Assembly (NCBI RefSeq): GCF_016907055.1
Contig: NZ_JAFBBG010000006.1
Coordinates: 1 to 64,000, forward strand
Direction of reading: 5' to 3'
Source: Paracholeplasma morum
Lineage (GTDB): Bacteria; Bacillota_I; Bacilli_A; Acholeplasmatales; UBA5453
DNA length: 64,000 nt
The notes under the pieces were generated by a model. The model was not told where the DNA came from. It made no database searches and worked only from the letters and a program-made list of their open reading frames with translations. Shown here piece by piece: positions 1-64,000 of this stretch (within the stretch, counting starts at the first letter, position 1; each line of letters starts with the position of its first letter). The position numbers and the translations under genes are program-made.

Positions 1-162
1 GTTTTCATTGTAGGGCAAGTACTCATTTGTTTTAATGAAATGTTGTCTCACATTATAAAGGGCTTGATTATAAAGACTTCTTGAAGCACGCATTAAAGAT
101 AACAAAAACTGGTGTTGATTTGGATTTAGAGTGAGTCTTGTTTTAAGGGCTTTATAAGGCAT
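1..162 (-). CDS. tnpB: IS605-family TnpB (OrfB) N-terminus, cut by window edge
   Basis: Reverse-strand reading from ATG at 162 gives 54 uninterrupted codons to the window edge. The peptide begins MPYKALKTRLTLNPNQ and continues with LMRASRSLYNQALY and RQHFIKTNEYLPYNEN. This is the pattern of the N-terminal helix-turn-helix region of TnpB/OrfB, the RNA-guided nuclease of IS200/IS605 elements (family knowledge). The catalytic RuvC part lies outside the window, so intactness cannot be judged. A ribosome site (GGAGA) precedes the start by about nine bases, and a host-like extended -10 lies at 189-197. No TnpA transposase gene is seen on the upstream side. Assignment rests on 54 residues only. Confidence 0.75.
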   Translation of the reverse strand, partial: MPYKALKTRLTLNPNQHQFLLSLMRASRSLYNQALYNVRQHFIKTNEYLPYNEN

Positions 163-188
163 AAATGGGGTTCTCCTTTCCTACTCAA

Positions 189-197
189 ATTATACCA
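189..197 (-). promoter_or_regulatory. Extended -10 promoter of tnpB
   Basis: Minus-strand TGGTATAAT about 27 bases upstream of the tnpB start, the same extended -10 form used by chromosomal genes in this window. No convincing -35 is seen. Confidence 0.55.
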
Positions 198-230
198 TAA
201 ACAGCCTATAAAATATATATTTTATATAAA

Positions 231-350
231 TATTTAATTATATAAAAAGTGATGAAAAGAGGTGATTAAAATGGGGTTACATCAAAATTTTTATCGAAAA
301 AACTGTGTGGTTGTTAGATGATAGAACAATAAAAGATGAACTTTCCTAGT
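231..350 (+). other. Non-coding stretch with a possible 16-codon leader or gene remnant
   Basis: The only coding hint is an ATG at 271 preceded by a good ribosome site (AGAGGTGAT), which opens just 16 codons and stops at 319-321. In the next frame a run of about 25 codons continues to a TAG near 349, ending LLDDRTIKDELS. This could be a frameshifted relic of a small gene or chance. I do not recognise either peptide. Confidence 0.2.
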
Positions 351-351
351 C

Positions 352-408
352 AATAAAAAAAGGTTCCAAAAGAATCTTTATCCAAATGGATAAGTCGATA
401 TGGAACCT
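352..408 (-). terminator. Terminator of thrS, nested hairpin
   Basis: On the minus strand AGGTTCCA (401-408) pairs with TGGAACCT (361-368), followed by a T tract (about 353-360). Inside the long loop is a second perfect inverted repeat, TTATCCA/TGGATAA (378-384 and 387-393), so the RNA can form a hairpin within a hairpin. Confidence 0.8.
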
Positions 409-428
409 ATATCGTTAAGTAAAATTAA

Positions 429-2354
429 TTACTTTTTGTCAATAACTGACTGATTAATGTATTCGATGAAGGCTTCTAAAGACAGATTCGTTTGTGACTC
501 ACTGCCATATTGACGGTAAGTGACAGATTTATTAGCAACTTCATTGTCTCCAATAACAAGTTGATAAGGAATCTTCTTGGTTTGAGCTTCTCTAATCTTA
601 TAACCCAGTTTTTCATTTCTTAAATCAAGTTCTACACGGATGCCCATCTTTTGTAAGTGGTTTTTCACTTCTACTGCATAGTCTTGATGATAGTTTAAGT
701 TAACTGGAATGACTTTAATTTGGGTTGGTGCAAGCCAAAGTGGGAATGCGCCTTTATATTCTTCAGTTAAGTAAGCGACAAAACGTTCCATAGTTGATAC
801 GATACCTCTGTGGATTACAACTGGTACTTGGTCATTCTTACCATCTTCGCCTACATAAGTAAGTTCAAATCTTCTTGGCAATAAGAAGTCAATTTGGATA
901 GTAGATAAGGTTTCTTCATTGCCTAGTGCAGTTTTGACTTGAACGTCTAGTTTTGGTCCGTAGAATGCAGCTTCACCGATTGCTTCAAAGTATGGCATAC
1001 CGAAGTCGTCCATAACGTCTTTAAGCGCCTGTTGAGCTTCATTCCACATTTGATCATCGTCAAAGTATTTTTCTTTATTTTCTGGATCACGGTAAGAAAG
1101 TCTTAGTTTGTAATCGGTAATGTTAAAATCTTTATATACATCAAATAGTAAGTCTAAAGTACGTTTGAACTCATCTTTGATTTGGTCTTGTCTGACAAAG
1201 ATATGTGCATCGTTTAGAGTCATTTCTCTTACGCGTTGTAAACCAGAAAGTGCTCCGGATTTTTCATATCTGTGCATCATGCCAAGTTCGGCAATTCGGA
1301 TTGGAAGTTCTTTATATGAGTGAATTTCATTTTTGAATATTAACATGTGGTGTGGGCAGTTCATCGGTCTAAGTACTAGAGATTCACCATCCCCCATGTC
1401 CATAGGTGGGAACATTGAATCTTGATAGTGATCCCAGTGACCACTTGTTTTATATAAATCAACGTTAGCCATAATTGGTGTGTAGACATGTTCATACCCT
1501 AAACTGATTTCTTTATCTGTAATGTATCTTTCGATGATTCTTCTTAGGGTTGCACCATTCTTTAACCAGAACGCCAATCCTGAACCAGCTTCTTTGGTTA
1601 ACATGAATAATCCAAGTTCTTTTCCAAGTTTGCGGTGGTCTCTTTGTTTACGTTCTTCTAAGATTTGAAGGTGGCTATCTAAGGCTTCCTTGGAGAAGAA
1701 TGAGACCCCATAAACACGTTGGAGCATTTTATTGTCTGAGTTACCTCTCCAATAGGCACCTGCTAAGCTTAATAGCTTGAAATGTTTAATTTCTTTGGTG
1801 TTAGATACATGTCCACCACGGCATAAATCGATGAAATCACCTTGTTGATAAACACTGATTTTTTCATCTTTTAGGCCTTCAATTAATTCGAGTTTATATG
1901 GGTCATGCGCAAAGATTTTCTTAGCTTCTTCATAAGAAACTTCTCTGCCTTTAATGTCGTCACCATGTTTAGATAATTCAACCATTTTTTGTTCAATCAT
2001 CGGTAACATCTCATCCGTAAATTTAACATCCCCTAAATCAATGTCATAGTAAAACCCTTCTTCAATCGATGGGCCAACACCAAAACATGCTTGTGGGTAA
2101 ATGGATTTAACCGCTTGTGCGAGTAAATGTGCCGTTGAATGGTTCAAAATTGAGAAGGCTTCAGCATCTTCTTTTGTGATAAGTTTAAAAGATCCATCTT
2201 CAAAAATAGGCGTATCAAGCTCAATGATTCTGCCTTCATACATCGCAGCAATCGCCTTTTTCATTAAACTAATTGAAATGTCTTTAGCAATTTCTCTTGG
2301 AGATTTGCCTTTTTCCACTTCTAATACTTTTAAATCTGGTAATGTCAATTTCAT
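429..2354 (-). CDS. thrS: Threonyl-tRNA synthetase
   Basis: Class II aminoacyl-tRNA synthetase charging tRNA-Thr in the cytoplasm. The 641-residue protein has the full family layout: N-terminal TGS domain (about 1-62), editing domain with HSTAHL and LCRGGH metal-site motifs, catalytic core with RPMNCPHH (the Cys is the zinc ligand) and RYEKSG, and a C-terminal anticodon-binding domain from about 545 ([10 protein letters not shown]). An in-frame upstream ATG at 2387 lies within the leader terminator region. I chose ATG at 2354 because AGGAGG (2361-2366) sits six bases before it and the protein then starts MKLTLPDLK as in homologues. It stands alone, under a T-box leader, with its own terminator. 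Confidence 0.97.
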
Positions 2355-2371
2355 ATAAATCCTCCTAAATG

Positions 2372-2583
2372 ATAAAAAAAAGTCCATAGCTAATATAAGC
2401 TAAGGACGACATAATCGCGGTACCACCTTAGTTCTAGGTTGCCCTAGCACTCAATCACTTTAACGCAGTGTATACGGCATCTGTTTTCACAGGCAGCTTC
2501 TAGGGAGTAACTTCTATTGTTTGTAGCTTTCACCATCCTACATCGCTTTTTTGATAGAAATCTTGGCCTATTCTTCGCTTTTC
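2372..2583 (-). promoter_or_regulatory. T-box leader riboswitch of thrS
   Basis: The minus strand carries the invariant T-box sequence AAGGTGGTACCGCG at 2416-2429, which pairs with the acceptor end of uncharged tRNA. It is followed by an intrinsic terminator: GTCCTTAGCT (2398-2407) against AGCTATGGAC (2382-2391) and a T run (2373-2380). Upstream sequence (about 2480-2583) can form Stem I. An ACT codon at 2506-2508, in a GAAGTTACTCCC context, is the likely specifier and matches threonine. The terminator, T-box element and gene identity are all consistent; the specifier position is an inference. Confidence 0.93.
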
Positions 2584-2590
2584 ATTCTTT

Positions 2591-2618
2591 ATTATAACAC
2601 TATAAACTAAACTGTCAA
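2591..2618 (-). promoter_or_regulatory. Promoter of the thrS leader
   Basis: Minus-strand TTGACA (2613-2618), 16-base spacer, TATAAT (2591-2596), preceded by TGT (extended -10). It starts right at the dnaI stop codon, so thrS is separately transcribed. Confidence 0.85.
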
Positions 2619-2619
2619 G

Positions 2620-3447
2620 TTAATTTCTATCGTAACGTTCTTGTGATAATTCAATTTCTTGAGTCAGTTCTTTAATTCTTGTTAAAATACGCATTGACTT
2701 CACTTTATCGACATCATCCTTAGTGTCTGATAAGAGCGTATGTAAGGCGGATAACTTATAGTTGGATGAGACTAATAATGGTAAGCCCATTTGCAGTCTA
2801 TACTGTAAGATTGGTCCAAACACTTCATCTCTAAACCAAGCAGTCATATACTCCCCACCGACATCGTCTAATACAAGTAGGTCACACGTTTTTAAATGCT
2901 TAATTTTTTCTTCTAACGTACGGTCACCAATGGCAGCTTTCATACTTCTAACCAAATCAGGGAAATAAGTGAATACAATTTGTGCATCTTTGTCAATCAA
3001 TTGATTACAGATGGCAGATAGTAAGAAGGTTTTTCCAGTTCTGTATTTTCCATATAAGTAAAGTCCTTTGATGAACACGCCTTTTTGGAATGTTTCACAA
3101 AAGGTTTTGGCAACCTCATAGACTTTCTTGCGTTCGTCGTTATAAGTCATAAAATCCTCTAACTTCGCATCAATTAAGTAATCATTATGATAGAATGTAT
3201 CAATTTGATTCAATTTATCTTTCTTGATTTGATAGTTTCTATAGGCCTCAGACACACGATACGTAATGTGAATATAAGGTTCTTTTTCAAGATACGGTTC
3301 AAACTTCTCATTGAAATCTTTTGGATCAAATGCTTTTTTCAATTCGATATACTGAAGCACAGTTAAAAGTTCATGGTCTTCAACAACCAAGTCTTTTGTT
3401 TCAGGAAATGCTTTAATTTCGTCACGCATGCTTTTATAATTAGGCAT
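2620..3447 (-). CDS. dnaI: Primosomal protein DnaI, helicase loader ATPase
   Basis: AAA+ ATPase that loads the replicative helicase at origins and restarted forks in Bacilli (family knowledge). The 275-residue protein has an N-terminal helicase-binding region and a DnaC/IstB-type ATPase domain: Walker A GKYRTGKT near residue 133 and Walker B LLVLDDVGGE. It starts four bases after the dnaB stop codon, and the dnaB-dnaI pair is the usual Bacilli arrangement. It is the last gene of the polA operon; no terminator is visible before the thrS promoter. Confidence 0.93.
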   Translation of the reverse strand: MPNYKSMRDEIKAFPETKDLVVEDHELLTVLQYIELKKAFDPKDFNEKFEPYLEKEPYIHITYRVSEAYRNYQIKKDKLNQIDTFYHNDYLIDAKLEDFMTYNDERKKVYEVAKTFCETFQKGVFIKGLYLYGKYRTGKTFLLSAICNQLIDKDAQIVFTYFPDLVRSMKAAIGDRTLEEKIKHLKTCDLLVLDDVGGEYMTAWFRDEVFGPILQYRLQMGLPLLVSSNYKLSALHTLLSDTKDDVDKVKSMRILTRIKELTQEIELSQERYDRN

Positions 3448-3451
3448 AAAC

Positions 3452-4615
3452 TTACTCCTCTAATAACGCTTCAAACTCATCCATCCATTCAGGCACAAAT
3501 CGTTCAACTATTTGTTTAGAATAGGTAGGTTTGCGTTTAGGTTCTTCTTTCATGATATACTCATACGCTAAGGTTTCTGTAGTGATGCCTTTTTGTAAGA
3601 GGGTGTTTAATACTTTTTCCAAATAGGTTAGATTTGGCAAGTCTTCTTTAATGCGTAAACAAATGATAATGACTGCGTTAATTACACCAATATCTACAGC
3701 ATTTCTCTCAACAAACTGTCTTATTGTTTGTAAAGCGAACGATAAATTAGTCATTTTCGGTGCGTAGGTTTGAATGATTTCTTGTGGTGTAAACTCACTT
3801 AAAATTGGACGGTCTAGTGACTCTTGTTTAATCTCAATCTCAAGAGCGCTTTGATTTTTCTCAAAATATTGTGTCGCATATAACCCAATACGTTCATAGA
3901 ATAAACTTGCGTGTGATTCGTCATAAGCTTCTGATAACACATCAATGAGTTGATCACTATTCAGCCCATAGACAAAATGAATGGATGCGATTTGTGAGAT
4001 GATTCGTTTAGTAAACAAACGCTTCTTTTGAAGTCTAACCGGTAATAGTTTATAAAAACTTTCAAAGTCAAAATCTGTATTTATGATGACGCCTTTCCCA
4101 TTTTTTCGATCTAGGATAAAGGCATTGGTATCTAATTTAGATGGGAAATTAACTTGATATACTTGGTCAAATGTCTTCGTGACATTCGTGTAACCTTCAC
4201 GACTTACTTCTTTAAAAGCGTAGCGGTTAAAAAGAATCTTAAAGTTTTCGTTTCCGATTTCGCTTCTTAGAAAACTGCCCAAAATGCCATCTAGAAAAAA
4301 CTGTCTAGGACTTAAAGGCAATGATAACCGATACATGTATAAATCATCTTTGATGTATGTACTTAGTAGGCCTATCGCTTCTAATTTATTGATTGCTTCA
4401 ATAAGTTCTTTTTCTTTAAGGTTTAATAAGTCCATTAAAAAGCGTACTTGATAAATATCGGATTGATAGGTCTTACAATCCAAGAAATGAATGAATGTTT
4501 GGTATATACCATACGCATCCGAACCTATGATCGGTTGATAAAGTAATGTAACAGTAGAAAGGTCATCCATAGATAGTGCGCCACTACCGATGACCCAAAA
4601 TGATTTAGATTTCAT
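3452..4615 (-). CDS. dnaB: Replication initiation protein DnaB (Bacilli type)
   Basis: Not the helicase: this is the Bacilli DnaB/DnaD-family initiation and membrane-attachment protein that works with DnaD and DnaI to load the helicase. The 387-residue protein starts MKSKSFWVIGSG, followed by a winged-helix-like N-terminal half, and has a helical C-terminal half around FTPQEIIQTYAPKM resembling the DnaB_2 region. Position directly before dnaI supports the call. The start ATG at 4615 has GGGGTG upstream. The sequence is divergent, so the evidence is partly contextual. Confidence 0.85.
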   Translation of the reverse strand: MKSKSFWVIGSGALSMDDLSTVTLLYQPIIGSDAYGIYQTFIHFLDCKTYQSDIYQVRFLMDLLNLKEKELIEAINKLEAIGLLSTYIKDDLYMYRLSLPLSPRQFFLDGILGSFLRSEIGNENFKILFNRYAFKEVSREGYTNVTKTFDQVYQVNFPSKLDTNAFILDRKNGKGVIINTDFDFESFYKLLPVRLQKKRLFTKRIISQIASIHFVYGLNSDQLIDVLSEAYDESHASLFYERIGLYATQYFEKNQSALEIEIKQESLDRPILSEFTPQEIIQTYAPKMTNLSFALQTIRQFVERNAVDIGVINAVIIICLRIKEDLPNLTYLEKVLNTLLQKGITTETLAYEYIMKEEPKRKPTYSKQIVERFVPEWMDEFEALLEE

Positions 4616-4630
4616 GTGTGCACCCCATTC

Positions 4631-4966
4631 TTATATAAAACTTTTTTCCGATAGTGATTTTTCTAGGCGTTGATAAAGCTCATAAATGACGCTTTTACCT
4701 CTACCAAAATCAAACATGTTCTTGATATTTAAAGTAAAATCGATCGCGGTTTGCTTGCGTTGTAAAGATACAATTTTTACATCTAAAACACTATCTTTCT
4801 TAATGAAGACGAACTCTCCATAAGTATCATCTTGATGAGTGAGTTCAAACCCAAAGTTTCTAACAATCGTTACTATGGCGTTAGAAGCTTCTTTGTAGTC
4901 ATTTTGATACCAACGTGTTTGAAGTTTAGGATCTTTATGACTGTCTTGTGTACGATAAATTGGCAT
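4631..4966 (-). CDS. Small conserved-looking protein of unknown function in the replication operon
   Basis: I do not recognise this 111-residue protein. It is soluble with no signal peptide or membrane segment. It is rich in aromatic and charged residues (YRTQDSHKDPKLQTRW near the start; NMFDFGRGKSVIYELYQRL near the end). The alternating hydrophobic strands GEFVFIKKDSVLDVKIVSL suggest an alpha/beta fold. It begins two bases after the coaE stop codon with a ribosome site (AAGGAAG) inside coaE, and ends 15 bases before dnaB, so it is translated with the operon. NrdR often occupies this position in Bacilli, but the NrdR zinc ribbon is absent, so this is not NrdR. Confidence 0.8.
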   Translation of the reverse strand: MPIYRTQDSHKDPKLQTRWYQNDYKEASNAIVTIVRNFGFELTHQDDTYGEFVFIKKDSVLDVKIVSLQRKQTAIDFTLNIKNMFDFGRGKSVIYELYQRLEKSLSEKSFI

Positions 4967-4968
4967 AA

Positions 4969-5553
4969 TTACACTTCCTTTAGTATGATTTTCAGTATGT
5001 CATTCACTTGGTTATACGTATCTGTAATCGTGTAGCGGTTGTCTACAACAAAAGTTGCTTTCTTAACTTTTTCTTCTAAAGAACTTTGAGATAGAATACG
5101 GTTTTTGGCTTCTTGTTTTGTGTATTGGTTTCTACTCATAAGTCTATTTAGCTGTGTTTCATAATCGACATAAACCAATAAAACATAATCAAAGAGGTCT
5201 TGTTTATTGGTTTCATACACCAATGGAACATCAATGACTACAATCTGTTCATGCTTATGTTTTTTAAGTTCTGTAAAAATGGCCTCGTAAACCTTTTGGT
5301 GCATAATATCATCAAGGTGCTTTTTAGCCTCTTTGTCAGAAAATATGATGTCAGCAAGCTTTTTTTTATCTAATGAACCTGCCACAAAAGCGCTTGGAAA
5401 AAAAGCATTAATCTCTTTTAAAACCGCTTCTTTTAGTAAAAGTTCATGGGTAATCACATCTGAATCAATCAGTGTATATCCTAAACTTTTTAGGTACTGA
5501 CTGACAAGGGATTTCCCGCTGGCAATCCCACCTGTAATACAAAGTGTTTTCAT
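4969..5553 (-). CDS. coaE: Dephospho-CoA kinase
   Basis: Catalyses the last step of coenzyme A synthesis, ATP-dependent phosphorylation of dephospho-CoA. The 194-residue protein starts MKTLCITGGIASGKS with the P-loop at residues 8-15. DSDVITHELL is the family's substrate-side motif and VVIDVPLVYET the following conserved stretch. It lies nine bases after mutM, the usual polA-mutM-coaE order in Firmicutes. Together with coaD at 52975 it supplies the last two steps of CoA synthesis. Confidence 0.95.
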   Translation of the reverse strand: MKTLCITGGIASGKSLVSQYLKSLGYTLIDSDVITHELLLKEAVLKEINAFFPSAFVAGSLDKKKLADIIFSDKEAKKHLDDIMHQKVYEAIFTELKKHKHEQIVVIDVPLVYETNKQDLFDYVLLVYVDYETQLNRLMSRNQYTKQEAKNRILSQSSLEEKVKKATFVVDNRYTITDTYNQVNDILKIILKEV

Positions 5554-5562
5554 AGTATCACC

Positions 5563-6363
5563 TTAATTTTGACATGTTTCACAATAAAAACTTGATCGGC
5601 CATTCACAACCATCTTTTTAATGACATCTCCACAAATATAGCACTGTTCATTTTTACGTTGATGAACCATTAGTGTTTGTTGAAATCTGCCAGTTACCCC
5701 TAAGGATGATACATAAGTACGAATGGTCGTTCCACCCGCTTCGATGGCGGTTTGTAAAATACCAATGCCACGTTCAATCATCCAGTGGGCTTCATGTTTC
5801 AAGACTTGATTGGCTAATCGGTCCGGTCTAACATGTGCACTGAATAATATTTCATCTGCATAGATGTTTCCAATACCTGCAATGATTTTTTGATCAAGTA
5901 AGACAGATTTAATCGGTCTATTTATCTTTTGTAGGGTTAAGTAAAATGCATTCGGATCCATTTGGAAAGGTTCTTTACCAAGCCCATTTAGGGGTTTGGT
6001 TGTGAAGGTTTCCGATGTTTCTCTTAAGTCAAATGTCCCAAACTTACGTGTGTCGTGGTATCTTAAGGTTTGTTTGTTAGACAGATGAAAAATAATGTGT
6101 TCATGTTTTGAGATTGGCTCATCGTATTTAAGGAAATAGCGACCTTCCATACGGAGGTGACTAATTAAATCCACGTCTTCAAAGTTGAATATTAGATACT
6201 TACCTAATCGGTCAATATCCAAAAACGTTTGTCCAATGAGCTTACTCGCTACTTCAGGTGTCATCATTTTGTCATAGAAAATGTCTATTTTCTCAATTGT
6301 CAGTCCCAGTAATTGTCTTTTTAGGGTTTCTTTGACCGTTTCGACTTCAGGAAGTTCTGGCAT
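5563..6363 (-). CDS. mutM: Formamidopyrimidine-DNA glycosylase
   Basis: Base-excision repair enzyme removing 8-oxoguanine and formamidopyrimidines, with AP-lyase activity. The protein (266 residues) begins MPELPEVETV, where Pro2 (nucleophile) and Glu3 are catalytic. RLGKYLIF carries the conserved Lys. The C-terminus has a complete zinc finger (CYIC and CETC pairs). The gene lies one base after the polA stop codon, so the two are co-translated. Confidence 0.97.
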   Translation of the reverse strand: MPELPEVETVKETLKRQLLGLTIEKIDIFYDKMMTPEVASKLIGQTFLDIDRLGKYLIFNFEDVDLISHLRMEGRYFLKYDEPISKHEHIIFHLSNKQTLRYHDTRKFGTFDLRETSETFTTKPLNGLGKEPFQMDPNAFYLTLQKINRPIKSVLLDQKIIAGIGNIYADEILFSAHVRPDRLANQVLKHEAHWMIERGIGILQTAIEAGGTTIRTYVSSLGVTGRFQQTLMVHQRKNEQCYICGDVIKKMVVNGRSSFYCETCQN

Positions 6364-6364
6364 A

Positions 6365-8986
6365 TTACTTTAACATAAACCAGTTTTCGCCTGTATCACA
6401 AGACGTCTCTAGTTTAACTTTCAGTTTAACTGCTTTACTCATAACCTCTGGGACCATTTGATTCATGAGTGTCATTTCTGTTTCAGGTACTTCAAGAATG
6501 AGTTCGTCATGGACTTGAAGTAATAATCTTGATTTAAGTTTGTTGGTTTCGATATAACGATGTAAATCTATCATCGCAATCTTGATAATATCGGCCGCTG
6601 AACCTTGAATAGGGGCGTTCATCGCGGTACGTTTGCCAAATTCTCTAACGGCATAAATTGGACTCTTAATCTCTTCGATGTAACGTCTTCGGTTGAATAA
6701 GGTTTTCACATAGCCTAAAGAACTTGCTTCTGTGATGACTGAATCCATATAAGTTTTGATTTCAGGATAGAAATCTAAGTACTTGTCGATGTAAGCTTGA
6801 GCTTCTCTTGGGGTAACCCCAATGTCTTCTGACAGACTCCAAGCGCCAATCCCATAAATGATTCCAAAGTTTACAGCTTTGGCTTTACGTCTGTCTTCTT
6901 TTGAGGCAGACCCAAATACTTCTAGTGCGGTTTGACTATGAACGTCTTTATTCGAATTAAAGTTTTCAATGAGGTTTTTGACTTCTCCCATATGGGCTAG
7001 TACTCTTAATTCAATTTGTGAGTAGTCGGCACCCAGTAACTGGTAGTCATTTTTAGAAGGAACAAACAGTTTTCTGATTTCTCTGCCTTCTTCTGTTCTA
7101 ATTGGGATATTTTGTAAGTTAGGTTCAATTGAGCTCAATCTTCCGGTTGCAGTTAAGGCTTGAGCATAAATGGTATGAACTTTAGAGTCAGAGAATATAG
7201 ATTTCTCTAAGCCTTCAATGTAAGTTGAATATAGTTTAGAGAGTTGACGGTACTCCAAAATAAGTTCAACGACTGGGTGTTTATCTTTTAATGTGTTAAG
7301 GACTTCAACATTGGTCGATAAACTCTTTGTTTTGGTCTTTTTAGACGGTTCTAGGTTCAAATCGACAAACAATACCTCCGCTAGTTGTTTAGGGCTAGAA
7401 ATGTTGAATTCTTTGCCTGATGATTCATAGATTTTTTTCTCTAGTTCGGTTATACGACTCTTAAGTGATTCTTTTTGACGGTTAAGTTCTTCTTGATCGA
7501 CTTTAACGCCTGTATATTCCATATCAGCTAAAACAATCGATAAAGGCATTTCAATATCATAAAATAGTGATAATTGATCGTATGCTTTTAGTTCATCTAA
7601 TAAAGATGCTCTTAAGTCAAAGATGGCTTTCGCTTTTTTTGCGATATGTGTTTGATAGATGTCTTCACTAGGAATGCCTTTTTTAGCACCTCTGCCATAA
7701 ATATTGTCATCATAGTCAATTTGATTATAGTTAAATGCCATACAAATGACTTTGAAATCATCTTTGGCGATTTTTTGATTAATTAAATACGCCGCTAACA
7801 GTAGGTCAAACTTAACGCCTCTTAAGTCATAACCTAACCATTTCAATGCGACTCTAAATGCTTTTGAGTCATAGGTATATTTTTCAGTGAATGGATCAGA
7901 TAAGTAAAGTTGGAAATCAATTGAAGCCAAAGCATCATCTTTATGAATATAATAATGATTGGTTCCATCTGATAAACCGAATCCTAATATGTCTGAATTA
8001 TGATAGTTATAATCGCTAAACTCAATATGGATGGCCAAATTAGGTTTGAGTATGTTAGAGATTTCATCGTGGTCTTTTAACACTTTATAGGTAAACGTGT
8101 CTACCGCTGTGTCTTTTTTATCAATACGTTTAATGAATTGGTGGAGATCCATTTCGTTATAAAAACCGATAAGGTCTTCTGTTCTAACTGGTTTTTTAAT
8201 GGTGTCTTCTAATGTGAAACCAAGAGGGACATATAAATCAATCGTCGCAAGTTCTTTAGACATTATCGCGAGTTGTTCATGTTCAATAAGGCGTTCGCCT
8301 AGTTTACCCTTAATTTCTGTTTTATGTGCCAATAGGTTTTCAAGTGTTTCATACTCTTTAAGTAGTTTAATGGCCGTCTTCTCACCTACGCCAGGAACAC
8401 CTGGAATATTGTCAGATGGATCGCCCATTAAAGCTTTTAAATCAATCATTTGGGTATGATGAAGTTCATATTTGTCATAGAATGTTTTTGGATTCATCGA
8501 TTCAATATCCGTAACGCCTTTTTTAAGAAGGTGTACGGTGACTTTATCGTTGATGAGTTGAAGTAAGTCTTTATCGGATGAATAGATTGAAACTTCATAC
8601 CCATTCTCAGAGGCAAGTCTTGAAAGGGTTCCAATGATGTCATCGGCTTCATAACCTGCTAAGGATTCATCTTTAAGATTTAAATATTTTAAATAAGAAT
8701 GAATGAGTGGGATTTGTTGTGCCATTTCTTCTGGCATTGGGGGTCTTCCTGCCTTATAGGCATCGTAAGAAAGGTGACGTTTAGTCTTTTCTTTCGTATC
8801 AAAAGCGATTAAAGCGTGTGTATAAGGTTGATCGATAATTTTATCTATCATATTTACAAAGCCAAAAAGTGCGTTTGTGTATACGCCTTGGCTATTTTTC
8901 ATTAAGTTAGCAGTTCCTAGATAGGCTGTTGCATAATAGGCTCTAAAAAACAAAGAGTTCCCATCAATTAAAATGAGTTTTTCCAT
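6365..8986 (-). CDS. polA: DNA polymerase I
   Basis: Repairs gaps and removes Okazaki primers. The 873-residue protein has an N-terminal 5'-3' exonuclease (LIDGNSLFFRAYYA; GYEADDIIGT; DLKALMGDPSDNIPG) and a C-terminal polymerase with motif A DYSQIELRV, motif B RRKAKAVNFGIIYG and motif C VHDELILEVP. The middle domain lacks the acidic DxE motif of the 3'-5' proofreading exonuclease (the site reads IHIEFSDYN), as in Bacillus PolA, so it is probably not proofreading. An upstream in-frame start exists at 9022, but ATG 8986 has AGGAGTGT at 8993-9000 and gives the canonical start MEKLILIDG. It leads the operon polA-mutM-coaE-unknown-dnaB-dnaI. Confidence 0.96.
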   Translation of the reverse strand: MEKLILIDGNSLFFRAYYATAYLGTANLMKNSQGVYTNALFGFVNMIDKIIDQPYTHALIAFDTKEKTKRHLSYDAYKAGRPPMPEEMAQQIPLIHSYLKYLNLKDESLAGYEADDIIGTLSRLASENGYEVSIYSSDKDLLQLINDKVTVHLLKKGVTDIESMNPKTFYDKYELHHTQMIDLKALMGDPSDNIPGVPGVGEKTAIKLLKEYETLENLLAHKTEIKGKLGERLIEHEQLAIMSKELATIDLYVPLGFTLEDTIKKPVRTEDLIGFYNEMDLHQFIKRIDKKDTAVDTFTYKVLKDHDEISNILKPNLAIHIEFSDYNYHNSDILGFGLSDGTNHYYIHKDDALASIDFQLYLSDPFTEKYTYDSKAFRVALKWLGYDLRGVKFDLLLAAYLINQKIAKDDFKVICMAFNYNQIDYDDNIYGRGAKKGIPSEDIYQTHIAKKAKAIFDLRASLLDELKAYDQLSLFYDIEMPLSIVLADMEYTGVKVDQEELNRQKESLKSRITELEKKIYESSGKEFNISSPKQLAEVLFVDLNLEPSKKTKTKSLSTNVEVLNTLKDKHPVVELILEYRQLSKLYSTYIEGLEKSIFSDSKVHTIYAQALTATGRLSSIEPNLQNIPIRTEEGREIRKLFVPSKNDYQLLGADYSQIELRVLAHMGEVKNLIENFNSNKDVHSQTALEVFGSASKEDRRKAKAVNFGIIYGIGAWSLSEDIGVTPREAQAYIDKYLDFYPEIKTYMDSVITEASSLGYVKTLFNRRRYIEEIKSPIYAVREFGKRTAMNAPIQGSAADIIKIAMIDLHRYIETNKLKSRLLLQVHDELILEVPETEMTLMNQMVPEVMSKAVKLKVKLETSCDTGENWFMLK

Positions 8987-9008
8987 AAAATTACACTCCT
9001 TCACATGT

Positions 9009-9017
9009 ATTTTAACA
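9009..9017 (-). promoter_or_regulatory. Extended -10 promoter of the polA operon
   Basis: Minus-strand TGTTAAAAT about 22 bases before the chosen polA start; no good -35. The putative DnaA-box pair lies just upstream. Confidence 0.6.
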
Positions 9018-9033
9018 CACAAAACTGCAATAG

Positions 9034-9056
9034 TTTTCCACCATATTTGTGGATAA
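9034..9056. promoter_or_regulatory. Inverted pair of DnaA-box-like sites upstream of polA
   Basis: TTTTCCAC (9034-9041, plus) faces GTGGATAA (9049-9056), and the second reads TTATCCACA on the minus strand, a perfect consensus DnaA box (9048-9056). The half-sites differ at one base. The pair sits immediately upstream of the polA operon -10, where DnaA binding could regulate replication genes. Binding is inferred from sequence alone. Confidence 0.5.
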
Positions 9057-9062
9057 CTAAGG

Positions 9063-9097
9063 AAAAAGGCCAGTTAACCTTAGAATCTGAACTGGCC
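9063..9097 (-). terminator. Terminator of the ftsY-ylxM-ffh operon, overlapping the ffh stop
   Basis: GGCCAGTT (minus reading of 9090-9097) pairs with AACTGGCC (9068-9075) and is followed by TTTTT. The ffh TAA at 9080-9082 lies in the loop. Confidence 0.88.
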
Positions 9098-10483
9098 TTT
9101 ATTTTTACCTTTACCTTTTTTTACTTTTTGTTGAGGCATAAGTTTATTTGGGTTTGATTGAATGCTAGATAAATCTTTTTCATTCATCTTGCTCATTTGT
9201 TTAGCCATGGCTTTTTGTTGATCAAGCGCTTGTCTTAAACGGTTTAGATCTGAGACTTCCATCCCAGCACCTTTCGCGATTCGTGAACGTCTTCTGCTTG
9301 AATCGTCCACCAGTTTCGGATTACGTCTTTCTTCTTCGGTCATTGAATGAATTAAGACGCTCATTTTTTCAAACTGTTTGTCATCGACATTATTGATGGC
9401 TTCTTTATATTTGCCCATTCCTGGGATAAATCCTAAGATTTTAGAAATGCTACCCATGCGTTTAATCATCTTAAACTGTTTGAGTAAATCGTTATAGTTG
9501 TAAGTACCACTCATGAGTTTTTCCATCATTCCCATGGCTTCATCTTCATCGATGTTTTGGGTTGCGGATTCAATTAAGGTAAGCATATCTCCCATACCCA
9601 AAATACGGCTTGCCATACGTTCAGGGTGGAAGACTTCAAAGGCATCCATCTTTTCACCGTTTGAGGCAAACTTAATCGGAATTTGTGAGATTTCTCTAAT
9701 GGATAAGGCGGCACCCCCACGGGTATCCCCATCCAGTTTGGTTATGATGGCACCGGTTGTATTTAGCTGTTCATGGAAGCTTTGAGCAACACTCGCTGCG
9801 ACTTGGCCAGTCATCGCATCCACAGTTAGTAAGATTTCATCTGGTTTGGCAATTTCTTTGACATCGATGAGTTCTTGCATCATTTCTTTATCGATATTGA
9901 GTCTACCTGCAGTATCGATAATAACGACATCGAACTGATTGGCTTGAGCATGTTTTAACCCGTTTTTAACAATAGTTTGAGCCTTGATTAAACCTTCTTC
10001 ATAAACAAATATATCCAATTGTTTACCTAGTGTTACCAATTGGTCAATCGCGGCTGGACGGTATATGTCAGCAGCAATAAACATCACTTTTTTCTTCTCA
10101 GTTTTACGAATGAAAGCACCCATTTTACCAATGGCAGTGGTTTTCCCTGACCCTTGTAACCCAACGGTCATAATAACGGTCATTCCATTGACTTTATATG
10201 AAATACCTTCTGTTTCATCTCCCATAATACGTTTGAGTTCGTCAAATACGATTTTAACGACTTGTTGCCCAGGATTTAACCCAGATAGTATTTTTTGACC
10301 CAGTGCTTTTTCTTTAACATTGTTGGTAAATTGTCTAATTACTTTTAAGTTAACATCGGCTTCTAATAAGGAGAGTCTAACTTCTCTCATCATCTCATCG
10401 ATGTCTGTTTCATTAAGTTTTCCTTTGCCTGTGATACGGCGCATAGCCATCTGCAGGCGACTGCTTAAGCTGTCAAATGCCAT
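9080..10483 (-). CDS. ffh: Signal recognition particle GTPase Ffh
   Basis: Protein subunit of the SRP, which targets nascent membrane and secreted proteins to FtsY and SecYEG. The 467-residue protein has an N domain (about 1-85), a G domain with GLQGSGKTTAIGK, DTAGRLNID and TKLDGDTRGG, and a methionine-rich M domain (from about 310) with GMGDMLTLIE and the RNA-binding SRRRSRIAKGAG segment. The C-terminal tail is basic and Gly/Lys-rich. Its ATG overlaps the ylxM TAA by one base (TAATG). Confidence 0.97.
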   Translation of the reverse strand: MAFDSLSSRLQMAMRRITGKGKLNETDIDEMMREVRLSLLEADVNLKVIRQFTNNVKEKALGQKILSGLNPGQQVVKIVFDELKRIMGDETEGISYKVNGMTVIMTVGLQGSGKTTAIGKMGAFIRKTEKKKVMFIAADIYRPAAIDQLVTLGKQLDIFVYEEGLIKAQTIVKNGLKHAQANQFDVVIIDTAGRLNIDKEMMQELIDVKEIAKPDEILLTVDAMTGQVAASVAQSFHEQLNTTGAIITKLDGDTRGGAALSIREISQIPIKFASNGEKMDAFEVFHPERMASRILGMGDMLTLIESATQNIDEDEAMGMMEKLMSGTYNYNDLLKQFKMIKRMGSISKILGFIPGMGKYKEAINNVDDKQFEKMSVLIHSMTEEERRNPKLVDDSSRRRSRIAKGAGMEVSDLNRLRQALDQQKAMAKQMSKMNEKDLSSIQSNPNKLMPQQKVKKGKGKNKGQFRF

Positions 10484-10800
10484 TAATTATCATCCATTTC
10501 TCTAAGTTTAAGTATCCATGATTCATCGTGTGATTCTAGATAGTTCTCAATCAGTTTCATTCTGAGTTGTTTTTTCTCTAATAGTTTTAAGGTTATTTCA
10601 TAGTTTTCTAAGTGTTCGCTTGCTTTCTTCAGTTGATCAAACACTGCATTTCTACTGACTTGATAGTCTTCTGCAATTTCAGCAAAAGAGTAGTCATTCA
10701 CATAGTATGCGACAAAGTAATCTCTTTGTTTTTCGGTTAGGAGGCACCCATATAGTTGGAACAATTGGTTTAATCGTTCATTCTTATCAAGTGTATCCAT
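10483..10800 (-). CDS. ylxM: SRP-associated helix-turn-helix protein YlxM
   Basis: Small (105-residue) YlxM/p13-family protein, normally encoded beside ffh and thought to modulate SRP (family knowledge). The sequence has a sigma-70 region-4-like helix-turn-helix: LLTEKQRDYFVAYYVNDYSFAEIA followed by a recognition-helix segment VSRNAVFDQLKK. Earlier in-frame start codons exist inside ftsY; I chose ATG 10800 because GGAGA precedes it, it lies one base after the ftsY stop, and the protein then has family length. Confidence 0.9.
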   Translation of the reverse strand: MDTLDKNERLNQLFQLYGCLLTEKQRDYFVAYYVNDYSFAEIAEDYQVSRNAVFDQLKKASEHLENYEITLKLLEKKQLRMKLIENYLESHDESWILKLREMDDN

Positions 10801-10801
10801 G

Positions 10802-11761
10802 TTAGTCTCCGAAGAAATCTCTGAATAACCCATATATGTAATCTTCGATATCAAAGAGTACTAAGTCTTCTATTTTTTCACCTAAACCAACGTATTTGAT
10901 TGGTAGTTTATATAAATGTCTAATCGCTAGTACAATTCCACCTTTAGCAGACCCGTCAAGCTTAGTTAAAATAACCCCAGTAACCTGAGTAGATTCATTA
11001 AATACTTCTGCTTGTTTTAATCCGTTTTGACCTGTGGTTGCATCAATAACTAGTAATGTTTCTTTTGGTCCACCAGAAACTTCTCTTTCAATGACTCTTC
11101 GCATTTTTGAAAGTTCAGCCATTAAGTTGGTTTTGTTTTGAAGGCGTCCTGCTGTATCACATAACACCACATCATAGTGTTCCTTTTTAGCTTTAACCAG
11201 TGCATCATATATAACACTAGAAGGATCTGTTCCTGGGGCTTTACCAAAAAAATCCACCCCTGCACGTTTTGCCCAAACATTAAGTTGTTCAATCGCACCA
11301 GCTCTAAAGGTGTCACCGGCAACAACCAATACTTTCTTCTTATCGTTTTTGAGTTGATAAGCCAATTTACCAATGGAAGTTGTCTTACCTACCCCATTAA
11401 CCCCAACAAATAAATAAACGTTTAGTTCGCCTGGTTCATAGTTTAAATCAGCGATCACAATTTCATCTTGTAAGTAAACATTAAAAAGCTCGTCTACGAT
11501 AGTTTCTTCAAGATCCTTAGGTTCAACGATTTGTTTGGTTTTAATAACTTTTCTTAAGGTATCCATAAAGTCTAAGACGGTTTCTACCCCAATATCAGCT
11601 TGGATAAATATTTCTTCCAACTCCATGAAAAAATCTTCATCTATGGTTGGGTTAGATTGTAATAGTTTTCTTAGGCTACCAAGGGTTTCTCTAGACTTGT
11701 GTAGACCTAAAGTGTATTTTTCGTTTTTCTTTTTAGAAAATAAATTTTTAAAAAATCCCAT
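10802..11761 (-). CDS. ftsY: SRP receptor GTPase FtsY
   Basis: Membrane-docking receptor for SRP. The 319-residue protein has the NG architecture: GVNGVGKTTSIGK (P-loop), DTAGRLQNK and TKLDGSAKGG. The N-terminal acidic A domain is nearly absent; only a short basic start MGFFKNLFSKKKN precedes the N domain, as in many Gram-positive FtsY proteins that bind lipid through this amphipathic end. First gene of ftsY-ylxM-ffh, with an AGGAG ribosome site. Confidence 0.96.
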   Translation of the reverse strand: MGFFKNLFSKKKNEKYTLGLHKSRETLGSLRKLLQSNPTIDEDFFMELEEIFIQADIGVETVLDFMDTLRKVIKTKQIVEPKDLEETIVDELFNVYLQDEIVIADLNYEPGELNVYLFVGVNGVGKTTSIGKLAYQLKNDKKKVLVVAGDTFRAGAIEQLNVWAKRAGVDFFGKAPGTDPSSVIYDALVKAKKEHYDVVLCDTAGRLQNKTNLMAELSKMRRVIEREVSGGPKETLLVIDATTGQNGLKQAEVFNESTQVTGVILTKLDGSAKGGIVLAIRHLYKLPIKYVGLGEKIEDLVLFDIEDYIYGLFRDFFGD

Positions 11762-11781
11762 ACGCTCAACTCCTAAAAAAT

Positions 11782-11790
11782 ATTATAACA
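11782..11790 (-). promoter_or_regulatory. Extended -10 promoter of the SRP operon
   Basis: Minus-strand TGTTATAAT about 20 bases before ftsY; no convincing -35 hexamer. Confidence 0.7.
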
Positions 11791-11820
11791 TAAAGGGGCT
11801 ATTTTAATACTACTGAAGTC

Positions 11821-11845
11821 AAAAAAAGGGCAAATCCTATTGCCC
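11821..11845 (-). terminator. Terminator of tpx
   Basis: GGGCAA (11840-11845, minus) pairs with TTGCCC (11828-11833) and is followed by seven T residues. Confidence 0.88.
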
Positions 11846-11854
11846 TGTTTCATT

Positions 11855-12349
11855 TTACTTCAAATTGTTTAAGAAATTGAAAAGATTCTCATAATTTGGA
11901 TGTTCACTCATTTCGTCTAGATACTCTAAGTAAACAATTTCTCTTTTCTCATTTAGTACGAATACACTTCTTGCAAGCAATCTTAGTTCTTCGATTAATA
12001 CCCCATATTTCATCGCGAAATCTAGGTTTCTGTGGTCAGATAATGTGATGATATTGTCTAACCCTTCTGCCCCACACCATCTCTTTTGAGCAAATGGTAA
12101 GTCGTTTGAAATGGTTAGGACAACCATATCTTTATATGAAGCAAGTTGTTCATTAATGGTTCTCGTTTGAAGTGAACATACCCCAGTATCCAAAGATGGT
12201 ACCACGTTTAAAACAACGTATTTTTGTTTGAATGAATCTAAAGAAACCATTTCTAAGTTTGTGTTTAGTGCGCTAAAGTTCGGTGCAACTTCGTGTGTTT
12301 TTTTAACTGTACCTAATACAGTAATTGGTGAGTGTTTAAATGTTTTCAT
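11855..12349 (-). CDS. tpx: Thiol peroxidase
   Basis: Peroxiredoxin that reduces H2O2 and organic peroxides using thioredoxin. The 164-residue protein has the peroxidatic Cys58 in PSLDTGVCSLQTR and the resolving Cys92 in RWCGAEGLDN, the atypical two-Cys arrangement of the Tpx family. The start MKTFKHSPIT at 12349 has GGAGG at 12356-12360; an upstream in-frame codon at 12400 would lie within the promoter and is rejected. Monocistronic. With sodA at the right edge it indicates oxygen-stress defence. Confidence 0.95.
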   Translation of the reverse strand: MKTFKHSPITVLGTVKKTHEVAPNFSALNTNLEMVSLDSFKQKYVVLNVVPSLDTGVCSLQTRTINEQLASYKDMVVLTISNDLPFAQKRWCGAEGLDNIITLSDHRNLDFAMKYGVLIEELRLLARSVFVLNEKREIVYLEYLDEMSEHPNYENLFNFLNNLK

Positions 12350-12371
12350 GAAAAGCCTCCTATATAACTTA

Positions 12372-12400
12372 ATTATAGTTTTACACGTATGAAAAATCAA
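12372..12400 (-). promoter_or_regulatory. Promoter of tpx
   Basis: Minus-strand TTGATT (12395-12400), 17-base spacer, TATAAT (12372-12377). Confidence 0.75.
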
Positions 12401-12441
12401 AAGATACGTCTTATCTACACAATTAGGTATTGTCTAGATAG

Positions 12442-12472
12442 AAAAAACACCGACTATTATTCTAGTTCGGTG
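12442..12472 (-). terminator. Terminator of topA, containing its stop codon
   Basis: CACCGA (minus reading of 12467-12472) pairs with TCGGTG (12448-12453), followed by a TTTTTT run. The topA stop (12457-12459) is in the loop. Confidence 0.85.
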
Positions 12473-14265
12473 CCTTTAACTTCAATATTTTCTGTGTGTT
12501 TACATTTAGGGAAATTAGAACATCCAATGAATTCGCCTTTTTTCCATTGACGAATTACAAGCGGTGCCCCGCAAAGTGGACAGTCTTTACCGGCAAGGGT
12601 AGGTTGTGCTTTGATCATTTCTGAATCGGCTTTATCAACCATCTTAATGAATTTGTGATAAAACTCTTGTAAGAACTCATCGCTCTTGTATTCTCCCATG
12701 GATATTTCATCCAATACTTCTTCCATCTTCTTAGTATAACTTGTATTAATTACACTAGAGAAGAATAAATCCAATTGTTCTGAGGTTAGTTTGCCTTGGT
12801 CGGTTGGAACAAGTGCTTTTTGTTTTTTCTCAACATATTTTCTTGCTAATAATGTACGGTTGGTTTCAGCATACGTGGAAGGTCTACCAATACCAAACTC
12901 TTCTAAATCTTTAATAAGGGTCGCTTCTGTGTATCTGGCTTTTGGCTTAGTATAAAGAAGTTCATGATCAAGAGATACTGCGGTAATCTCTGTATTAGGT
13001 TCAATTTCAATGAACGTATCTAGTTTTTCTTTGTAGTCAGGGGTTGCTTTATGATATCCAAGGAAATGGAGTTTAGATCCACCATAAGTGAAAGTCTCAC
13101 CATGGTTAGATAGAACAATTTGTTGTTCATCATAAATGGCATCGGCCATCAATGATTGAATCGTACGCTTGTAGATTAATTCATAGACTTTATATTGCGC
13201 ATCTGACAAGTATGATTTAAGTGATTCAGGTGTTCTTTCTATGGATGTTGGTCTAATGGCTTCATGCGCGTCTTGAGCGTTTTCTTTTTGTTTAAATTTG
13301 ACTTTACCGACGTATTCTTTGCCATATTCTTTCTCAATAAACTTCATTGTATCATTGACAAATTGCACGTTTAAACGGTTTGAGTCGGTTCTCATATAGG
13401 TGATTAACCCTGTGATCTCTTTATTGATTTCGATACCTTCATATAAGTCTTGAGCGTGTTTCATCACTTGTGAGGCGGACATTCCAAGGCGGTTAATGCC
13501 ATCTTGTTGGAAAGTTGAAGTTACATATGGTAGCCCTGCTGGACGTGTTCTCTTACGATAAATCACTTCATCGACAGTAAAAGGCCCATCGATGTGGGAT
13601 AAGATTTCATTAAGTTTTGCCTCACTTGAAATGCCTTTATTCTTATTTAATGAGTGTTCTGCAATAAATTTAGGAAACACAGCCTTTAATAAATAATAAG
13701 GTTCCGGAATAAAAGCTTCTATTTCTTTTTCTAAATCTACAATCATTTTGAGTGCAACACTTTGAACTCTACCTGCAGATTTGGACTTTATTTTTCTTTG
13801 AAGCAGTGGCGATAACTTAAAGCCAATGATACGGTCCAAAATACGTCTTGTTTCTTGTGATTTCACAAGGTTCATATTGATGGTAGTTGGGTTCTGAATT
13901 GCCTCAGTAACCGCTTGTTTGGTAACTTCATTAAAAGTGATTCGGTTTTTATCTTCTAAATCCAGTCCTAATACATCTGCTAAGTGCCATGCAATAGCTT
14001 CCCCTTCTCTATCCGGGTCGGTTGCAAGCAATACTTTGTTGCCTTTGGTCTTTTTGATTAATTCCTTAACGATTGTTTGGTGTTTTTTGTCTACTTTATA
14101 GGTAGCTTTAAATCCGTTTTCTACATCTACCCCTAAACCACCTTTACCTTGCTTACTAAGTTCTCTAATGTGACCTACTGAAGCATCGACAATATAAGAG
14201 TCTCCTAAATATTGTTGGATGGTACGTGTTTTAGCTGGTGATTCTACAATGATAACAGTTTTCAT
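12457..14265 (-). CDS. topA: DNA topoisomerase I
   Basis: Type IA topoisomerase that relaxes negative supercoils. The 602-residue protein has an N-terminal Toprim domain (IVESPAKTRTIQQYLG; LLATDPDREGEAI), the catalytic Tyr in GLITYMRTDSNR and GRPSTYAETNRTL. Only one C-terminal zinc ribbon is present (CPLC and CSNFPKC pairs near 565-590), so it is shorter than the usual 690-residue Bacilli enzyme, which has more C-terminal zinc repeats. Start ATG 14265 has a GAAGTGG ribosome site. Own promoter and terminator. Confidence 0.96.
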   Translation of the reverse strand: MKTVIIVESPAKTRTIQQYLGDSYIVDASVGHIRELSKQGKGGLGVDVENGFKATYKVDKKHQTIVKELIKKTKGNKVLLATDPDREGEAIAWHLADVLGLDLEDKNRITFNEVTKQAVTEAIQNPTTINMNLVKSQETRRILDRIIGFKLSPLLQRKIKSKSAGRVQSVALKMIVDLEKEIEAFIPEPYYLLKAVFPKFIAEHSLNKNKGISSEAKLNEILSHIDGPFTVDEVIYRKRTRPAGLPYVTSTFQQDGINRLGMSASQVMKHAQDLYEGIEINKEITGLITYMRTDSNRLNVQFVNDTMKFIEKEYGKEYVGKVKFKQKENAQDAHEAIRPTSIERTPESLKSYLSDAQYKVYELIYKRTIQSLMADAIYDEQQIVLSNHGETFTYGGSKLHFLGYHKATPDYKEKLDTFIEIEPNTEITAVSLDHELLYTKPKARYTEATLIKDLEEFGIGRPSTYAETNRTLLARKYVEKKQKALVPTDQGKLTSEQLDLFFSSVINTSYTKKMEEVLDEISMGEYKSDEFLQEFYHKFIKMVDKADSEMIKAQPTLAGKDCPLCGAPLVIRQWKKGEFIGCSNFPKCKHTENIEVKGTELE

Positions 14266-14291
14266 TTAATCCACTTCTTTCACTTTCTATA

Positions 14292-14320
14292 ATTATATAT
14301 ATCGAGTTTTCGCATGTCAA
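14292..14320 (-). promoter_or_regulatory. Consensus promoter of topA
   Basis: Minus-strand TTGACA (14315-14320), 17-base spacer, TATAAT (14292-14297): a perfect sigma-70-type promoter. The remaining intergenic DNA (14321-14423) is very A+T-rich and shows no gene. Confidence 0.88.
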
Positions 14321-14417
14321 GTTAAAAGTCACGAAGGCTTTTAATATATATTCTTATATAATATATATGTTTTTTTCCCCATTTTTCCTTTATTTATATA
14401 AGGCGTATTTTCACAAT

Positions 14418-14471
14418 AAAAAACCTCTTGAATTCAGGTTATGATGCCTAAATGATTTCAAGAGGTTTTTT
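14418..14471. terminator. Terminator after rnhB, symmetric
   Basis: CCTCTTGAA (14424-14432) and TTCAAGAGG (14457-14465) form a 9-bp stem with a long loop, flanked by an A run on one side and a T run on the other. It serves rnhB on the minus strand. Confidence 0.8.
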
Positions 14472-15106
14472 TATTTTGTGAGTTTGTTATTTAGTAATAG
14501 TGATTTAATCGGTTCGTAACTCTTACGATGAATTGGCGTAATGCCGTGTTTATGAATAGCTTCAATGTGTGATTTGGTCGGATACCCCATGTGTTTTTTA
14601 AACCCATACTGAGGGTAGTATTCGTCCATCATAATCATGTAATCATCTCGGGTCACTTTCGCGATGATGGATGCGGCTGCAATCGAAGCACTCTTTTGAT
14701 CGCCTTTTATGATAGATAAGGTAGGAATCATTAACTCTTCTTCAAGCATCATTGCATCTGCAAGAATGTAGTCTGGTTTGATTTCAAGACTTTTAATTGC
14801 TGATATCATTGCTTCTTTTGAAGCCCTATATATATTAATAAGATCAATTTCTTGAGGAGAGACAACGGCAATCCCAATTGCTAAGGATTTTTTCTTAATC
14901 TCAGGAATTAACGCACGTCTTTTTTTATCGGTTAATTTCTTAGAATCGTCAACACCAATAATTCGTTCACCTTTTTTTAAGATGACTGCACAGGCGACTA
15001 CTGGACCAGCCAGTGGGCCCCTGCCAGCTTCATCGGTACCAGCAATATAAGTAACCCCTTGTTGATAAAGGGATTCTTCATACTCATATAGATTGAAATC
15101 TGTCAA
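14471..15106 (-). CDS. rnhB: Ribonuclease HII
   Basis: Removes RNA from RNA-DNA hybrids and single ribonucleotides from DNA. The protein (211 residues) has the catalytic signature GTDEAGRGPLAGPV and the further acidic residue in YILADAMML; ASIIAKVTRDDYM is also conserved. The start is a TTG at 15106: GGAGGGG lies eight bases before it, inside the end of rbgA, and gives MTDFNLYEYE. An alternative TTG five codons upstream would overlap this ribosome site. The gene overlaps the 3' end of rbgA by 23 bases, the common rbgA-rnhB pairing. Confidence 0.93.
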   Translation of the reverse strand: MTDFNLYEYEESLYQQGVTYIAGTDEAGRGPLAGPVVACAVILKKGERIIGVDDSKKLTDKKRRALIPEIKKKSLAIGIAVVSPQEIDLINIYRASKEAMISAIKSLEIKPDYILADAMMLEEELMIPTLSIIKGDQKSASIAAASIIAKVTRDDYMIMMDEYYPQYGFKKHMGYPTKSHIEAIHKHGITPIHRKSYEPIKSLLLNNKLTK

Positions 15107-15935
15107 AAGTAACCCCTCCAAATTGACCTTCTCTCAAATCTTTAAGCAATAGATCATAGACTAAATCGTAGTTAACCTCGTTGCCTTTCATTAAGGCCCC
15201 ACGTTTTCTACCGATTGCATCCAGTGTTTGAACGAAATCATCCACATCTGTTAAATTGTATCTTGCTTTATAAGCTTCAAGGTAATAAGTCTTTAAGAAA
15301 TTGTGAGCGTATAAACAAACCGCATCTGAAGGTAAAATCGTATCTTTAATTGCACCACTTAATGCTAAGTGATAGCCTGTTTTTTCATCATCAAATTTAG
15401 GCCACAATACCCCTGGGGTATCTAGTAGTTCAAAGTCATTGCTGATTTTAACCCACTGTTGAGATTTGGTAACGCCAGGTAGGTTGCCCGTCTTAGTTGC
15501 TTTACGTTTGGATAATGTATTAATTAAAGTGGATTTCCCCACATTAGGAATTCCAATAATCATCGTCCTAATCGCTCGAGGTAAAATGCCTTTACTGCGC
15601 TCTTTTTCGATTTTATCTTTCAGAATCAAATCGGTAGTTTGGCGAAGTTTTTGAATGTTTTTCCCCGTAATCGCGTCAATCTTTAATCCAACCAATCCTT
15701 TGTTTGCATAAAAGCTCAACCATTTATCCAGTTCTTTTTGATCTGCTAAACTTGACTTATTAAATAGGATTAGAGCTGGTTTCTTTTCGATAATTTCTAG
15801 AATTTTAGGATTCATTGACGATTCTGGAAGTCTTGCATCAACTAAAATGAATACGATATCAACTAGTTTTAAATTGGCCTTAATTTCTCTTAAGGCTTTG
15901 ACCATGTGTCCTGGAAACCACTGTACTTGTTTCAT
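15084..15935 (-). CDS. rbgA: Ribosome biogenesis GTPase RbgA (YlqF)
   Basis: Circularly permuted GTPase required for late 50S subunit assembly. The G motifs appear in permuted order: G4 FNKSSLAD first, then G1 GIPNVGKSTLIN, then G3 LLDTPGVLWP. The start MKQVQWFPGHMVKAL is highly typical; 283 residues is family length. Its ATG overlaps the lepB TGA (ATGA). Confidence 0.96.
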   Translation of the reverse strand: MKQVQWFPGHMVKALREIKANLKLVDIVFILVDARLPESSMNPKILEIIEKKPALILFNKSSLADQKELDKWLSFYANKGLVGLKIDAITGKNIQKLRQTTDLILKDKIEKERSKGILPRAIRTMIIGIPNVGKSTLINTLSKRKATKTGNLPGVTKSQQWVKISNDFELLDTPGVLWPKFDDEKTGYHLALSGAIKDTILPSDAVCLYAHNFLKTYYLEAYKARYNLTDVDDFVQTLDAIGRKRGALMKGNEVNYDLVYDLLLKDLREGQFGGVTFDRFQSI

Positions 15936-16738
15936 TTGACACCTCCGAAATCTGGATAGAACCTAAAAATTACTTTTGCCAATATGTCTTCTTCATGGAT
16001 AAACCCAATGGTTCTTGAATCATGTGAGTTAGCAGTGTTATCTCCTAGTACAAAGTAATACCCTTCAGGGATAATTTGTTCTTCCATCGATGTAATGATT
16101 TCTAATAATGCAGTCGCATAGTTGTTAGGAACATTTTGAACGACTGTGCCATTGATAATTAAGTCATTTGCCCCGTTAATTGTGATGGTGTCACCAGGTA
16201 GCCCAACAACTCGCTTAACATAATGGGTGTTATCCCCGCCTTCATAATTTTCCTCGTTCATATAAATTACGGCGATGTCATTGCGATGTGGGGTATAGTC
16301 AAACTGAAATACGATTAAGCGGTCGCTATCATTCAGGGTTGGATGCATAGAAGATTGATTGACTTCTGCTGTGACAAAATAATAGGTGGTGACGTGAAAA
16401 ATAATTAGGACACTAATAGCGATAAAAGTAAATAAATCAGCAAACTTAAAACGGCTATATGAGGTCTTTAAATTGGCTTTTTCTTTATCTAGTAACGTAA
16501 CACAAGTTATGGATGCTAAAAGTAATAGTCCACTTAGAATCACCAATAAAATCTTTTGATTTTGTGAGGAGAAGGTTCTTTCACCTCTTACAAGATATAC
16601 TAAACTAAGGCCAGTGACGATTGCGCTAACAATCGCTAAAGATAACCACTTAAAAAGCCTTTTTTGTTTTAGGCTTTTAAGTGCTAATTCTTGATTTTCT
16701 CCTGTTTCTAATGCGGTAATAATATCTTTTATTTTCAT
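15932..16738 (-). CDS. lepB: Signal peptidase I with three N-terminal membrane segments
   Basis: Cleaves Sec signal peptides outside the membrane. The catalytic serine is Ser130 in QSSMHPT and the general base is Lys175 in THYVKRVVGLPGD; GDNTANSHDSR is the conserved box E. Unlike the one-membrane-segment Bacillus SipS, the 268-residue protein has about 100 extra N-terminal residues with hydrophobic segments near 31-50, 62-82 and 100-121. It lies between ftsK and rbgA with ATGA overlaps at both ends. Confidence 0.93.
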   Translation of the reverse strand: MKIKDIITALETGENQELALKSLKQKRLFKWLSLAIVSAIVTGLSLVYLVRGERTFSSQNQKILLVILSGLLLLASITCVTLLDKEKANLKTSYSRFKFADLFTFIAISVLIIFHVTTYYFVTAEVNQSSMHPTLNDSDRLIVFQFDYTPHRNDIAVIYMNEENYEGGDNTHYVKRVVGLPGDTITINGANDLIINGTVVQNVPNNYATALLEIITSMEEQIIPEGYYFVLGDNTANSHDSRTIGFIHEEDILAKVIFRFYPDFGGVK

Positions 16739-18840
16739 AACATATTTTCCAATTCTGCCATTGTCACTAACACCTGGCGAGGTTTTGTTCCCTCATTCTT
16801 AGAGACAACATTCATTTCTTCTAATAATTCTACAATACGTTGTGCACGATTAAAACCAATTGAGAATTCTTTTTGAATACTGTTAATCGATGCACTGTTT
16901 TCTCTTACGACATACTGTGCGACTGGATATAATAAATCATCCGAAGCTTGTGTGTCTTTCTTAACACTATACGTTCTTAATGATTCATGATCAAATAAGT
17001 AATCAGGTCCCATTTGAGCGCGAATAAAATCTGTAATCTTTTCGATTTCAGAATCTCTTACAAAAGCGCCTTGAAGACGCACAGGTCTTTCTGTTTCTTT
17101 TAGAAGCATATCCCCTTTACCGAGAAGTGTTTCTGCACCGGCACCATCTAAAATAACGTTGGAATCCACGAATGAAGCCACTCTAAAGGCGATTCTGGTT
17201 GGGATATTCGCTTTAATGGTCCCTTTGACAACGTCGGTTGTTGGTCTTTGGGTTGCTACTAATACGTGAATACCAGCAGCTCTTGCTTTTTGAGTCAGAC
17301 GTTGGATAGCTTCTTCAACATCATTAGCAGAAACCATCATTAAGTCAGCTAATTCATCAATCACAATAATGATGAAAGGCATCTTTGTCAGTTCAGGATC
17401 TAGCTTGGCTTTCTCATTGAATCCATTGATGTCTTTTACACGATTGGTAGAAAAAGTCATGAAACGTCTGTCCATTTCTTCTACTGCCCAAGAGAGGGCT
17501 GTAGAAGCCATTTTAGGATCGTTGATGACTGGCGTCACTAGGTGAGGCAAGTCGTTATAAAGAGTTAGTTCAACCATCTTAGGATCAATTAAGATGAACT
17601 TAACGTCATCAGGACTATTCTTCATAAGTAGAGAGACGATGATTGTATTAACACAGACGCTCTTACCACTGTTGGTTGCACCGGCGATTAATCCGTGAGG
17701 CATCTTGGCGATATCAGCGTAAATGTTTTTACCATCAATATCCACACCTAAAGCAATCTTAAGTGGATGGGATTTGTCTTCCAAAAATTCCTTATCATCA
17801 ATTACATTACCAAAAGCAACCATTTCAGGGACAACGTTAGGAATTTCTAATCCCACATATGGTTTACCTGGAATTGGTGCTTCAATACGTAAAGATTTAG
17901 CTGCAAGGTTCATCATAAGATTATCTTTGATTCTACCCACTTCTTTAACGTTTACCCCTGGTTCGAGTTCAATCTCATGACGGGTTACGGTAGGCCCTTT
18001 GGTAATGTTTTTAACTTTACCTGGAACATTAAACTGCATTAAGGTTTCATTGACAACCTCTTCTTGTTTAATCAACCATTCTGGTCTGGCATTTTGATCA
18101 CGATTGACTTTAGAGAACATCGATACAGATGGGTATATATAAGGTTTTTCTTTCTTGAATACAATCGTTGGTTTACTAGGTTCTTTGATGAACTCTTTTT
18201 TAACTGTTTCAATTTCAGCTTGAGGTTTTGGTCTTTCAAATACAAACTCATCATCCGTAAATGGGTTAGGTTCTTTTTCAAAACGATTAAAGAGATTATC
18301 TGTTTTCCTAAACGTTTCGACTTTAGGTTGCTCAACCACTTCAGTTACAGGTTCTTCAAAATTAAAATCGGAAACAACCACTTTCTCAGGTCTAAAAGTT
18401 TCCACAGATTTAGGTAAGTCTTGGAAGGACTCAACCGCTTTCTTTTTAACAAACGGTACTTCAAGTTCAACTTCTTTAGTTCTTGGATCTTCGTATTTAC
18501 GTTTGGTTTCAACAATCGCATCTTCACCAAAGATTCGTTTGCGATCTTGGTTCTTAACGATAATAGACTTAAACTCAGCGTATTCACCCAAATTAGTCAT
18601 TGGGTTATTTCTAAACGCATCATAACGTTTACGAATGTCTCCTGTGTTGCGAGCAATAAATGGTGCTACAGTCTCGTCTTTAACAGATAGACCAAAAATA
18701 GGCGAGATAAATTCAGTCGTTTTGAATTTCTTTAACCCGTCTTTTTTCAAGCCTTCTATCTTAACAAATTGTGGAATTTGAAAGTCTGTTTGATCTTTTC
18801 TTTGAATAATTTCAATTGGTTTTCGATTAAATAGACTCAT
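16735..18840 (-). CDS. ftsK: FtsK/SpoIIIE-type DNA translocase lacking membrane segments
   Basis: Hexameric DNA pump that clears chromosomes during segregation. The 701-residue protein has Walker A GATNSGKS (about residue 390), Walker B IIIVIDELADLMM and a C-terminal winged-helix gamma domain (SINSIQKEFSIGFNRAQRIVELLEEM) that reads oriented DNA sites. Family members usually begin with about four membrane helices. Here the first 270 residues are hydrophilic and charged, with repeated Glu/Lys/Pro-rich linker sequence and no membrane segment. ATG 18840 is chosen over 18849 because GAGGGTG lies six bases upstream. It overlaps the preceding unknown membrane protein gene by 14 bases. Confidence 0.93.
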   Translation of the reverse strand: MSLFNRKPIEIIQRKDQTDFQIPQFVKIEGLKKDGLKKFKTTEFISPIFGLSVKDETVAPFIARNTGDIRKRYDAFRNNPMTNLGEYAEFKSIIVKNQDRKRIFGEDAIVETKRKYEDPRTKEVELEVPFVKKKAVESFQDLPKSVETFRPEKVVVSDFNFEEPVTEVVEQPKVETFRKTDNLFNRFEKEPNPFTDDEFVFERPKPQAEIETVKKEFIKEPSKPTIVFKKEKPYIYPSVSMFSKVNRDQNARPEWLIKQEEVVNETLMQFNVPGKVKNITKGPTVTRHEIELEPGVNVKEVGRIKDNLMMNLAAKSLRIEAPIPGKPYVGLEIPNVVPEMVAFGNVIDDKEFLEDKSHPLKIALGVDIDGKNIYADIAKMPHGLIAGATNSGKSVCVNTIIVSLLMKNSPDDVKFILIDPKMVELTLYNDLPHLVTPVINDPKMASTALSWAVEEMDRRFMTFSTNRVKDINGFNEKAKLDPELTKMPFIIIVIDELADLMMVSANDVEEAIQRLTQKARAAGIHVLVATQRPTTDVVKGTIKANIPTRIAFRVASFVDSNVILDGAGAETLLGKGDMLLKETERPVRLQGAFVRDSEIEKITDFIRAQMGPDYLFDHESLRTYSVKKDTQASDDLLYPVAQYVVRENSASINSIQKEFSIGFNRAQRIVELLEEMNVVSKNEGTKPRQVLVTMAELENML

Positions 18841-19618
18841 GGTCTTCACCCTCTACTATTGATGATTCTTCACGAATCTCATCATATATGCTCTCAACGC
18901 CAGCGTCGATTGTTTTTTCGACTGCAAAGACGTTCTTGCTGTAAATCTTATATGTTTCCTCTCCAACAATCCCAATAATCGCTAAACAAATGCGGTTGAT
19001 GAATTGTTGAGTGATTTGGTCTACTGTAATTTTTTTAATCCAATAGGCTGGTCTTGCAAAGTTAATGACATTAAATATATCGCTAATACGTTTTCTAATT
19101 TTATATTTTTTCTCTGTTTGAACAATGGCAGATTCCTCAACCGTTGCCTTAACAGAATAGATTTGCATTAAGTTTGCGAGCGTTCTTCTTCTTAAGAGTT
19201 TCAAGATTCTTGAATCATTCATAATCTTATCTACTCTATCAGTAATATAATGTCCAAGCAATAAAGTCTCATCGATTGTAAGTTCCAATAATGGGTATTT
19301 ACTATTCGGATAGAACTTGGTTGCAATGTCTTTTGCTAGGTCAGTTGAAATCATTTTTAGGTGTAAAAACAACCCATTTTCATCGCGTGCCTTTTTGTCT
19401 TTAAATAAGGATTGGGCATCTTTTATTAAGAGTTTAATCTCTTCTTCGTCTATATCTGGTTCAACCGCTTTACGGTAAAAGCGTTTGGATTGCATTGTCT
19501 TTAATAGTGTATATAAGTACAAAAGAACGAGTACCAGAAATCCAAATACTATTCCTGATAAGAACACAAATAAATAACCAATGTCAAACTTAAATTCAAA
19601 GAAACTATTTATGTTCAA
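18827..19618 (-). CDS. Unknown single-span membrane protein coupled to ftsK
   Basis: I do not recognise this 263-residue protein. It has one strong N-terminal membrane helix (about residues 13-38), then basic YLYTLLKTMQSKRF, predicting a cytoplasmic body. The body is helical with conserved-looking stretches (KFYPNSKYPLLELTIDETLLLGHYITDRVD and a C-terminal IGIVGEETYKIYS). It is the first gene of the operon and overlaps the soluble ftsK start, so the two are translationally coupled. It may provide the membrane anchor or a partner that this FtsK lacks; this is inference. Confidence 0.8.
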   Translation of the reverse strand: MNINSFFEFKFDIGYLFVFLSGIVFGFLVLVLLYLYTLLKTMQSKRFYRKAVEPDIDEEEIKLLIKDAQSLFKDKKARDENGLFLHLKMISTDLAKDIATKFYPNSKYPLLELTIDETLLLGHYITDRVDKIMNDSRILKLLRRRTLANLMQIYSVKATVEESAIVQTEKKYKIRKRISDIFNVINFARPAYWIKKITVDQITQQFINRICLAIIGIVGEETYKIYSKNVFAVEKTIDAGVESIYDEIREESSIVEGEDHESI

Positions 19619-19640
19619 ACAATCGCCACCTTTCTTTGTT

Positions 19641-19649
19641 CATTATACC
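19641..19649 (-). promoter_or_regulatory. Extended -10 promoter of the ftsK-lepB-rbgA-rnhB operon
   Basis: Minus-strand TGGTATAAT about 25 bases before the first gene of the operon. Divergent to the HAD gene promoter. Confidence 0.65.
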
Positions 19650-19720
19650 ATTAAATGAAATTAAATATAAAGGCTTATCTTTGATAACAACAGCGTTCTA
19701 TTTCATTTTTATAATAATTA

Positions 19721-19729
19721 TGCGATAAT
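19721..19729 (+). promoter_or_regulatory. Extended -10 promoter of the HAD phosphatase gene
   Basis: TGCGATAAT 15 bases before the start codon, giving a very short leader; only a weak -35 (TTTCAT) at 17 bases. Confidence 0.5.
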
Positions 19730-19744
19730 AGATTTGGTGATTAA

Positions 19745-20563
19745 ATGAAAAAGTACTTAATTGCGTGCGACTTAGACGGCACGTTACTCAATGAAAAAAG
19801 TGAGTTATCAAAAGAAACCATTGCTTACATGAAAGAGTTAAAAGCTTTAGGTCATAAGATAGTGATTGCAACCGGGAGACCTTTTAGAGGGTGCTATAAC
19901 TATTACACTGAACTTGGATTAGATACCCCAATTATTACTGATAATGGTGGTGCCATTGAAAATCCAGTGGATCCTTCCTTCAAGAAGATTGCGGTGAGAA
20001 TTCCAAAGCGCATTGTCGATAAACTGTTTTCATACGCTTTAGAACATATCGTGACAGCTTTCTACAGTGTTGATAATGGCTTATATGTGTATAAACCTAC
20101 TGAACGTTTAAATTGGTTGTACCATCAAAATGAAGATACTTTCTTCGTTGAAGGTGAGTTTACGAAACCAGGGTTACCTGAACCTTCAGGGATGATGTTT
20201 ATCGTCAGTGCGAAGTTCAAAGAAGCCTTTCAAACATTTATTGAAAACAACACAGAAGGCTTATTGATGTACCGCGATTGGGGTTCAGATGCCAAAAATG
20301 CAATATTTGAAGTTTACCAAAAACGAACCTCAAAATCTGAAGCACTAGAACTGGTAAGACAACACTTTGGTATCGATCCAGAGTCAGTGATTGCTTTTGG
20401 TGATGGCGCGAATGACATTGATATGTTAGAACTGGTTAACCACGGGGTTGCAATGAAAAACGGTCAAGAGGAAGTAAAAAGAATCGCGGACGATATTACC
20501 CCTTTAACCAATGCAGAAAACGGCGTTATCGAATACTTAAAAACATTCTTAAAGAGCGAATAA
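19745..20563 (+). CDS. Cof-type HAD-family phosphatase
   Basis: Haloacid dehalogenase superfamily hydrolase, subfamily IIB (Cof type), usually acting on sugar phosphates, nucleotides or flavin phosphates. The 272-residue protein has motif I CDLDGTLLN, motif II IATGRP, the conserved KSEAL lysine and motif IV FGDGANDIDML. The large cap domain between motifs II and III places it in the Cof group. The substrate cannot be told from sequence. It is convergent to glgP, but a link with glycogen is only positional. Confidence 0.9.
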   Translation: MKKYLIACDLDGTLLNEKSELSKETIAYMKELKALGHKIVIATGRPFRGCYNYYTELGLDTPIITDNGGAIENPVDPSFKKIAVRIPKRIVDKLFSYALEHIVTAFYSVDNGLYVYKPTERLNWLYHQNEDTFFVEGEFTKPGLPEPSGMMFIVSAKFKEAFQTFIENNTEGLLMYRDWGSDAKNAIFEVYQKRTSKSEALELVRQHFGIDPESVIAFGDGANDIDMLELVNHGVAMKNGQEEVKRIADDITPLTNAENGVIEYLKTFLKSE

Positions 20564-20575
20564 TCGCTCTTTTTT
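20552..20575 (+). terminator. Terminator of the HAD gene, containing its stop codon
   Basis: AAGAGCGA (20552-20559) pairs with TCGCTCTT (20564-20571), followed by a T run; the TAA (20561-20563) is in the loop. Confidence 0.88.
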
Positions 20576-20580
20576 GTAAG

Positions 20581-20612
20581 AAAAAACACCTTGAAATAAG
20601 TTCAAAGTGTCT
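20581..20612 (-). terminator. Terminator of glgP
   Basis: On the minus strand, ACACTTTGAA pairs with TTCAAGGTGT (one mismatch) around a short loop and is followed by TTTTTT. Confidence 0.8.
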
Positions 20613-20621
20613 TTAATGTAA

Positions 20622-23033
20622 TTATTTGATTTTTTCTAAGTGCCAGATGTCTCTGTTGTATTCTTCCATCGTTCTATCGGTTGAGAAGAATCCGGATTTA
20701 GCTGTGTTAATGATGGATTTCTTCAACCACTCAGAACGGTTTTGATACATCTTATTCGCCTTAGCTTGTGCCATAACGTATGAACGGAAATCTTTTAATA
20801 CGAAATACGTATCGCGTTCTAATAGATTTCTTCTGATTTCTTCAAACTCGTGGTTAGGTACATTGTCGAAGAAACCGTTTGTTAATTGGTCTAAAATGCG
20901 TTTGATGTGCGGATCTTTTTCGTATAAATCATATGGGTTATACGAATGTGATGCCATTAATGAAGTGACTTCTTCTGCATTCATACCGAAAATGACGATG
21001 TTATCATTGCCTACTAATTCAGCAATTTCTACGTTCGCTCCATCTAGGGTACCAATGGTGATTGCACCATTCATCATGAACTTCATGTTACCTGTTCCTG
21101 ATGCTTCTTTTGAAGCAGTTGAGATTTGTTCAGATAAGTCAGCAGCTGGCATAATTGTTTCTGCATAAGTAACATTATAATCTTCAACGAAGACAACTTT
21201 TAAGAACTTATTCGTATCTGGATCATTATTTACTTTATCAGCAATTGTATTAATTAGTTTGATAACTTTCTTCGCAAAATAATACGTCGGAGCGGCTTTA
21301 GCACCAAAGATAAAACTATGTGGGTGGAAGTGGTTTCTAACTTCTGGATTTGTTTTGAGTTCATTATAGATATGCATGATATGTAATGCATTCATTAATT
21401 GACGTTTGTATTCATGTAGACGCTTAACTTGGATATCAAAGATCGAAGTTGGGTCTAGTTCAACGCCTTGTTCTTTGAAAATCTTCTTAGCCAAAGCTTG
21501 TTTTCTAGCTAGTTTCATTTCATCATAACGTTTTTGAATACTCTTGTCATCTACAAACTTCAATAAACCCTCAAGTTTTGTAGTATCTTTAATCCAACCT
21601 TCTCCGATTGTGTCCTTTAAGATAGAAACAAGCTCTGGATTGGATTGTAATACCCATCTACGATGTGTAATACCGTTTGTTTTGTTGTTAAACTTGTTTG
21701 GATAGTAATCGTTAAATGTCTTCATTTCGATACCTTTTAAGATATCTGTGTGAAGTTGAGCAACCCCGTTAACTGAGAATGACCCAACAATCGCTAGATT
21801 GGCCATATGAATCATTCCATTTTTAATGATGCACATTTCTTCTACTTGTTTAGCGTAATCACCAAACTTAGCTTTCAACTCTAGTTCAAAACGACGGTTA
21901 ATTTCTTCCGTAATGGTGTAAATTCTTGGTAATAAAGGTTGTAATAAGCGAATTGGCCATTTTTCAAGGGCTTCAGATAAAATGGTATGGTTAGTATAGG
22001 CAACACAATGTCTAGTGATTTCCCATGCTTTTTCCCATTCCATGTTTTCTTCATCCACTAAAATACGCATTAATTCAGGAATGATTAAGGTTGGGTGAGT
22101 ATCGTTAATGTGGAATACTGCCTTTTCACTTAAGTTTTCTAGTGTTCCGTATAACTTCTTATGTTTTCTAATAATCGCATTAACCCCAGCGGATGAGAAT
22201 AAGTATTGTTGTTTAAGACGTAAGATTTTTCCTTCGTCTGTTTCATCGTTTGGATAAAGCATTTCTGAGATTTGTCTTAATTTCTTATGGTATTCGAATG
22301 TCCCACCTTGGTTTTCATAACGATCACTAGGTTCAGCACTCCATAGTCTTAATGTGTTAACAACTTCATTCTTATAACCGATGATAGGCACATCATATGG
22401 AACTGCCTTAACGTATTCAGCATTTTTATGATAAACCGTTAGCTTGCCTTTTTCATCGACATGAAGTTCGATATGTCCATAAAATGGAATATCTATCGCT
22501 TCTTCATCTCTTCTAACTTCCCACACGTGAATGTCTTTTAACCATCTGTCTGGGTATTCAACTTGGTAGCCATTTTCAATCTTTTGTTTAAAGAACCCAT
22601 AACGGTATCGGATACAGTTTCCATGTACTGGTAGTGCAAGTGCAGCCACACTGTCCATGAAACATGCGGCTAGACGGCCTAAACCACCATTTCCTAATCC
22701 GGCATCGGTTTCTTTATGTTCAATTTCATTAATGTCTAATCCTAAATTGGTGAATGCCTCTTTAACAACATCATAAACGCCAGCGTTCATTAAGTTATTT
22801 GTGATCATTCTTCCCATTAAGAATTCCATCGAAAAGTAATATACTTGACGCTTGTCAGCCTCAATTTTATTGGTATTTTTCCAATCTGTGGAAATATGTT
22901 CTTTTAATAATGTTCCTAACGCAAGATATTGTTGATAAGCATTAGAATCTTTAAAATCAATGGCATACGTATTTTCGAGTTGTGTCACGAATGCTTGTTC
23001 AAATGTTTTAGCATTTGTAAAAATATTTGTCAT
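20622..23033 (-). CDS. glgP: Glycogen/maltodextrin phosphorylase
   Basis: PLP-dependent enzyme releasing glucose 1-phosphate from alpha-1,4-glucans. The 803-residue length and motifs fit GT35: NGGLGRLAACF near the N-terminus, HINDTHPTLIIPEL, the FDIQVKRLHEYKRQ block, and GTGNMKFMMNGA, where the Lys binds PLP. ATG 23033 has a GGAG ribosome site. It follows glgB but has its own promoter. No glycogen synthase or ADP-glucose pyrophosphorylase is in the window, so the substrate may be imported dextrin or stored glucan made elsewhere. Confidence 0.95.
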   Translation of the reverse strand: MTNIFTNAKTFEQAFVTQLENTYAIDFKDSNAYQQYLALGTLLKEHISTDWKNTNKIEADKRQVYYFSMEFLMGRMITNNLMNAGVYDVVKEAFTNLGLDINEIEHKETDAGLGNGGLGRLAACFMDSVAALALPVHGNCIRYRYGFFKQKIENGYQVEYPDRWLKDIHVWEVRRDEEAIDIPFYGHIELHVDEKGKLTVYHKNAEYVKAVPYDVPIIGYKNEVVNTLRLWSAEPSDRYENQGGTFEYHKKLRQISEMLYPNDETDEGKILRLKQQYLFSSAGVNAIIRKHKKLYGTLENLSEKAVFHINDTHPTLIIPELMRILVDEENMEWEKAWEITRHCVAYTNHTILSEALEKWPIRLLQPLLPRIYTITEEINRRFELELKAKFGDYAKQVEEMCIIKNGMIHMANLAIVGSFSVNGVAQLHTDILKGIEMKTFNDYYPNKFNNKTNGITHRRWVLQSNPELVSILKDTIGEGWIKDTTKLEGLLKFVDDKSIQKRYDEMKLARKQALAKKIFKEQGVELDPTSIFDIQVKRLHEYKRQLMNALHIMHIYNELKTNPEVRNHFHPHSFIFGAKAAPTYYFAKKVIKLINTIADKVNNDPDTNKFLKVVFVEDYNVTYAETIMPAADLSEQISTASKEASGTGNMKFMMNGAITIGTLDGANVEIAELVGNDNIVIFGMNAEEVTSLMASHSYNPYDLYEKDPHIKRILDQLTNGFFDNVPNHEFEEIRRNLLERDTYFVLKDFRSYVMAQAKANKMYQNRSEWLKKSIINTAKSGFFSTDRTMEEYNRDIWHLEKIK

Positions 23034-23063
23034 TGGTATTCTCCTTCATGTTTGTTCATACAA

Positions 23064-23072
23064 ATTATAACA
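23064..23072 (-). promoter_or_regulatory. Extended -10 promoter of glgP
   Basis: Minus-strand TGTTATAAT 30 bases before the glgP start; no good -35, because the position is taken by the hairpin at 23075-23099. Confidence 0.65.
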
Positions 23073-23074
23073 TA

Positions 23075-23099
23075 AAGGCACCCGTTAATTGGGCGCCTT
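23075..23099 (-). terminator. Hairpin after glgB, abutting the glgP promoter
   Basis: AAGGCGCCC (minus reading of 23091-23099) pairs with GGGTGCCTT (23075-23083) with one G-U pair. Only a short T stretch follows, so termination may be partial. The stem ends two bases before the TGT of the glgP -10. Confidence 0.6.
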
Positions 23100-23120
23100 A
23101 TGATTGCAAACGATTACATT

Positions 23121-24971
23121 TTATCTCTTGAATTTCAAAATAACAGCGGTTAATGGCCCCAGTGTGATTTTAATGTGATGTGGCCTGTTGTGTCTAGGTT
23201 CATCAAACGCTTCTAATAAAAGTCCATTATATTGGTCAGAACCGCCATATTTGACAAAGTCACTGTTCATGATTTCTACATATGATCCCTTTTCTGGGAC
23301 CCCTATTTCAAAGTTGTGATAAACAACTGGTGTCATGTTTAAAACCACGACAAGATGTTCATGTTTGTCTTTGGAATACCTTATAAAACTATAGATGCTT
23401 TGTTCGGCATTGGTTGAATCAATCCATTCGAATCCTTCTTTATCGTGATCGGTTTCGTATAGTGCACGTTCTGTTTTATAAAGGCCAAATAGATCTCTAA
23501 CGAAGTGATTGGCTTTATCATGTGATTGGAATTCAAATAAATTCCAGTCTAATTGGCGATGAACGCTCCACTCTTGAAAATGTGCAAATTCTTGACCCAT
23601 AAATAAGAGTTTCTTACCTGGATGTGTAATGTATAATCCCATTAATAAGCGGTAGTTAGCGAACTTCTGCCAATAATCACCAGGCATTCTAGTTAATAGT
23701 GTGCCTTTTCCATGTACGACTTCATCATGTGAAAAAGGTAAGACAAACTGTTCTGAGAATGCATAAGTCAAACCAAACGTAATATCATGGTGATGCCATT
23801 TACGATGGATTGGTTCACGTTTAAAATACCTTAATACGTCATTCATGAACCCCATGTTCCATTTATAATTAAAGCCGATTCCACCCATATCCACAGGTCT
23901 GGTGACCCCTTCAAATGCAGTTGAATCCTCTGCCATGAATAACACGCGGTCATCTTTCTTAAATAATACTTCTGAGGCTAGTCTTAAGAAGCCTTTGGCG
24001 CCTTCATCGACGCCGTTTCTTGAATCTCCTAAGAAATAGAGTAAGTTAGACACGGCATCTACTCTAAAGCCATCTACATGGAAATACTCCATCCAATATA
24101 GCGCGTTCGATAATAAGAAACTTCTTGTATGGCCTTTAGCCAAGTCTAAGTTCGCTGTGCCCCAAACCTCATTCTCACGTTTCCAGGTTTCATTGTGTTC
24201 ATATAGTGGTGTACCATCAAAGAAGTATAATCCATGAGGGTCTTTACAAATATGACCTGGAACCCAGTCCATAATGACACCAAATCCTGCTTGGTGAAGA
24301 CGATCAATCATGTACATTAAATCTTTAGGAACGCCATAGCGTGAGGTTGCAGCATAATAGCCAGTGCCTTGATACCCCCATGAATCATCTAGTGGATGTT
24401 CATAAATTGGCATCAATTCTACATGGGTGAAGTTTTGTTCAGTTAAGTGTTTGATCAATTGGTCAACAATCTCGTTATACTTAATAAACTGCCCATATCT
24501 TGTACGCCATGATCCCATATGTAGTTCATAAATTAAGAGTGGTTTTTCATACACCTTTTCTTTTGTAAACATCCATACGTCATCATGCCATTCATACCCT
24601 TCCAAGTCATATACTTTGGAGGCAGTTCCTGGTCTGTTTTCTGCAAATCTTGCATAAGGGTCTGCTTTATAAAGCTTACCTTGTGGGGTATAGATCACAT
24701 ATTTGTATTTTGCCCATTCTAGATTCCATGGAATTTCGATAGACCAAATACCCATTTCATCAATCTTGGATAATACATGTGCTTCTTCTTGCCAGTTGTT
24801 AAAATCACCAACCACGGAAACCATTCTCGCGTTTGGTGCGTAAACTGTAAATCTTGTTTTAGTAACGAAGCCTTTATCATCTTTGACTAAAAAAGACCCG
24901 AAAATACGATAAGCATCATAGAGCTTACCTTCATTGTAAAAATACGCATCTTCTGGTGTAATCTTAAACAT
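23121..24971 (-). CDS. glgB: 1,4-alpha-glucan branching enzyme
   Basis: GH13 enzyme forming alpha-1,6 branches in glycogen. The 616-residue protein has an N-terminal CBM48 sandwich (about 1-130; GDFNNWQEEAHVL), then the catalytic barrel: GFRVDAVSNLLY with the nucleophile Asp (about residue 305), FMAEDSTAF with the acid Glu (about 349), and LPFSHDEVVHGKGTL. The ATG lies inside the end of recX (8-base overlap), so expression is coupled to the recX operon. Confidence 0.95.
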   Translation of the reverse strand: MFKITPEDAYFYNEGKLYDAYRIFGSFLVKDDKGFVTKTRFTVYAPNARMVSVVGDFNNWQEEAHVLSKIDEMGIWSIEIPWNLEWAKYKYVIYTPQGKLYKADPYARFAENRPGTASKVYDLEGYEWHDDVWMFTKEKVYEKPLLIYELHMGSWRTRYGQFIKYNEIVDQLIKHLTEQNFTHVELMPIYEHPLDDSWGYQGTGYYAATSRYGVPKDLMYMIDRLHQAGFGVIMDWVPGHICKDPHGLYFFDGTPLYEHNETWKRENEVWGTANLDLAKGHTRSFLLSNALYWMEYFHVDGFRVDAVSNLLYFLGDSRNGVDEGAKGFLRLASEVLFKKDDRVLFMAEDSTAFEGVTRPVDMGGIGFNYKWNMGFMNDVLRYFKREPIHRKWHHHDITFGLTYAFSEQFVLPFSHDEVVHGKGTLLTRMPGDYWQKFANYRLLMGLYITHPGKKLLFMGQEFAHFQEWSVHRQLDWNLFEFQSHDKANHFVRDLFGLYKTERALYETDHDKEGFEWIDSTNAEQSIYSFIRYSKDKHEHLVVVLNMTPVVYHNFEIGVPEKGSYVEIMNSDFVKYGGSDQYNGLLLEAFDEPRHNRPHHIKITLGPLTAVILKFKR

Positions 24972-25725
24972 CCATATTCCCCATTTCTATAAAGTATTGA
25001 TCAATCTGCTCTATATCAAAGCCTTGTCGATATAAGGCTTGTTTGATTTTATCTTTTTGAACTTTTAGTGGTTCATCTTCATATTTCTTATAAAGCTTTA
25101 AGAATGCCTTCTTAATATGATTTTCTTGAATAAATATTTTAGTTTTTAAATACTTATCGATCAAAGGGTTGATCTCTTCATAAGTGTATCCCTTTGTGAG
25201 AAATTGTCTTGAAAGGGTTTCTTTTGCCTTCGAATAGTTCGGTTTCTTTGACAGCAAAACCGCCTTCTTAATCTTTTCTTCGAGTGAGGCATCGGAGGTT
25301 TTAGGCAGAGATTCAATGATTGCTAAAGGGATACCCTTTTGCCGTAATATGTCTTTGATACGGCTATATCCGTACCTGTTTTGGTATGTATCTATAATCA
25401 TTTTAGCATATTCACGGTCATCTAGGTATTTCATTTTAGTAAAACTACTAATCAGTTCATGAATCAAAGCCTCATCAGCCATTAACCCTTCTAGGTAAGT
25501 CTTAAACGTTTTGACTGACTTAGGTCTTTTTAAATACAGTAGTGCTTTTCGTTTTATGATTGCTTTATCATTAAATTCTAAGATTTTAGATAAATCCTTA
25601 TCGTTAATCTCTTTACCTTTATTAATATGAAACTCAAGTAGCGTTTCATCTTCGAGTTTGTATTTATGATCACCTAAAGTGATTTCATACCCATATCGTA
25701 TGCGTTTAACTTGATCAACTTTCAT
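24964..25725 (-). CDS. recX: Regulatory protein RecX
   Basis: RecX inhibits or modulates RecA filaments. The 253-residue protein has the typical helical RecX repeats: ALLYLKRPKSVKTFKTYL, KYLDDREYAKMIIDTYQNRYGYSRIKDILRQKGI and, near the C-terminus, DKIKQALYRQGFDIEQIDQYF. It overlaps the S41 protease gene by 11 bases upstream and glgB by eight downstream. recA is not in the window. Confidence 0.9.
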   Translation of the reverse strand: MKVDQVKRIRYGYEITLGDHKYKLEDETLLEFHINKGKEINDKDLSKILEFNDKAIIKRKALLYLKRPKSVKTFKTYLEGLMADEALIHELISSFTKMKYLDDREYAKMIIDTYQNRYGYSRIKDILRQKGIPLAIIESLPKTSDASLEEKIKKAVLLSKKPNYSKAKETLSRQFLTKGYTYEEINPLIDKYLKTKIFIQENHIKKAFLKLYKKYEDEPLKVQKDKIKQALYRQGFDIEQIDQYFIEMGNMDV

Positions 25726-27091
25726 AATTCACCATATAAGATAAAGCGTATTGTAGCTGTAGATCATAAAGGTAATTTTGCTCTAACAATTGATACTGAT
25801 CAATCAGATTTAAGATGGTTTGATAATCGAGTTTTCCTGTTACTAATAGGTCATTTTGCTCCTGATATGCTCTAACTTTTACCTCAAATGCTTCATCAAA
25901 GGTTGATAGGGTAAATGAAGGTAAACTGGTTTCTAAAAGGTTGATTAAGGAAACTAAGGCTTCTTCTGATTCAAGACTCATTCCTAATTCTATAGGTTTT
26001 ACATACATTGGATAGTTAAATAAGAAGAGTTCATGTTTTGCTACTTCATAATCAGGCAAAATCCCACCACTGACTGAATTCAGTTTTGGTGATAACCAGT
26101 ACCCTTGTGTCATATTCAGGAGCTTATTCTCTCCAGATTTTTCAACAGAATAGGATACTTGATAAACGTCTTTACCAAAGCTCTTATTTCCAATTAGAGG
26201 ATATGAGCCATTTTCTTTCATTGCAATAGCTAAAACTTCACTGGCTGAAGCACTATTTTCATTCATTAATACCACAATTGGATAAGTTTTAGGCACAGCA
26301 TTTTCTATTGGAAAATACCTGTCATAATGATCATCATACACGCGGTGCATGGACAAGAATGCATCTTCACCAATCATAAAGTTGTTTAAAATACTCACTA
26401 CCGAGTCCAAATACCCACCGCCATTATCTCTTACGTCAATAATCAATCCTTCGATTGCTTCAGACTCCAGTGCGGCTAAATAAGTGTTAAATAAATCATC
26501 TGCATTGCCAGAAAAGCGGTTAATATCTATCAATCCGATGCCATCATAATTCTTATATGATACCGAGTTTAGTGGGATTTCTTTAATGGTCACTGTCGTT
26601 ACAATGGTTTGGTCTCCCCTTAGGATTGAAAGGGTAAAAAGGTCATTAAGTGACCCTATTAATAAGTTTTGTTTATCGTTAAATGACAATCCTTCTAAAG
26701 GTTGATCATTCACTTTTGTAATAATGTCGAATGGGTAAACGGTCTTTAAATTGGCTAAAGGGTTTATTTCAGTGACTAGTAACCCTGATTCAGTATCAAT
26801 GATTGTAACACCAATCCCATGATAGAACTCACCAAATTCAATAGAACGAGTATTTGCCTCATAAATATAGGTATAAGGATCATTAAGACGTTCAATCATA
26901 TCTTTTGTAGAGGTGACGTCCGAGAGTTTGAAATCTAAGTCTTTGTAATAATACCTATCTAAAATTGAATAAATCTCATATTCTGCTGGTCTTTTAATGA
27001 AGTCAGGGGTAATCTCACTACACCCACTTAAAAAACCTATCAATAGGCTAATAACCAACAATAAGGTTTTCTTAGTCTTTACTAAAACCAC
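25715..27091 (-). CDS. S41 carboxy-terminal processing protease, lipoprotein, with peptidoglycan-binding-like domain
   Basis: CtpA/Prc-family serine protease facing outward. It has a lipoprotein signal (basic start, hydrophobic core, LSGC with Cys24), a PDZ domain (GIGVTIIDTESGLLVTEI; PFDIITKVNDQPL), the S41 core GLIIDVRDNGGG and VVLMNENSASASEVLA with the catalytic Ser in SASAS, and a C-terminal segment (EVKVRAYQEQNDLLVTGKLDYQT) resembling PG_binding_1. The start is GTG at 27091, overlapping the yitT end by 20 bases; no Met codon lies near. The ribosome site is weak (GGCGG). Confidence 0.9.
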   Translation of the reverse strand: MVLVKTKKTLLLVISLLIGFLSGCSEITPDFIKRPAEYEIYSILDRYYYKDLDFKLSDVTSTKDMIERLNDPYTYIYEANTRSIEFGEFYHGIGVTIIDTESGLLVTEINPLANLKTVYPFDIITKVNDQPLEGLSFNDKQNLLIGSLNDLFTLSILRGDQTIVTTVTIKEIPLNSVSYKNYDGIGLIDINRFSGNADDLFNTYLAALESEAIEGLIIDVRDNGGGYLDSVVSILNNFMIGEDAFLSMHRVYDDHYDRYFPIENAVPKTYPIVVLMNENSASASEVLAIAMKENGSYPLIGNKSFGKDVYQVSYSVEKSGENKLLNMTQGYWLSPKLNSVSGGILPDYEVAKHELFLFNYPMYVKPIELGMSLESEEALVSLINLLETSLPSFTLSTFDEAFEVKVRAYQEQNDLLVTGKLDYQTILNLIDQYQLLEQNYLYDLQLQYALSYMVNYES

Positions 27092-27929
27092 GACCTACCG
27101 CCTCTTTCGTGTCTGTCATAAATGTAAATGCTTCTGGGGCTACGATGTCAAATTCACTTCGCATACGGTAGACTTCTCTTTGATTCATTGTACAAATAAT
27201 CAACTTACTCTTGTTGCCTGAGTATCCACCCTCTGAATCGATTAGGGTACATCCTCTGTCTACGGTATCATATATTGCCTTTTTAACAAGGTCAGGCTTA
27301 TGGGTTATGATGAACATCGTCTGACTTGCTCTACCTTTGATGGAAACATTATCCACAATCAATGAGGTCAAAAAGACAGATGCGACCGCATAAATGAACA
27401 ATTCCACATTCTTAAATACAATAAAAGATAATACAACAATCAATCCATCTGTGAAATAAAATATCATTTGATACGGAAAATGAAATTTCTTGTGGAAAAT
27501 ATTTTGAACAATATCCATTCCACCAGTGGTTCCACCATTTCTAAATACAATCCCTAGTCCGAATCCGACTAGTATTGACCCAGATAGTGCAGCGATGATT
27601 AACTTCGAGTCAGTGACCTGATTCATAATCAATGTTTCTTCGATTTTAAACAATTGAATTATTGATAATATCACTGGTGAAGCTACCGAACCAAACACTG
27701 TTCTAATAAAGAATTTTTTACCTAAAATGATTAACCCAAGCATTAATAAACTCAAGTTTAGAATATAGATGATTATGGTTGGGTTAATATGGGTTTGAAA
27801 TATAACAGCTAATCCCATAACCCCTCCGATAACTAAGTCTTCTGGAAGTAAGAAAAAGTAAAACCCAAGTGTCATTAAAATCACACCTAAGACGATGTTT
27901 AAGAATTCAGATACTAGTTTTTTATTCAT
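27072..27929 (-). CDS. YitT-family membrane protein (DUF161/DUF2179)
   Basis: Integral membrane protein of unknown biochemical role. The 285-residue sequence has five to six hydrophobic helices in the first 190 residues (FFLLPEDLVIGGVMGLAV; FGLGIVFRNGGTTGGMDI is the family signature), then a cytoplasmic DUF2179 domain (TMFIITHKPDLVKKAIYDTVDRGCTLI; EFDIVAPEAFTFMTD). It lies four bases after prfB and overlaps the next gene. Confidence 0.9.
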   Translation of the reverse strand: MNKKLVSEFLNIVLGVILMTLGFYFFLLPEDLVIGGVMGLAVIFQTHINPTIIIYILNLSLLMLGLIILGKKFFIRTVFGSVASPVILSIIQLFKIEETLIMNQVTDSKLIIAALSGSILVGFGLGIVFRNGGTTGGMDIVQNIFHKKFHFPYQMIFYFTDGLIVVLSFIVFKNVELFIYAVASVFLTSLIVDNVSIKGRASQTMFIITHKPDLVKKAIYDTVDRGCTLIDSEGGYSGNKSKLIICTMNQREVYRMRSEFDIVAPEAFTFMTDTKEAVGRGFSKD

Positions 27930-27933
27930 AAGA

Positions 27934-29022
27934 TTATCCTTTCTTTAAATATGCATTAATGAATGCATCAATATCGCCATCCATTACTTGAGTGGTTTGA
28001 CTAGATTCATACTGAGTTCGATGATCTTTAACCATTTGATACGGATGGAAAACATAGGATCTAATTTGAGAACCCCATCCTATATCTTTTTGTTCACCTT
28101 TGATGTCCGAAAGCAGTTGCATCTGTTTTTGGATTTCTAAAGCTGCAAGTTTTGAGGTTAAAAGCTGCATAGCAGTCTCTTTATTCTTCAACTGACTGCG
28201 TTCATTTTGACAGGTAACCACTGTATTAGTAGGTAGATGAGTAATTCTCACTGCACTGTCTGTGGTATTGACGCTTTGTCCACCAGCACCACTGCTTCTA
28301 TATACATCGATTTTCAAGTCTTCATCATTTATTTTAACATCGATTCGTTGATCAATTTCTGGAATGACTTCACAAGAAACAAACGATGTATGTCTTCTAG
28401 CGTTTGAATCAAACGGAGAAATTCTCACTAAGCGATGTACCCCGTGCTCACTCTTTAAATAGCCGTAAGCATGTCTACCTTTAATTTTCATCGTTACACT
28501 TTTGATTCCAGCTTCTTCACCGGATTGATAATCCAGCACTTCTACTTTAAAGTTCTTTCTTACCGCATAACGCTGATACATTCTAAATAGCATTTCGCAC
28601 CAATCCTGTGACTCTGTACCACCTGCACCGGGATGCAATTCAATTATCGCTGGTAAGTCATCGTACGGGCCGTCTAATAAGATTAAAGTCTCAAATTCTT
28701 TCAGTTCTTTATCTAATAAGTGAACTTCTTCAGAGATCATTAACCAGTCTTCGGTTTGTTCATCTGTTACAGAAGCTAATTCTTTTAGTGTTTCTTGTTG
28801 TTCAAGCAAACGTAGATAGGTATCTAGTTCTTCTTTCTGATTGTTCGTTTTTTGAATAATGCTTTGAGCTTTTTTTACATCATCCCAAAAATCAGGTTCA
28901 CTCATTTGTTTGGTTTGCTCAATGAGTGATTCTTTTAATGATTCTATGTCTAAGGCTTTTTCTAAGTCCTCCAAACGCGTTTCAAATGATGCGATGTGTT
29001 TGTTTAATTCGTATCTTTCCAT
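27934..29022 (-). CDS. prfB: Peptide chain release factor 2, without frameshift site
   Basis: Recognises UAA and UGA stop codons. The 362-residue protein has the RF2 anticodon-like tripeptide SPF (VRISPFDSN) and the catalytic GGQ (GAGGQSVNTTDS). Most bacterial prfB genes contain a programmed +1 frameshift near codon 25; here the reading frame is continuous through LEKALDIESLKESL with no in-frame stop. I start at ATG 29022 (GGAGG at 29027-29031) rather than 29040. RF2 and frequent TGA stops show UGA is a stop codon here. Confidence 0.96.
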   Translation of the reverse strand: MERYELNKHIASFETRLEDLEKALDIESLKESLIEQTKQMSEPDFWDDVKKAQSIIQKTNNQKEELDTYLRLLEQQETLKELASVTDEQTEDWLMISEEVHLLDKELKEFETLILLDGPYDDLPAIIELHPGAGGTESQDWCEMLFRMYQRYAVRKNFKVEVLDYQSGEEAGIKSVTMKIKGRHAYGYLKSEHGVHRLVRISPFDSNARRHTSFVSCEVIPEIDQRIDVKINDEDLKIDVYRSSGAGGQSVNTTDSAVRITHLPTNTVVTCQNERSQLKNKETAMQLLTSKLAALEIQKQMQLLSDIKGEQKDIGWGSQIRSYVFHPYQMVKDHRTQYESSQTTQVMDGDIDAFINAYLKKG

Positions 29023-29119
29023 GATGCCTCCATAATACAATCCATAAACTTTATTCTAGTCTATCGGTATAAATAACCTTAAAAAAGGTGAGTTTCTATA
29101 ACTCTATTTCCTTATAAAA

Positions 29120-29128
29120 AGTATATCA
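29120..29128 (-). promoter_or_regulatory. Extended -10 promoter of the prfB operon
   Basis: Minus-strand TGATATACT about 98 bases before prfB. The leader includes a short ACCTT/AAGGT inverted repeat of unknown meaning. Confidence 0.6.
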
Positions 29129-29149
29129 TAAAAGACACTTCAAAAAAAT

Positions 29150-29179
29150 AAAAGCATGCCATAAGGCATACTTTTTTTT
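29150..29179 (-). terminator. Terminator of secA
   Basis: GTATGCC (29165-29171, minus) pairs with GGCATGC (29154-29160), with one G-T pair, and is followed by TTTTATTTTTTT. Confidence 0.85.
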
Positions 29180-29180
29180 C

Positions 29181-31667
29181 TTATCTCTTCCAATTAGGCA
29201 TATTGCGTTGGTATTTATTCATTTTAACCTTCGCTGGCTTCTTTCTAAGTTCTCCACCTTCATTGGTTTTCGCATTTTTTACGACTTCTTCGCGTTCATT
29301 GTTTTGACGGATTTGGGCTCTTAAGACAAAGGTTGCAATGTCTTTTTGAATCGCATTCGTCATCTCTGTAAACTTTCTAAAGCCTTCGTTTTGATAGATT
29401 TGAAGTGGGTTACCTTGACCATAGGATTGTAACGATACAGCCTGTCTTAACTCACTCATTTCATCAATGTGTTTAGTCCAGTGAGTATCAATCACACGTA
29501 AGGCTACGACCTTCAAGAACTCTTTAAAGATTTCTTCAGGGAACATGGATTTCTTACGGTTAATTTCATCCATTGCAAGCGACTTAACATAAGGAATTAA
29601 AGTAGTTTCATCTAACTTCTCTAGTTGTTCTTTTTGTAAGGTTCCTCTATTGAATGTTTGACCATCTAGTTGTGAAATGATGGCTTCATCGTCTATATCA
29701 TATTTATTTCTACCCACATTGACGATGTGTGAATTTAGGACAGATTCTAAGTGTCCATCAATGGCTTTAAGTACAAATGGCTCAATGTCATCATTAGTTA
29801 AAACGAATGTACGTTCAGCATACATGATTTCTCTTTGTTTACGTAATACGTCATCGTATTTCAAGACATTTTTACGAGCATCATAGTTCTGACCTTCAAT
29901 ACGTTTTTGTGCACTGCTTACGAACTTGCTAAACATTTTACTTTCAAGTGGTTGAGTTTCACCAGTTTTCTTGTCCATGTTTAATTTCGAAATCATTTGA
30001 ATTCTTTGTTTAAAAGTCTCGCCACCGAAACGCATTAACAGTTCATCTTCAGCAGACAAATAGAATCTTGAGTACCCTGGGTCACCTTGGCGTCCAGAGC
30101 GTCCTCTTAACTGATTGTCAATACGTCTAGATTCATGTCTTTCAGATCCAATTACGGCTAAACCACCTAGTTCTACGACGCCTTCACCAAGTTTAATGTC
30201 GGTACCACGACCGGCCATATTTGTCGCAATCGTAACAGAGTATTTTTGACCAGCTCTGGCGATGATATCTGCTTCTCTTTCGTGTTGTTTAGCATTAAGA
30301 ACGTCATGTTTAATACCTCTTTTTGTCAAGAGTCTCGATAATAATTCAGACGTTTCTACGGCAATCGTACCAAGAAGGATTGGTTGTCCCTTCTTATGTC
30401 TTTCTTCAACATCTTTGATCAATGCTTCGTATTTTTCTTCTAAAGTGACAAATAAATAGTCTGGCGCGTCGTTTCTGACAACCGGTTCATTGGTTGGGAC
30501 TTCAACGACGTACATGTTATAAATTTCTCTAAATTCTTCTTCTTCGGTTTTAGCTGTCCCAGTCATCCCTGATAGTTTCTTATACATTCTAAAGAAGTTT
30601 TGGTAAGTAATAGTTGCTACTGTAATCGTTTCTTTTTTGATTTCAACATTTTCTTTGGCTTCTAATGCTTGGTGAAGTCCTTCCGAAAACTGTCTACCTG
30701 GTAATACACGACCTGTAAACTGGTCAATGATCAATACTGCATCCTCTACAACCATGTAATCCTTATCTCTGAACATGATGTAGTTTGCTCTTAAGGCATT
30801 GTTAATATGATGCAATAAAGCAACATTATCTAAGTCGTATAGGTTTGCGATTCTAAAGCTTTGTTCAGCCTTAGAAATACCTGATTCTGAAAGTTCAATC
30901 GATTTAGATTCGATATCAATATAGTAATCTTCATCTTTTAATGACTTAGTGAATCGGTCTGCAGCTTGATATAAGTTATGATTTTGTTTGGCGCCACCAG
31001 AAATGATTAAAGGGGTTCTCGCTTCATCAATTAAAATGGAGTCAACTTCGTCAATGATTGCGTAATTTAAACCACGTTTTTGTGTCATATCTTTTTCATA
31101 TAACACCATGTGGTCTCTTAAGTAGTCAAACCCTAATTCTGAGTTTGTTGAATAAAGAATGTCACACGCATAAGCTTCCTTCTTTTGATCGGAAGTCAAT
31201 TCACGTATGTTTAAGCCTACCGTAAGTCCTAAAAAGCGGTAAATCTCACCGATTGGCCCATCTGATTCACGTCTGGCTAAGTATTCGTTGACTGTAACAA
31301 TATGAACGCCTTCTCCTGACAAAGCATTTAAGTAAGCAGGCATGACAGCGGTAAGGGTTTTACCTTCACCAGTTTTCATTTCTGCGATATTACCACCATG
31401 GATTGCAATTGCCCCTAGTAGCTGAACATAATATGGGTATAAGCCCGTAACACGTCTAGAAGCTTCTCTAACAACGGCATAAGCTTCAACTAATAAGCTA
31501 TCTAGTGACTCGCCATTTTTTACGCGATTTTTGAACTCTTCAGTCTTACCTCTTAACTCATCATCGCTTAAAGCTGCCATATTTGATGCTAGTGCATCAA
31601 TTTTATCCGCTAAAGGTCTTGCTTTTTTAAGTTCTTTTAGACCTGAATCAAACCATTTTTTAAACAT
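29181..31667 (-). CDS. secA: Preprotein translocase ATPase SecA
   Basis: Motor that drives unfolded preproteins through SecYEG. The 828-residue protein has Walker A MKTGEGKT, the DEAD-type box IIDEVDSILIDEART, the NBD2 motif GRGTDIKLGEGV and QLRGRSGRQGD. The C-terminus ends in a basic tail (KMNKYQRNMPNWKR) and lacks the usual Cys-rich zinc-binding SecB-interaction motif. This fits organisms without SecB. Monocistronic. Confidence 0.97.
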   Translation of the reverse strand: MFKKWFDSGLKELKKARPLADKIDALASNMAALSDDELRGKTEEFKNRVKNGESLDSLLVEAYAVVREASRRVTGLYPYYVQLLGAIAIHGGNIAEMKTGEGKTLTAVMPAYLNALSGEGVHIVTVNEYLARRESDGPIGEIYRFLGLTVGLNIRELTSDQKKEAYACDILYSTNSELGFDYLRDHMVLYEKDMTQKRGLNYAIIDEVDSILIDEARTPLIISGGAKQNHNLYQAADRFTKSLKDEDYYIDIESKSIELSESGISKAEQSFRIANLYDLDNVALLHHINNALRANYIMFRDKDYMVVEDAVLIIDQFTGRVLPGRQFSEGLHQALEAKENVEIKKETITVATITYQNFFRMYKKLSGMTGTAKTEEEEFREIYNMYVVEVPTNEPVVRNDAPDYLFVTLEEKYEALIKDVEERHKKGQPILLGTIAVETSELLSRLLTKRGIKHDVLNAKQHEREADIIARAGQKYSVTIATNMAGRGTDIKLGEGVVELGGLAVIGSERHESRRIDNQLRGRSGRQGDPGYSRFYLSAEDELLMRFGGETFKQRIQMISKLNMDKKTGETQPLESKMFSKFVSSAQKRIEGQNYDARKNVLKYDDVLRKQREIMYAERTFVLTNDDIEPFVLKAIDGHLESVLNSHIVNVGRNKYDIDDEAIISQLDGQTFNRGTLQKEQLEKLDETTLIPYVKSLAMDEINRKKSMFPEEIFKEFLKVVALRVIDTHWTKHIDEMSELRQAVSLQSYGQGNPLQIYQNEGFRKFTEMTNAIQKDIATFVLRAQIRQNNEREEVVKNAKTNEGGELRKKPAKVKMNKYQRNMPNWKR

Positions 31668-31703
31668 TAGATCACATCTTTCTTTTTATATTATCTCTAT
31701 TAA

Positions 31704-31732
31704 ATAATACAACATTAAGGGCTTCAATACAA
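31704..31732 (-). promoter_or_regulatory. Promoter of secA
   Basis: Minus-strand TTGTAT (31727-31732), 17-base spacer, TATTAT (31704-31709). The remaining 31733-31870 shows no gene or clear structure. Confidence 0.65.
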
Positions 31733-31861
31733 GAAAAGCCCATGATTTAACATAAAATATAAATCAAAGTTCATTTAAATGTCATTATTAATAGTGTAAC
31801 TGTCTCAATTTATGTTCGGTAAAGCTATTCTTCATACTTATCCAATAGCACGTCAAGAGAA

Positions 31862-31899
31862 AAATAAAAGGGACTAAATGTTATTAAGCACTTTAGTCC
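31862..31899 (-). terminator. Terminator of lemA
   Basis: GGACTAAA (minus reading of 31892-31899) pairs with TTTAGTCC (31871-31878), followed by CTTTTATTTTT. Confidence 0.85.
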
Positions 31900-31917
31900 T
31901 CTATTATAAACCTCTTA

Positions 31918-32487
31918 TTATAAATTAAATTCTACATCTTTACGTTTAGATGGCTCTGCTTCAAAAAAATCTCTCTTTGTATATTTCTTCCAATTCGCAA
32001 TTACCGAATTAGGAAATACAACTAATTTTTGATTATAGGTTGAGACATTCGCATTATAAACGCGTCTAGCAGCTTGAAGGTTATCTTCAACTTCAACACT
32101 AGCTTCTTGTAACTTCAAATAGTTTTGACTTGCTTTTAAATCTGGGTATTGTTCCAAAACGATATTCAGTTTATTTAAAGCAGATGACAAGTCATTTGAA
32201 TAAGATTGTTTTTCGGAAATTGGTGCGTTTTGCACAGGTTTTCTTAAAGAAACAATCGATTCAAGTGTGCTCGCTTCATATTTTGCATAGCCTTTTGTTA
32301 CATCCAAAAGCTTTACAAGAACATCATATCTTTGTTCTAAAGCAACATCAACACCAGATTCAGCTTCCTCAACTTTGACGATGAGTTTGTTGAATAAGTT
32401 AGTGGTTGCAATTACCCAAAGAAAACAAATTAAAGCTAATCCTAACAGTGAACCTAATACTGTTAGGATAATCATTTCACTAGTCAT
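31918..32487 (-). CDS. lemA: LemA-family membrane protein
   Basis: LemA proteins have one N-terminal membrane helix and a helical cytoplasmic or extracellular bundle; their function is not settled. The 189-residue sequence has a hydrophobic segment at about 6-27 (IILTVLGSLLGLALICFLWVI, shown here as its span), then the family pattern EEAESGVDVALEQRYDVLVKL and ARRVYNANVSTYNQKLVVFP. ATG 32487 is chosen because GGAGG sits six bases upstream; an earlier in-frame start at 32535 has no ribosome site. It follows metK at 65 bases and may be co-transcribed with it. Confidence 0.9.
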   Translation of the reverse strand: MTSEMIILTVLGSLLGLALICFLWVIATTNLFNKLIVKVEEAESGVDVALEQRYDVLVKLLDVTKGYAKYEASTLESIVSLRKPVQNAPISEKQSYSNDLSSALNKLNIVLEQYPDLKASQNYLKLQEASVEVEDNLQAARRVYNANVSTYNQKLVVFPNSVIANWKKYTKRDFFEAEPSKRKDVEFNL

Positions 32488-32552
32488 ATAATCCTCCAGT
32501 GCTGATTGAAATAAATAAGAAACGAAATCAATCAACTTTTACTTTCTTTATT

Positions 32553-33704
32553 TTATAATAATTCTTTAAAGAAAGCAACTTTATCTAGTCTTTCCCATGG
32601 TAAGTCAATATCGCTTCTACCCATGTGTCCATAGTTGGCAGTTTGTTCGTAGATCGGACGTTTCAAATCAAGAGACTCAATAATGCCTTTGGGCGTCAAT
32701 CTAAAGTGTTTTCTAACTGTTTCAATGATTAGGTCATCACTAACCTTTGCAGTATTGAAGGTATCAATTCGAATAGACACTGGTTGTGCAACGCCAATTG
32801 CGTATGCTAATTGAACTTCACATTTGGATGCAACCCCACTTGCAACAATATTTTTAGCAATGTATCTTGCCATGTACGAAGCACTTCTATCCACTTTAGA
32901 TGGGTCTTTTCCTGAAAAGGCGCCCCCACCATGTCTAGAATAACCACCATATGTATCCACAATGATTTTACGACCTGTTAGTCCTGAGTCTCCTTTTGGA
33001 CCACCCACGACAAATTTACCAGTAGGGTTAATATAGTATTTAGTGTTTTCATCGACTAAATGTCTAGGGATTACAGCATCGATGACATGTTTTTTGATTG
33101 CATCTCTTACCGTCTCAATGGGAATATCAGCGTGTTGTGAAGACACAACAACTGAATCCACTCTTAAAGGTCTATCGAACTCATCGTATTCAACAGATAC
33201 TTGGGATTTACCATCTGGTCTTAAGAAGTCGACTAAATTAGAGTTTCTAACATCATCTAATCTTCTAACAAGTTGATGCGCCAATTCAATTGGTAGTGGC
33301 ATGAAGTTTTCAGTTTCATCACATGCAAAACCAAACATCAAGCCTTGGTCGCCAGCACCTTGTTCATGCCCATCATATTCATCTACCCCCATGGCAATAT
33401 CTGGAGATTGCGAATTGATTGAGACCAATACTGCTAGATTTTCTGCATCAAAGCCGAATTTTCCACGGTTATAGCCGATTTTAGCAACCGTATTTCTGAC
33501 AATCTCTTGGATGTCAACATAGGTTGTGGTGGTAATTTCACCCATGACCAGTACTAAGCCGGTCGTTACTGTCGTTTCGCAAGCTACTCTTGCGTCTTTA
33601 TCATGTGTTAGAATCGCGTCTAGAATCGCATCCGATAAACGGTCGCAAATCTTATCAGGATGTCCTGATGTTACGGATTCTGATGTAAATAATTTCTTTT
33701 CCAT
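32553..33704 (-). CDS. metK: S-adenosylmethionine synthetase
   Basis: Makes SAM from methionine and ATP. The 383-residue protein has the signatures [31 protein letters not shown] and [16 protein letters not shown]. It is preceded by a SAM-I riboswitch that should stop transcription when SAM is plentiful. A GGAGG ribosome site lies five bases upstream. Confidence 0.97.
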
Positions 33705-33721
33705 ATTTCCTCCTTAATATA

Positions 33722-33750
33722 TAAAAAAACTCTTTCCAACGAAAAGAGTT
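33722..33750 (-). terminator. Riboswitch-controlled terminator before metK
   Basis: AACTCTTT (minus reading of 33743-33750) pairs with AAAGAGTT (33728-33735), followed by a T run. Its left arm overlaps the 3' strand of riboswitch helix P1. Confidence 0.88.
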
Positions 33751-33852
33751 TATTGATCTCTCATTGTTGGGATGTCCCCTCGTCGTTAGCACCTTGCTTT
33801 GCAGGTTGCTGCTACATCATAGGTCACTGGCCTCCGTAGCTCTGAATAAGAT
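33746..33852 (-). promoter_or_regulatory. SAM-I (S-box) riboswitch of metK
   Basis: The minus strand matches the S-box consensus order: CTTATTCAGAG at the 5' strand of P1, CGGAGG, GACCTATGA, AGCAACC, AAGGTGCTAA and finally TGAGAGAT before the 3' strand of P1. The gene downstream is metK and the element ends in a terminator, so SAM binding should turn transcription off. Motif spacing was read by eye, not by a covariance model. Confidence 0.92.
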
Positions 33853-33878
33853 AGTATTCATTTTTTATTTGCATATTC

Positions 33879-33906
33879 ATTATAACAAAATATCTAGCTA
33901 AAGCAA
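33879..33906 (-). promoter_or_regulatory. Promoter of metK
   Basis: Minus-strand TTGCTT (33901-33906), 16-base spacer, TATAAT (33879-33884), with TGT before the -10 (extended). Confidence 0.75.
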
Positions 33907-33915
33907 GTAAAAAGA

Positions 33916-35196
33916 CTAGTAATCATTAAAGATTTTTTCAAATTCTGATTTAAATTTTAAAAACCTTTCGACCAAGCTATATTCGAAATAGTGTAAGAAA
34001 CTTTTTTCAAAGAGGCTGATAACGGCTTGGTTAGGATAAGGTCTTTTATAGGATTTACTGCTTCTCATTGTTACATACAAATCACAAAGCAATATCACTT
34101 GAGACTGAACGGATGGTTGGATTAAATTCATTCGTTTAACAAATGCCTGGTCTGCTACCCCTTCAACATGAGCTCTTGAAATATCCTCTGCCTTTTGAGC
34201 CAATTGAAGCCTTTTAGCAATCTTAGTTCCCAACAGGGTCGATTCATTTAGCGCTTCATATTGTTGTTCATTAGATAGATTATAGACAATGTCTTCCACT
34301 TCATGGTACCTCAAATGAATGGTTGAGTACTGTCTAATTTGATCAACTTCCTCTAAAGGTAATCCATAATAAATCGCCAGTTTTTCACTCATTCTAAAAA
34401 CTAAATCTACATGTTGACGGTCCAAAAATGCATTTTTAGAAGAAAGAACCACTTTGAATAAATCACTAACGATAGAGGTAAAATTCTCTTGAACCTCTCT
34501 ACGCTTAATTAGTTCTTTCTTACGTTCTTCTTGCATATAGGACCCCATTCCTACAATGGCATAGATAACAATCATGAAGATTGAAAACATAATGATTCTT
34601 AAAAAGAAATCTTGAGAAGCTTTTGTTGGTAAGAATACATCTAAGAACTCTAAGATTGTTAACCCTTTGTAGGTTGAAGTAATGTTGTAAGTTAAAACAA
34701 AATGAATGAACGTAATTCCGGCCAACATGCCTTGAAATGTCCACATGATGAGTTTCTTACTTTGATAAAGTGAAATAACCACGACAGAGTAATAAATCAA
34801 TATATAAGCTACGGTCTCAAAGTTATCGAATAACCTTGCGTATATCAGTATTGATGAAACAAACATATATAGTGCTTCGACATACATCGCGACTTCTTGC
34901 TTGGTTTTATCGTGTCTCTCACCGTATATCAGTCTTTTGATCACATTATTCAGAAAGAATGTGAATGGGAACGATATAAGTGGAAAAAGCCAATCACTTG
35001 GCTGTTTATTTACGCTTGCTATAAATAATAATATGATTGAATAAACGATGTTAGAAAGAAAGATAATGTTTTTAATAACTATATTTCTTCGATGTAACAC
35101 CATGACATCATCTGTAATATCGATACCTGATTCGAATCCAAACAAGCTAGCAAAAAAGTTTTTAGTAAATTTAGTTAAATTGTCTTTCTTTTTCAC
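33916..35196 (-). CDS. Membrane protein with degenerate HD-GYP-like domain
   Basis: The 426-residue protein has about six hydrophobic helices in residues 40-218 and a cytoplasmic domain from about 235. The domain follows the HD-GYP layout (DRQHVDLVFRMSEKLAIYYGLPLEEVDQI ... ILLCDLYVTMRSSKSYKRPY). However, the metal-binding HD pair (usually LHDIGK) is replaced by IHLRYHEV and the GYP loop is not recognisable. It is therefore probably not an active c-di-GMP phosphodiesterase. The start is GTG 35196 with GGAGG six bases upstream. It lies 20 bases after pgpA. Confidence 0.7.
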   Translation of the reverse strand: MKKKDNLTKFTKNFFASLFGFESGIDITDDVMVLHRRNIVIKNIIFLSNIVYSIILLFIASVNKQPSDWLFPLISFPFTFFLNNVIKRLIYGERHDKTKQEVAMYVEALYMFVSSILIYARLFDNFETVAYILIYYSVVVISLYQSKKLIMWTFQGMLAGITFIHFVLTYNITSTYKGLTILEFLDVFLPTKASQDFFLRIIMFSIFMIVIYAIVGMGSYMQEERKKELIKRREVQENFTSIVSDLFKVVLSSKNAFLDRQHVDLVFRMSEKLAIYYGLPLEEVDQIRQYSTIHLRYHEVEDIVYNLSNEQQYEALNESTLLGTKIAKRLQLAQKAEDISRAHVEGVADQAFVKRMNLIQPSVQSQVILLCDLYVTMRSSKSYKRPYPNQAVISLFEKSFLHYFEYSLVERFLKFKSEFEKIFNDY

Positions 35197-35216
35197 GCTT
35201 GTCCTCCAAAATTCTT

Positions 35217-35768
35217 TTAGTCAAACAATGAAATGGCTTTATGAGGCTCCTCGTGGGCAATATCTTCATTGATTACTTGAGCAACGCGTGTTGAAGCTGC
35301 CGCTGCTATTGCGCCAACAATATCATCAAGGAATGTATGAACGATTCCCTCTTTTTTACCATCTTCGTTTAATCTAGAAACGATACCGTGCTTATTAACA
35401 TCAATATCACCAAAGTTTGTCATGCCGATAACACCATAAAGTCTAGCAACATCAAGGCCTAAAACTTCATCGACTCCAAATAACCCTAGGTCTTGTTCAA
35501 TGATGTCTTGAATTGGACCTCTAAATAGTTTTTGTTCAGCCATTCTATCAAGTTCAACAGCTAGTAAAACATGGTGGAAAATATCTCTTAAAGATAAAAT
35601 CTTCAAGACCGACTCCCTACAAGTTTCAAAACGAATATTGGACGTATAACGCGCTTGTTGTTGGTATGCAATTTTCGCAATCTCATCAATTTCAACGCCT
35701 CTACTCTTTAATGCTTCGACACAAAGACGTGCCATTTCTTCTCTACTGAAAAGTACTTTTTTCTTCAT
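35217..35768 (-). CDS. Phosphatidylglycerophosphatase A-like protein (YutG type)
   Basis: PgpA/YutG-family protein, predicted to dephosphorylate phosphatidylglycerophosphate or a related lipid phosphate. The 183-residue sequence has SREEMARLCVEALKSRGV at the start and the conserved TFLDDIVGAIAAAASTRVAQ at the C-terminus. Its ATG overlaps the fmt TGA (ATGA). This soluble Gram-positive form differs from E. coli PgpA in lacking clear membrane helices. Confidence 0.75.
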   Translation of the reverse strand: MKKKVLFSREEMARLCVEALKSRGVEIDEIAKIAYQQQARYTSNIRFETCRESVLKILSLRDIFHHVLLAVELDRMAEQKLFRGPIQDIIEQDLGLFGVDEVLGLDVARLYGVIGMTNFGDIDVNKHGIVSRLNEDGKKEGIVHTFLDDIVGAIAAAASTRVAQVINEDIAHEEPHKAISLFD

Positions 35769-36682
35769 TGGTTAAATATATCTCCCTTTTTTAAAATTTT
35801 TTGTCCATTTAAAAAGTCAGTTGTTGCCATAATTTTTTTGTTTTCTGGTTGAATCTTTGTAATAGATACAGCCCCATCAGCGGTGCAGACAATTAGTTCT
35901 TTTCTGTCGCTAATGATTTCGCCCGGCTTTCCAGTTACAATTATATCACTTTTTTTCATTTCATACACCTTAATCCGTACATTATTAATGAAAATTGAGC
36001 CTGCCGGTTGAGGTAAAAGTGATCTTAAATGGTTGATTATGCTATCTGAATTCATGTTAAAATCTAAAGTTTCTTCTTCTGGTTTAATATTGTATGCAAA
36101 AGAAACCAGTGATTCATCTTGCTTAATACGATTATTTGTCCCTTTGATTACACTATCTAGTTCTTCTTCTAGAAGTTCTTTTGCAAGCATACTCAGTTTA
36201 TTCATTAAGGTTTCTGTAGTATCTTCGGGGAAAATTTCCGTTTCTTTTTTAGCAATCATATCGCCAGCATCCATTTTTTGAGCCATGTACATTAAAGTAA
36301 CGCCAGTCACAGTATCTCCGTTTTTGATGGCATATTGTACTGGTGCGCCTCCACGGTACTTAGGCAGTAGACTTCCATGTAGATTTAATGAGATTGCTGA
36401 ATCCAAAATAACATTTGGAATCATTTGCCCATATGCTGCAGTAATGATTAAATCAGGTTTAACATCCAATATGGTTTGATAATCCTGTCTCATTTTAATC
36501 GGTTGAAAAACAGGAATATTGTGCTCGAGAGCATACTTTTTAACTGGACTGTGTTCAATCTCACCTTTACGTCCAATCTTTTTATCAGGTTGTGTCACAA
36601 CCAGTTTTACCCCGTAGGTTACGTGCAAATAAGCCAAAGACGGCACTGCATAACTTGGGGTTCCCATGAATACTATGTTCAT
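35765..36682 (-). CDS. fmt: Methionyl-tRNA formyltransferase
   Basis: Formylates initiator Met-tRNA using formyl-tetrahydrofolate. The 305-residue protein starts MNIVFMGTPSYAVPSL and contains GSLLPKYRGGAPVQYAI, the catalytic loop. I chose ATG 36682 (GAGGAGG seven bases upstream) over 36727. It lies 13 bases after priA, as in many Firmicutes. Confidence 0.95.
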   Translation of the reverse strand: MNIVFMGTPSYAVPSLAYLHVTYGVKLVVTQPDKKIGRKGEIEHSPVKKYALEHNIPVFQPIKMRQDYQTILDVKPDLIITAAYGQMIPNVILDSAISLNLHGSLLPKYRGGAPVQYAIKNGDTVTGVTLMYMAQKMDAGDMIAKKETEIFPEDTTETLMNKLSMLAKELLEEELDSVIKGTNNRIKQDESLVSFAYNIKPEEETLDFNMNSDSIINHLRSLLPQPAGSIFINNVRIKVYEMKKSDIIVTGKPGEIISDRKELIVCTADGAVSITKIQPENKKIMATTDFLNGQKILKKGDIFNQ

Positions 36683-36695
36683 AGCATTACCTCCT

Positions 36696-38984
36696 CTATA
36701 AGAAATCCTCGTAAGGATTGATGTCAATAAATAAGTGTTTATATTTTAGTTTAAGATTTCTTAATACTGGCGTTAAATCTAAACGCTTCGGTGCTTTAAT
36801 CGTTAAGTTAGAATAAAATAAGCCATTTGCATAATGGATGAATGAATCACTTGGACCTAAGACTGTATACTGTGAATGTGTCTTAATGATATCCCTTTTT
36901 ATTCTGTTTAGGGTTTCGTCTAGTTCATCTTCATTCTTATGTCCAAACCTAATTTGAACCATGTTCGTAAAAGGGGGGAAATGCCCCAGACGTCTGTTTT
37001 CAAGTTCCTGAGTATAAAACACTTCGTAAGGCTCACTTAGGGATTCAAATACAAAATGATTCGGACTATACGTCTGTATTAGGCTAAGGCCATCCTGATA
37101 GCGTCCACTTCTGCCAATCATTTGTTTCAAGAGGTTATAGGTGTGTTCATTTGCCAAATAACTTGGTAGTTTAAGCCCAAGTTCAGCTAACATCACTGCA
37201 CTTAGTGATACATCAAAATCATGCCCTTTGGCAATGAGTTGTGTCCCAATCAAAACATCATACTCTTTTTCTTTAAATAGGAAGAGCATCTCTTCTGCCT
37301 TCGTTTTATTAGCGACATCACTATCCAAACGAATGACTTTCTTTTGATTGAATGTTTCTTTAAATGACTGTTCTACTTGTTCAATGCCAGTTCCAACCGG
37401 TTTGATTTTATTGGAATTACAGGAAGGACAAGTGTTTCTGACTGGATAGTTTTTTCCACAGTGATGACATATTAGTTTGTTTTTTTGCTTGTGATAGACT
37501 AGGTTTGTCAAGCATGTATCACAGATTGGTACAAACCCACATTCTCTACACATCATAAAATTCGCATAGCCTCGTCTATTAACAAGAATCATCGCTTGTT
37601 CTTTAGGTTTAAGCCCGTTGATTCCTTTTTTTAGATCATTAGAAAACATCGATAAATTACCATTTAATAGTTCTTGTTTCATGTCAACAATTCGGATAGT
37701 TCTCAATGTGTTTCTGATTGATTTTTCTAATCCAAGATAAGTCATTTTCCCCATCTGTGAATCATAGTATTGAACAATTGTTGGGGTAGCAGTTGATAAA
37801 ATTAGGGGTAAATTCATTTGTCTAGATAACACTTGGGCAATTTCATTTGAATCATATCTTGGTTGATTAGCTTCGATATAATTTGAATCATGACATTCAT
37901 CGATTATGATTGCTCCAAGCTCTTTAAACGGCAAGAATAGTGCTTGTTTTGTCCCGATGATTACATTCGCATCGTTCTCTTTGATTGCACGCCAAGTGTC
38001 ATATCGCTCTTGCGATGAGAGCTTAGAATGAATGATATAAACATCCTCAAATGATAACTCAAAGTAAGCGGCCATTTGGAACACTTGGGTTACTTCTGGA
38101 ACAATGATTAAAATAGGTTTATTCCCTAGTTTCTTCTTAACTTCAACAAATACTTCAGTTTTACCAGAACTTACCACTCCATGTAGTAAGAAGCGCTTAT
38201 ATTCTCCGATACTTTTACTTATTTCACTAATTGCATTCGTTTGTTCTTGTGTCAGTATGATGGACTCAGTTTTCTTTTGATACAATAAGCGACTCTTTCG
38301 CTTTTTTTCAACAAGATGATATGAAAGTACACCTTGTTCTAAAAGCGTATTTATTATACTTTTAGATATGCCTTCTTCTAGCAAACTAGATTCTTTATCG
38401 ATACCACTTTTGATTAGCTGAATGATTTGTTGTCTTTTTTCAGTCAATACTTTCGGATGATTCTTGACACTATATTGTTTTTCATATTGGATGCTTTTTC
38501 GGTCTTTATAAGTGTCTACTAAAAGAAGCATACCTTCTTCAACTTGAGACTTAACTTTTTTCAATAATGACGGTGAGAGCTCATCTAGATAGACTGTCTT
38601 ATTGGCAATCATTTCTGTCCAAAATGCATTACTCTTATCGGTTAGTAAGAGCTGTTTGCGATAATCCAGATGAAGTCCTAAAGGCACAATTAGGGAAAAA
38701 GCCATCGCTTTACTTACGAAAGATCTCGATTCAATATAGTCTATAAGTTTAAGCTGGGAATCGTTCACGATTGGTGCCATATCTAGAACTGTTAATATCT
38801 CTTTGTTTGCATCAATAGAAGTCTTTGTAAGTTCAATGACTAACCCAAGTCTTTTTTGATAACCAAAAGGTACATAAACACGCATGCCAACTTTTAAAAT
38901 CCCTACCATACTGGAAGGGACTATGTAGTCATAGGTAGATTCAATTTCTTGAGTTTTTAAATCAATAATGACTTTTGCAAACAT
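36696..38984 (-). CDS. priA: Primosomal helicase PriA
   Basis: 3'-5' helicase that restarts stalled replication forks. The 762-residue protein has an N-terminal 3'BD-like domain (MFAKVIIDLKTQEIESTYDY), Walker A GVVSSGKTEV, the DEAH-type box IIIDECHDS, and the zinc-binding cysteines CRECG, CDTC, CHHCG and CPSC. GTQLIAKGHDFD is helicase motif V. First gene of the priA-fmt-pgpA-HD operon. Confidence 0.96.
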   Translation of the reverse strand: MFAKVIIDLKTQEIESTYDYIVPSSMVGILKVGMRVYVPFGYQKRLGLVIELTKTSIDANKEILTVLDMAPIVNDSQLKLIDYIESRSFVSKAMAFSLIVPLGLHLDYRKQLLLTDKSNAFWTEMIANKTVYLDELSPSLLKKVKSQVEEGMLLLVDTYKDRKSIQYEKQYSVKNHPKVLTEKRQQIIQLIKSGIDKESSLLEEGISKSIINTLLEQGVLSYHLVEKKRKSRLLYQKKTESIILTQEQTNAISEISKSIGEYKRFLLHGVVSSGKTEVFVEVKKKLGNKPILIIVPEVTQVFQMAAYFELSFEDVYIIHSKLSSQERYDTWRAIKENDANVIIGTKQALFLPFKELGAIIIDECHDSNYIEANQPRYDSNEIAQVLSRQMNLPLILSTATPTIVQYYDSQMGKMTYLGLEKSIRNTLRTIRIVDMKQELLNGNLSMFSNDLKKGINGLKPKEQAMILVNRRGYANFMMCRECGFVPICDTCLTNLVYHKQKNKLICHHCGKNYPVRNTCPSCNSNKIKPVGTGIEQVEQSFKETFNQKKVIRLDSDVANKTKAEEMLFLFKEKEYDVLIGTQLIAKGHDFDVSLSAVMLAELGLKLPSYLANEHTYNLLKQMIGRSGRYQDGLSLIQTYSPNHFVFESLSEPYEVFYTQELENRRLGHFPPFTNMVQIRFGHKNEDELDETLNRIKRDIIKTHSQYTVLGPSDSFIHYANGLFYSNLTIKAPKRLDLTPVLRNLKLKYKHLFIDINPYEDFL

Positions 38985-39001
38985 GCGATCACCACGTTAA
39001 A

Positions 39002-39030
39002 ATTATATCATAAACCTCTATGGATAGAGG
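39002..39030 (-). promoter_or_regulatory. Extended -10 promoter of priA with abutting palindrome
   Basis: Minus-strand TGATATAAT (39002-39010) about 18 bases before priA. Four bases upstream lies a perfect inverted repeat, CCTCTAT and ATAGAGG (39015-39030), over the -35 position. It could be an operator. Confidence 0.55.
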
Positions 39031-39085
39031 ATTATTTTGTCTAGTAGGTATAAATGTTAATCCTTTAGAAAAGATACCTAAATGA

Positions 39086-39121
39086 AAATGAACCCCTTCA
39101 TCGATATTGACGAAGGGGTTC
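39086..39121 (-). terminator. Terminator of the SPFH operon
   Basis: A 10-bp stem, GAACCCCTTC and GAAGGGGTTC (39090-39099 and 39112-39121). The T-rich stretch following on the minus strand is interrupted (CATTTTCATTT). Confidence 0.75.
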
Positions 39122-39134
39122 AAGTTGCTTATGA

Positions 39135-40076
39135 TTACTTTTTATCTTGAGTTGGTGAATCAGAGAATACTTCTTTACCAGCTGCTACCATACTTGCTAA
39201 ACCTTGTAGTTCTGAAGGAATAATCAACTTAGTTGCTTGACCTTTAGATACTTCAACCATTGCTTCATAACCTTTCATGGTTAATACAGCATGATCTGCT
39301 TTAGCATCTTTTATCATTGCGATACCTTTTGCAGTAGCTTCTTGAACTCGTAAAATCGCTTCAGCTTCCCCAGTTGCACGAAGAATTGCAGATTCCTTTT
39401 GAGCTTCAGCTTCAAGAATTTGTGATAACTTGAACCCTTCGGCTTTTAGAATCGCACTTTGCTTTTCCCCTTCAGCAATCAGAATGCTTTGTCGTTTTTC
39501 ACGTTCTGCACGCATTTGCTTTTCCATGGCTTCTCTAATGTCTTTTGGTGGAATAATGTTCTTTAACTCGACACGGATAACTTTTATCCCCCATGGATCG
39601 GTTGCTTCATCCAAAATAATACGCATTTTACCATTGATTAACTCACGGCTAGTAAGTGCTTGGTCTAAATCAATCGCCCCAATGATATTACGTAACGTTG
39701 TTGCAGATAATGTTTCAAGTGCTCTATTAGGGTTATCTACACCATAAGCAAATGCTTTTGGATCGGTAATTTGATAATAGACAACTGTATCGATTTGAAT
39801 CGTAACATTATCTTTAGTAATAACCGGTTGTGGTGCATAATCGTTAACGATTTCTTTTAGCACTACTACTTTTGAAACGCGGTCTAAGAATGGGACTAAC
39901 CAGTGAATACCGGTATTCCAAGTCGTGTAATAACGACCTAGTCTTTCAATAACCATCGATTGAGTTTGTCTAACAATTCTGACACTTGATAATGCAACCA
40001 AAAGTGCGACAACTAATAAAATCAACAAAATAACTAATACGACTGTACCTGGATTTGTTGCTAATACATTAAACAT
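39135..40076 (-). CDS. SPFH/stomatin-family membrane protein (QmcA type)
   Basis: Membrane-anchored prohibitin/stomatin-like protein that forms large oligomers in membrane microdomains. The 313-residue protein has one N-terminal helix (about 12-33), then the SPFH domain (MVIERLGRYYTTWNTGIHWLVPFLDRV), followed by a long Glu/Ala-rich coiled coil (KQSAILKAEGFKLSQILEAEAQKES). It is paired with an NfeD gene 19 bases upstream, the standard partner arrangement. Confidence 0.9.
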   Translation of the reverse strand: MFNVLATNPGTVVLVILLILLVVALLVALSSVRIVRQTQSMVIERLGRYYTTWNTGIHWLVPFLDRVSKVVVLKEIVNDYAPQPVITKDNVTIQIDTVVYYQITDPKAFAYGVDNPNRALETLSATTLRNIIGAIDLDQALTSRELINGKMRIILDEATDPWGIKVIRVELKNIIPPKDIREAMEKQMRAEREKRQSILIAEGEKQSAILKAEGFKLSQILEAEAQKESAILRATGEAEAILRVQEATAKGIAMIKDAKADHAVLTMKGYEAMVEVSKGQATKLIIPSELQGLASMVAAGKEVFSDSPTQDKK

Positions 40077-40094
40077 GTTTATCTCTCCTTTTTT

Positions 40095-40547
40095 TTATAT
40101 TTCTTCTTTTAAGACATCGACAAGAAGTTTATTTCCTACGATGTCGAGAATGACGACTCTTGTGCCTTGAATAATTGGCGTTTTTGAAGTTGAGAATGCA
40201 GTCCAAACTTGAGAATTAACTTTAACTTCACCTTTGCCATCAAAAGGTATTTCTGTGGTTACAATCCCGTGCATGCCAATCATACGGTCTGCATTGGTCC
40301 TAATAACCTCTTTATCCATGAACCGTTTACTAAGTGGTCTAGTGGCAAATAACAATACAAGTGAAACAACAATGAAGATTGCAAATTGATAGACAATCCA
40401 TACACCAAGCGCAGCAGCAACCAGTGCAGCTACAGCCCCAATAGTAAACCAAATCGTTACAAGATCAGATGTTTCAAGTTCCACTACAATCGTGCCAACT
40501 AGAACCACAGACCAAATAATTATCATTAATACTTCATTTGGACTCAT
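40095..40547 (-). CDS. NfeD-like membrane protein
   Basis: The 150-residue protein has hydrophobic segments near 7-23, 32-49 and 52-69 and a C-terminal OB-fold (GMHGIVTTEIPFDGKGEVKVNSQVWTA). This is the short NfeD form without the protease domain, which pairs with SPFH proteins. Its ATG overlaps the preceding gene (ATGA). Confidence 0.85.
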   Translation of the reverse strand: MSPNEVLMIIIWSVVLVGTIVVELETSDLVTIWFTIGAVAALVAAALGVWIVYQFAIFIVVSLVLLFATRPLSKRFMDKEVIRTNADRMIGMHGIVTTEIPFDGKGEVKVNSQVWTAFSTSKTPIIQGTRVVILDIVGNKLLVDVLKEEI

Positions 40548-40927
40548 GCCTTAACCTCCTCATCTAAATCAACTATTAATAGTTTCTCGGTCCCAGACCA
40601 TTTAGCGCGAAACTTATAGTTGTTATTGTTTAAAAAATCAAAATTAGTCAACACGCTTATATCGCTTATGACTTTTTTACTGCTAATTCTGCCGTAACTC
40701 TTTTTAATCGCTACATCCAGTAAGTGGTTCTTATTAACATCCCCACGCATTGCTTCTTCTTTGTTTAGATTTTTAATGACAACGCGTCTTTTTTCTTTAT
40801 CTATACCCACAATTACTTTATAGGCATCCACGAAATAGGATGCAGCTACTTTATTCAAAGTGATGTTTGAATCATAAAACGTCACTGTTCCCAAAGTGTC
40901 CTTGGGCATAATCCATTCTATAGCCAT
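40544..40927 (-). CDS. Small unknown protein ahead of the nfeD-SPFH pair
   Basis: I do not recognise this 127-residue soluble protein. It starts MAIEWIMPKDTLGTVTFYDSNI, has basic stretches (DKEKRRVVIKNLNKEEAMRG; KKSYGRISSKKVI) and ends in an acidic tail (VDLDEEVKA). ATG 40927 has GGAGGG upstream; an earlier in-frame start at 40975 is within the promoter. It is translationally coupled to nfeD and probably acts with the membrane complex. Confidence 0.75.
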   Translation of the reverse strand: MAIEWIMPKDTLGTVTFYDSNITLNKVAASYFVDAYKVIVGIDKEKRRVVIKNLNKEEAMRGDVNKNHLLDVAIKKSYGRISSKKVISDISVLTNFDFLNNNNYKFRAKWSGTEKLLIVDLDEEVKA

Positions 40928-40948
40928 ATGTTTCCCTCCTACACTCTT

Positions 40949-40954
40949 ATTATA
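40949..40954 (-). promoter_or_regulatory. -10 element of the SPFH operon
   Basis: Minus-strand TATAAT directly preceded by GTG, 22 bases before the first start codon; -35 unclear (TATTGA at 17 bases). Confidence 0.5.
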
Positions 40955-41019
40955 CACTATTTTTGGATTTTTCAATACACTTTTTGAATTTATTTGAATT
41001 TATTAAAACAGAATTGATT

Positions 41020-41048
41020 TTGAAAAAACCACCAAATTATTGGTGGTT
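41020..41048 (-). terminator. Terminator of the nusA-infB operon
   Basis: AACCACCAA and TTGGTGGTT (41027-41035, 41040-41048) form a 9-bp stem with a 4-base loop, followed by a T run on the minus strand. Confidence 0.9.
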
Positions 41049-41056
41049 AATCTATA

Positions 41057-41401
41057 TTATTGAACACTCTTTAAGAGTTTATCGATCTTGTTACCATAGG
41101 CTAGAGCTTCATCGTATTTAAAGATAAGTTCTGGCATTTTTCTTAAGTTATTCACTTTAATCGCAAGTTCTTTACGAATTTGCTTATTAATCTTATCGAG
41201 ATTGGCTTGTGCCTTATTGATGACTTCAGGGTCATCATTAAGGATTGTATAGTATACAGTCGCATAAGATAAGTCTCTTGTGATTTTAACTTCTGTGATG
41301 TTATAGTAATTAATTTCTTGGCTCTTATTTTCTTTATTGACAATGATTGCCAGTTCACGTTGAACAAGTGAATTTAATCTTTCAATAGATAGACTTGACA
41401 T
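41057..41401 (-). CDS. rbfA: Ribosome-binding factor A
   Basis: 30S maturation factor with a type II KH fold. The 114-residue protein has ERLNSLVQRELAIIV and a C-terminal MPELIFKYDEALAYGNKIDKLL, both family features. It follows infB by two bases and ends the operon. Confidence 0.93.
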   Translation of the reverse strand: MSSLSIERLNSLVQRELAIIVNKENKSQEINYYNITEVKITRDLSYATVYYTILNDDPEVINKAQANLDKINKQIRKELAIKVNNLRKMPELIFKYDEALAYGNKIDKLLKSVQ

Positions 41402-41403
41402 AC

Positions 41404-43227
41404 TTAAACACGCTCCACTTCTTTTTCGATTGATGCTTCGATAATGTCTGCTTCCTTAATGTCGTTATACCCTTCAATAGAAATACCACATTCATAGCCG
41501 GCTTTAACTTCTTTAACTTCGTCTTTAAAACGTTTTAAAGTGTCCATTTTGCCTTCATAAACTACAATACCTTCTCTAATTACTCTAACTAAGGAGTTTC
41601 TTTCGATAACGCCATCTGTTACATAACAACCGGCAACTGTACCGACTTTAGAAATCTTGAATATGTTTCTTACAACAGCTTGACCTGTTACAACTTCTTC
41701 AAATTCTGGTGCTAACATACCTGTTAAAGCAGCTTCAATGTCTTCAATTGCCTTATAAATAATATTATAAAGTCTAATTTCAACACCTTGTTGTTTTGCT
41801 GTTTCGCGTACACTTGAGGTTGGTCTTACGTTGAATCCGATAATGATTGCATTTGAGGCGTTTGCTAACGATACGTCTGATTCAGTGATTGCACCAACAG
41901 ATGAACGGATCACGTTAACGTGTAATCCCTCAATGTTAATCTTTTCTAAAGAGCCCTTCAATGCTTCGATTGAGCCTTGAGTGTCTCCTTTAATAATTAG
42001 AATGAGTTCTTTTTGTTCAGCTTCTGCTTGTTCCATCATGGACATTAGTGAAGCTTTCTTTTGTTTTTGAAGTTCGCCTTCTCTGGTTCTTGCTAATCTT
42101 TCTTCAGCAATTTGACGCGCTTGACGTTCATCTTCAATCGCAACAAAGATATCCCCAGCAAGAGGCATATCATAAAGACCAGTGATTTCTACTGGTTGAG
42201 AAGGAATAGCTCCATCAAAACGACGTTTTGTGTCATCATTCATGGTTCTAACCTTACCATAAGTATTACCCGCAACGATGTTGTCTCCAACTTTTAATGT
42301 TCCGTTTGTAACGATTACGGTTGCTACGACACCTCTACCTTTATCTAGTCTAGCTTCAATGACAGTACCACTGGCTAAACGATTAGGATTGGCTTTATAC
42401 TCTTCAATTTCTGAAACCAGTTGAATGACTTCAAGTAATGTATCTATGCCTTTGTTCTTTAACGCTGATACTTCAACATACGGTGTATCGCCACCCCATG
42501 CTTCTGGTACTAATCCAAGTTTAGATAGTTCAGTCATAACAAACTCAGGATTGGCAGACGGTTTATCCATCTTATTAACTGCAACAATAATCTTTACGCC
42601 TGCTGCTTGAGCATGTTGTAAAGCTTCTACTGTTTGAGGCATCACGCCGTCATCTGCAGCTACTACTAATACGCAAAGGTCTGTAACTTTAGCACCACGT
42701 GCTCTCATTTCTGTGAAAGCGGCGTGACCTGGAGTATCAATGAATGTAATTAATTCACCATTTTTTTCTACTTGGTAAGCCCCGATGTGTTGGGTAATTC
42801 CACCTGCTTCACCTTGGACAACTCTTGAGTGTCTAATGGTGTCTAGGAGGGTTGTTTTACCGTGGTCTACGTGACCCATTACGGTTACGATTGGTGCACG
42901 TTTTACTAAATCTTCTTCTTTATCTTCAAATTTCATTTCATCAAATCTAGTTACGTCTGTAATGACTTCATCTTGAATTTTGAAGCCCATATCATCCGCA
43001 ATTAGTTCAATGGTATCTCTATCAATCGATTGATTGACTGAAGTCATCACACCAAGCATCATTAATTTCTTTATGATTTCAGCGTTTGAGATGCCTAATG
43101 ACTCAGCAACCTCCGATACTTTCATATTTGGTTTGTAAATCACCGTCTTACCCTTGGATGTATTAACATCTTTTCTAGGGATATTGGACGTTCTAACGTC
43201 TTTTTTTGTTGTAGGACGTTTCTTCAT
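41404..43227 (-). CDS. infB: Translation initiation factor IF-2
   Basis: GTPase that delivers initiator tRNA to the 30S subunit. The 607-residue protein has a short basic N-terminus, an IF2_N motif ([19 protein letters not shown]), the G domain from about residue 112 ([29 protein letters not shown]), and C-terminal domains ending in [11 protein letters not shown]. The long N-terminal region of Bacillus or E. coli IF2 is absent, as in Mollicutes. Confidence 0.97.
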
Positions 43228-43241
43228 AGTATCACTTCCTT

Positions 43242-43520
43242 TTATTTTTTAAACATATTACTAAACCCCTGATCTGTGATAGCAAGTGCTTTTATGTTTG
43301 ATTTCCCGACTGCTTTGGATAAGGTGGCAGTGTCGAATATCTCTAGGACTTCGACCCCATAGAACTTAGCCTTATCGCGAACTTTCTTCTTTGTATTGTC
43401 TGCCGCATCGTTGGCAAGAAATACAAGTTTTGCAGATTTATTACGAATTGCTTCAATAGCAAATTCTGTCCCTAATTTAGCCTTTCCTGCAACTAAGGCT
43501 AAACCAATACGGCTAGGCAT
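43242..43520 (-). CDS. ylxQ: L7Ae-family ribosome-associated protein YlxQ
   Basis: Small RNA-binding protein (92 residues) of the L7Ae/L30e family, usually encoded between ylxR and inf[43 protein letters not shown] is the K-turn-binding pattern (given as its span). It overlaps ylxR by eight bases. Confidence 0.9.
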
Positions 43521-43779
43521 TTGGGATTAGCGCCATAAGCGCTTCATATACTTCATCTGGCACTGTTACTTCTAGTTTTTTATCCAGTGCTTTTGTCTTT
43601 TTAGCTTTTTCAATTACTTCTTTAGAAAGGATTAGGTATGCCCCTCTTCCGGGTGCTTTACCTTTCAAATCCACGCTTACTATGCCCTCTTTGGTTGCAG
43701 CCACACGAATCAGTTCCTTCTTTGGACGTAGTTCTTTAGTGACCACACAAGTACGCATTGGAATTTTCTTTTCTTTCAT
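43513..43779 (-). CDS. ylxR: YlxR-family nucleic-acid-binding protein
   Basis: Small basic protein (88 residues) in the nusA-infB operon, with the family motifs MRTCVVTKELRPKKELIRV and KAPGRGAYL. Family studies connect YlxR with RNA binding or transcription regulation; the exact role is unclear. Confidence 0.9.
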   Translation of the reverse strand: MKEKKIPMRTCVVTKELRPKKELIRVAATKEGIVSVDLKGKAPGRGAYLILSKEVIEKAKKTKALDKKLEVTVPDEVYEALMALIPNA

Positions 43780-43791
43780 TGGAATTCCTCC

Positions 43792-44868
43792 TTAAAAAAT
43801 GATACCTTCGGCATCAGCCATTGAGGCGCTCTTAATGTCAATCTTCCAGTTAATAGCTTGAACGGCAAGTTTAACGTTTTGGCCTGCTTTACCAATTGCT
43901 AGAGACAATTTATCATCCGCAACAACTGCCAATGCAGTACGTTTAATTGGGTTAATTTGGGTAACCGCAAGCACTTCTGCTGGTTGTAGGGAGTTGGCAA
44001 TTAAGTCTCTTTCGTTAGTGCTCCATAAGAATAAGTCCACTTTTTCTCCAGATAATGCTCTAACGATTTCTTTAATACGAGATGAGTTTTCACCGATACA
44101 TGCCCCGATTGCATCTACGTTTTTGTCATTTGACATTACGCCGACTTTTGTGCGGTCACCTGCATCTCTGGCAATACCCATAATCTCAACAGTACCATCT
44201 TTGATTTCCGGAATAAGGTTTTCAAATAAACGTTTGACTAGGCTCTTATCAAGTCTAGTAACCAATACTTTAGGCCCTTTAGTCTTCATTTCAACACTTG
44301 CGATAAATACTTTGATAGACTCACCGACTACAAACTTATCAGTTGGTAGTGCTTCTCTTTTTGGAAGTAAAGTCGTGAGTTCTTTACCTAAGTCAAGACG
44401 GTAATAATCATCATCTTCGCCAATGACTTTCGCAATAACCATTTCTTTTTCTCTTTCTTTGAAATAGTTATAGACATTGTCTTTTTCAATACTCTTTAAG
44501 TGTTGATTTAAGACATTCTTTAAGTTTACAACCGCTGTTTGAGAAAACTCTTTAGGGTTAATCGACTCTTCTAAGATATCGCCTACTTTAATTCTTGATT
44601 TGATCTTCTTAGCATCTGAAAGCTTCATTTGTTTTAATGTTGGATCTGCTTCTAAATCAAACCCCTCATCAGATACAACTAAGTGTTGTTCATATACCAT
44701 GATTTCATTCTTTTCAGGGTTTAATTCTACTCTACAAGATGCATGCCCCCTGCTTTTCTTAAATGCGACGACCATGCCTTTAACAAAAGCATCGGTAATC
44801 ATTTCTACTGGAATATTTCTTTCATCTGCGATTACTTCTAACAATCTAAAAAACTCTTTACTTACCAT
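43792..44868 (-). CDS. nusA: Transcription termination/antitermination factor NusA
   Basis: RNA polymerase elongation factor. The 358-residue protein has the N-terminal RNAP-binding domain, an S1 domain (MVIAKVIGEDDDYYRLDLG), and two KH domains (IGACIGENSSRIKEIV; LSLAIGKAGQNVKLAVQ). The acidic repeats of E. coli NusA are absent, as usual in Firmicutes. Second gene after rimP. Confidence 0.96.
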   Translation of the reverse strand: MVSKEFFRLLEVIADERNIPVEMITDAFVKGMVVAFKKSRGHASCRVELNPEKNEIMVYEQHLVVSDEGFDLEADPTLKQMKLSDAKKIKSRIKVGDILEESINPKEFSQTAVVNLKNVLNQHLKSIEKDNVYNYFKEREKEMVIAKVIGEDDDYYRLDLGKELTTLLPKREALPTDKFVVGESIKVFIASVEMKTKGPKVLVTRLDKSLVKRLFENLIPEIKDGTVEIMGIARDAGDRTKVGVMSNDKNVDAIGACIGENSSRIKEIVRALSGEKVDLFLWSTNERDLIANSLQPAEVLAVTQINPIKRTALAVVADDKLSLAIGKAGQNVKLAVQAINWKIDIKSASMADAEGIIF

Positions 44869-44881
44869 TTATTTAATCCTC

Positions 44882-45322
44882 CTAAAACTTAATGGCTAGA
44901 CGAATTGATTTCACGTCATTGTATGAAATGTATAATTTTTTCAAGCGCCCTTTGATGTTCACTTGAAACTCTAAGACTTCATCTGTGATGCTTAACAAAT
45001 ACCCATCTGAATCAATATCGTTTGCAACAATGTGCACATAGGCACCTATATGCTTGGATACTTCTTCTAGATTTCTAAGTGGACGCTCTGCCCCAGGCGA
45101 AGAAACTTCCAAATAGTAATTAGGGTCAAATATATCCTCGGATAGTTTTTCACTAATGGTTTCATTTACGACCCCAAGATGATCGCTAGATAAATCTTTT
45201 CCATCCACGATGACTTCTAAAATGTTTTCACCAAATTCCTTTTTAGTTCTTAAGCTAAACAGGGATAACTCGTGAGCGTCCAAAACGCCTTTTATAATCT
45301 CTTCGATGTGTTTTAAGTTCAT
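44882..45322 (-). CDS. rimP: Ribosome maturation factor RimP
   Basis: 30S assembly factor and first gene of the rimP-nusA-ylxR-ylxQ-infB-rbfA operon. The 146-residue protein contains YYLEVSSPGAERPL, the RimP signature, and a C-terminal SH3-like domain. Confidence 0.93.
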   Translation of the reverse strand: MNLKHIEEIIKGVLDAHELSLFSLRTKKEFGENILEVIVDGKDLSSDHLGVVNETISEKLSEDIFDPNYYLEVSSPGAERPLRNLEEVSKHIGAYVHIVANDIDSDGYLLSITDEVLEFQVNIKGRLKKLYISYNDVKSIRLAIKF

Positions 45323-45388
45323 AAAATCCTCCTTAGTTTTAACTAATAAAATGAGTGGAAATTAATCCACTCAGCTTTTACGTTAGAT

Positions 45389-45397
45389 ATTATATCA
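45389..45397 (-). promoter_or_regulatory. Extended -10 promoter of the rimP-nusA-infB operon
   Basis: Minus-strand TGATATAAT about 67 bases before rimP; no clear -35. Confidence 0.65.
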
Positions 45398-45439
45398 TAA
45401 TATAGTCTTCTTTACAACTTAAAAACCACAGTTTTCATG

Positions 45440-45464
45440 ATTGCAAATGCAAATCGTTTGCAAT
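45440..45464. promoter_or_regulatory. Putative Zur operator over the znuA promoter
   Basis: ATTGCAAA (45440-45447) and TTTGCAAT (45457-45464) form a perfect 8-bp inverted repeat with a nine-base centre. It covers the -35 of the znuA promoter. The operon encodes a Fur-family regulator, so this is the expected repression site; the match to known Zur boxes is only in type and length. Confidence 0.65.
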
Positions 45465-45485
45465 TAGAATAAAGGGGTGTATAAT
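45458..45485 (+). promoter_or_regulatory. Promoter of the znu operon
   Basis: TTGCAA (45458-45463), 16-base spacer, TATAAT (45480-45485), overlapping the inverted repeat. Confidence 0.7.
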
Positions 45486-45511
45486 GATAAGTACGTAAGG
45501 AGTTTTAAAGC

Positions 45512-46450
45512 ATGAGAAAAGCATTAGCAGTATTAACCACGATGGTATCTGTAGTGATACTATCCGCATGTAACAATCAAAAATACGACATTGTTACATC
45601 CCTTTACCCACAATATGACATGGTGAGAACCATCGTGGGTGACAAAGATTTAACCTACACACTTCTACTTCCACCTGGGGTCGAAGCACATGGATTTGAA
45701 CCAACCCCTAAACAAACAGGGTTAATTCAATCCTCAAAACTATTTATCTATACCTCAAAAGAGTTAGAGTTATGGGCAATCAATACCACCAACAAAGGTA
45801 AGGTAGTTGATTTAGAAGTTCTAACCGAAGAAACCCATGAAGCAGCTCATGGTACTGAAGAACATGACCACGAGGATGAACACGATCATGACCACGCGGA
45901 AACGCATGATGTTCACTATTGGGTGTCATTACATAAACAAATTCATATGGTAGAAGCGATTTTACCCCTAATCATTGAATTAGACAGTAAAAACGAAGCT
46001 TACTACACAGAAAATGCTAACCAGTTAATTTCTGACATCCAAGCACTTAGGGCATCGTTTATCACACTTGAAAACAAAGAAAGACCAATTTACTTTATCG
46101 GTCACAATGTCTTCTCCTCATTAAATGAAGAATACGGGCTCAATATTCAAAGTCTAACCGACTCATTCAGCCCGGACAGCGATCCAACGATTGAGCAAAT
46201 CGGATCCATGATTGATGCGATTAAGGCTTCTGAATCGAGTTTTGTTTACTTTGATCCGTTCGAAAACGATGCCTTAGCTAAAACCATCAAGTCAGATTTA
46301 AAATCAAAATATGGTATCGATATTGAATTAAGACCACTAGAGAGTATGCATAATGTATCTAAAGAGCAATATAAAGCTAAAACATCTTTATTAGAACTTT
46401 GGCAAATCAATTATAATAATATTGTTCTTGAACTCCACAAGGAGGCATAA
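45512..46450 (+). CDS. znuA: Zinc ABC transporter substrate-binding lipoprotein
   Basis: Cluster 9 metal-binding lipoprotein. It has a lipobox ILSAC with Cys20, a metal-site His in GVEAHGFEPTP, and a His/Asp/Glu-rich loop around residues 110-132 (EEHDHEDEHDHDHAE) diagnostic of zinc-specific members, then HYWVS and YFIGHNVF. It is 312 residues long. First gene of znuA-znuC-znuB-zur; AAGGAG ribosome site. Confidence 0.94.
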   Translation: MRKALAVLTTMVSVVILSACNNQKYDIVTSLYPQYDMVRTIVGDKDLTYTLLLPPGVEAHGFEPTPKQTGLIQSSKLFIYTSKELELWAINTTNKGKVVDLEVLTEETHEAAHGTEEHDHEDEHDHDHAETHDVHYWVSLHKQIHMVEAILPLIIELDSKNEAYYTENANQLISDIQALRASFITLENKERPIYFIGHNVFSSLNEEYGLNIQSLTDSFSPDSDPTIEQIGSMIDAIKASESSFVYFDPFENDALAKTIKSDLKSKYGIDIELRPLESMHNVSKEQYKAKTSLLELWQINYNNIVLELHKEA

Positions 46451-46451
46451 T

Positions 46452-47111
46452 ATGCTAATTGAAGCCAAAAACATCTCTGTGCAATATGGTCATCAAGTCG
46501 TTTTAAACAACTTAACATTCCATGTAAACAAGGGAGATTACCTAAACATTATCGGGCCAAACGGGTCAGGTAAGACTACTTTAATCAAGATATTAACAGG
46601 GTTACAAAAACCGACATCAGGAGAAATCACACACGCAAGTGTGGTTTTTGGCTATCTGCCACAACACTTACGTGATGCAAATAAACTCCCTGTTACCGTT
46701 TATGAAGTATTAAGACATTCTAACTTAAAAAAATCTAGTGAACAAGAAATCGATTCTCTACTATCCATGATGTCCATTGAGAAACTGAAACACCAAAAAA
46801 TGAGTAAACTCTCCGGTGGTGAGCAACAAAGGGTATACATTATCAGAGCACTTTTATCCAAGCCTGAATGTCTAATTCTAGATGAACCCACTTCTGCTTT
46901 AGATCCTAAATTTAGAAAATCCTTTTACGATTATATAGAAAAACTTAATGATGAAGGATTGACCATCATCCACGTTACTCATGATTTAAGCGATGGTTTA
47001 AGACATGGATCCAAAATCTTAGAACTTGATCAAAGTTTAAAGTTCTTTGGAACCTTTGAGCAATATCAGCTCCAAGAACACAGGAAAGGGGCACACATTC
47101 ATCATGTTTGA
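46452..47111 (+). CDS. znuC: Zinc ABC transporter ATPase
   Basis: ABC ATPase of 219 residues with Walker A GPNGSGKTTL, signature LSGGEQQRVYI, Walker B CLILDEPTSALD and switch His in IIHVTHD. ATG 46452 has GGAGG upstream and starts one base after the znuA stop codon; an upstream in-frame start inside znuA is rejected. Confidence 0.94.
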   Translation: MLIEAKNISVQYGHQVVLNNLTFHVNKGDYLNIIGPNGSGKTTLIKILTGLQKPTSGEITHASVVFGYLPQHLRDANKLPVTVYEVLRHSNLKKSSEQEIDSLLSMMSIEKLKHQKMSKLSGGEQQRVYIIRALLSKPECLILDEPTSALDPKFRKSFYDYIEKLNDEGLTIIHVTHDLSDGLRHGSKILELDQSLKFFGTFEQYQLQEHRKGAHIHHV

Positions 47112-47913
47112 GTTTCTACTTTGGCCTTTTGTAATAAGGGCACTTATCATTGGAATCATTTTAGCCTTATCAACAGCGATGATTTCGAATTTTCTTGTTA
47201 GTAACAATCAAAGCTTAATCGGCGATGGGTTAGCTCACATTAGTTTTACAGGAATAATCATTGGTGTTTTATTATCCAGTGAACCCACTGTATTCGCTTT
47301 ACCTTTCGCAATTTTATCTGCGATACTCATCAAAACACTTATGAGAAATAAACTCATAGAGGGCGATACCGCGATTGGATTAGTCTCGTCCTCTGCGTTT
47401 GCAGTTGGTTTGATACTAATCTCCAAAAGCGATGGATTCAACCGCAGTGTTGAATCGATGCTAGTAGGATCAATGTTTTCTACCACTTGGACAGATATTA
47501 TTTTAGCTCTAGCGGTGTTAGTGTTGGTGATTGGGTTTATTGTAAAGAGTTATTCAAAACTCATTTCGATAACTTTAGATGATCAATATGCAAAATTCAC
47601 AGGGATTAAGATTGCGATATACGACTATGCTCTAGCCATCTTAACCGCTACTGTAATCGTGATTGGGGTTAAAACCATTGGTACACTGTTAATTAGCGCA
47701 TTCATTATCTTTCCTGCTGTTTCTTCAAACATGTTAGCCAAGAGTTTTAAGCAAATGTTTTTATATTCAATAATCATAAATATTACAATTACCGTGCTAG
47801 GCATCATTGGATCATACTTCCTAGAATTCCCAGCTGGTTCTACTATTATTGTTTTCCATGCCATTTTATTCTTAATATTATATGTATTTACAAAACTGAA
47901 AGGACGTGAGTAA
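47104..47913 (+). CDS. znuB: Zinc ABC transporter permease
   Basis: ABC-3 family permease with about seven to eight membrane helices over 269 residues. SLIGDGLAHISFTGI and IKTIGTLLISAFIIFPA are family motifs. The start ATG 47104 overlaps the end of znuC by eight bases. Confidence 0.93.
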   Translation: MFEFLLWPFVIRALIIGIILALSTAMISNFLVSNNQSLIGDGLAHISFTGIIIGVLLSSEPTVFALPFAILSAILIKTLMRNKLIEGDTAIGLVSSSAFAVGLILISKSDGFNRSVESMLVGSMFSTTWTDIILALAVLVLVIGFIVKSYSKLISITLDDQYAKFTGIKIAIYDYALAILTATVIVIGVKTIGTLLISAFIIFPAVSSNMLAKSFKQMFLYSIIINITITVLGIIGSYFLEFPAGSTIIVFHAILFLILYVFTKLKGRE

Positions 47914-47915
47914 TC

Positions 47916-48299
47916 GTGTTAAAAATGACTAAACAACGCAAACAATTATTAAGTTTCTTACAATCTCAAAAAACGCCTTTATCAGCAGAAATGATTTATG
48001 CTAATATTCCGATGGGTTCTATGAATCTTTCTACCGTGTATAGAACATTAGATTCATTTAAAGAACACGGGTTAGTAGATAAAACATTTTTAGATAATGT
48101 TGCCTATTATAAACTTGCAAGTAAAGACCATAAGCACTATATGGTTTGTATCGATTGTCATAAGATGTATGAAATGGATTGTCATTTTCATGGTTTAGCT
48201 GAAGAAGACGCTATAAAACATCATTTCACAGTGACTTCTCACGACTTAACCGTTTATGGCTACTGTGAATCTTGTGTGAGTGCACACGTTCACTTTTAG
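47916..48299 (+). CDS. zur: Fur-family regulator, probable zinc repressor Zur
   Basis: Metal-dependent repressor. The 127-residue protein has an N-terminal winged helix (MGSMNLSTVYRTLDSFKEHGLV) and two structural zinc Cys pairs (CIDCHKM; CESCV), with His-rich HKHYMVCIDCHKMYEMDCHFHG. The zinc-uptake context makes Zur more likely than Fur or PerR. Start is GTG 47916, two bases after the znuB stop codon; an ATG three codons later is possible. Confidence 0.88.
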   Translation: MLKMTKQRKQLLSFLQSQKTPLSAEMIYANIPMGSMNLSTVYRTLDSFKEHGLVDKTFLDNVAYYKLASKDHKHYMVCIDCHKMYEMDCHFHGLAEEDAIKHHFTVTSHDLTVYGYCESCVSAHVHF

Positions 48300-48315
48300 A
48301 ACCATATCAAAATAA

Positions 48316-48343
48316 AGCTCAAGGCGGAATGCCTTGAGCTCTT
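48316..48343. terminator. Bidirectional terminator between zur and marR
   Basis: AGCTCAAGGC and GCCTTGAGCT (48316-48325, 48331-48340) form a perfect 10-bp stem followed by T runs on both strands; the two genes converge. Confidence 0.9.
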
Positions 48344-48344
48344 T

Positions 48345-48770
48345 TTATAGCGTTTGTGAGATTTTTCTTAAGATTTCTCTTAAAGTGATTCTTTCTTCAG
48401 TTGTTAAGACACTTAAGAGTTTATCCATCTCCATTTTATTAGTTTCTTTGAGTTCTTGGGCAATGATTGCCCCCTCTTTTGATAACTCTAAAATCTGTTG
48501 TTTGGATTCATCTGTTGTTCTCAACACAAGGTTTCTTTTGAGCAACTCATTTAATGCACGCGAAGTGTTTGCTTTATCAACGCCTAAATGGTCCGAAAGT
48601 TCTTTGGCATTTAAGTTTTGATGACAGCCATGTAAAAACACCAAATAATGAACATGTATTCTAGATAGTCCATATTTTTCTAAAACAGGGTCAGCGAAAC
48701 TGTGAAGTTTCTTCATAAGTTTACCTAGATTTACAGGTACCATTGCTGCATCATTATGATTCGGTTGCAT
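48345..48770 (-). CDS. MarR-family transcription regulator of the ABC exporter
   Basis: Winged-helix repressor of 141 residues. LNAKELSDHLGVDKANTSRALNELLKRNLVLRTT contains the recognition helix and wing (given as a span); the long C-terminal helices dimerise. ATG 48770 (AAAGGA upstream) overlaps the end of the preceding exporter gene by 17 bases. The two identical inverted repeats at 52363-52416 upstream of this operon are its probable operators, so it should repress its own operon until a ligand binds. Confidence 0.92.
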   Translation of the reverse strand: MQPNHNDAAMVPVNLGKLMKKLHSFADPVLEKYGLSRIHVHYLVFLHGCHQNLNAKELSDHLGVDKANTSRALNELLKRNLVLRTTDESKQQILELSKEGAIIAQELKETNKMEMDKLLSVLTTEERITLREILRKISQTL

Positions 48771-50580
48771 ATTGGTTTTTCCTTTCGAATTGCGATTGAT
48801 ATAGATTCGCATAGAATCCATTTTGATCCATTAAGGCGATATGATTGCCTGATTCAATCACATCTCCATCTTTCATTACTAAGATGGTATCAGCATTCTT
48901 AATCGTTGAAAGTCTATGGGCAATCACAAAAGATGTTCTGCCTTTCATTAATCTATCCATTGCTTCTTGAATTAAGACTTCTGTACGTGTATCTACGCTT
49001 GAAGTCGCTTCATCAAGAATAAGCATTGGTGCATCAGTAACCATGGCGCGGGCGATGGTCAAAAGTTGTCTTTGTCCTTGTGAAATACCAGATTCATCTG
49101 TGATTACATGATCATATCCGCCAGGCAATGATTGAATAAAGTGGTCAATATTCGCTAGTTTAGCCTTTTCTTGTACTTCTTCTTTAGTCGCCTTAGGATT
49201 ACCATAACGTAAGTTATCGTAAATGGTTCCACTGAATAACCAAGCGTCTTGAAGAACCATACCAAATTGTTGATGGACCGCTTCACGTTTTAAATCGTGA
49301 ATAGACATACCATCAATGATGATATCTCCATTATCAATTTCATAGAACTTCATTAAAAGGTTCACCAGTGTAGTCTTACCTGCGCCAGTTGGACCAACAA
49401 TCGCAATCTTTTGACCGGCTTTAGCATCTAAACTAAAGTTTTTGATGATTACTTGGTCTTTTACATATCCAAATTGAACATTTTTAAATGTGACATTACC
49501 GGAGGCATTTTCTACATCATTAGCTAGATTAGATTCATCAGCCATCTCGGATTCACTTAAGAAATCAAAGACACGTTCAGAAGCTGCTGCAGCACTTTGA
49601 AGTTGCGTTAACGCTTGAGCTATTTGGCTCATCGGTTGAGTAAAACGTCTGTTATATTGAATCATCGCAATAATATCCCCAATTTTAAGGGTTTTTTTTG
49701 CGGCTAATAAGCCACCAATAACGGATACTGCGATATAGGAAATATTTCCTACAAATCCCATTAGAGGCATCATTAACCCTGATAGGAACTGGCTCTTATA
49801 AGCACTGGATTCAAGGGCGTCATTGTTCTCGTTAAATGGTTTATCGATGGTATCTTTAGCCCCAAATACCTTAATTAATTGGTGTCCACTATAAACTTCT
49901 TCAATGTGTCCGTTTAGTGCACCCAATGTTTGTTGTTGAGCTCTAAAGTATTTACGTGAGTTTTTCATTATAATGCTAATAACTAAGAATGATAGTGGTA
50001 ATGTGACAAATGCCACCAAAGTTAACAATGGTGAAATGGTAAGCATCATAATCGCAATCCCAATCATCGATGTGACTGCAGTAATTAACTGGGTGATAGA
50101 TTGGTTTAAAGCACTTGAAATGGTATCAACGTCATTCGTAACGATCGATAAGACGTCCCCATAACTTCTCTTATCAAAGAAAGATAATGGCATACGGTTT
50201 ATCTTTAATGAGATATCTTTACGTATTTTCTGACTAAAGCGTTGAGTCACCTTAGTTAAGATAAAGGATGTAACAATGTTAAACAAATAGCTTAATATGT
50301 ATAAAACCAATAGAAGGATTGCAATACGGTTGAACCAATTCCAATTGATTGCAGCAATCAAGGAACCGCCCTCAGGTCTAATCGAATCTTGAATATGGTT
50401 GGTCATTTCTCCAACCAGTTTTGGTCCAAGAATGTTGAATACCGTTGAAAATGCGGCGAACACCAATGCAATCACGATACCTTTATAGAACGGTTTCAAC
50501 TCTTTGGTTAGTCTCTTTAGTGACTTTTTAAAGTTTTTTGGTTTTGCTTGTGCGCCACCATGTCCACCAGGTCTATACAT
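48754..50580 (-). CDS. ABC exporter half-transporter with canonical NBD
   Basis: Fused six-helix membrane domain and ATPase of multidrug-exporter type (608 residues). NBD motifs are Walker A GPTGAGKTTLV, signature ISQGQRQLLT, and Walker B LILDEATSSVD with the catalytic Glu. The start MYRPGGHGG at 50580 has GGAGGAAC upstream and overlaps the partner gene by eight bases. It forms a heterodimer with the product of 50573-52345. Confidence 0.92.
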   Translation of the reverse strand: MYRPGGHGGAQAKPKNFKKSLKRLTKELKPFYKGIVIALVFAAFSTVFNILGPKLVGEMTNHIQDSIRPEGGSLIAAINWNWFNRIAILLLVLYILSYLFNIVTSFILTKVTQRFSQKIRKDISLKINRMPLSFFDKRSYGDVLSIVTNDVDTISSALNQSITQLITAVTSMIGIAIMMLTISPLLTLVAFVTLPLSFLVISIIMKNSRKYFRAQQQTLGALNGHIEEVYSGHQLIKVFGAKDTIDKPFNENNDALESSAYKSQFLSGLMMPLMGFVGNISYIAVSVIGGLLAAKKTLKIGDIIAMIQYNRRFTQPMSQIAQALTQLQSAAAASERVFDFLSESEMADESNLANDVENASGNVTFKNVQFGYVKDQVIIKNFSLDAKAGQKIAIVGPTGAGKTTLVNLLMKFYEIDNGDIIIDGMSIHDLKREAVHQQFGMVLQDAWLFSGTIYDNLRYGNPKATKEEVQEKAKLANIDHFIQSLPGGYDHVITDESGISQGQRQLLTIARAMVTDAPMLILDEATSSVDTRTEVLIQEAMDRLMKGRTSFVIAHRLSTIKNADTILVMKDGDVIESGNHIALMDQNGFYANLYQSQFERKNQYATES

Positions 50581-52345
50581 TTTGGAGTTCCTCCTTCGAC
50601 AATTGTGAATATGCCATTTCTTGGTATACTTTGTTATTTTGTAATAATTCTTTATGCGTACCAATTCCTACAGCTCTACCATTGTCTAAAACAACGATTT
50701 TATCTGCATTTAGGATGGTTCCGATTCTTTGCGCAACAATTAGATTGATTGCGGATTTAGTCTTTTCTTTTAGGGCACTTCTTAATGCACGGTCAGTGTT
50801 ATAGTCAAGTGCAGAGAATGAGTCATCAAAAATATATATTTTCGGATTTTTAACAATCGCTCTTGCAATCGATAGTCTTTGTCTTTGTCCCCCAGAGAAG
50901 TTTTTTCCCCCTTGAGACACTGAAGCATAAATACCATCTTCAAGACGGTTTACGAAATTACGTGCTTGAGCTATTTCTAATGCTTCAAGGATTTCTTCTT
51001 CTGTCGCATCTTTCTTACCTAGCGATAAGTTAGAACGAATGGTACCTGAGAACAACAATCCTTGTTGTGGAACATACCCAATCAAATCAAGCAAGTCTTT
51101 TTGCTTAACGTCTTTAATATTAATGCCATTGATTTTGATTTCCCCATTGGTTGTGTCAAAAAATCTTGGAATCAAGTTAATGATTGTTGATTTACCACTT
51201 CCAGTAGATCCAACAAATGCTACCGTTTCGCCTGCTTTAACTTCAAATGAAATGTGTTCTAGTACACATTCACTTGCCCCGGGATACTTAAAACAAACAT
51301 TATCGAATTCAAGCGTAATTCTGTCATCTTTATTAATTGTCTTAGGATTAACAGGGTCTTTAATTTTTGGTTCTGTACTTAACACTTCCATAATACGTCT
51401 ACCAGATACCGCCCCTCTTGGGACCATAATGAATAACATTGTAAGCATCATAAATGACATTAAGATTTGAAAACTGTAAATCGAGAATTGAGATTGAATC
51501 CCGATACCTTCATAAGGGTTTGCACCGAGTGCACCATCAAAGATTAATGAGGCACCAATCCATGTGATGGCTAATGAAACGCCATTCATCACCAATTGCA
51601 TACCTGGCATCATTAATTGCATCCCACGGTTAACAAATAAGTTAACCCCAGTTAATTTCTTGTTTGCTTTTTCGAACTTAGAATGTTCATAACCTTCTGC
51701 ATTATGGGCTCTAACCACTCTTAACCCCGTTAGATTCTCTCGGGTTACTAAGTTTAGTGAGTCATTTAAATCTTGTAAAACCTTGAATTTAGGGGTTACA
51801 AAGATGAATATTACACTGATCATTAGTACGACCCCAACCACCCCAGCAATTACCGGAAGGGTTAATGACAAATTGATATCTGTAATTTTCATGATTGCAC
51901 GAATCGCAGTGATTGGCGCAGTAATTGCCAATCTAAGCATCACAATCGTAACCATTTGTACTTGAGTAATATCGTTAGTCGATCTAGTGATTAATGAACT
52001 GGTTGAAAACTGATTGATCTCTTCAAGTGAGAACGAGTCAATTTTATCAAATAGACGTTTTCTTAAGTCCTTAACAAAATTCGCACCTATACGCGCCGAA
52101 ATAAAATATACAACAATAAGTGAGGCAATTGAGATCAATGAGTATCCTAACATTTCTAATCCATTTTGGAGGATTAACGATGTTTGTGCTTCTCCTGTAC
52201 TGTTTGCTCTTCCTACTAATTCCACAATCACTCTCATATAATCCACGAGTTTTAAATCAAACTCTACTTGAATGTATACAAGTCCAATGATTGCAACTAT
52301 AAGTGGATAATACCACCATTTAAAATACTTAATTAGTTTAATCAT
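50573..52345 (-). CDS. ABC exporter half-transporter with degenerate NBD
   Basis: Partner half-transporter (590 residues) with a membrane domain of six helices, Walker A GSTGSGKSTI and signature FSGGQRQRLS. Walker B reads IYIFDDSFSALD: the catalytic Glu is replaced by Asp, the pattern of heterodimeric exporters such as BmrCD/LmrCD with one inactive site. First gene of the operon; GGAG ribosome site before ATG 52345. Confidence 0.93.
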   Translation of the reverse strand: MIKLIKYFKWWYYPLIVAIIGLVYIQVEFDLKLVDYMRVIVELVGRANSTGEAQTSLILQNGLEMLGYSLISIASLIVVYFISARIGANFVKDLRKRLFDKIDSFSLEEINQFSTSSLITRSTNDITQVQMVTIVMLRLAITAPITAIRAIMKITDINLSLTLPVIAGVVGVVLMISVIFIFVTPKFKVLQDLNDSLNLVTRENLTGLRVVRAHNAEGYEHSKFEKANKKLTGVNLFVNRGMQLMMPGMQLVMNGVSLAITWIGASLIFDGALGANPYEGIGIQSQFSIYSFQILMSFMMLTMLFIMVPRGAVSGRRIMEVLSTEPKIKDPVNPKTINKDDRITLEFDNVCFKYPGASECVLEHISFEVKAGETVAFVGSTGSGKSTIINLIPRFFDTTNGEIKINGINIKDVKQKDLLDLIGYVPQQGLLFSGTIRSNLSLGKKDATEEEILEALEIAQARNFVNRLEDGIYASVSQGGKNFSGGQRQRLSIARAIVKNPKIYIFDDSFSALDYNTDRALRSALKEKTKSAINLIVAQRIGTILNADKIVVLDNGRAVGIGTHKELLQNNKVYQEMAYSQLSKEELQNV

Positions 52346-52362
52346 ACATGCGCTCCTTACCT

Positions 52363-52378
52363 AGTTGATTAGTCAACT
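52363..52378. promoter_or_regulatory. MarR operator copy 1
   Basis: Inverted repeat AGTTGATTAGTCAACT (arms AGTTGA and TCAACT), downstream of the exporter -10. Confidence 0.8.
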
Positions 52379-52384
52379 CGACAT

Positions 52385-52414
52385 ATTATAACCCTAGACG
52401 AGTTGATTAGTCAA
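52385..52414 (-). promoter_or_regulatory. Promoter of the ABC exporter-marR operon
   Basis: Minus-strand TTGACT (52409-52414), 18-base spacer, TATAAT (52385-52390). The -35 lies in operator copy 2. Confidence 0.75.
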
Positions 52415-52416
52415 CT
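52401..52416. promoter_or_regulatory. MarR operator copy 2
   Basis: Identical 16-bp inverted repeat to copy 1, offset by 38 bp, covering the -35 of the same promoter. Confidence 0.8.
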
Positions 52417-52424
52417 ACAATGCG

Positions 52425-52454
52425 TAAAAAAAGATCACATTCTAAATTGTGACC
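52425..52454 (-). terminator. Terminator of the small membrane protein gene
   Basis: GGTCACA (minus reading of 52448-52454) pairs with TGTGATC (52433-52439), followed by TTTTTTT. Confidence 0.85.
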
Positions 52455-52480
52455 CATTTTTCTCTAGATTATGGTTTTTT

Positions 52481-52879
52481 TTACTTATTTTTTTGAAGGG
52501 TTCCAACACCAAGATAAACGCCAAACAACCCCGACAACGAGATTAACACACCGGTTGCAATCTCAAGATATTGCTTTAGATTTGCATCTAATTGTAACCC
52601 AGAAATCAATATGCTAATGATTAGTGCTGCAGATACAGAATACAAGCTCAATTTGATTTGTTTAATCTCTTTATCTGTAACAACCACTAATAAATCTTTA
52701 GGAGTTTTATAATAGAAAAATAGACCAATTCCTAAAATGACTAATAATAGAACTAACTCAACGATTGAATAAACCAAACTACTATCAATAAGTGATTTAA
52801 TGATGGTATCTAGTCCATAAAAAAAGAAAAATCCAAATACACCTAGTTGCAAAACCACACTTCTTTTATACGTTTGCAT
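52481..52879 (-). CDS. Small four-helix membrane protein, unknown function
   Basis: I do not recognise this 132-residue protein. Hydrophobic segments lie near residues 10-28, 36-54, 77-96 and 105-123, joined by short charged loops (YKTPKDLLVVVTDKEIKQIKLS). ATG 52879 (GAGGTGAG upstream) is chosen over a GTG three codons earlier that overlaps this ribosome site. It has its own promoter and terminator and sits between the exporter operon and coaD. Confidence 0.75.
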   Translation of the reverse strand: MQTYKRSVVLQLGVFGFFFFYGLDTIIKSLIDSSLVYSIVELVLLLVILGIGLFFYYKTPKDLLVVVTDKEIKQIKLSLYSVSAALIISILISGLQLDANLKQYLEIATGVLISLSGLFGVYLGVGTLQKNK

Positions 52880-52900
52880 GAAACTCACCTCTTGAAAATA

Positions 52901-52909
52901 ATTTTAACA
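52901..52909 (-). promoter_or_regulatory. Extended -10 of the small membrane protein gene
   Basis: Minus-strand TGTTAAAAT about 22 bases before the start codon. Confidence 0.55.
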
Positions 52910-52944
52910 TATTTTTCCCAATTATCTATGAATAATGAAAATTA

Positions 52945-52953
52945 TGTTATACT
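52945..52953 (+). promoter_or_regulatory. Extended -10 promoter of coaD
   Basis: TGTTATACT 22 bases before coaD; divergent from the promoter at 52901-52909. Confidence 0.6.
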
Positions 52954-52974
52954 TTAAGTAAAGGTAGTGATGAA

Positions 52975-53472
52975 ATGAGTAAAGCCGTTTATGCAGGTTC
53001 TTTTGACCCAATTACATTGGGACATCTAGACATTATGACTCGTGCAGCAAAGCAATTTGAGATTTTATACGTTTTAGTAACTGAAAACGTGGAAAAGTAT
53101 CCTATTTTTTCTGCTGATGATCGTGTAAGAATGATTAAGAAGGTAACTGCTCAAATTCCAAACATATTTGTATCCAAGACAAATGATTTAGTTGTTAGAT
53201 TCGCAGAAAAACATGGGGCTACGACATTAATTCGTGGTCTAAGAAATGTGAAAGACTTCGAAAATGAAATTGCACTCTATCATTTCAACAGAAATTTAAA
53301 CCAGAATATCGAAACCATTATATTATTCCCATCCTACAAACATACTTATGTTTCCAGTTCAGCAATTAAGGAACTGGTAACCTATAATGCAGACATATCT
53401 ATGTATGTGCCACATGAAATCCACGATGAGATTCTTCTAGGCATAAAAAACTTTGTTCAATCATCAAAATAA
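52975..53472 (+). CDS. coaD: Phosphopantetheine adenylyltransferase
   Basis: Penultimate step of CoA synthesis, making dephospho-CoA. The 165-residue protein starts MSKAVYAGSFDPITLGHLD (nucleotide-binding TxGH-like motif) and has the conserved TTLIRGLRNVKDFENE and TYVSSSAIKEL. Start ATG 52975 fits the family. After it (53473-53570) there is only a weak hairpin and no gene. Confidence 0.95.
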   Translation: MSKAVYAGSFDPITLGHLDIMTRAAKQFEILYVLVTENVEKYPIFSADDRVRMIKKVTAQIPNIFVSKTNDLVVRFAEKHGATTLIRGLRNVKDFENEIALYHFNRNLNQNIETIILFPSYKHTYVSSSAIKELVTYNADISMYVPHEIHDEILLGIKNFVQSSK

Positions 53473-53569
53473 GCTGTGATCCTTTTGGATAAACAACTTT
53501 TTTTGTATAACTGCGGAAAGTCCTTCTAAAACATTAATGACTTGACACAATGATCAAATTAAATGAGAA

Positions 53570-53594
53570 AAAAAACAACAGTGGCGCTGTTGTT
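53570..53594 (-). terminator. Terminator of the second HAD gene
   Basis: AACAACAG (minus reading of 53587-53594) pairs with CTGTTGTT (53574-53581), followed by a T run. Confidence 0.85.
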
Positions 53595-53598
53595 ATTT

Positions 53599-54375
53599 TT
53601 ATAGTAAGTTTAGTTTTAAAGCTGCTTCGTATAACCCATCTTCTGCGATGTGTTTTGTTACAAACGTAGCTTTAGATTTTAATGTTTGGCTTTTTGAGTT
53701 CCCCATCGCAACGCCAATATCAGCCATTTCAATCATTTCAACATCATTCTCACCATCACCAAAGACGATGACTTTATCTGCGCCAATTAATGACTTAATT
53801 TGCGAAATCGCCTCACCTTTTGAGACGTTTTTAGAAACTAAATCTGCACCATCTTTATGCCAAGGGAAAAGCTTAATCTCTGGGAATTTAGATTTAAATT
53901 GATCAAACAAAGCCTGAGATTTACCGAATATCCATATTTGATAGACATCGTTGTTCAAATAAAACAAAGGATCAATCATTGGAATTGGCATTTGATAGTC
54001 TTTCAATGAGCGTCTAACAACGTCATCCAGCTTCGTAATAACATGTCTATCTTTGCCGATAAAACCAATGCCTAAATCTATTCGATTGGCAAACTCTAGT
54101 ACACGCTCGCATGCATCTTTAGGAAGAGGATTACCATAGACAAAAAGATCATCTTGATAGGCAACGGCCCCGTTGATGAGAATTCTAACCTTAAATAAAT
54201 CCTTTATGTCTGAAATAGCATCTAGTTGTTCTCCACTACGTCCTGTAGCTAGCCCTAAGATGTATCTGTCGTCTTTTGCTAGGTTTTGAATCATTTTTAT
54301 CGTATTTTTTGGTATGGATTGAGACTCATTATCGAATAGAGTACCATCCACATCAAAGAATAATGCTGTTTTCAT
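53599..54375 (-). CDS. HAD-superfamily hydrolase, Cof type
   Basis: Second HAD phosphatase of the window, 258 residues: motif I FFDVDGTLFD, motif II LATGRS, lysine in VSKGEAI, motif IV FGDGENDVEMIEM. The cap between motifs II and III is of the Cof/IIB class. Substrate unknown. Monocistronic. Confidence 0.9.
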   Translation of the reverse strand: MKTALFFDVDGTLFDNESQSIPKNTIKMIQNLAKDDRYILGLATGRSGEQLDAISDIKDLFKVRILINGAVAYQDDLFVYGNPLPKDACERVLEFANRIDLGIGFIGKDRHVITKLDDVVRRSLKDYQMPIPMIDPLFYLNNDVYQIWIFGKSQALFDQFKSKFPEIKLFPWHKDGADLVSKNVSKGEAISQIKSLIGADKVIVFGDGENDVEMIEMADIGVAMGNSKSQTLKSKATFVTKHIAEDGLYEAALKLNLL

Positions 54376-54390
54376 AATATCACCTGTTGT

Positions 54391-54399
54391 ATTTTACCA
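54391..54399 (-). promoter_or_regulatory. Extended -10 of the second HAD gene
   Basis: Minus-strand TGGTAAAAT 16 bases before the start. Confidence 0.5.
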
Positions 54400-54490
54400 T
54401 TTATTTATGCAATACTCTATGAATTTGTGTCGTTTTAATGTAAAATAGATTTAAAGTTACCGCGATATCCTGACTGAGGAGGATTACAAT

Positions 54491-56191
54491 ATGAGTAAGA
54501 ACGCGCTTTTAAATGATGGCGACATCGGTATTTTTGCGCTTGGCGGATTAGGCGAAGTCGGCAAAAATACATACGTATATGAAATTGAAGATAAGATTTT
54601 TTTAGTGGATGCAGGTATTTTATTCCCTGACAATTCACTTTTAGGGATAGATTATGTTATTCCTGACTACACATACCTAGTCGAAAACCAAGATAGAATT
54701 GTTGGGTTATTCATTACCCATGGTCATGAGGATCACATTGGGGGCATTCCCTATCTTTTAAAACAGGTTAAAATACCTAAGATTTATGCTGCAGGAATCG
54801 CGGTTGATTTTATTGAGCATAAACTATTAGAAACCAAAGACATTAAAAAACCTAGAATTATCGAGTATAAGAGCCACCATACATACACATTCGGGACGAC
54901 AGAAATATCTTTCGTTAGATTGAACCATTCAATTCCTGATATGTTTGGGATTGCTTTTAGAACTAAACAAGGAGTTTTATTCCATACTGGTGACTTTAAG
55001 ATTGACTATACACCAGTAGGTCCAGCTGCTGAATATGAAAAACTAGCTAGTCTTGGTAACGAAGGTGTATTATGCTTATTATCAGATTCTACCAATGCTG
55101 AACGTGATGGATTAACCCCATCAGAACGTACAGTAGGTACAGCAATCAGCGAAATATTCTCAAAACTAAGTGGACGAATCATTATTGCTACTTTCGCATC
55201 CAATATGTATCGTATGCAACAAATCGTTGAAGCCTCTTATAAAAATGGTCGAAAACTTGCAGTGTTTGGTCGTTCAATGGAACGCGCAATGGAAATTGGT
55301 CAACAAACTGGTTATATCCGAGCGCCAAAAGGAACGATTGTCAGTGGCGATGAAATCAATCAATACAAAGCGGATGAAGTCACGATATTATGTACTGGTT
55401 CTCAAGGGGAACCCCTTGCTGCGCTAAGTAGAATTGCAAATGGTACCCACCGTCAAATTAAAACCCAATCTGGTGATACAGTTATCTTCTCAAGTTCTCC
55501 AATTCCTGGAAACCAAGAATCCGTTAACCGTACCATTGATCAACTCTATAGACGTGACGTCAACGTCATTGTTAACGGTCCTGTTGCAGACACACATACT
55601 TCTGGTCACGGAAATAAACCCGACTTACAGTTGATGTTATCATTAATTAGGCCTAAGTTCTTCATCCCAATTCATGGTGAACACCGTATGTTAAAACACC
55701 ACAAAGAAATCGCAGTCGAACTTGGTGTTGAAAGAGACAACGTGTTAATCATGGATAATGGCGATGTAGCAGCCGTTAATGCAACAGAAATCAGATTAGC
55801 AGGTAGAGTCCAAGCCGGAGACATCTATATTGATGGTACCGGTATTGGTGATATTGGCAGCGCAATCATCAAAGAACGTAAGATGCTTTCAGAAGATGGT
55901 TTATTATCCATTATTCTTACCATTGATCCAGTCAACCGTAAATTGCTTACTGAACCAACTGTGATATCCCGTGGATTTATTTATATGAAAGGCAATGAAG
56001 CCATCACAAATGGCATTGGTCAAAAAGCGAAAGAAATACTACTTTACGAGTTTGAAAAGAAACTATTCAGTGAACATCAGTTTAAACAACTTCTAACGGA
56101 TCAAATCACTGATTATGTAAAACAGATTACACAGAGAAAACCAATGGTCATTCCTGTGTTGATGTCCCTAACTCAAAAACCCGTTGAATAA
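54491..56191 (+). CDS. rnjA: Ribonuclease J
   Basis: Metallo-beta-lactamase-family ribonuclease with 5'-3' exonuclease and endonuclease activity, central to mRNA decay in Firmicutes. The 566-residue protein has the zinc motif THGHEDHIGGIPYLL, a beta-CASP domain (DSTNAERDGLTPSERTVG; FIPIHGEHRMLKHH) and a C-terminal domain. Start ATG 54491 has GGAGG eight bases upstream. I cannot decide rnjA versus rnjB from sequence; only one copy lies here. Confidence 0.94.
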   Translation: MSKNALLNDGDIGIFALGGLGEVGKNTYVYEIEDKIFLVDAGILFPDNSLLGIDYVIPDYTYLVENQDRIVGLFITHGHEDHIGGIPYLLKQVKIPKIYAAGIAVDFIEHKLLETKDIKKPRIIEYKSHHTYTFGTTEISFVRLNHSIPDMFGIAFRTKQGVLFHTGDFKIDYTPVGPAAEYEKLASLGNEGVLCLLSDSTNAERDGLTPSERTVGTAISEIFSKLSGRIIIATFASNMYRMQQIVEASYKNGRKLAVFGRSMERAMEIGQQTGYIRAPKGTIVSGDEINQYKADEVTILCTGSQGEPLAALSRIANGTHRQIKTQSGDTVIFSSSPIPGNQESVNRTIDQLYRRDVNVIVNGPVADTHTSGHGNKPDLQLMLSLIRPKFFIPIHGEHRMLKHHKEIAVELGVERDNVLIMDNGDVAAVNATEIRLAGRVQAGDIYIDGTGIGDIGSAIIKERKMLSEDGLLSIILTIDPVNRKLLTEPTVISRGFIYMKGNEAITNGIGQKAKEILLYEFEKKLFSEHQFKQLLTDQITDYVKQITQRKPMVIPVLMSLTQKPVE

Positions 56192-56198
56192 CTCACTA

Positions 56199-56226
56199 AT
56201 CGTTTGGAAATCCAAACGATTTTTTT
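56199..56226 (+). terminator. Terminator of rnjA
   Basis: ATCGTTTGGA (56199-56208) and TCCAAACGAT (56211-56220), then a T run. Confidence 0.9.
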
Positions 56227-56240
56227 ATGCCATAATAACA

Positions 56241-56270
56241 AAAAAAAGTGATTCTCAGGAATCACTTTTA
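56241..56270 (-). terminator. Terminator of the uvrC operon
   Basis: AAAGTGATTC and GAATCACTTT (56245-56254, 56259-56268) with a 4-base loop; T run on the minus strand. Confidence 0.85.
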
Positions 56271-56281
56271 TCATATTTTAG

Positions 56282-56986
56282 TTATTTTTTTGCAGTTACG
56301 ACATAGGTAATGTCTTCTTTTAAATCGAATGAGTTGTGAGAGAATCCCCCAACCGTATTCACTTCACTGAACCCTACTTTTTGTAAGAATCCAATTAAGG
56401 TTTGGTGTTTTAGAGGCAATAAAAGCGTCTCATCCACAAATACTCTTAAACCGTCTGTTAATCTTGTTTTAAAGTGGATTTTACTGCCATCATACTCATA
56501 ATTACGATAAAAAGAGTATTGTTCATTGGTTACAGTAGATAACCCAGGAAGTTTCTTCTCCAAAATAAGGTCATAGTTAATTACTTGAATGACAACCGTT
56601 CCACCTTTTTTAAGAGCACGGTACATTTTCATAACTGCTTCTAGGACTTCTACTTCTGTATTCAAGTGAACCAACGAGTTTCCAATGCATATAATGCCTT
56701 CATAGGTATCATATGAAGAAAGGTTTAGCATATCATCTACTTGAAAGTCAACTTTGACCGATTCTCTAAAGGCTTTATCTTTGGCATATTCAATCATCGA
56801 AGTTGAAATATCGATGCCGGTTACTTCATACCCTAAATGCGCTAGAGAAACAGAATACTCACCAGAACCACAGGCCAAATCAAGGATTTTACCTTTTTTG
56901 AACTGGTTTTCTAAGAACTCAATAATCTTAGGGTTTCTTGGAAATATTTTATCGTAGTATGCTGCGAAATTATTATATAGACTCAT
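56282..56986 (-). CDS. Class I SAM-dependent methyltransferase
   Basis: Rossmann-fold methyltransferase of 234 residues. SAM motif I is ILDLACGSGEYSVSLA; motif II EVTGIDIST; motif III GIICIGNSLVHLN. The target is unknown: this is the YrrT/UbiE-like fold that is not specific enough to name. It starts one base after the exonuclease stop codon. Confidence 0.88.
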   Translation of the reverse strand: MSLYNNFAAYYDKIFPRNPKIIEFLENQFKKGKILDLACGSGEYSVSLAHLGYEVTGIDISTSMIEYAKDKAFRESVKVDFQVDDMLNLSSYDTYEGIICIGNSLVHLNTEVEVLEAVMKMYRALKKGGTVVIQVINYDLILEKKLPGLSTVTNEQYSFYRNYEYDGSKIHFKTRLTDGLRVFVDETLLLPLKHQTLIGFLQKVGFSEVNTVGGFSHNSFDLKEDITYVVTAKK

Positions 56987-56987
56987 T

Positions 56988-57830
56988 TTACATGACCTCT
57001 TTCATTTGTAGAATTAGCGCATCGAAAACATATTTTGTAACCATGGCATCATCTAAAGCATCATGGCTTTGATCATAAGCTTTGTTGTAGTAAAGTTCAT
57101 AGGCTTTGAATAACCCTAAATCATCTGATAGGTTGTAGTAGTTCTTGTGAATTTGCAATAAGTTTATAAACATATCGTCAAATGTGATCGGATCAACCCC
57201 ATTAATTTTATACGACGCTTTTAAGGCAATCATATCATTTTTTCCCCAGACAACGATCTTTGGATTATACATATCTATAATACCACGTAATCTCGTATAA
57301 AAGTGCACATAATCTAAAGCTTTTTCATAATAGGAGTCCGTGATTTGTAAGAACTTAACCGTCCTTGGGCTAATCTTAGGATACTTAGTTGGTTTGATGA
57401 ATATCGAATCCTGTTCAATGATTTGTCCACTTCTATCTCTCAAAATAAAGCCTGCTTGAATGACCTCCGCTTCAAAAGGACCTTTAAAATACGGTGGCAT
57501 CGTCATTTCCAAATCTAAAAACAGTAAGTAATCAAATCCATCAAGTACTTTATGCATCTGTTTTCTAATGTCTTTTAAGTCGTATAATATTTGATTCTTT
57601 CGATAAGAAGGTTTCTCAATCAAGCTAAAGTAAGCGACTTGCCAAGCATATCTATTGTCAATAATCTTTCGCTTGTTATAAAGCTCAAAAGACACAATGT
57701 GTCCTTTGTCTAAATATGCGAAATACTTCTTTGCTTGAGATTTGGTTAAATAATAAAATTCAATTTTTCCGTCAACAAGACAACTAAAGTAGCTTTGTTG
57801 ATCATTAACACTAAATATGACTCTTTTCAT
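56988..57830 (-). CDS. DEDDh 3'-5' exonuclease (KapD-like)
   Basis: Exonuclease with acidic motif I DLEMT, motif II WGKNDM and motif III HDALDDAMVT, of the DnaQ/KapD type. The 280-residue protein has about 95 extra N-terminal residues (YYLTKSQAKKYFAYLDKG) before the nuclease fold, which I do not recognise. Its start overlaps the end of uvrC by 20 bases, so it may take part in repair or RNA trimming. Confidence 0.82.
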   Translation of the reverse strand: MKRVIFSVNDQQSYFSCLVDGKIEFYYLTKSQAKKYFAYLDKGHIVSFELYNKRKIIDNRYAWQVAYFSLIEKPSYRKNQILYDLKDIRKQMHKVLDGFDYLLFLDLEMTMPPYFKGPFEAEVIQAGFILRDRSGQIIEQDSIFIKPTKYPKISPRTVKFLQITDSYYEKALDYVHFYTRLRGIIDMYNPKIVVWGKNDMIALKASYKINGVDPITFDDMFINLLQIHKNYYNLSDDLGLFKAYELYYNKAYDQSHDALDDAMVTKYVFDALILQMKEVM

Positions 57831-59601
57831 CTGGTTCTTCTCTTTCTAAAGATGCCAAGTGCTTCAGGACTTTTTCTCTTAATGTTTCATTAATGCCAAT
57901 CGATTGATAAGCTTCAATTGAACCTTGTTTCATATCATCGATGGTTACAAATTTTTCTAATATGGCCAGTTTCCTTTTTTCTCCGATACCCATAATACCG
58001 TCAAGATAAGATCTAACCAGTGTTTTGGATCGGGTTTGCTTATGAAACGTAATCGCAAATCTATGGACTTCTTCACTCATTTTTCCTAAGTAACTGTATA
58101 AGTAACTTGACCTGTCTATAGGATATTCTTGTTGATTATAAATGATGGCTTCTAGTTGGTGTTTGTCGTTCTTCTTTAGACCAATTAAGTGTGTAGTTAT
58201 TCCTAAAGAATCCAATACCTCTTTAGCAACATTAACTTGACCTTTACCACCATCGATAATGATCATATCTGCAAGTTCCAGTCCTTCTAATAAAACTTTT
58301 TGATACCTACGATAGACAACTTCACGAATAGCCCCATAATCATCCATCTTAGTAGTGTTCTTTAAATGGTATTTTCTATATTCTTTTTTAGATGGTTTTC
58401 CATCTCTAAACACAACCATTGCCGATACACTGTCTGCACCAAACAAATGGGCGTTATCAAATATCTCAATGTGGCTAATATCCGCAACACCTAATAGTTT
58501 CTCAAAAGCATCTAAAGCTTCTTGTTGTTTTTGAGTTTGAAGTTTATTTAGATATCTATAATTCTCGAAATCGTATTTCGCATTTTTAAATGCCATATCG
58601 ATCAATTGTTTTTTATCGCCAATCTTTGGGATGGTTGCGTGTTTACCAAACATTAACTCAATGTCTTCTTGTAAGAAAAGATTAGAAAATAAGAGTTCAT
58701 CTGGTTCGATGGATTTATCTTCATAATACTGCAAAATATAGTTATTAACAGCATCACTAATTGAACCTACATAACTAAAGATATCGCTTTTAATATCGAT
58801 AATCTTCCCACTTCTCATCTTAAGGATTTGAACTGAAACGTCTTCATGGTCGCCAAAATAAGCGATAAAATCTCTGTCCTTGTAATCATTTAGACTCATC
58901 AACTGTTTTTCGGTAGTATGTTCAATCGACTCAATCATTTCTTTGTATTCTTGAGCCTTTTCAAAATGAAGGGCATCTGCAGCTTTATACATCTCGTTTT
59001 TCAATTCTGAAAGGACATTTTTGGTATCGCCTTTTAAGAATGCCGATATTTCATTGATGATTGGTTTATAGTCGATTGCTTCTTTTTTAATACATGGTGC
59101 CAAGCATTGATTCATATGATAATAAAGACATGCCTTCTTTGGAAGTGTCTCGCATTTTCGCAACGGGTATATTTTATTAAGGAGTTTTACGGTATCTCTT
59201 GCTTTATAGACAGAGGGATATGGTCCAAATCGTTTACCCTTTTTATTGGTAGATTCTCGTTCTACAATCAATCTAGGGTCTTTTTCGTCGGTAATTGTAA
59301 TGAATGGATACGTCGCATCATCGGTTAGTTTGATATTGTATTTGGGTAAGTTCTCTTTAATTAAATGCAGTTCTAATATTAAAGATTCTCGTTCAGTATT
59401 CGTTTGAACAAAATTAAAATCGGCTATTTCTTGAACTAGCCGTGTTGTTTTGGCATTATGTGAGCCAGTAAAATAACTTTTGACTCTGTTTTTTAAGTTT
59501 TTAGCTTTCCCCACATATATAATCGTCCCAGCACTATTTAACATCAAATAACAGCCAGGAGAATCAGGCAGTGTTTTTAGTTTTTCATGAAGACTATTCA
59601 C
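57811..59601 (-). CDS. uvrC: Excinuclease ABC subunit C
   Basis: Makes both incisions in nucleotide excision repair. The 596-residue protein has an N-terminal GIY-YIG nuclease (PGCYLMLNSAGTIIYVGKAKNL), a UVR region (ALHFEKAQEYKEMI), a C-terminal RNase H-like nuclease (DNAHLFGADSVSAMVVF; IIDGGKGQVNVA) and helix-hairpin-helix repeats (IMGIGEKRKLAIL). I chose GTG 59601, which has an AGAGGTG ribosome site; a GTG three codons earlier is also possible. Confidence 0.94.
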   Translation of the reverse strand: MNSLHEKLKTLPDSPGCYLMLNSAGTIIYVGKAKNLKNRVKSYFTGSHNAKTTRLVQEIADFNFVQTNTERESLILELHLIKENLPKYNIKLTDDATYPFITITDEKDPRLIVERESTNKKGKRFGPYPSVYKARDTVKLLNKIYPLRKCETLPKKACLYYHMNQCLAPCIKKEAIDYKPIINEISAFLKGDTKNVLSELKNEMYKAADALHFEKAQEYKEMIESIEHTTEKQLMSLNDYKDRDFIAYFGDHEDVSVQILKMRSGKIIDIKSDIFSYVGSISDAVNNYILQYYEDKSIEPDELLFSNLFLQEDIELMFGKHATIPKIGDKKQLIDMAFKNAKYDFENYRYLNKLQTQKQQEALDAFEKLLGVADISHIEIFDNAHLFGADSVSAMVVFRDGKPSKKEYRKYHLKNTTKMDDYGAIREVVYRRYQKVLLEGLELADMIIIDGGKGQVNVAKEVLDSLGITTHLIGLKKNDKHQLEAIIYNQQEYPIDRSSYLYSYLGKMSEEVHRFAITFHKQTRSKTLVRSYLDGIMGIGEKRKLAILEKFVTIDDMKQGSIEAYQSIGINETLREKVLKHLASLEREEPDEKSHI

Positions 59602-59622
59602 ACACGACACCTCTACTTGTCT

Positions 59623-59631
59623 ATTTTAACA
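59623..59631 (-). promoter_or_regulatory. Extended -10 promoter of uvrC operon
   Basis: Minus-strand TGTTAAAAT 22 bases before the uvrC start, right after the rpoZ terminator T run. Confidence 0.55.
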
Positions 59632-59669
59632 TATAAAAAAAGAAAAGTAGAAGTTACTCTTCTACTTTT
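59632..59669 (-). terminator. Terminator of gmk-rpoZ, containing the rpoZ stop
   Basis: AAAAGTAGAAG and CTTCTACTTTT (59643-59653, 59659-59669) form an 11-bp stem; the rpoZ stop lies in the loop; T run follows. Confidence 0.9.
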
Positions 59670-59881
59670 TCAAGGAATTCTACTTGGATTTTGTCTTGTA
59701 AAACTTCTTCAAGTGCAATACCTACTGGTTTTTTGCATAATGCATCTTCCAACGAGGTGCCTTCAGCTTGAATTGACTTCGCTCTTTTAGCAGCAACATA
59801 AGCTAGTTTGTATTTGGAATCGATTTTTTCCAAAAGTTGGTCAATGGATGGGTATCTCATACCGTCTTTTTGATAATTCAT
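59654..59881 (-). CDS. rpoZ: RNA polymerase omega subunit
   Basis: 75-residue protein with the omega core MRYPSIDQLLEKIDSKYKLAYVAAKRAKSI (given as span) and GIALEEVLQDKI. It assists assembly of RNA polymerase around beta'. It starts two bases after the gmk stop codon (AAGGAGG in gmk end), the usual gmk-rpoZ pairing. Confidence 0.93.
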   Translation of the reverse strand: MNYQKDGMRYPSIDQLLEKIDSKYKLAYVAAKRAKSIQAEGTSLEDALCKKPVGIALEEVLQDKIQVEFLEKVEE

Positions 59882-59883
59882 TT

Positions 59884-60504
59884 TTAGTCCTCCTTAACCA
59901 TCTTCATATATCTATGAATGGTTCTTTCCGTTTTCGCATGTTCAGCACGGATAATCGCCATGATTCTGTCAGCGGCATTATTGACATCATCATTAACAAC
60001 AATGTAGTCATATTTATGTGCCAACATAAACTCTCTATCTGCTTTTTCCATGCGTTTTTTTATCATTTCGGGCGTATCTGTTCCACGTTTAATCAAACGT
60101 TCGTAAAGTGCCTTTTTTCCAGGCGGAACAATGAAAATAAATACTGCGTCTTTAGCTTTTTCTCTTACCTGAAGTGCGCCTTCTACTTCTATTTCAAGAA
60201 CGACCTCTTTGCCATTCTCTAATTGCTCTTCCACTTTGTCCAGTGGCGTCCCATAATAATTACCTACAAACTCTGCCCACTCTAAAAACTTGTTCTCACT
60301 GATGCGTTTCAAGAATTCTTCTTTTGAAACAAAATAGTAATCAACCCCATCGACTTCACCAGGTCTTGGTGCACGAGTGGTCATTGATACGGAATAAATT
60401 AAATCATGGTTTGGCATGTCAAATAATGCTTTGCGGACGGTTCCTTTACCGACTCCTGAAGGTCCGGAAATTACAATTAGTAATCCACGATCGTTTAATT
60501 TCAT
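59884..60504 (-). CDS. gmk: Guanylate kinase
   Basis: Phosphorylates GMP to GDP. The 206-residue protein has the P-loop ISGPSGVGKGTV, TTRAPRPGEVDGVDY (GMP-binding) and DVNNAADRI. Followed at two bases by rpoZ. Confidence 0.95.
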   Translation of the reverse strand: MKLNDRGLLIVISGPSGVGKGTVRKALFDMPNHDLIYSVSMTTRAPRPGEVDGVDYYFVSKEEFLKRISENKFLEWAEFVGNYYGTPLDKVEEQLENGKEVVLEIEVEGALQVREKAKDAVFIFIVPPGKKALYERLIKRGTDTPEMIKKRMEKADREFMLAHKYDYIVVNDDVNNAADRIMAIIRAEHAKTERTIHRYMKMVKED

Positions 60505-60539
60505 ACGTTCACCCCTTCTTTTGCATTATATTGTAAGTA

Positions 60540-60568
60540 ATTATACCCCAAAAAAAGGTAATAGTAAA
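60540..60568 (-). promoter_or_regulatory. Promoter of gmk-rpoZ
   Basis: Minus-strand TTTACT (60563-60568), 17-base spacer, TATAAT (60540-60545). Confidence 0.65.
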
Positions 60569-60628
60569 GCCAAAACCCACTAAAAAGCGTATAAATCCGT
60601 TTACATTTTAGCACATTATCTATGGATA

Positions 60629-60637
60629 TGATATACT
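60629..60637 (+). promoter_or_regulatory. Extended -10 promoter of rqcH
   Basis: TGATATACT 17 bases before the rqcH start; no good -35. Confidence 0.5.
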
Positions 60638-60653
60638 ATTTGATGGTGATCAT

Positions 60654-62207
60654 ATGGCATTAGATGGTTTTTTCATTCACCACTTGGCGAATGAACTTAA
60701 TACTGAACTAAAAAACGTTAGAATTAAAAAAATACGTCAACCTTATAAAGACGTTTTTACTTTTGAGTTTTTCAGAAAAGGTTCATTCTACTTAAGGTTC
60801 AATCTAAATCCTAATTTCCCACACGTGAGAATCACTGCTGAAGATCTGCCTTTTGATGAAAAAAGTAACCTTTTAAATGCGTTAAGAAAACATATTGAAG
60901 ATGCGCTTCTGCTATCGGTGGAGCAACACCTACAAGATAGAGTCTTGATATTCTCTTTCCAAAAATTCGACCAGATATTTGGGTATACCAACTATAAAGT
61001 GATTTTTGAAGCAATGGGTAGAACGACAAACTTAATTCTTCTCAAAGATAACATCATTTTAGATGCTCACTATAAGCAATTTTCAAGTGATAAACGAAGT
61101 GTGCTTATCAATCAACCTTTTGAATTCTTCACCATCGATAAAAAAGAAATTGATAAAGACTCTCTAGACCTATTAAAAACATGTGATTCCCCAAAAGAAA
61201 TCATGGATACTTTTATGGGTATATCGCTTCAGACTGCCACTTTCATCTATCAGAATAAGGCTTTAAATCCCTATTCAATCCTTAAGAATCCAACGTTATA
61301 TCAATCATCCAAAAAACTATTTAGCCCTGTCGATATCAATCTAGATTATCCAAAGATACACTTTGAAACGTTATCTCAATTGCTTTCACAAATTGATCAA
61401 AAAGAATCTCCAAAAGACACTCAGCTTAAAGGGGTTTTGGCGAAAGAAATCAAACGACTTGAAACAAAATCTCTTCATCTTAATGCTGATTTAGAGATGA
61501 ACTTAAACTATGAAAAATATAAAGAAATGGCCGATGCCATATACATGAGTGGTCTAGACTTAAATGAGAAATTAAGTACGCTCAACGATCTTAAACTAGA
61601 CTCACAAAAAACCCTTAATGATAACGCACAAGGTTTCTATAAGCTTTATCATAAGGCTAAAAAGGCAATCCGTCCGATAGAAAACCAAATTGAACTTAAC
61701 AATAACTTACTTAACTACTATAAAGGGTTGCTGGATGTCCTAGTTTATGCTCAGAATGATGACATTAAAGACATAAAAGACGAATTGTCAGAGACGGGTT
61801 TAATCAAACAAGCAGTTAACAAGCAAAAAAACAAGAAACCCATAAAACCTAAGATTCTCTCTTATGCATTCGATGATTTTCAGGTGTTTATAGGAAAATC
61901 CTCTTTACAAAATGAATATTTGACCCATGAATTAGGTCAAAAAGATGACTATTGGTTTCACGTCAAACAAGGTAGTGGATCGCATGTAATTCTAAGAGGG
62001 GCTTTTCACGAAAAATCCCTTAGAACTGCAGCAATGCTTGCTGCATATTACAGTCCTATGAGAAACTCATCTTCTATTCCTGTGGATTATACGCGCCTTA
62101 GAAACATCAAAAAAATAAAAGGCCTTCCTGGTTATAACGTGAGTTATAAGGATCAGAAGACCATCTATATTGATATTGATCTAAACCTACTAGACTTACC
62201 CTACTAA
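60654..62207 (+). CDS. rqcH: Ribosome quality-control factor RqcH (NFACT family)
   Basis: Homologue of eukaryotic Rqc2: binds 50S subunits with stalled nascent chains and adds C-terminal alanine tails (family knowledge). The 517-residue protein has an NFACT-N domain (MALDGFFIHHLANELN), a central coiled coil (about 265-385), and an NFACT-R domain with DYWFHVKQGSGSHVILRG. It was formerly annotated as fibronectin-binding protein. Its 3' end overlaps the convergent ktrB gene by 12 bases. Confidence 0.92.
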   Translation: MALDGFFIHHLANELNTELKNVRIKKIRQPYKDVFTFEFFRKGSFYLRFNLNPNFPHVRITAEDLPFDEKSNLLNALRKHIEDALLLSVEQHLQDRVLIFSFQKFDQIFGYTNYKVIFEAMGRTTNLILLKDNIILDAHYKQFSSDKRSVLINQPFEFFTIDKKEIDKDSLDLLKTCDSPKEIMDTFMGISLQTATFIYQNKALNPYSILKNPTLYQSSKKLFSPVDINLDYPKIHFETLSQLLSQIDQKESPKDTQLKGVLAKEIKRLETKSLHLNADLEMNLNYEKYKEMADAIYMSGLDLNEKLSTLNDLKLDSQKTLNDNAQGFYKLYHKAKKAIRPIENQIELNNNLLNYYKGLLDVLVYAQNDDIKDIKDELSETGLIKQAVNKQKNKKPIKPKILSYAFDDFQVFIGKSSLQNEYLTHELGQKDDYWFHVKQGSGSHVILRGAFHEKSLRTAAMLAAYYSPMRNSSSIPVDYTRLRNIKKIKGLPGYNVSYKDQKTIYIDIDLNLLDLPY

Positions 62208-63578
62208 CATATCGATTTCAGCATAAGTGACGACGTTTGTCGTCTCTTTTTTATTTTCCAAGATGGCAACCGCAGTTAAAATTCCGATACGTCCAATAAA
62301 CATATTGACGATGAAGATTAGTTTGGACCATACTGATAAATAAGGAATTAATCCTAACGACAACCCCGCTGTTCCGAACGCACTGGATATTTCGAATCCT
62401 ACTTCCATAATTGACCATCTATTAGGTTCGATAATCGAAACCAATAGTGTCGAAAACATCACTAGTATTATCCCTAAAGCGAAAACCATATAGGATTTTC
62501 TAACCGCAACATCTTTAATCGCTTTACCTGCAAAAAAGACTTGTTTTCTGTGTCTACCAAATGAAATTAATCCACTTGCAAGTAGGAAAAATGTCGTCAT
62601 ACGTATGCCACCACCGGATGAGTTTGGCGCAGCCCCAATGAACATTAACATTGAATAAAATAGTCTGGTTGCTTCTGTCCACTTGGTGATATCTGTGTTA
62701 TAAAATCCAGCACTTCTTGCACTATTGCTCATAAAGAAGACATCCAAGAATATATTGGTTAAGGATTGTCCTTTCATTGAGTTTTCATACTCCATAACGA
62801 AATAGACCAATGCTGAAATAATCCAAAATAGAAAATGCGAAGTAACTAATAATTTGGTGATGAATGATATTTTATGTTTGGTTTTACGGATTTTCGCTTT
62901 AATCCATAGAGTAAACTCTGCTAATGGCCAAAAACCCACCCCACCAACAAAGACAATAATCATGGTCATAACTTGTGGAAATACTTGACCCCTAAATACA
63001 ACAAAACTGTTATTAGTCGGTAAGAAATCAAATCCAGCATTAGCAAACGATGAAGCTGCTAAATACAGCGCATGAAACAGTGACTCTCCAAATGAAGCGC
63101 TAAAGGGTTGAGCAATGTAGATGTATAGTGTCATTGACACAATATAAATTGCTTGAAATGCAAAGATTGCGATTACTGCATTGGTAATTAGTTTGATGAT
63201 CCCCTTAACTGAAAACTGATTTTGCTCAGCAGCAATAATATTTCGTTCTTTAATACCTATTTTCTTTCCGATGATGACCCAGTAGGAAGCCACAAGTAAT
63301 ATAATACCTAAACCACCAACTTGAATGATTATAATCGAAATGACTCCACCAATTAAACTAAAGGTATCCGCTTGCGATACAGGCGATAACCCTGTTGAAG
63401 ATATTTGCGATACTGCGATAAAAACCGCATCAATAAAATCCAATTTAACACCAGGTTTTAGAGATATTGGAAGCCATAATAAAAAAGACCCTACTAAAGT
63501 AAATAAGAGATAAATCGTAAGTATGGTTCTCGCTGGCGTAACAAATAATATTTTCTTGATTCGTTTTAAAAGTTTCAT
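62196..63578 (-). CDS. ktrB: TrkH/KtrB-family potassium transporter subunit
   Basis: Membrane pore subunit of a K+ uptake system, 460 residues with about eight membrane helices plus four selectivity-filter loops: SSTGLSPV, FANAGFDFLP, NSARSAGFYNTD and FGTAGLSLGL, each with the conserved Gly. It fits KtrB (Na+/K+-dependent) better than long TrkH proteins, but no ktrA/trkA RCK regulator lies in the window, so the symbol is tentative. Stop at 62196 overlaps rqcH. Confidence 0.85.
   Translation of the reverse strand: MKLLKRIKKILFVTPARTILTIYLLFTLVGSFLLWLPISLKPGVKLDFIDAVFIAVSQISSTGLSPVSQADTFSLIGGVISIIIIQVGGLGIILLVASYWVIIGKKIGIKERNIIAAEQNQFSVKGIIKLITNAVIAIFAFQAIYIVSMTLYIYIAQPFSASFGESLFHALYLAASSFANAGFDFLPTNNSFVVFRGQVFPQVMTMIIVFVGGVGFWPLAEFTLWIKAKIRKTKHKISFITKLLVTSHFLFWIISALVYFVMEYENSMKGQSLTNIFLDVFFMSNSARSAGFYNTDITKWTEATRLFYSMLMFIGAAPNSSGGGIRMTTFFLLASGLISFGRHRKQVFFAGKAIKDVAVRKSYMVFALGIILVMFSTLLVSIIEPNRWSIMEVGFEISSAFGTAGLSLGLIPYLSVWSKLIFIVNMFIGRIGILTAVAILENKKETTNVVTYAEIDMLVG
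62229..62252 (+). terminator. Terminator of rqcH inside ktrB coding sequence
   Basis: GACGAC (62229-62234) and GTCGTC (62239-62244), loop GTTT, then TCTTTTTT. It lies within the final codons of the convergent ktrB. Confidence 0.75.
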
Positions 63579-63598
63579 ATAATACCTCTATCGTTGAA

Positions 63599-63607
63599 AT
63601 TATACCA
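63599..63607 (-). promoter_or_regulatory. Extended -10 promoter of ktrB
   Basis: Minus-strand TGGTATAAT 20 bases before ktrB. Confidence 0.65.
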
Positions 63608-63656
63608 CATTTTTATTATAGGTAAAAATACTCTTAATTATAAATAAGCATATAAT

Positions 63657-63685
63657 TTGTATAAACATGTTTCGTGGGGTAAAAT
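63657..63685 (+). promoter_or_regulatory. Promoter of sodA
   Basis: TTGTAT (63657-63662), 17-base spacer, TAAAAT (63680-63685). Confidence 0.6.
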
Positions 63686-63714
63686 GGTGGTATAGAAATA
63701 AGGAGGATTTATAC

Positions 63715-64000
63715 ATGAAATACGAATTACCTAAATTAACTTATGCTTATGAAGCATTAGAGCCAGCAATCGATGCAAGAACTATGGAAATCCACCATAC
63801 AAAGCATCATAATGCATACGTAACAAACTTGAATGCAGCACTAGAAAAACACCCTGAATTAACTACAAAACTAGAAGTTCTTCTAGCGGATTTTAACTTA
63901 ATCCCTGAAGACATCCGTATGGCTGTTAGAAATAATGGTGGCGGACATTATAACCACACATTATTCTGGGAAATCTTAACTCCAGGCGGTGCTAAAGCGC
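63715..64000 (+). CDS. sodA: Superoxide dismutase (Fe/Mn), N-terminal part, cut by window edge
   Basis: The first 95 codons start [20 protein letters not shown] and contain metal-ligand regions [12 protein letters not shown] and [10 protein letters not shown]. The C-terminal half lies beyond the window. Start ATG 63715 follows AAGGAGG. The Fe or Mn preference cannot be decided from this part. Confidence 0.93.

Follow-up and report, generated by a model that had tools for sequence, protein, structure and literature searches.

The window analysed here comprises the first 64,000 nucleotides of contig NZ_JAFBBG010000006.1 from Paracholeplasma morum, whose genome assembly of 1.56 Mb in 29 contigs is 99% complete. 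Its minus strand encodes a protein that contains CDLYVTMRSSKSYKRPY (translation of the ORF) and is termed here the 6TM pseudo-HD-GYP protein (Table 1). Among relatives assigned to a named species, the closest is a protein of Paracholeplasma vituli (72% identity), and a metagenome-assembled Acholeplasmataceae genome encodes a relative with 77% identity. A first-pass annotation, made from the sequence alone, had described a membrane HD-GYP-like ORF at this place; its coordinates are exact, and profile and fold matches agree with the description. The coupling to pgpA, fmt and priA that it also proposed is seen in the spacing of the genes, with a gap of 20 bp to the pgpA-like gene and with overlaps between pgpA and fmt and between fmt and priA. 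The names fmt and priA are presumptive and follow that annotation, and the downstream gene we take to be metK from its sequence, a name that fits with the SAM riboswitch preceding it; neither metK nor the riboswitch is mentioned in that annotation. The position of this riboswitch between the two genes suggests that metK may form a transcription unit of its own.

Table 1. Features of the pseudo-HD-GYP locus, in positions of the window
Feature	Position	Strand	Basis or remark
metK (presumed)	32553..33704	(-)	downstream neighbour, conserved
SAM riboswitch RF00162	33758..33852	(-)	55.8 bits, E 3.5e-10; between pseudo-HD-GYP gene and metK
6TM pseudo-HD-GYP protein gene	33916..35196	(-)	426 aa, GTG start
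Degenerate HD-GYP domain, residues about 260-426	33919..34419	(-)	profile, fold, ligand alignment
N-terminal membrane domain and long helix, residues 1-253	34438..35196	(-)	predicted models, fold matches
pgpA-like gene	35217..35768	(-)	PF04608, E 1.1e-14; 20 bp upstream of pseudo-HD-GYP gene
fmt (presumed)	35765..36727	(-)	overlaps pgpA-like gene; synteny conserved
priA (presumed)	36696..38984	(-)	overlaps fmt; synteny conserved

The C-terminal half of the protein is homologous to HD-GYP domains. The 426-aa protein gave nothing above the Pfam cut-offs, and the copies of Pfam and NCBIfam that were searched contain no model of the family itself. Among curated profiles, NCBIfam NosR (NF053512; E 5.9e-4, residues 232-420) matches the C-terminal half best, with a score of 19 bits that lies far below the curated cut-off of 400; this profile matches 55 of 70 orthologs at E<=0.01, and Pfam HD_5 matches 22 of the 70 at E<=1, the 426-aa protein itself not among them. 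Conversely, searching with a profile built from the 70 orthologs recovers two HD-GYP structures, 4mcw (PmGH, E 2e-7) and 4r8z (PA4781, E 1.1e-3). The source genome has seven HD loci, of which two encode canonical HD-GYP proteins that retain HDIGK and HHExxDGTGYP; both are also retrieved by a profile of all relatives. Together, these matches establish that the homology is real and more than chance. The likeness to the NosR-type c-di-GMP phosphodiesterases consists in the profile match, whereas that family is named as a response regulator and the Paracholeplasma protein is predicted to be membrane-bound. At the level of fold, the C-terminal half of the model matches 4mcw with Z 12.2 (with a large rmsd, because this match also includes residues from 124), DvhD (9rbz) with Z 11.2 and 4r8z with Z 11.1. 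A fold search with the whole model returned high probabilities for HD-GYP chains only (ranks 1-9), and was uninformative for the membrane half. Profile search and structure prediction, which the first-pass annotation had put forward as checks, thus assign the HD-GYP fold to residues about 260-426.

The metal site of this domain is degenerate throughout the family. The active HD-GYP protein PmGH, to which the family is related in both fold and sequence, is reported to hold a tri-iron site with eight ligands (E185, H189, H221, D222, H250, H276, H277 and D305), and their individual replacement by Ala is described as essentially abolishing activity, except for E185 and D305, where activity was markedly reduced (PMC4159591). 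Among 89 full-length relatives, the equivalent ligand is kept in 7 for E185, 45 for H189, 78 for H221, 56 for H276 and 61 for D305, and in none for D222, H250 and H277. No relative keeps more than four of the eight: four are found in 39 relatives, including the window protein (H262, H294, H343 and D372), fewer in 50, and none at all in six. The window protein is without equivalents of E185, D222, H250 and H277 and without a GYP motif, and HD, HH or GYP/GFP occur at the aligned motif places in none of the 89. These counts exclude L117, a sequence cut by a contig end that was included in the per-column information below; L040, a split gene, was likewise dropped before counting. The view that the HD and GYP motifs have been replaced and catalysis thereby lost is therefore upheld as far as sequence goes, as three ligands indispensable to PmGH are missing throughout. 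An intact metal site can be ruled out where the motifs would lie; with a looser pattern, 20 of 90 aligned sequences contain an HD dipeptide, though not at the HD motif. Because the metal ligands are lost, cyclic-dinucleotide phosphodiesterase activity is predicted to be absent.

A different set of residues has been conserved. R329, Y374 and R378, none of which is a metal ligand, are invariant in all 89 relatives, as are D26, N38, Q100, Y131, R225 and E228; Y383 is kept in 87, and K384 and R341 in 85 each. Position 319, the equivalent of H250, is Lys in 61 of the 89, so that a positive side chain replaces a metal ligand, and position 381 is Lys or Arg in 66. Position 297 (equivalent to K225) is mostly Tyr within the order, and Lys or Arg in 11 of 13 relatives from families f7, f16, f23 and f24. 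The conserved basic residues may line a single pocket.

The N-terminal half was modelled as a six-helix membrane domain. AlphaFold2 on a 70-row alignment (pLDDT 85.9, pTM 0.62) gave membrane helices at residues 30-63, 66-92, 97-122, 127-142 and 147-169, and a sixth from 192 that continues as a long helix to residue 252, where the HD-type bundle follows; modelled alone, the membrane half reached pLDDT 86.4 and pTM 0.79. In VIA-align 2, its three best fold matches were human adenylyl cyclase 5 (8sl4; Z 14.2, 204 residues, 4.2 A), the Pseudomonas diguanylate cyclase ImcA (8wcn; Z 13.3, 213 residues, 5.5 A) and adenylyl cyclase 8 (8buz; Z 10.1, 207 residues, 4.5 A), at identities of 7-11%, and the next row had Z 8.2; for helical bundles, a best Z of 14 is possible without a clear relative. 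Foldseek with the membrane half alone gave nothing significant (best E 1.5), so that the assignment rests on VIA-align 2, and no cyclase-type Pfam membrane family was among the matches listed for 70 members (25 of 52 families). That the three best rows are all membrane domains of nucleotide cyclases supports a six-helix fold of nucleotide-cyclase type for the modelled membrane half, with helix 6 extending into the cytosol. Conservation is distributed over both halves of the protein: information per column is 2.6-2.9 bits in membrane helices 1, 3, 4 and 6 and the long helix, which match or surpass the HD half with its 2.7 bits at the best part (residues 312-345) and 1.8-2.5 bits elsewhere; membrane helices 2 and 5 (2.3-2.4 bits) fall below that best part.

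Adenylyl cyclases 5 and 8 and ImcA resemble the Paracholeplasma protein in having a six-helix membrane domain ahead of a cytosolic signalling domain, but their output is an active cyclase domain, in place of which the Paracholeplasma protein has a dead phosphodiesterase domain. ImcA is described as a homodimer in which the N-terminal 6TM domain is joined to the GGDEF domain via a hinge loop (PMC10904736), whereas a long helix connects the two modules in our model; in membrane adenylyl cyclases, helix 6 is reported to extend into a coiled coil (PMC9433096). Lipids have been reported to act on membrane domains of cyclase type (PMC12505454, PMC11606603).

The family is widespread in the order. 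Matches at E<=1e-3 were found in 129 of 160 order genomes, and orthologs were counted in 125 of these 160, in families f1 to f5, because G096, G104, G109 and G143 match weakly through canonical-looking HD-GYP proteins; contig ends truncate some of the 125. Genus g15 (29 genomes of 0.3-0.9 Mb, a size like that of phytoplasmas) has an ortholog in none. A survey of the class found matches in 139 of 395 genomes, 47 of them within the order; outside it, 63 genomes match at E<1e-20 (families f7, f12, f16, f23 and f24) and 29 more weakly. At phylum level, a profile of the membrane half matched 56 of 392 genomes, three of these only at E 0.005-0.009; the strong rows are frames of 414-552 aa, and four weak rows (E 0.002-0.009) might include a fusion to another output. 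Plasmid records yielded two HD-type proteins only. In the open-licence literature searched, no description of a 6TM pseudo-HD-GYP family and no paper on HD-GYP proteins in Acholeplasma was found. The 6TM pseudo-HD-GYP proteins are a real and conserved family, of a kind, namely receptors made from dead cyclic-dinucleotide enzymes, that is already known. Receptors with dead GGDEF and EAL domains, such as LapD, are familiar examples.

Two variants were seen outside the order. Four genomes of family f12 carry a divergent paralog of 410-414 aa (L153:4981-6219 (+), L154, L155 and L156), which in L153 has no Pfam match at E<=0.1 and in L153 and L154 lies between genes that we take to be rsmG and noc/parA/parB from their resemblance to these. 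The frames of L104-L112, relatives from f16 and f24, are 520-550 aa long, with about 80-100 extra N-terminal residues.

The genomic neighbourhood is conserved as well. When fifteen genes of the window were sought in 60 loci, 54 had metK as the first of these genes on the downstream side (39 of 40 order loci, all six f12 loci and 9 of 14 others). The upstream neighbour is fmt in 21 and pgpA in 19 of the 40 order loci; outside the order it is pgpA in 13 of the 14 others, and none of the sought genes in the six f12 loci. In nine f16, f23 and f24 loci with metK, the stop-to-stop frames range from an overlap of 24 bp to a distance of 4 bp, and in L054 and three f12 loci the gene lies 1.4-4.7 kb before metK; an intervening gene is present in L101. 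The six loci missing metK include two cut by contig ends (L108 and L117) and four that are not cut so near (L078, L106, L107 and L116). A scan of 13 other loci found a SAM riboswitch downstream towards metK in seven (L013, L041, L044, L046, L050, L101 and L102) and elsewhere in L060, and none at gathering score in L066, L080, L104, L110 and L113. PgpA had no match in any of 58 f3 and f4 genomes, 54 of which keep the pseudo-HD-GYP protein, and a strict tie to PgpA is thereby ruled out. Simple inheritance of the gene order might explain the linkage to housekeeping genes. Many f1 and f2 genomes have a second PgpA elsewhere; where only one was found, for instance in genus g18, it is often a divergent copy linked to the pseudo-HD-GYP gene.

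Cyclic dinucleotide signalling is common in these bacteria. The source genome has 13 GGDEF domains, a GGDEF match is present in 128 of 160 order genomes, and 14 proteins with GGDEF and/or EAL domains are reported for A. laidlawii (PMC2408644). GGDEF was searched for again in 21 genomes, comprising 19 outside g15 whose best match was absent or no stronger than 2.3e-12, and two of g15; for the other 27 of the 29 g15 genomes, the result is that of the first survey, in which they had no GGDEF match. Four of the 21 gave no match at E<=1, and the other 17 gave 25 matches, in none of whose frames the motif [GS]G(D/E)(E/Q)(F/Y/L/M) occurs. As a control, seven of eight strong GGDEF matches of the source genome contain this motif; control locus L086 was uninformative, since its GGDEF frame is not the longest. 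All 19 genomes in which the search found no GG(D/E)EF motif carry the pseudo-HD-GYP protein, ten of them being at least 90% complete. The 11 of these proteins that were aligned have D26, N38, Q100, Y131, R225, E228, R329, Y374, R378, Y383 and K384 intact; one of them has Phe in place of R341, two depart from H294, and position 381 varies. A function resting on c-di-GMP alone is therefore unlikely, and we reject such an exclusive dependence, given that protein and conserved residues persist in these genomes, several of which are incomplete; contigs may be missing, or c-di-GMP may come from outside. The c-di-AMP cyclase DAC is found in 139 of 160 order genomes, in 27 of 29 g15 genomes and in 16 of the 19 motif-less genomes, a distribution that neither explains nor excludes a tie to c-di-AMP.

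DvhD of Desulfovibrio vulgaris is the closest precedent for the pseudo-HD-GYP protein. DvhD is described as a membrane protein whose HD-GYP domain has SQ in place of HD and Met and Asn in place of two His, and it is reported to bind c-di-GMP without hydrolysing it, which makes it a structurally solved example of a dead HD-GYP receptor or switch (PMC13090378). Both are membrane proteins, the Paracholeplasma one by prediction, and both have a dead HD-GYP domain with HD and HH motifs replaced. The stretch R-S-Y-R, which belongs to the metal-free ligand site of DvhD, aligns with K-S-Y-K of the Paracholeplasma protein, R650, Y652 and R653 corresponding to K381, Y383 and K384. Y621 of the GYP motif and K582, however, correspond to Ala351 and Tyr297, and DvhD as described has a periplasmic dCache domain and a PAS domain and keeps GYP, whereas the Paracholeplasma protein has the six-helix membrane domain and has lost GYP.

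Several accounts of the protein can be weighed against this evidence. Kinship to the 7TM-HD families, against which the first-pass annotation had proposed a profile search, is not supported. Proteins of the 7TMR-HD (PgpH) type have an extracellular 7TMR-HDED domain followed by seven helices; six helices of cyclase type were modelled here, with 29 residues before the first, and no 7TMR-HD model was among the Pfam matches listed (25 of 52 families), and we reject membership. That the protein is a c-di-AMP phosphodiesterase of PgpH type, as the succession of membrane helices and an HD-type domain might suggest, is accordingly a negligible prospect, the active site being lost as well. It is also very improbable that the protein has retained phosphohydrolase activity through a reduced, mononuclear metal site formed by H262, H294, H343 and D372: the 39 relatives with four ligands would allow it, but the majority keep fewer, some keep none, and the residues common to all 89 are not metal ligands. 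A role in regulating or anchoring MetK or the PgpA-like phosphatase, whose genes are conserved neighbours, would account for the constancy of metK downstream and of pgpA upstream, and for the near-touching or overlapping frames with metK in nine loci. We consider this improbable, as four loci lie at some distance from metK and six are without it, most f3 and f4 genomes keep the protein with no PgpA match, and the riboswitch in the window suggests a separate metK unit.

Binding of a nucleotide deserves somewhat more weight, though we judge each of its two forms unlikely. The protein might be a c-di-GMP receptor of the DvhD type, whose dead HD-GYP domain would need no metal to bind c-di-GMP and would signal through the membrane. 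The equivalents of R650, Y652 and R653 are largely kept across the family (K/R at 381, Y383 and K384, as counted above), the K582 position is basic in most f7, f16, f23 and f24 relatives, 9rbz is among the best fold matches of the C-terminal half, and GGDEF domains abound in the source genome and the order. Yet the Y621 and K582 equivalents in the window protein are Ala and Tyr, GYP/GFP is absent from all 89 relatives, the periplasmic sensor domain and the PAS domain of DvhD are missing, and the 19 genomes without a GG(D/E)EF motif found retain the protein, with Y383 and K384 kept in the 11 aligned. The alternative ligand would be another nucleotide such as c-di-AMP, which the protein would link to the membrane. 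This is consistent with the prevalence of DAC, including in most motif-less genomes, and with the basic and aromatic residues that persist in the HD half. However, three genomes that carry the protein have no DAC match (G083, 68% complete; G125, 92%; and G159, 80%), and g15 has DAC in nearly all of its genomes and the protein in none. To either form of binding we would give the same low credence.

We lean, by a modest degree, towards a membrane receptor or scaffold in which a six-helix domain of cyclase type is joined by a long helix to a catalytically dead HD-GYP domain. With its HD-GYP active site lost, the protein is probably a sensor or scaffold, not an enzyme; the first-pass annotation had suggested a binding or scaffolding role or, alternatively, a sensor of membrane tension. 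Two copies would pair through the long helix, and the membrane domain may sense the state of the membrane or its lipids, or else a ligand in the bilayer; the cyclase-type domain predicted by the model makes it plausible that the signal comes from the membrane or its lipids. A change in the helix pair could then re-pose the pseudo-HD-GYP domains, whose output might be the binding of a protein partner or an anionic ligand. Binding would take place where metals formerly sat, at a site with many Arg, Lys and Tyr residues that perhaps form a single pocket. More tentatively, and as a possibility that we hold short of probable, this receptor with its dead phosphodiesterase effector could be a core protein of the Acholeplasmatales and related Bacilli that reads lipid state, acts via a basic, metal-free pocket or protein contact independently of c-di-GMP, and persists in reduced genomes after c-di-GMP signalling has gone.

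Here a dead domain is standard, being shared by all 89 aligned members of a family that extends over five families within the order and five outside it. It thus offers a test case, in simple cells, for two ideas: that a pseudo-phosphodiesterase may abandon cyclic dinucleotide signalling completely, and that cyclase-type six-helix domains are general membrane or lipid receptors. Acholeplasmas are described as wall-less organisms favoured for membrane studies (PMC2408644).

The search for GGDEF domains also brought up other proteins. Frames of about 810-1024 aa with a weak GGDEF-like stretch and no motif (L129, L130, L134 and L136-L141) are kept in genomes that yielded no GG(D/E)EF motif. Proteins of 500-535 aa (L118-L128, L133 and L135) carry a GGDEF-like domain without the motif and are, judged from their sequences, a second conserved and putatively dead signalling protein of the order. 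That of L118 matches PF00990 (E 2.5e-11), with weak PAS matches and a hydrophobic N-terminus, and for several of these 500-535 aa proteins the gene for the c-di-AMP cyclase lies less than 2 kb away.
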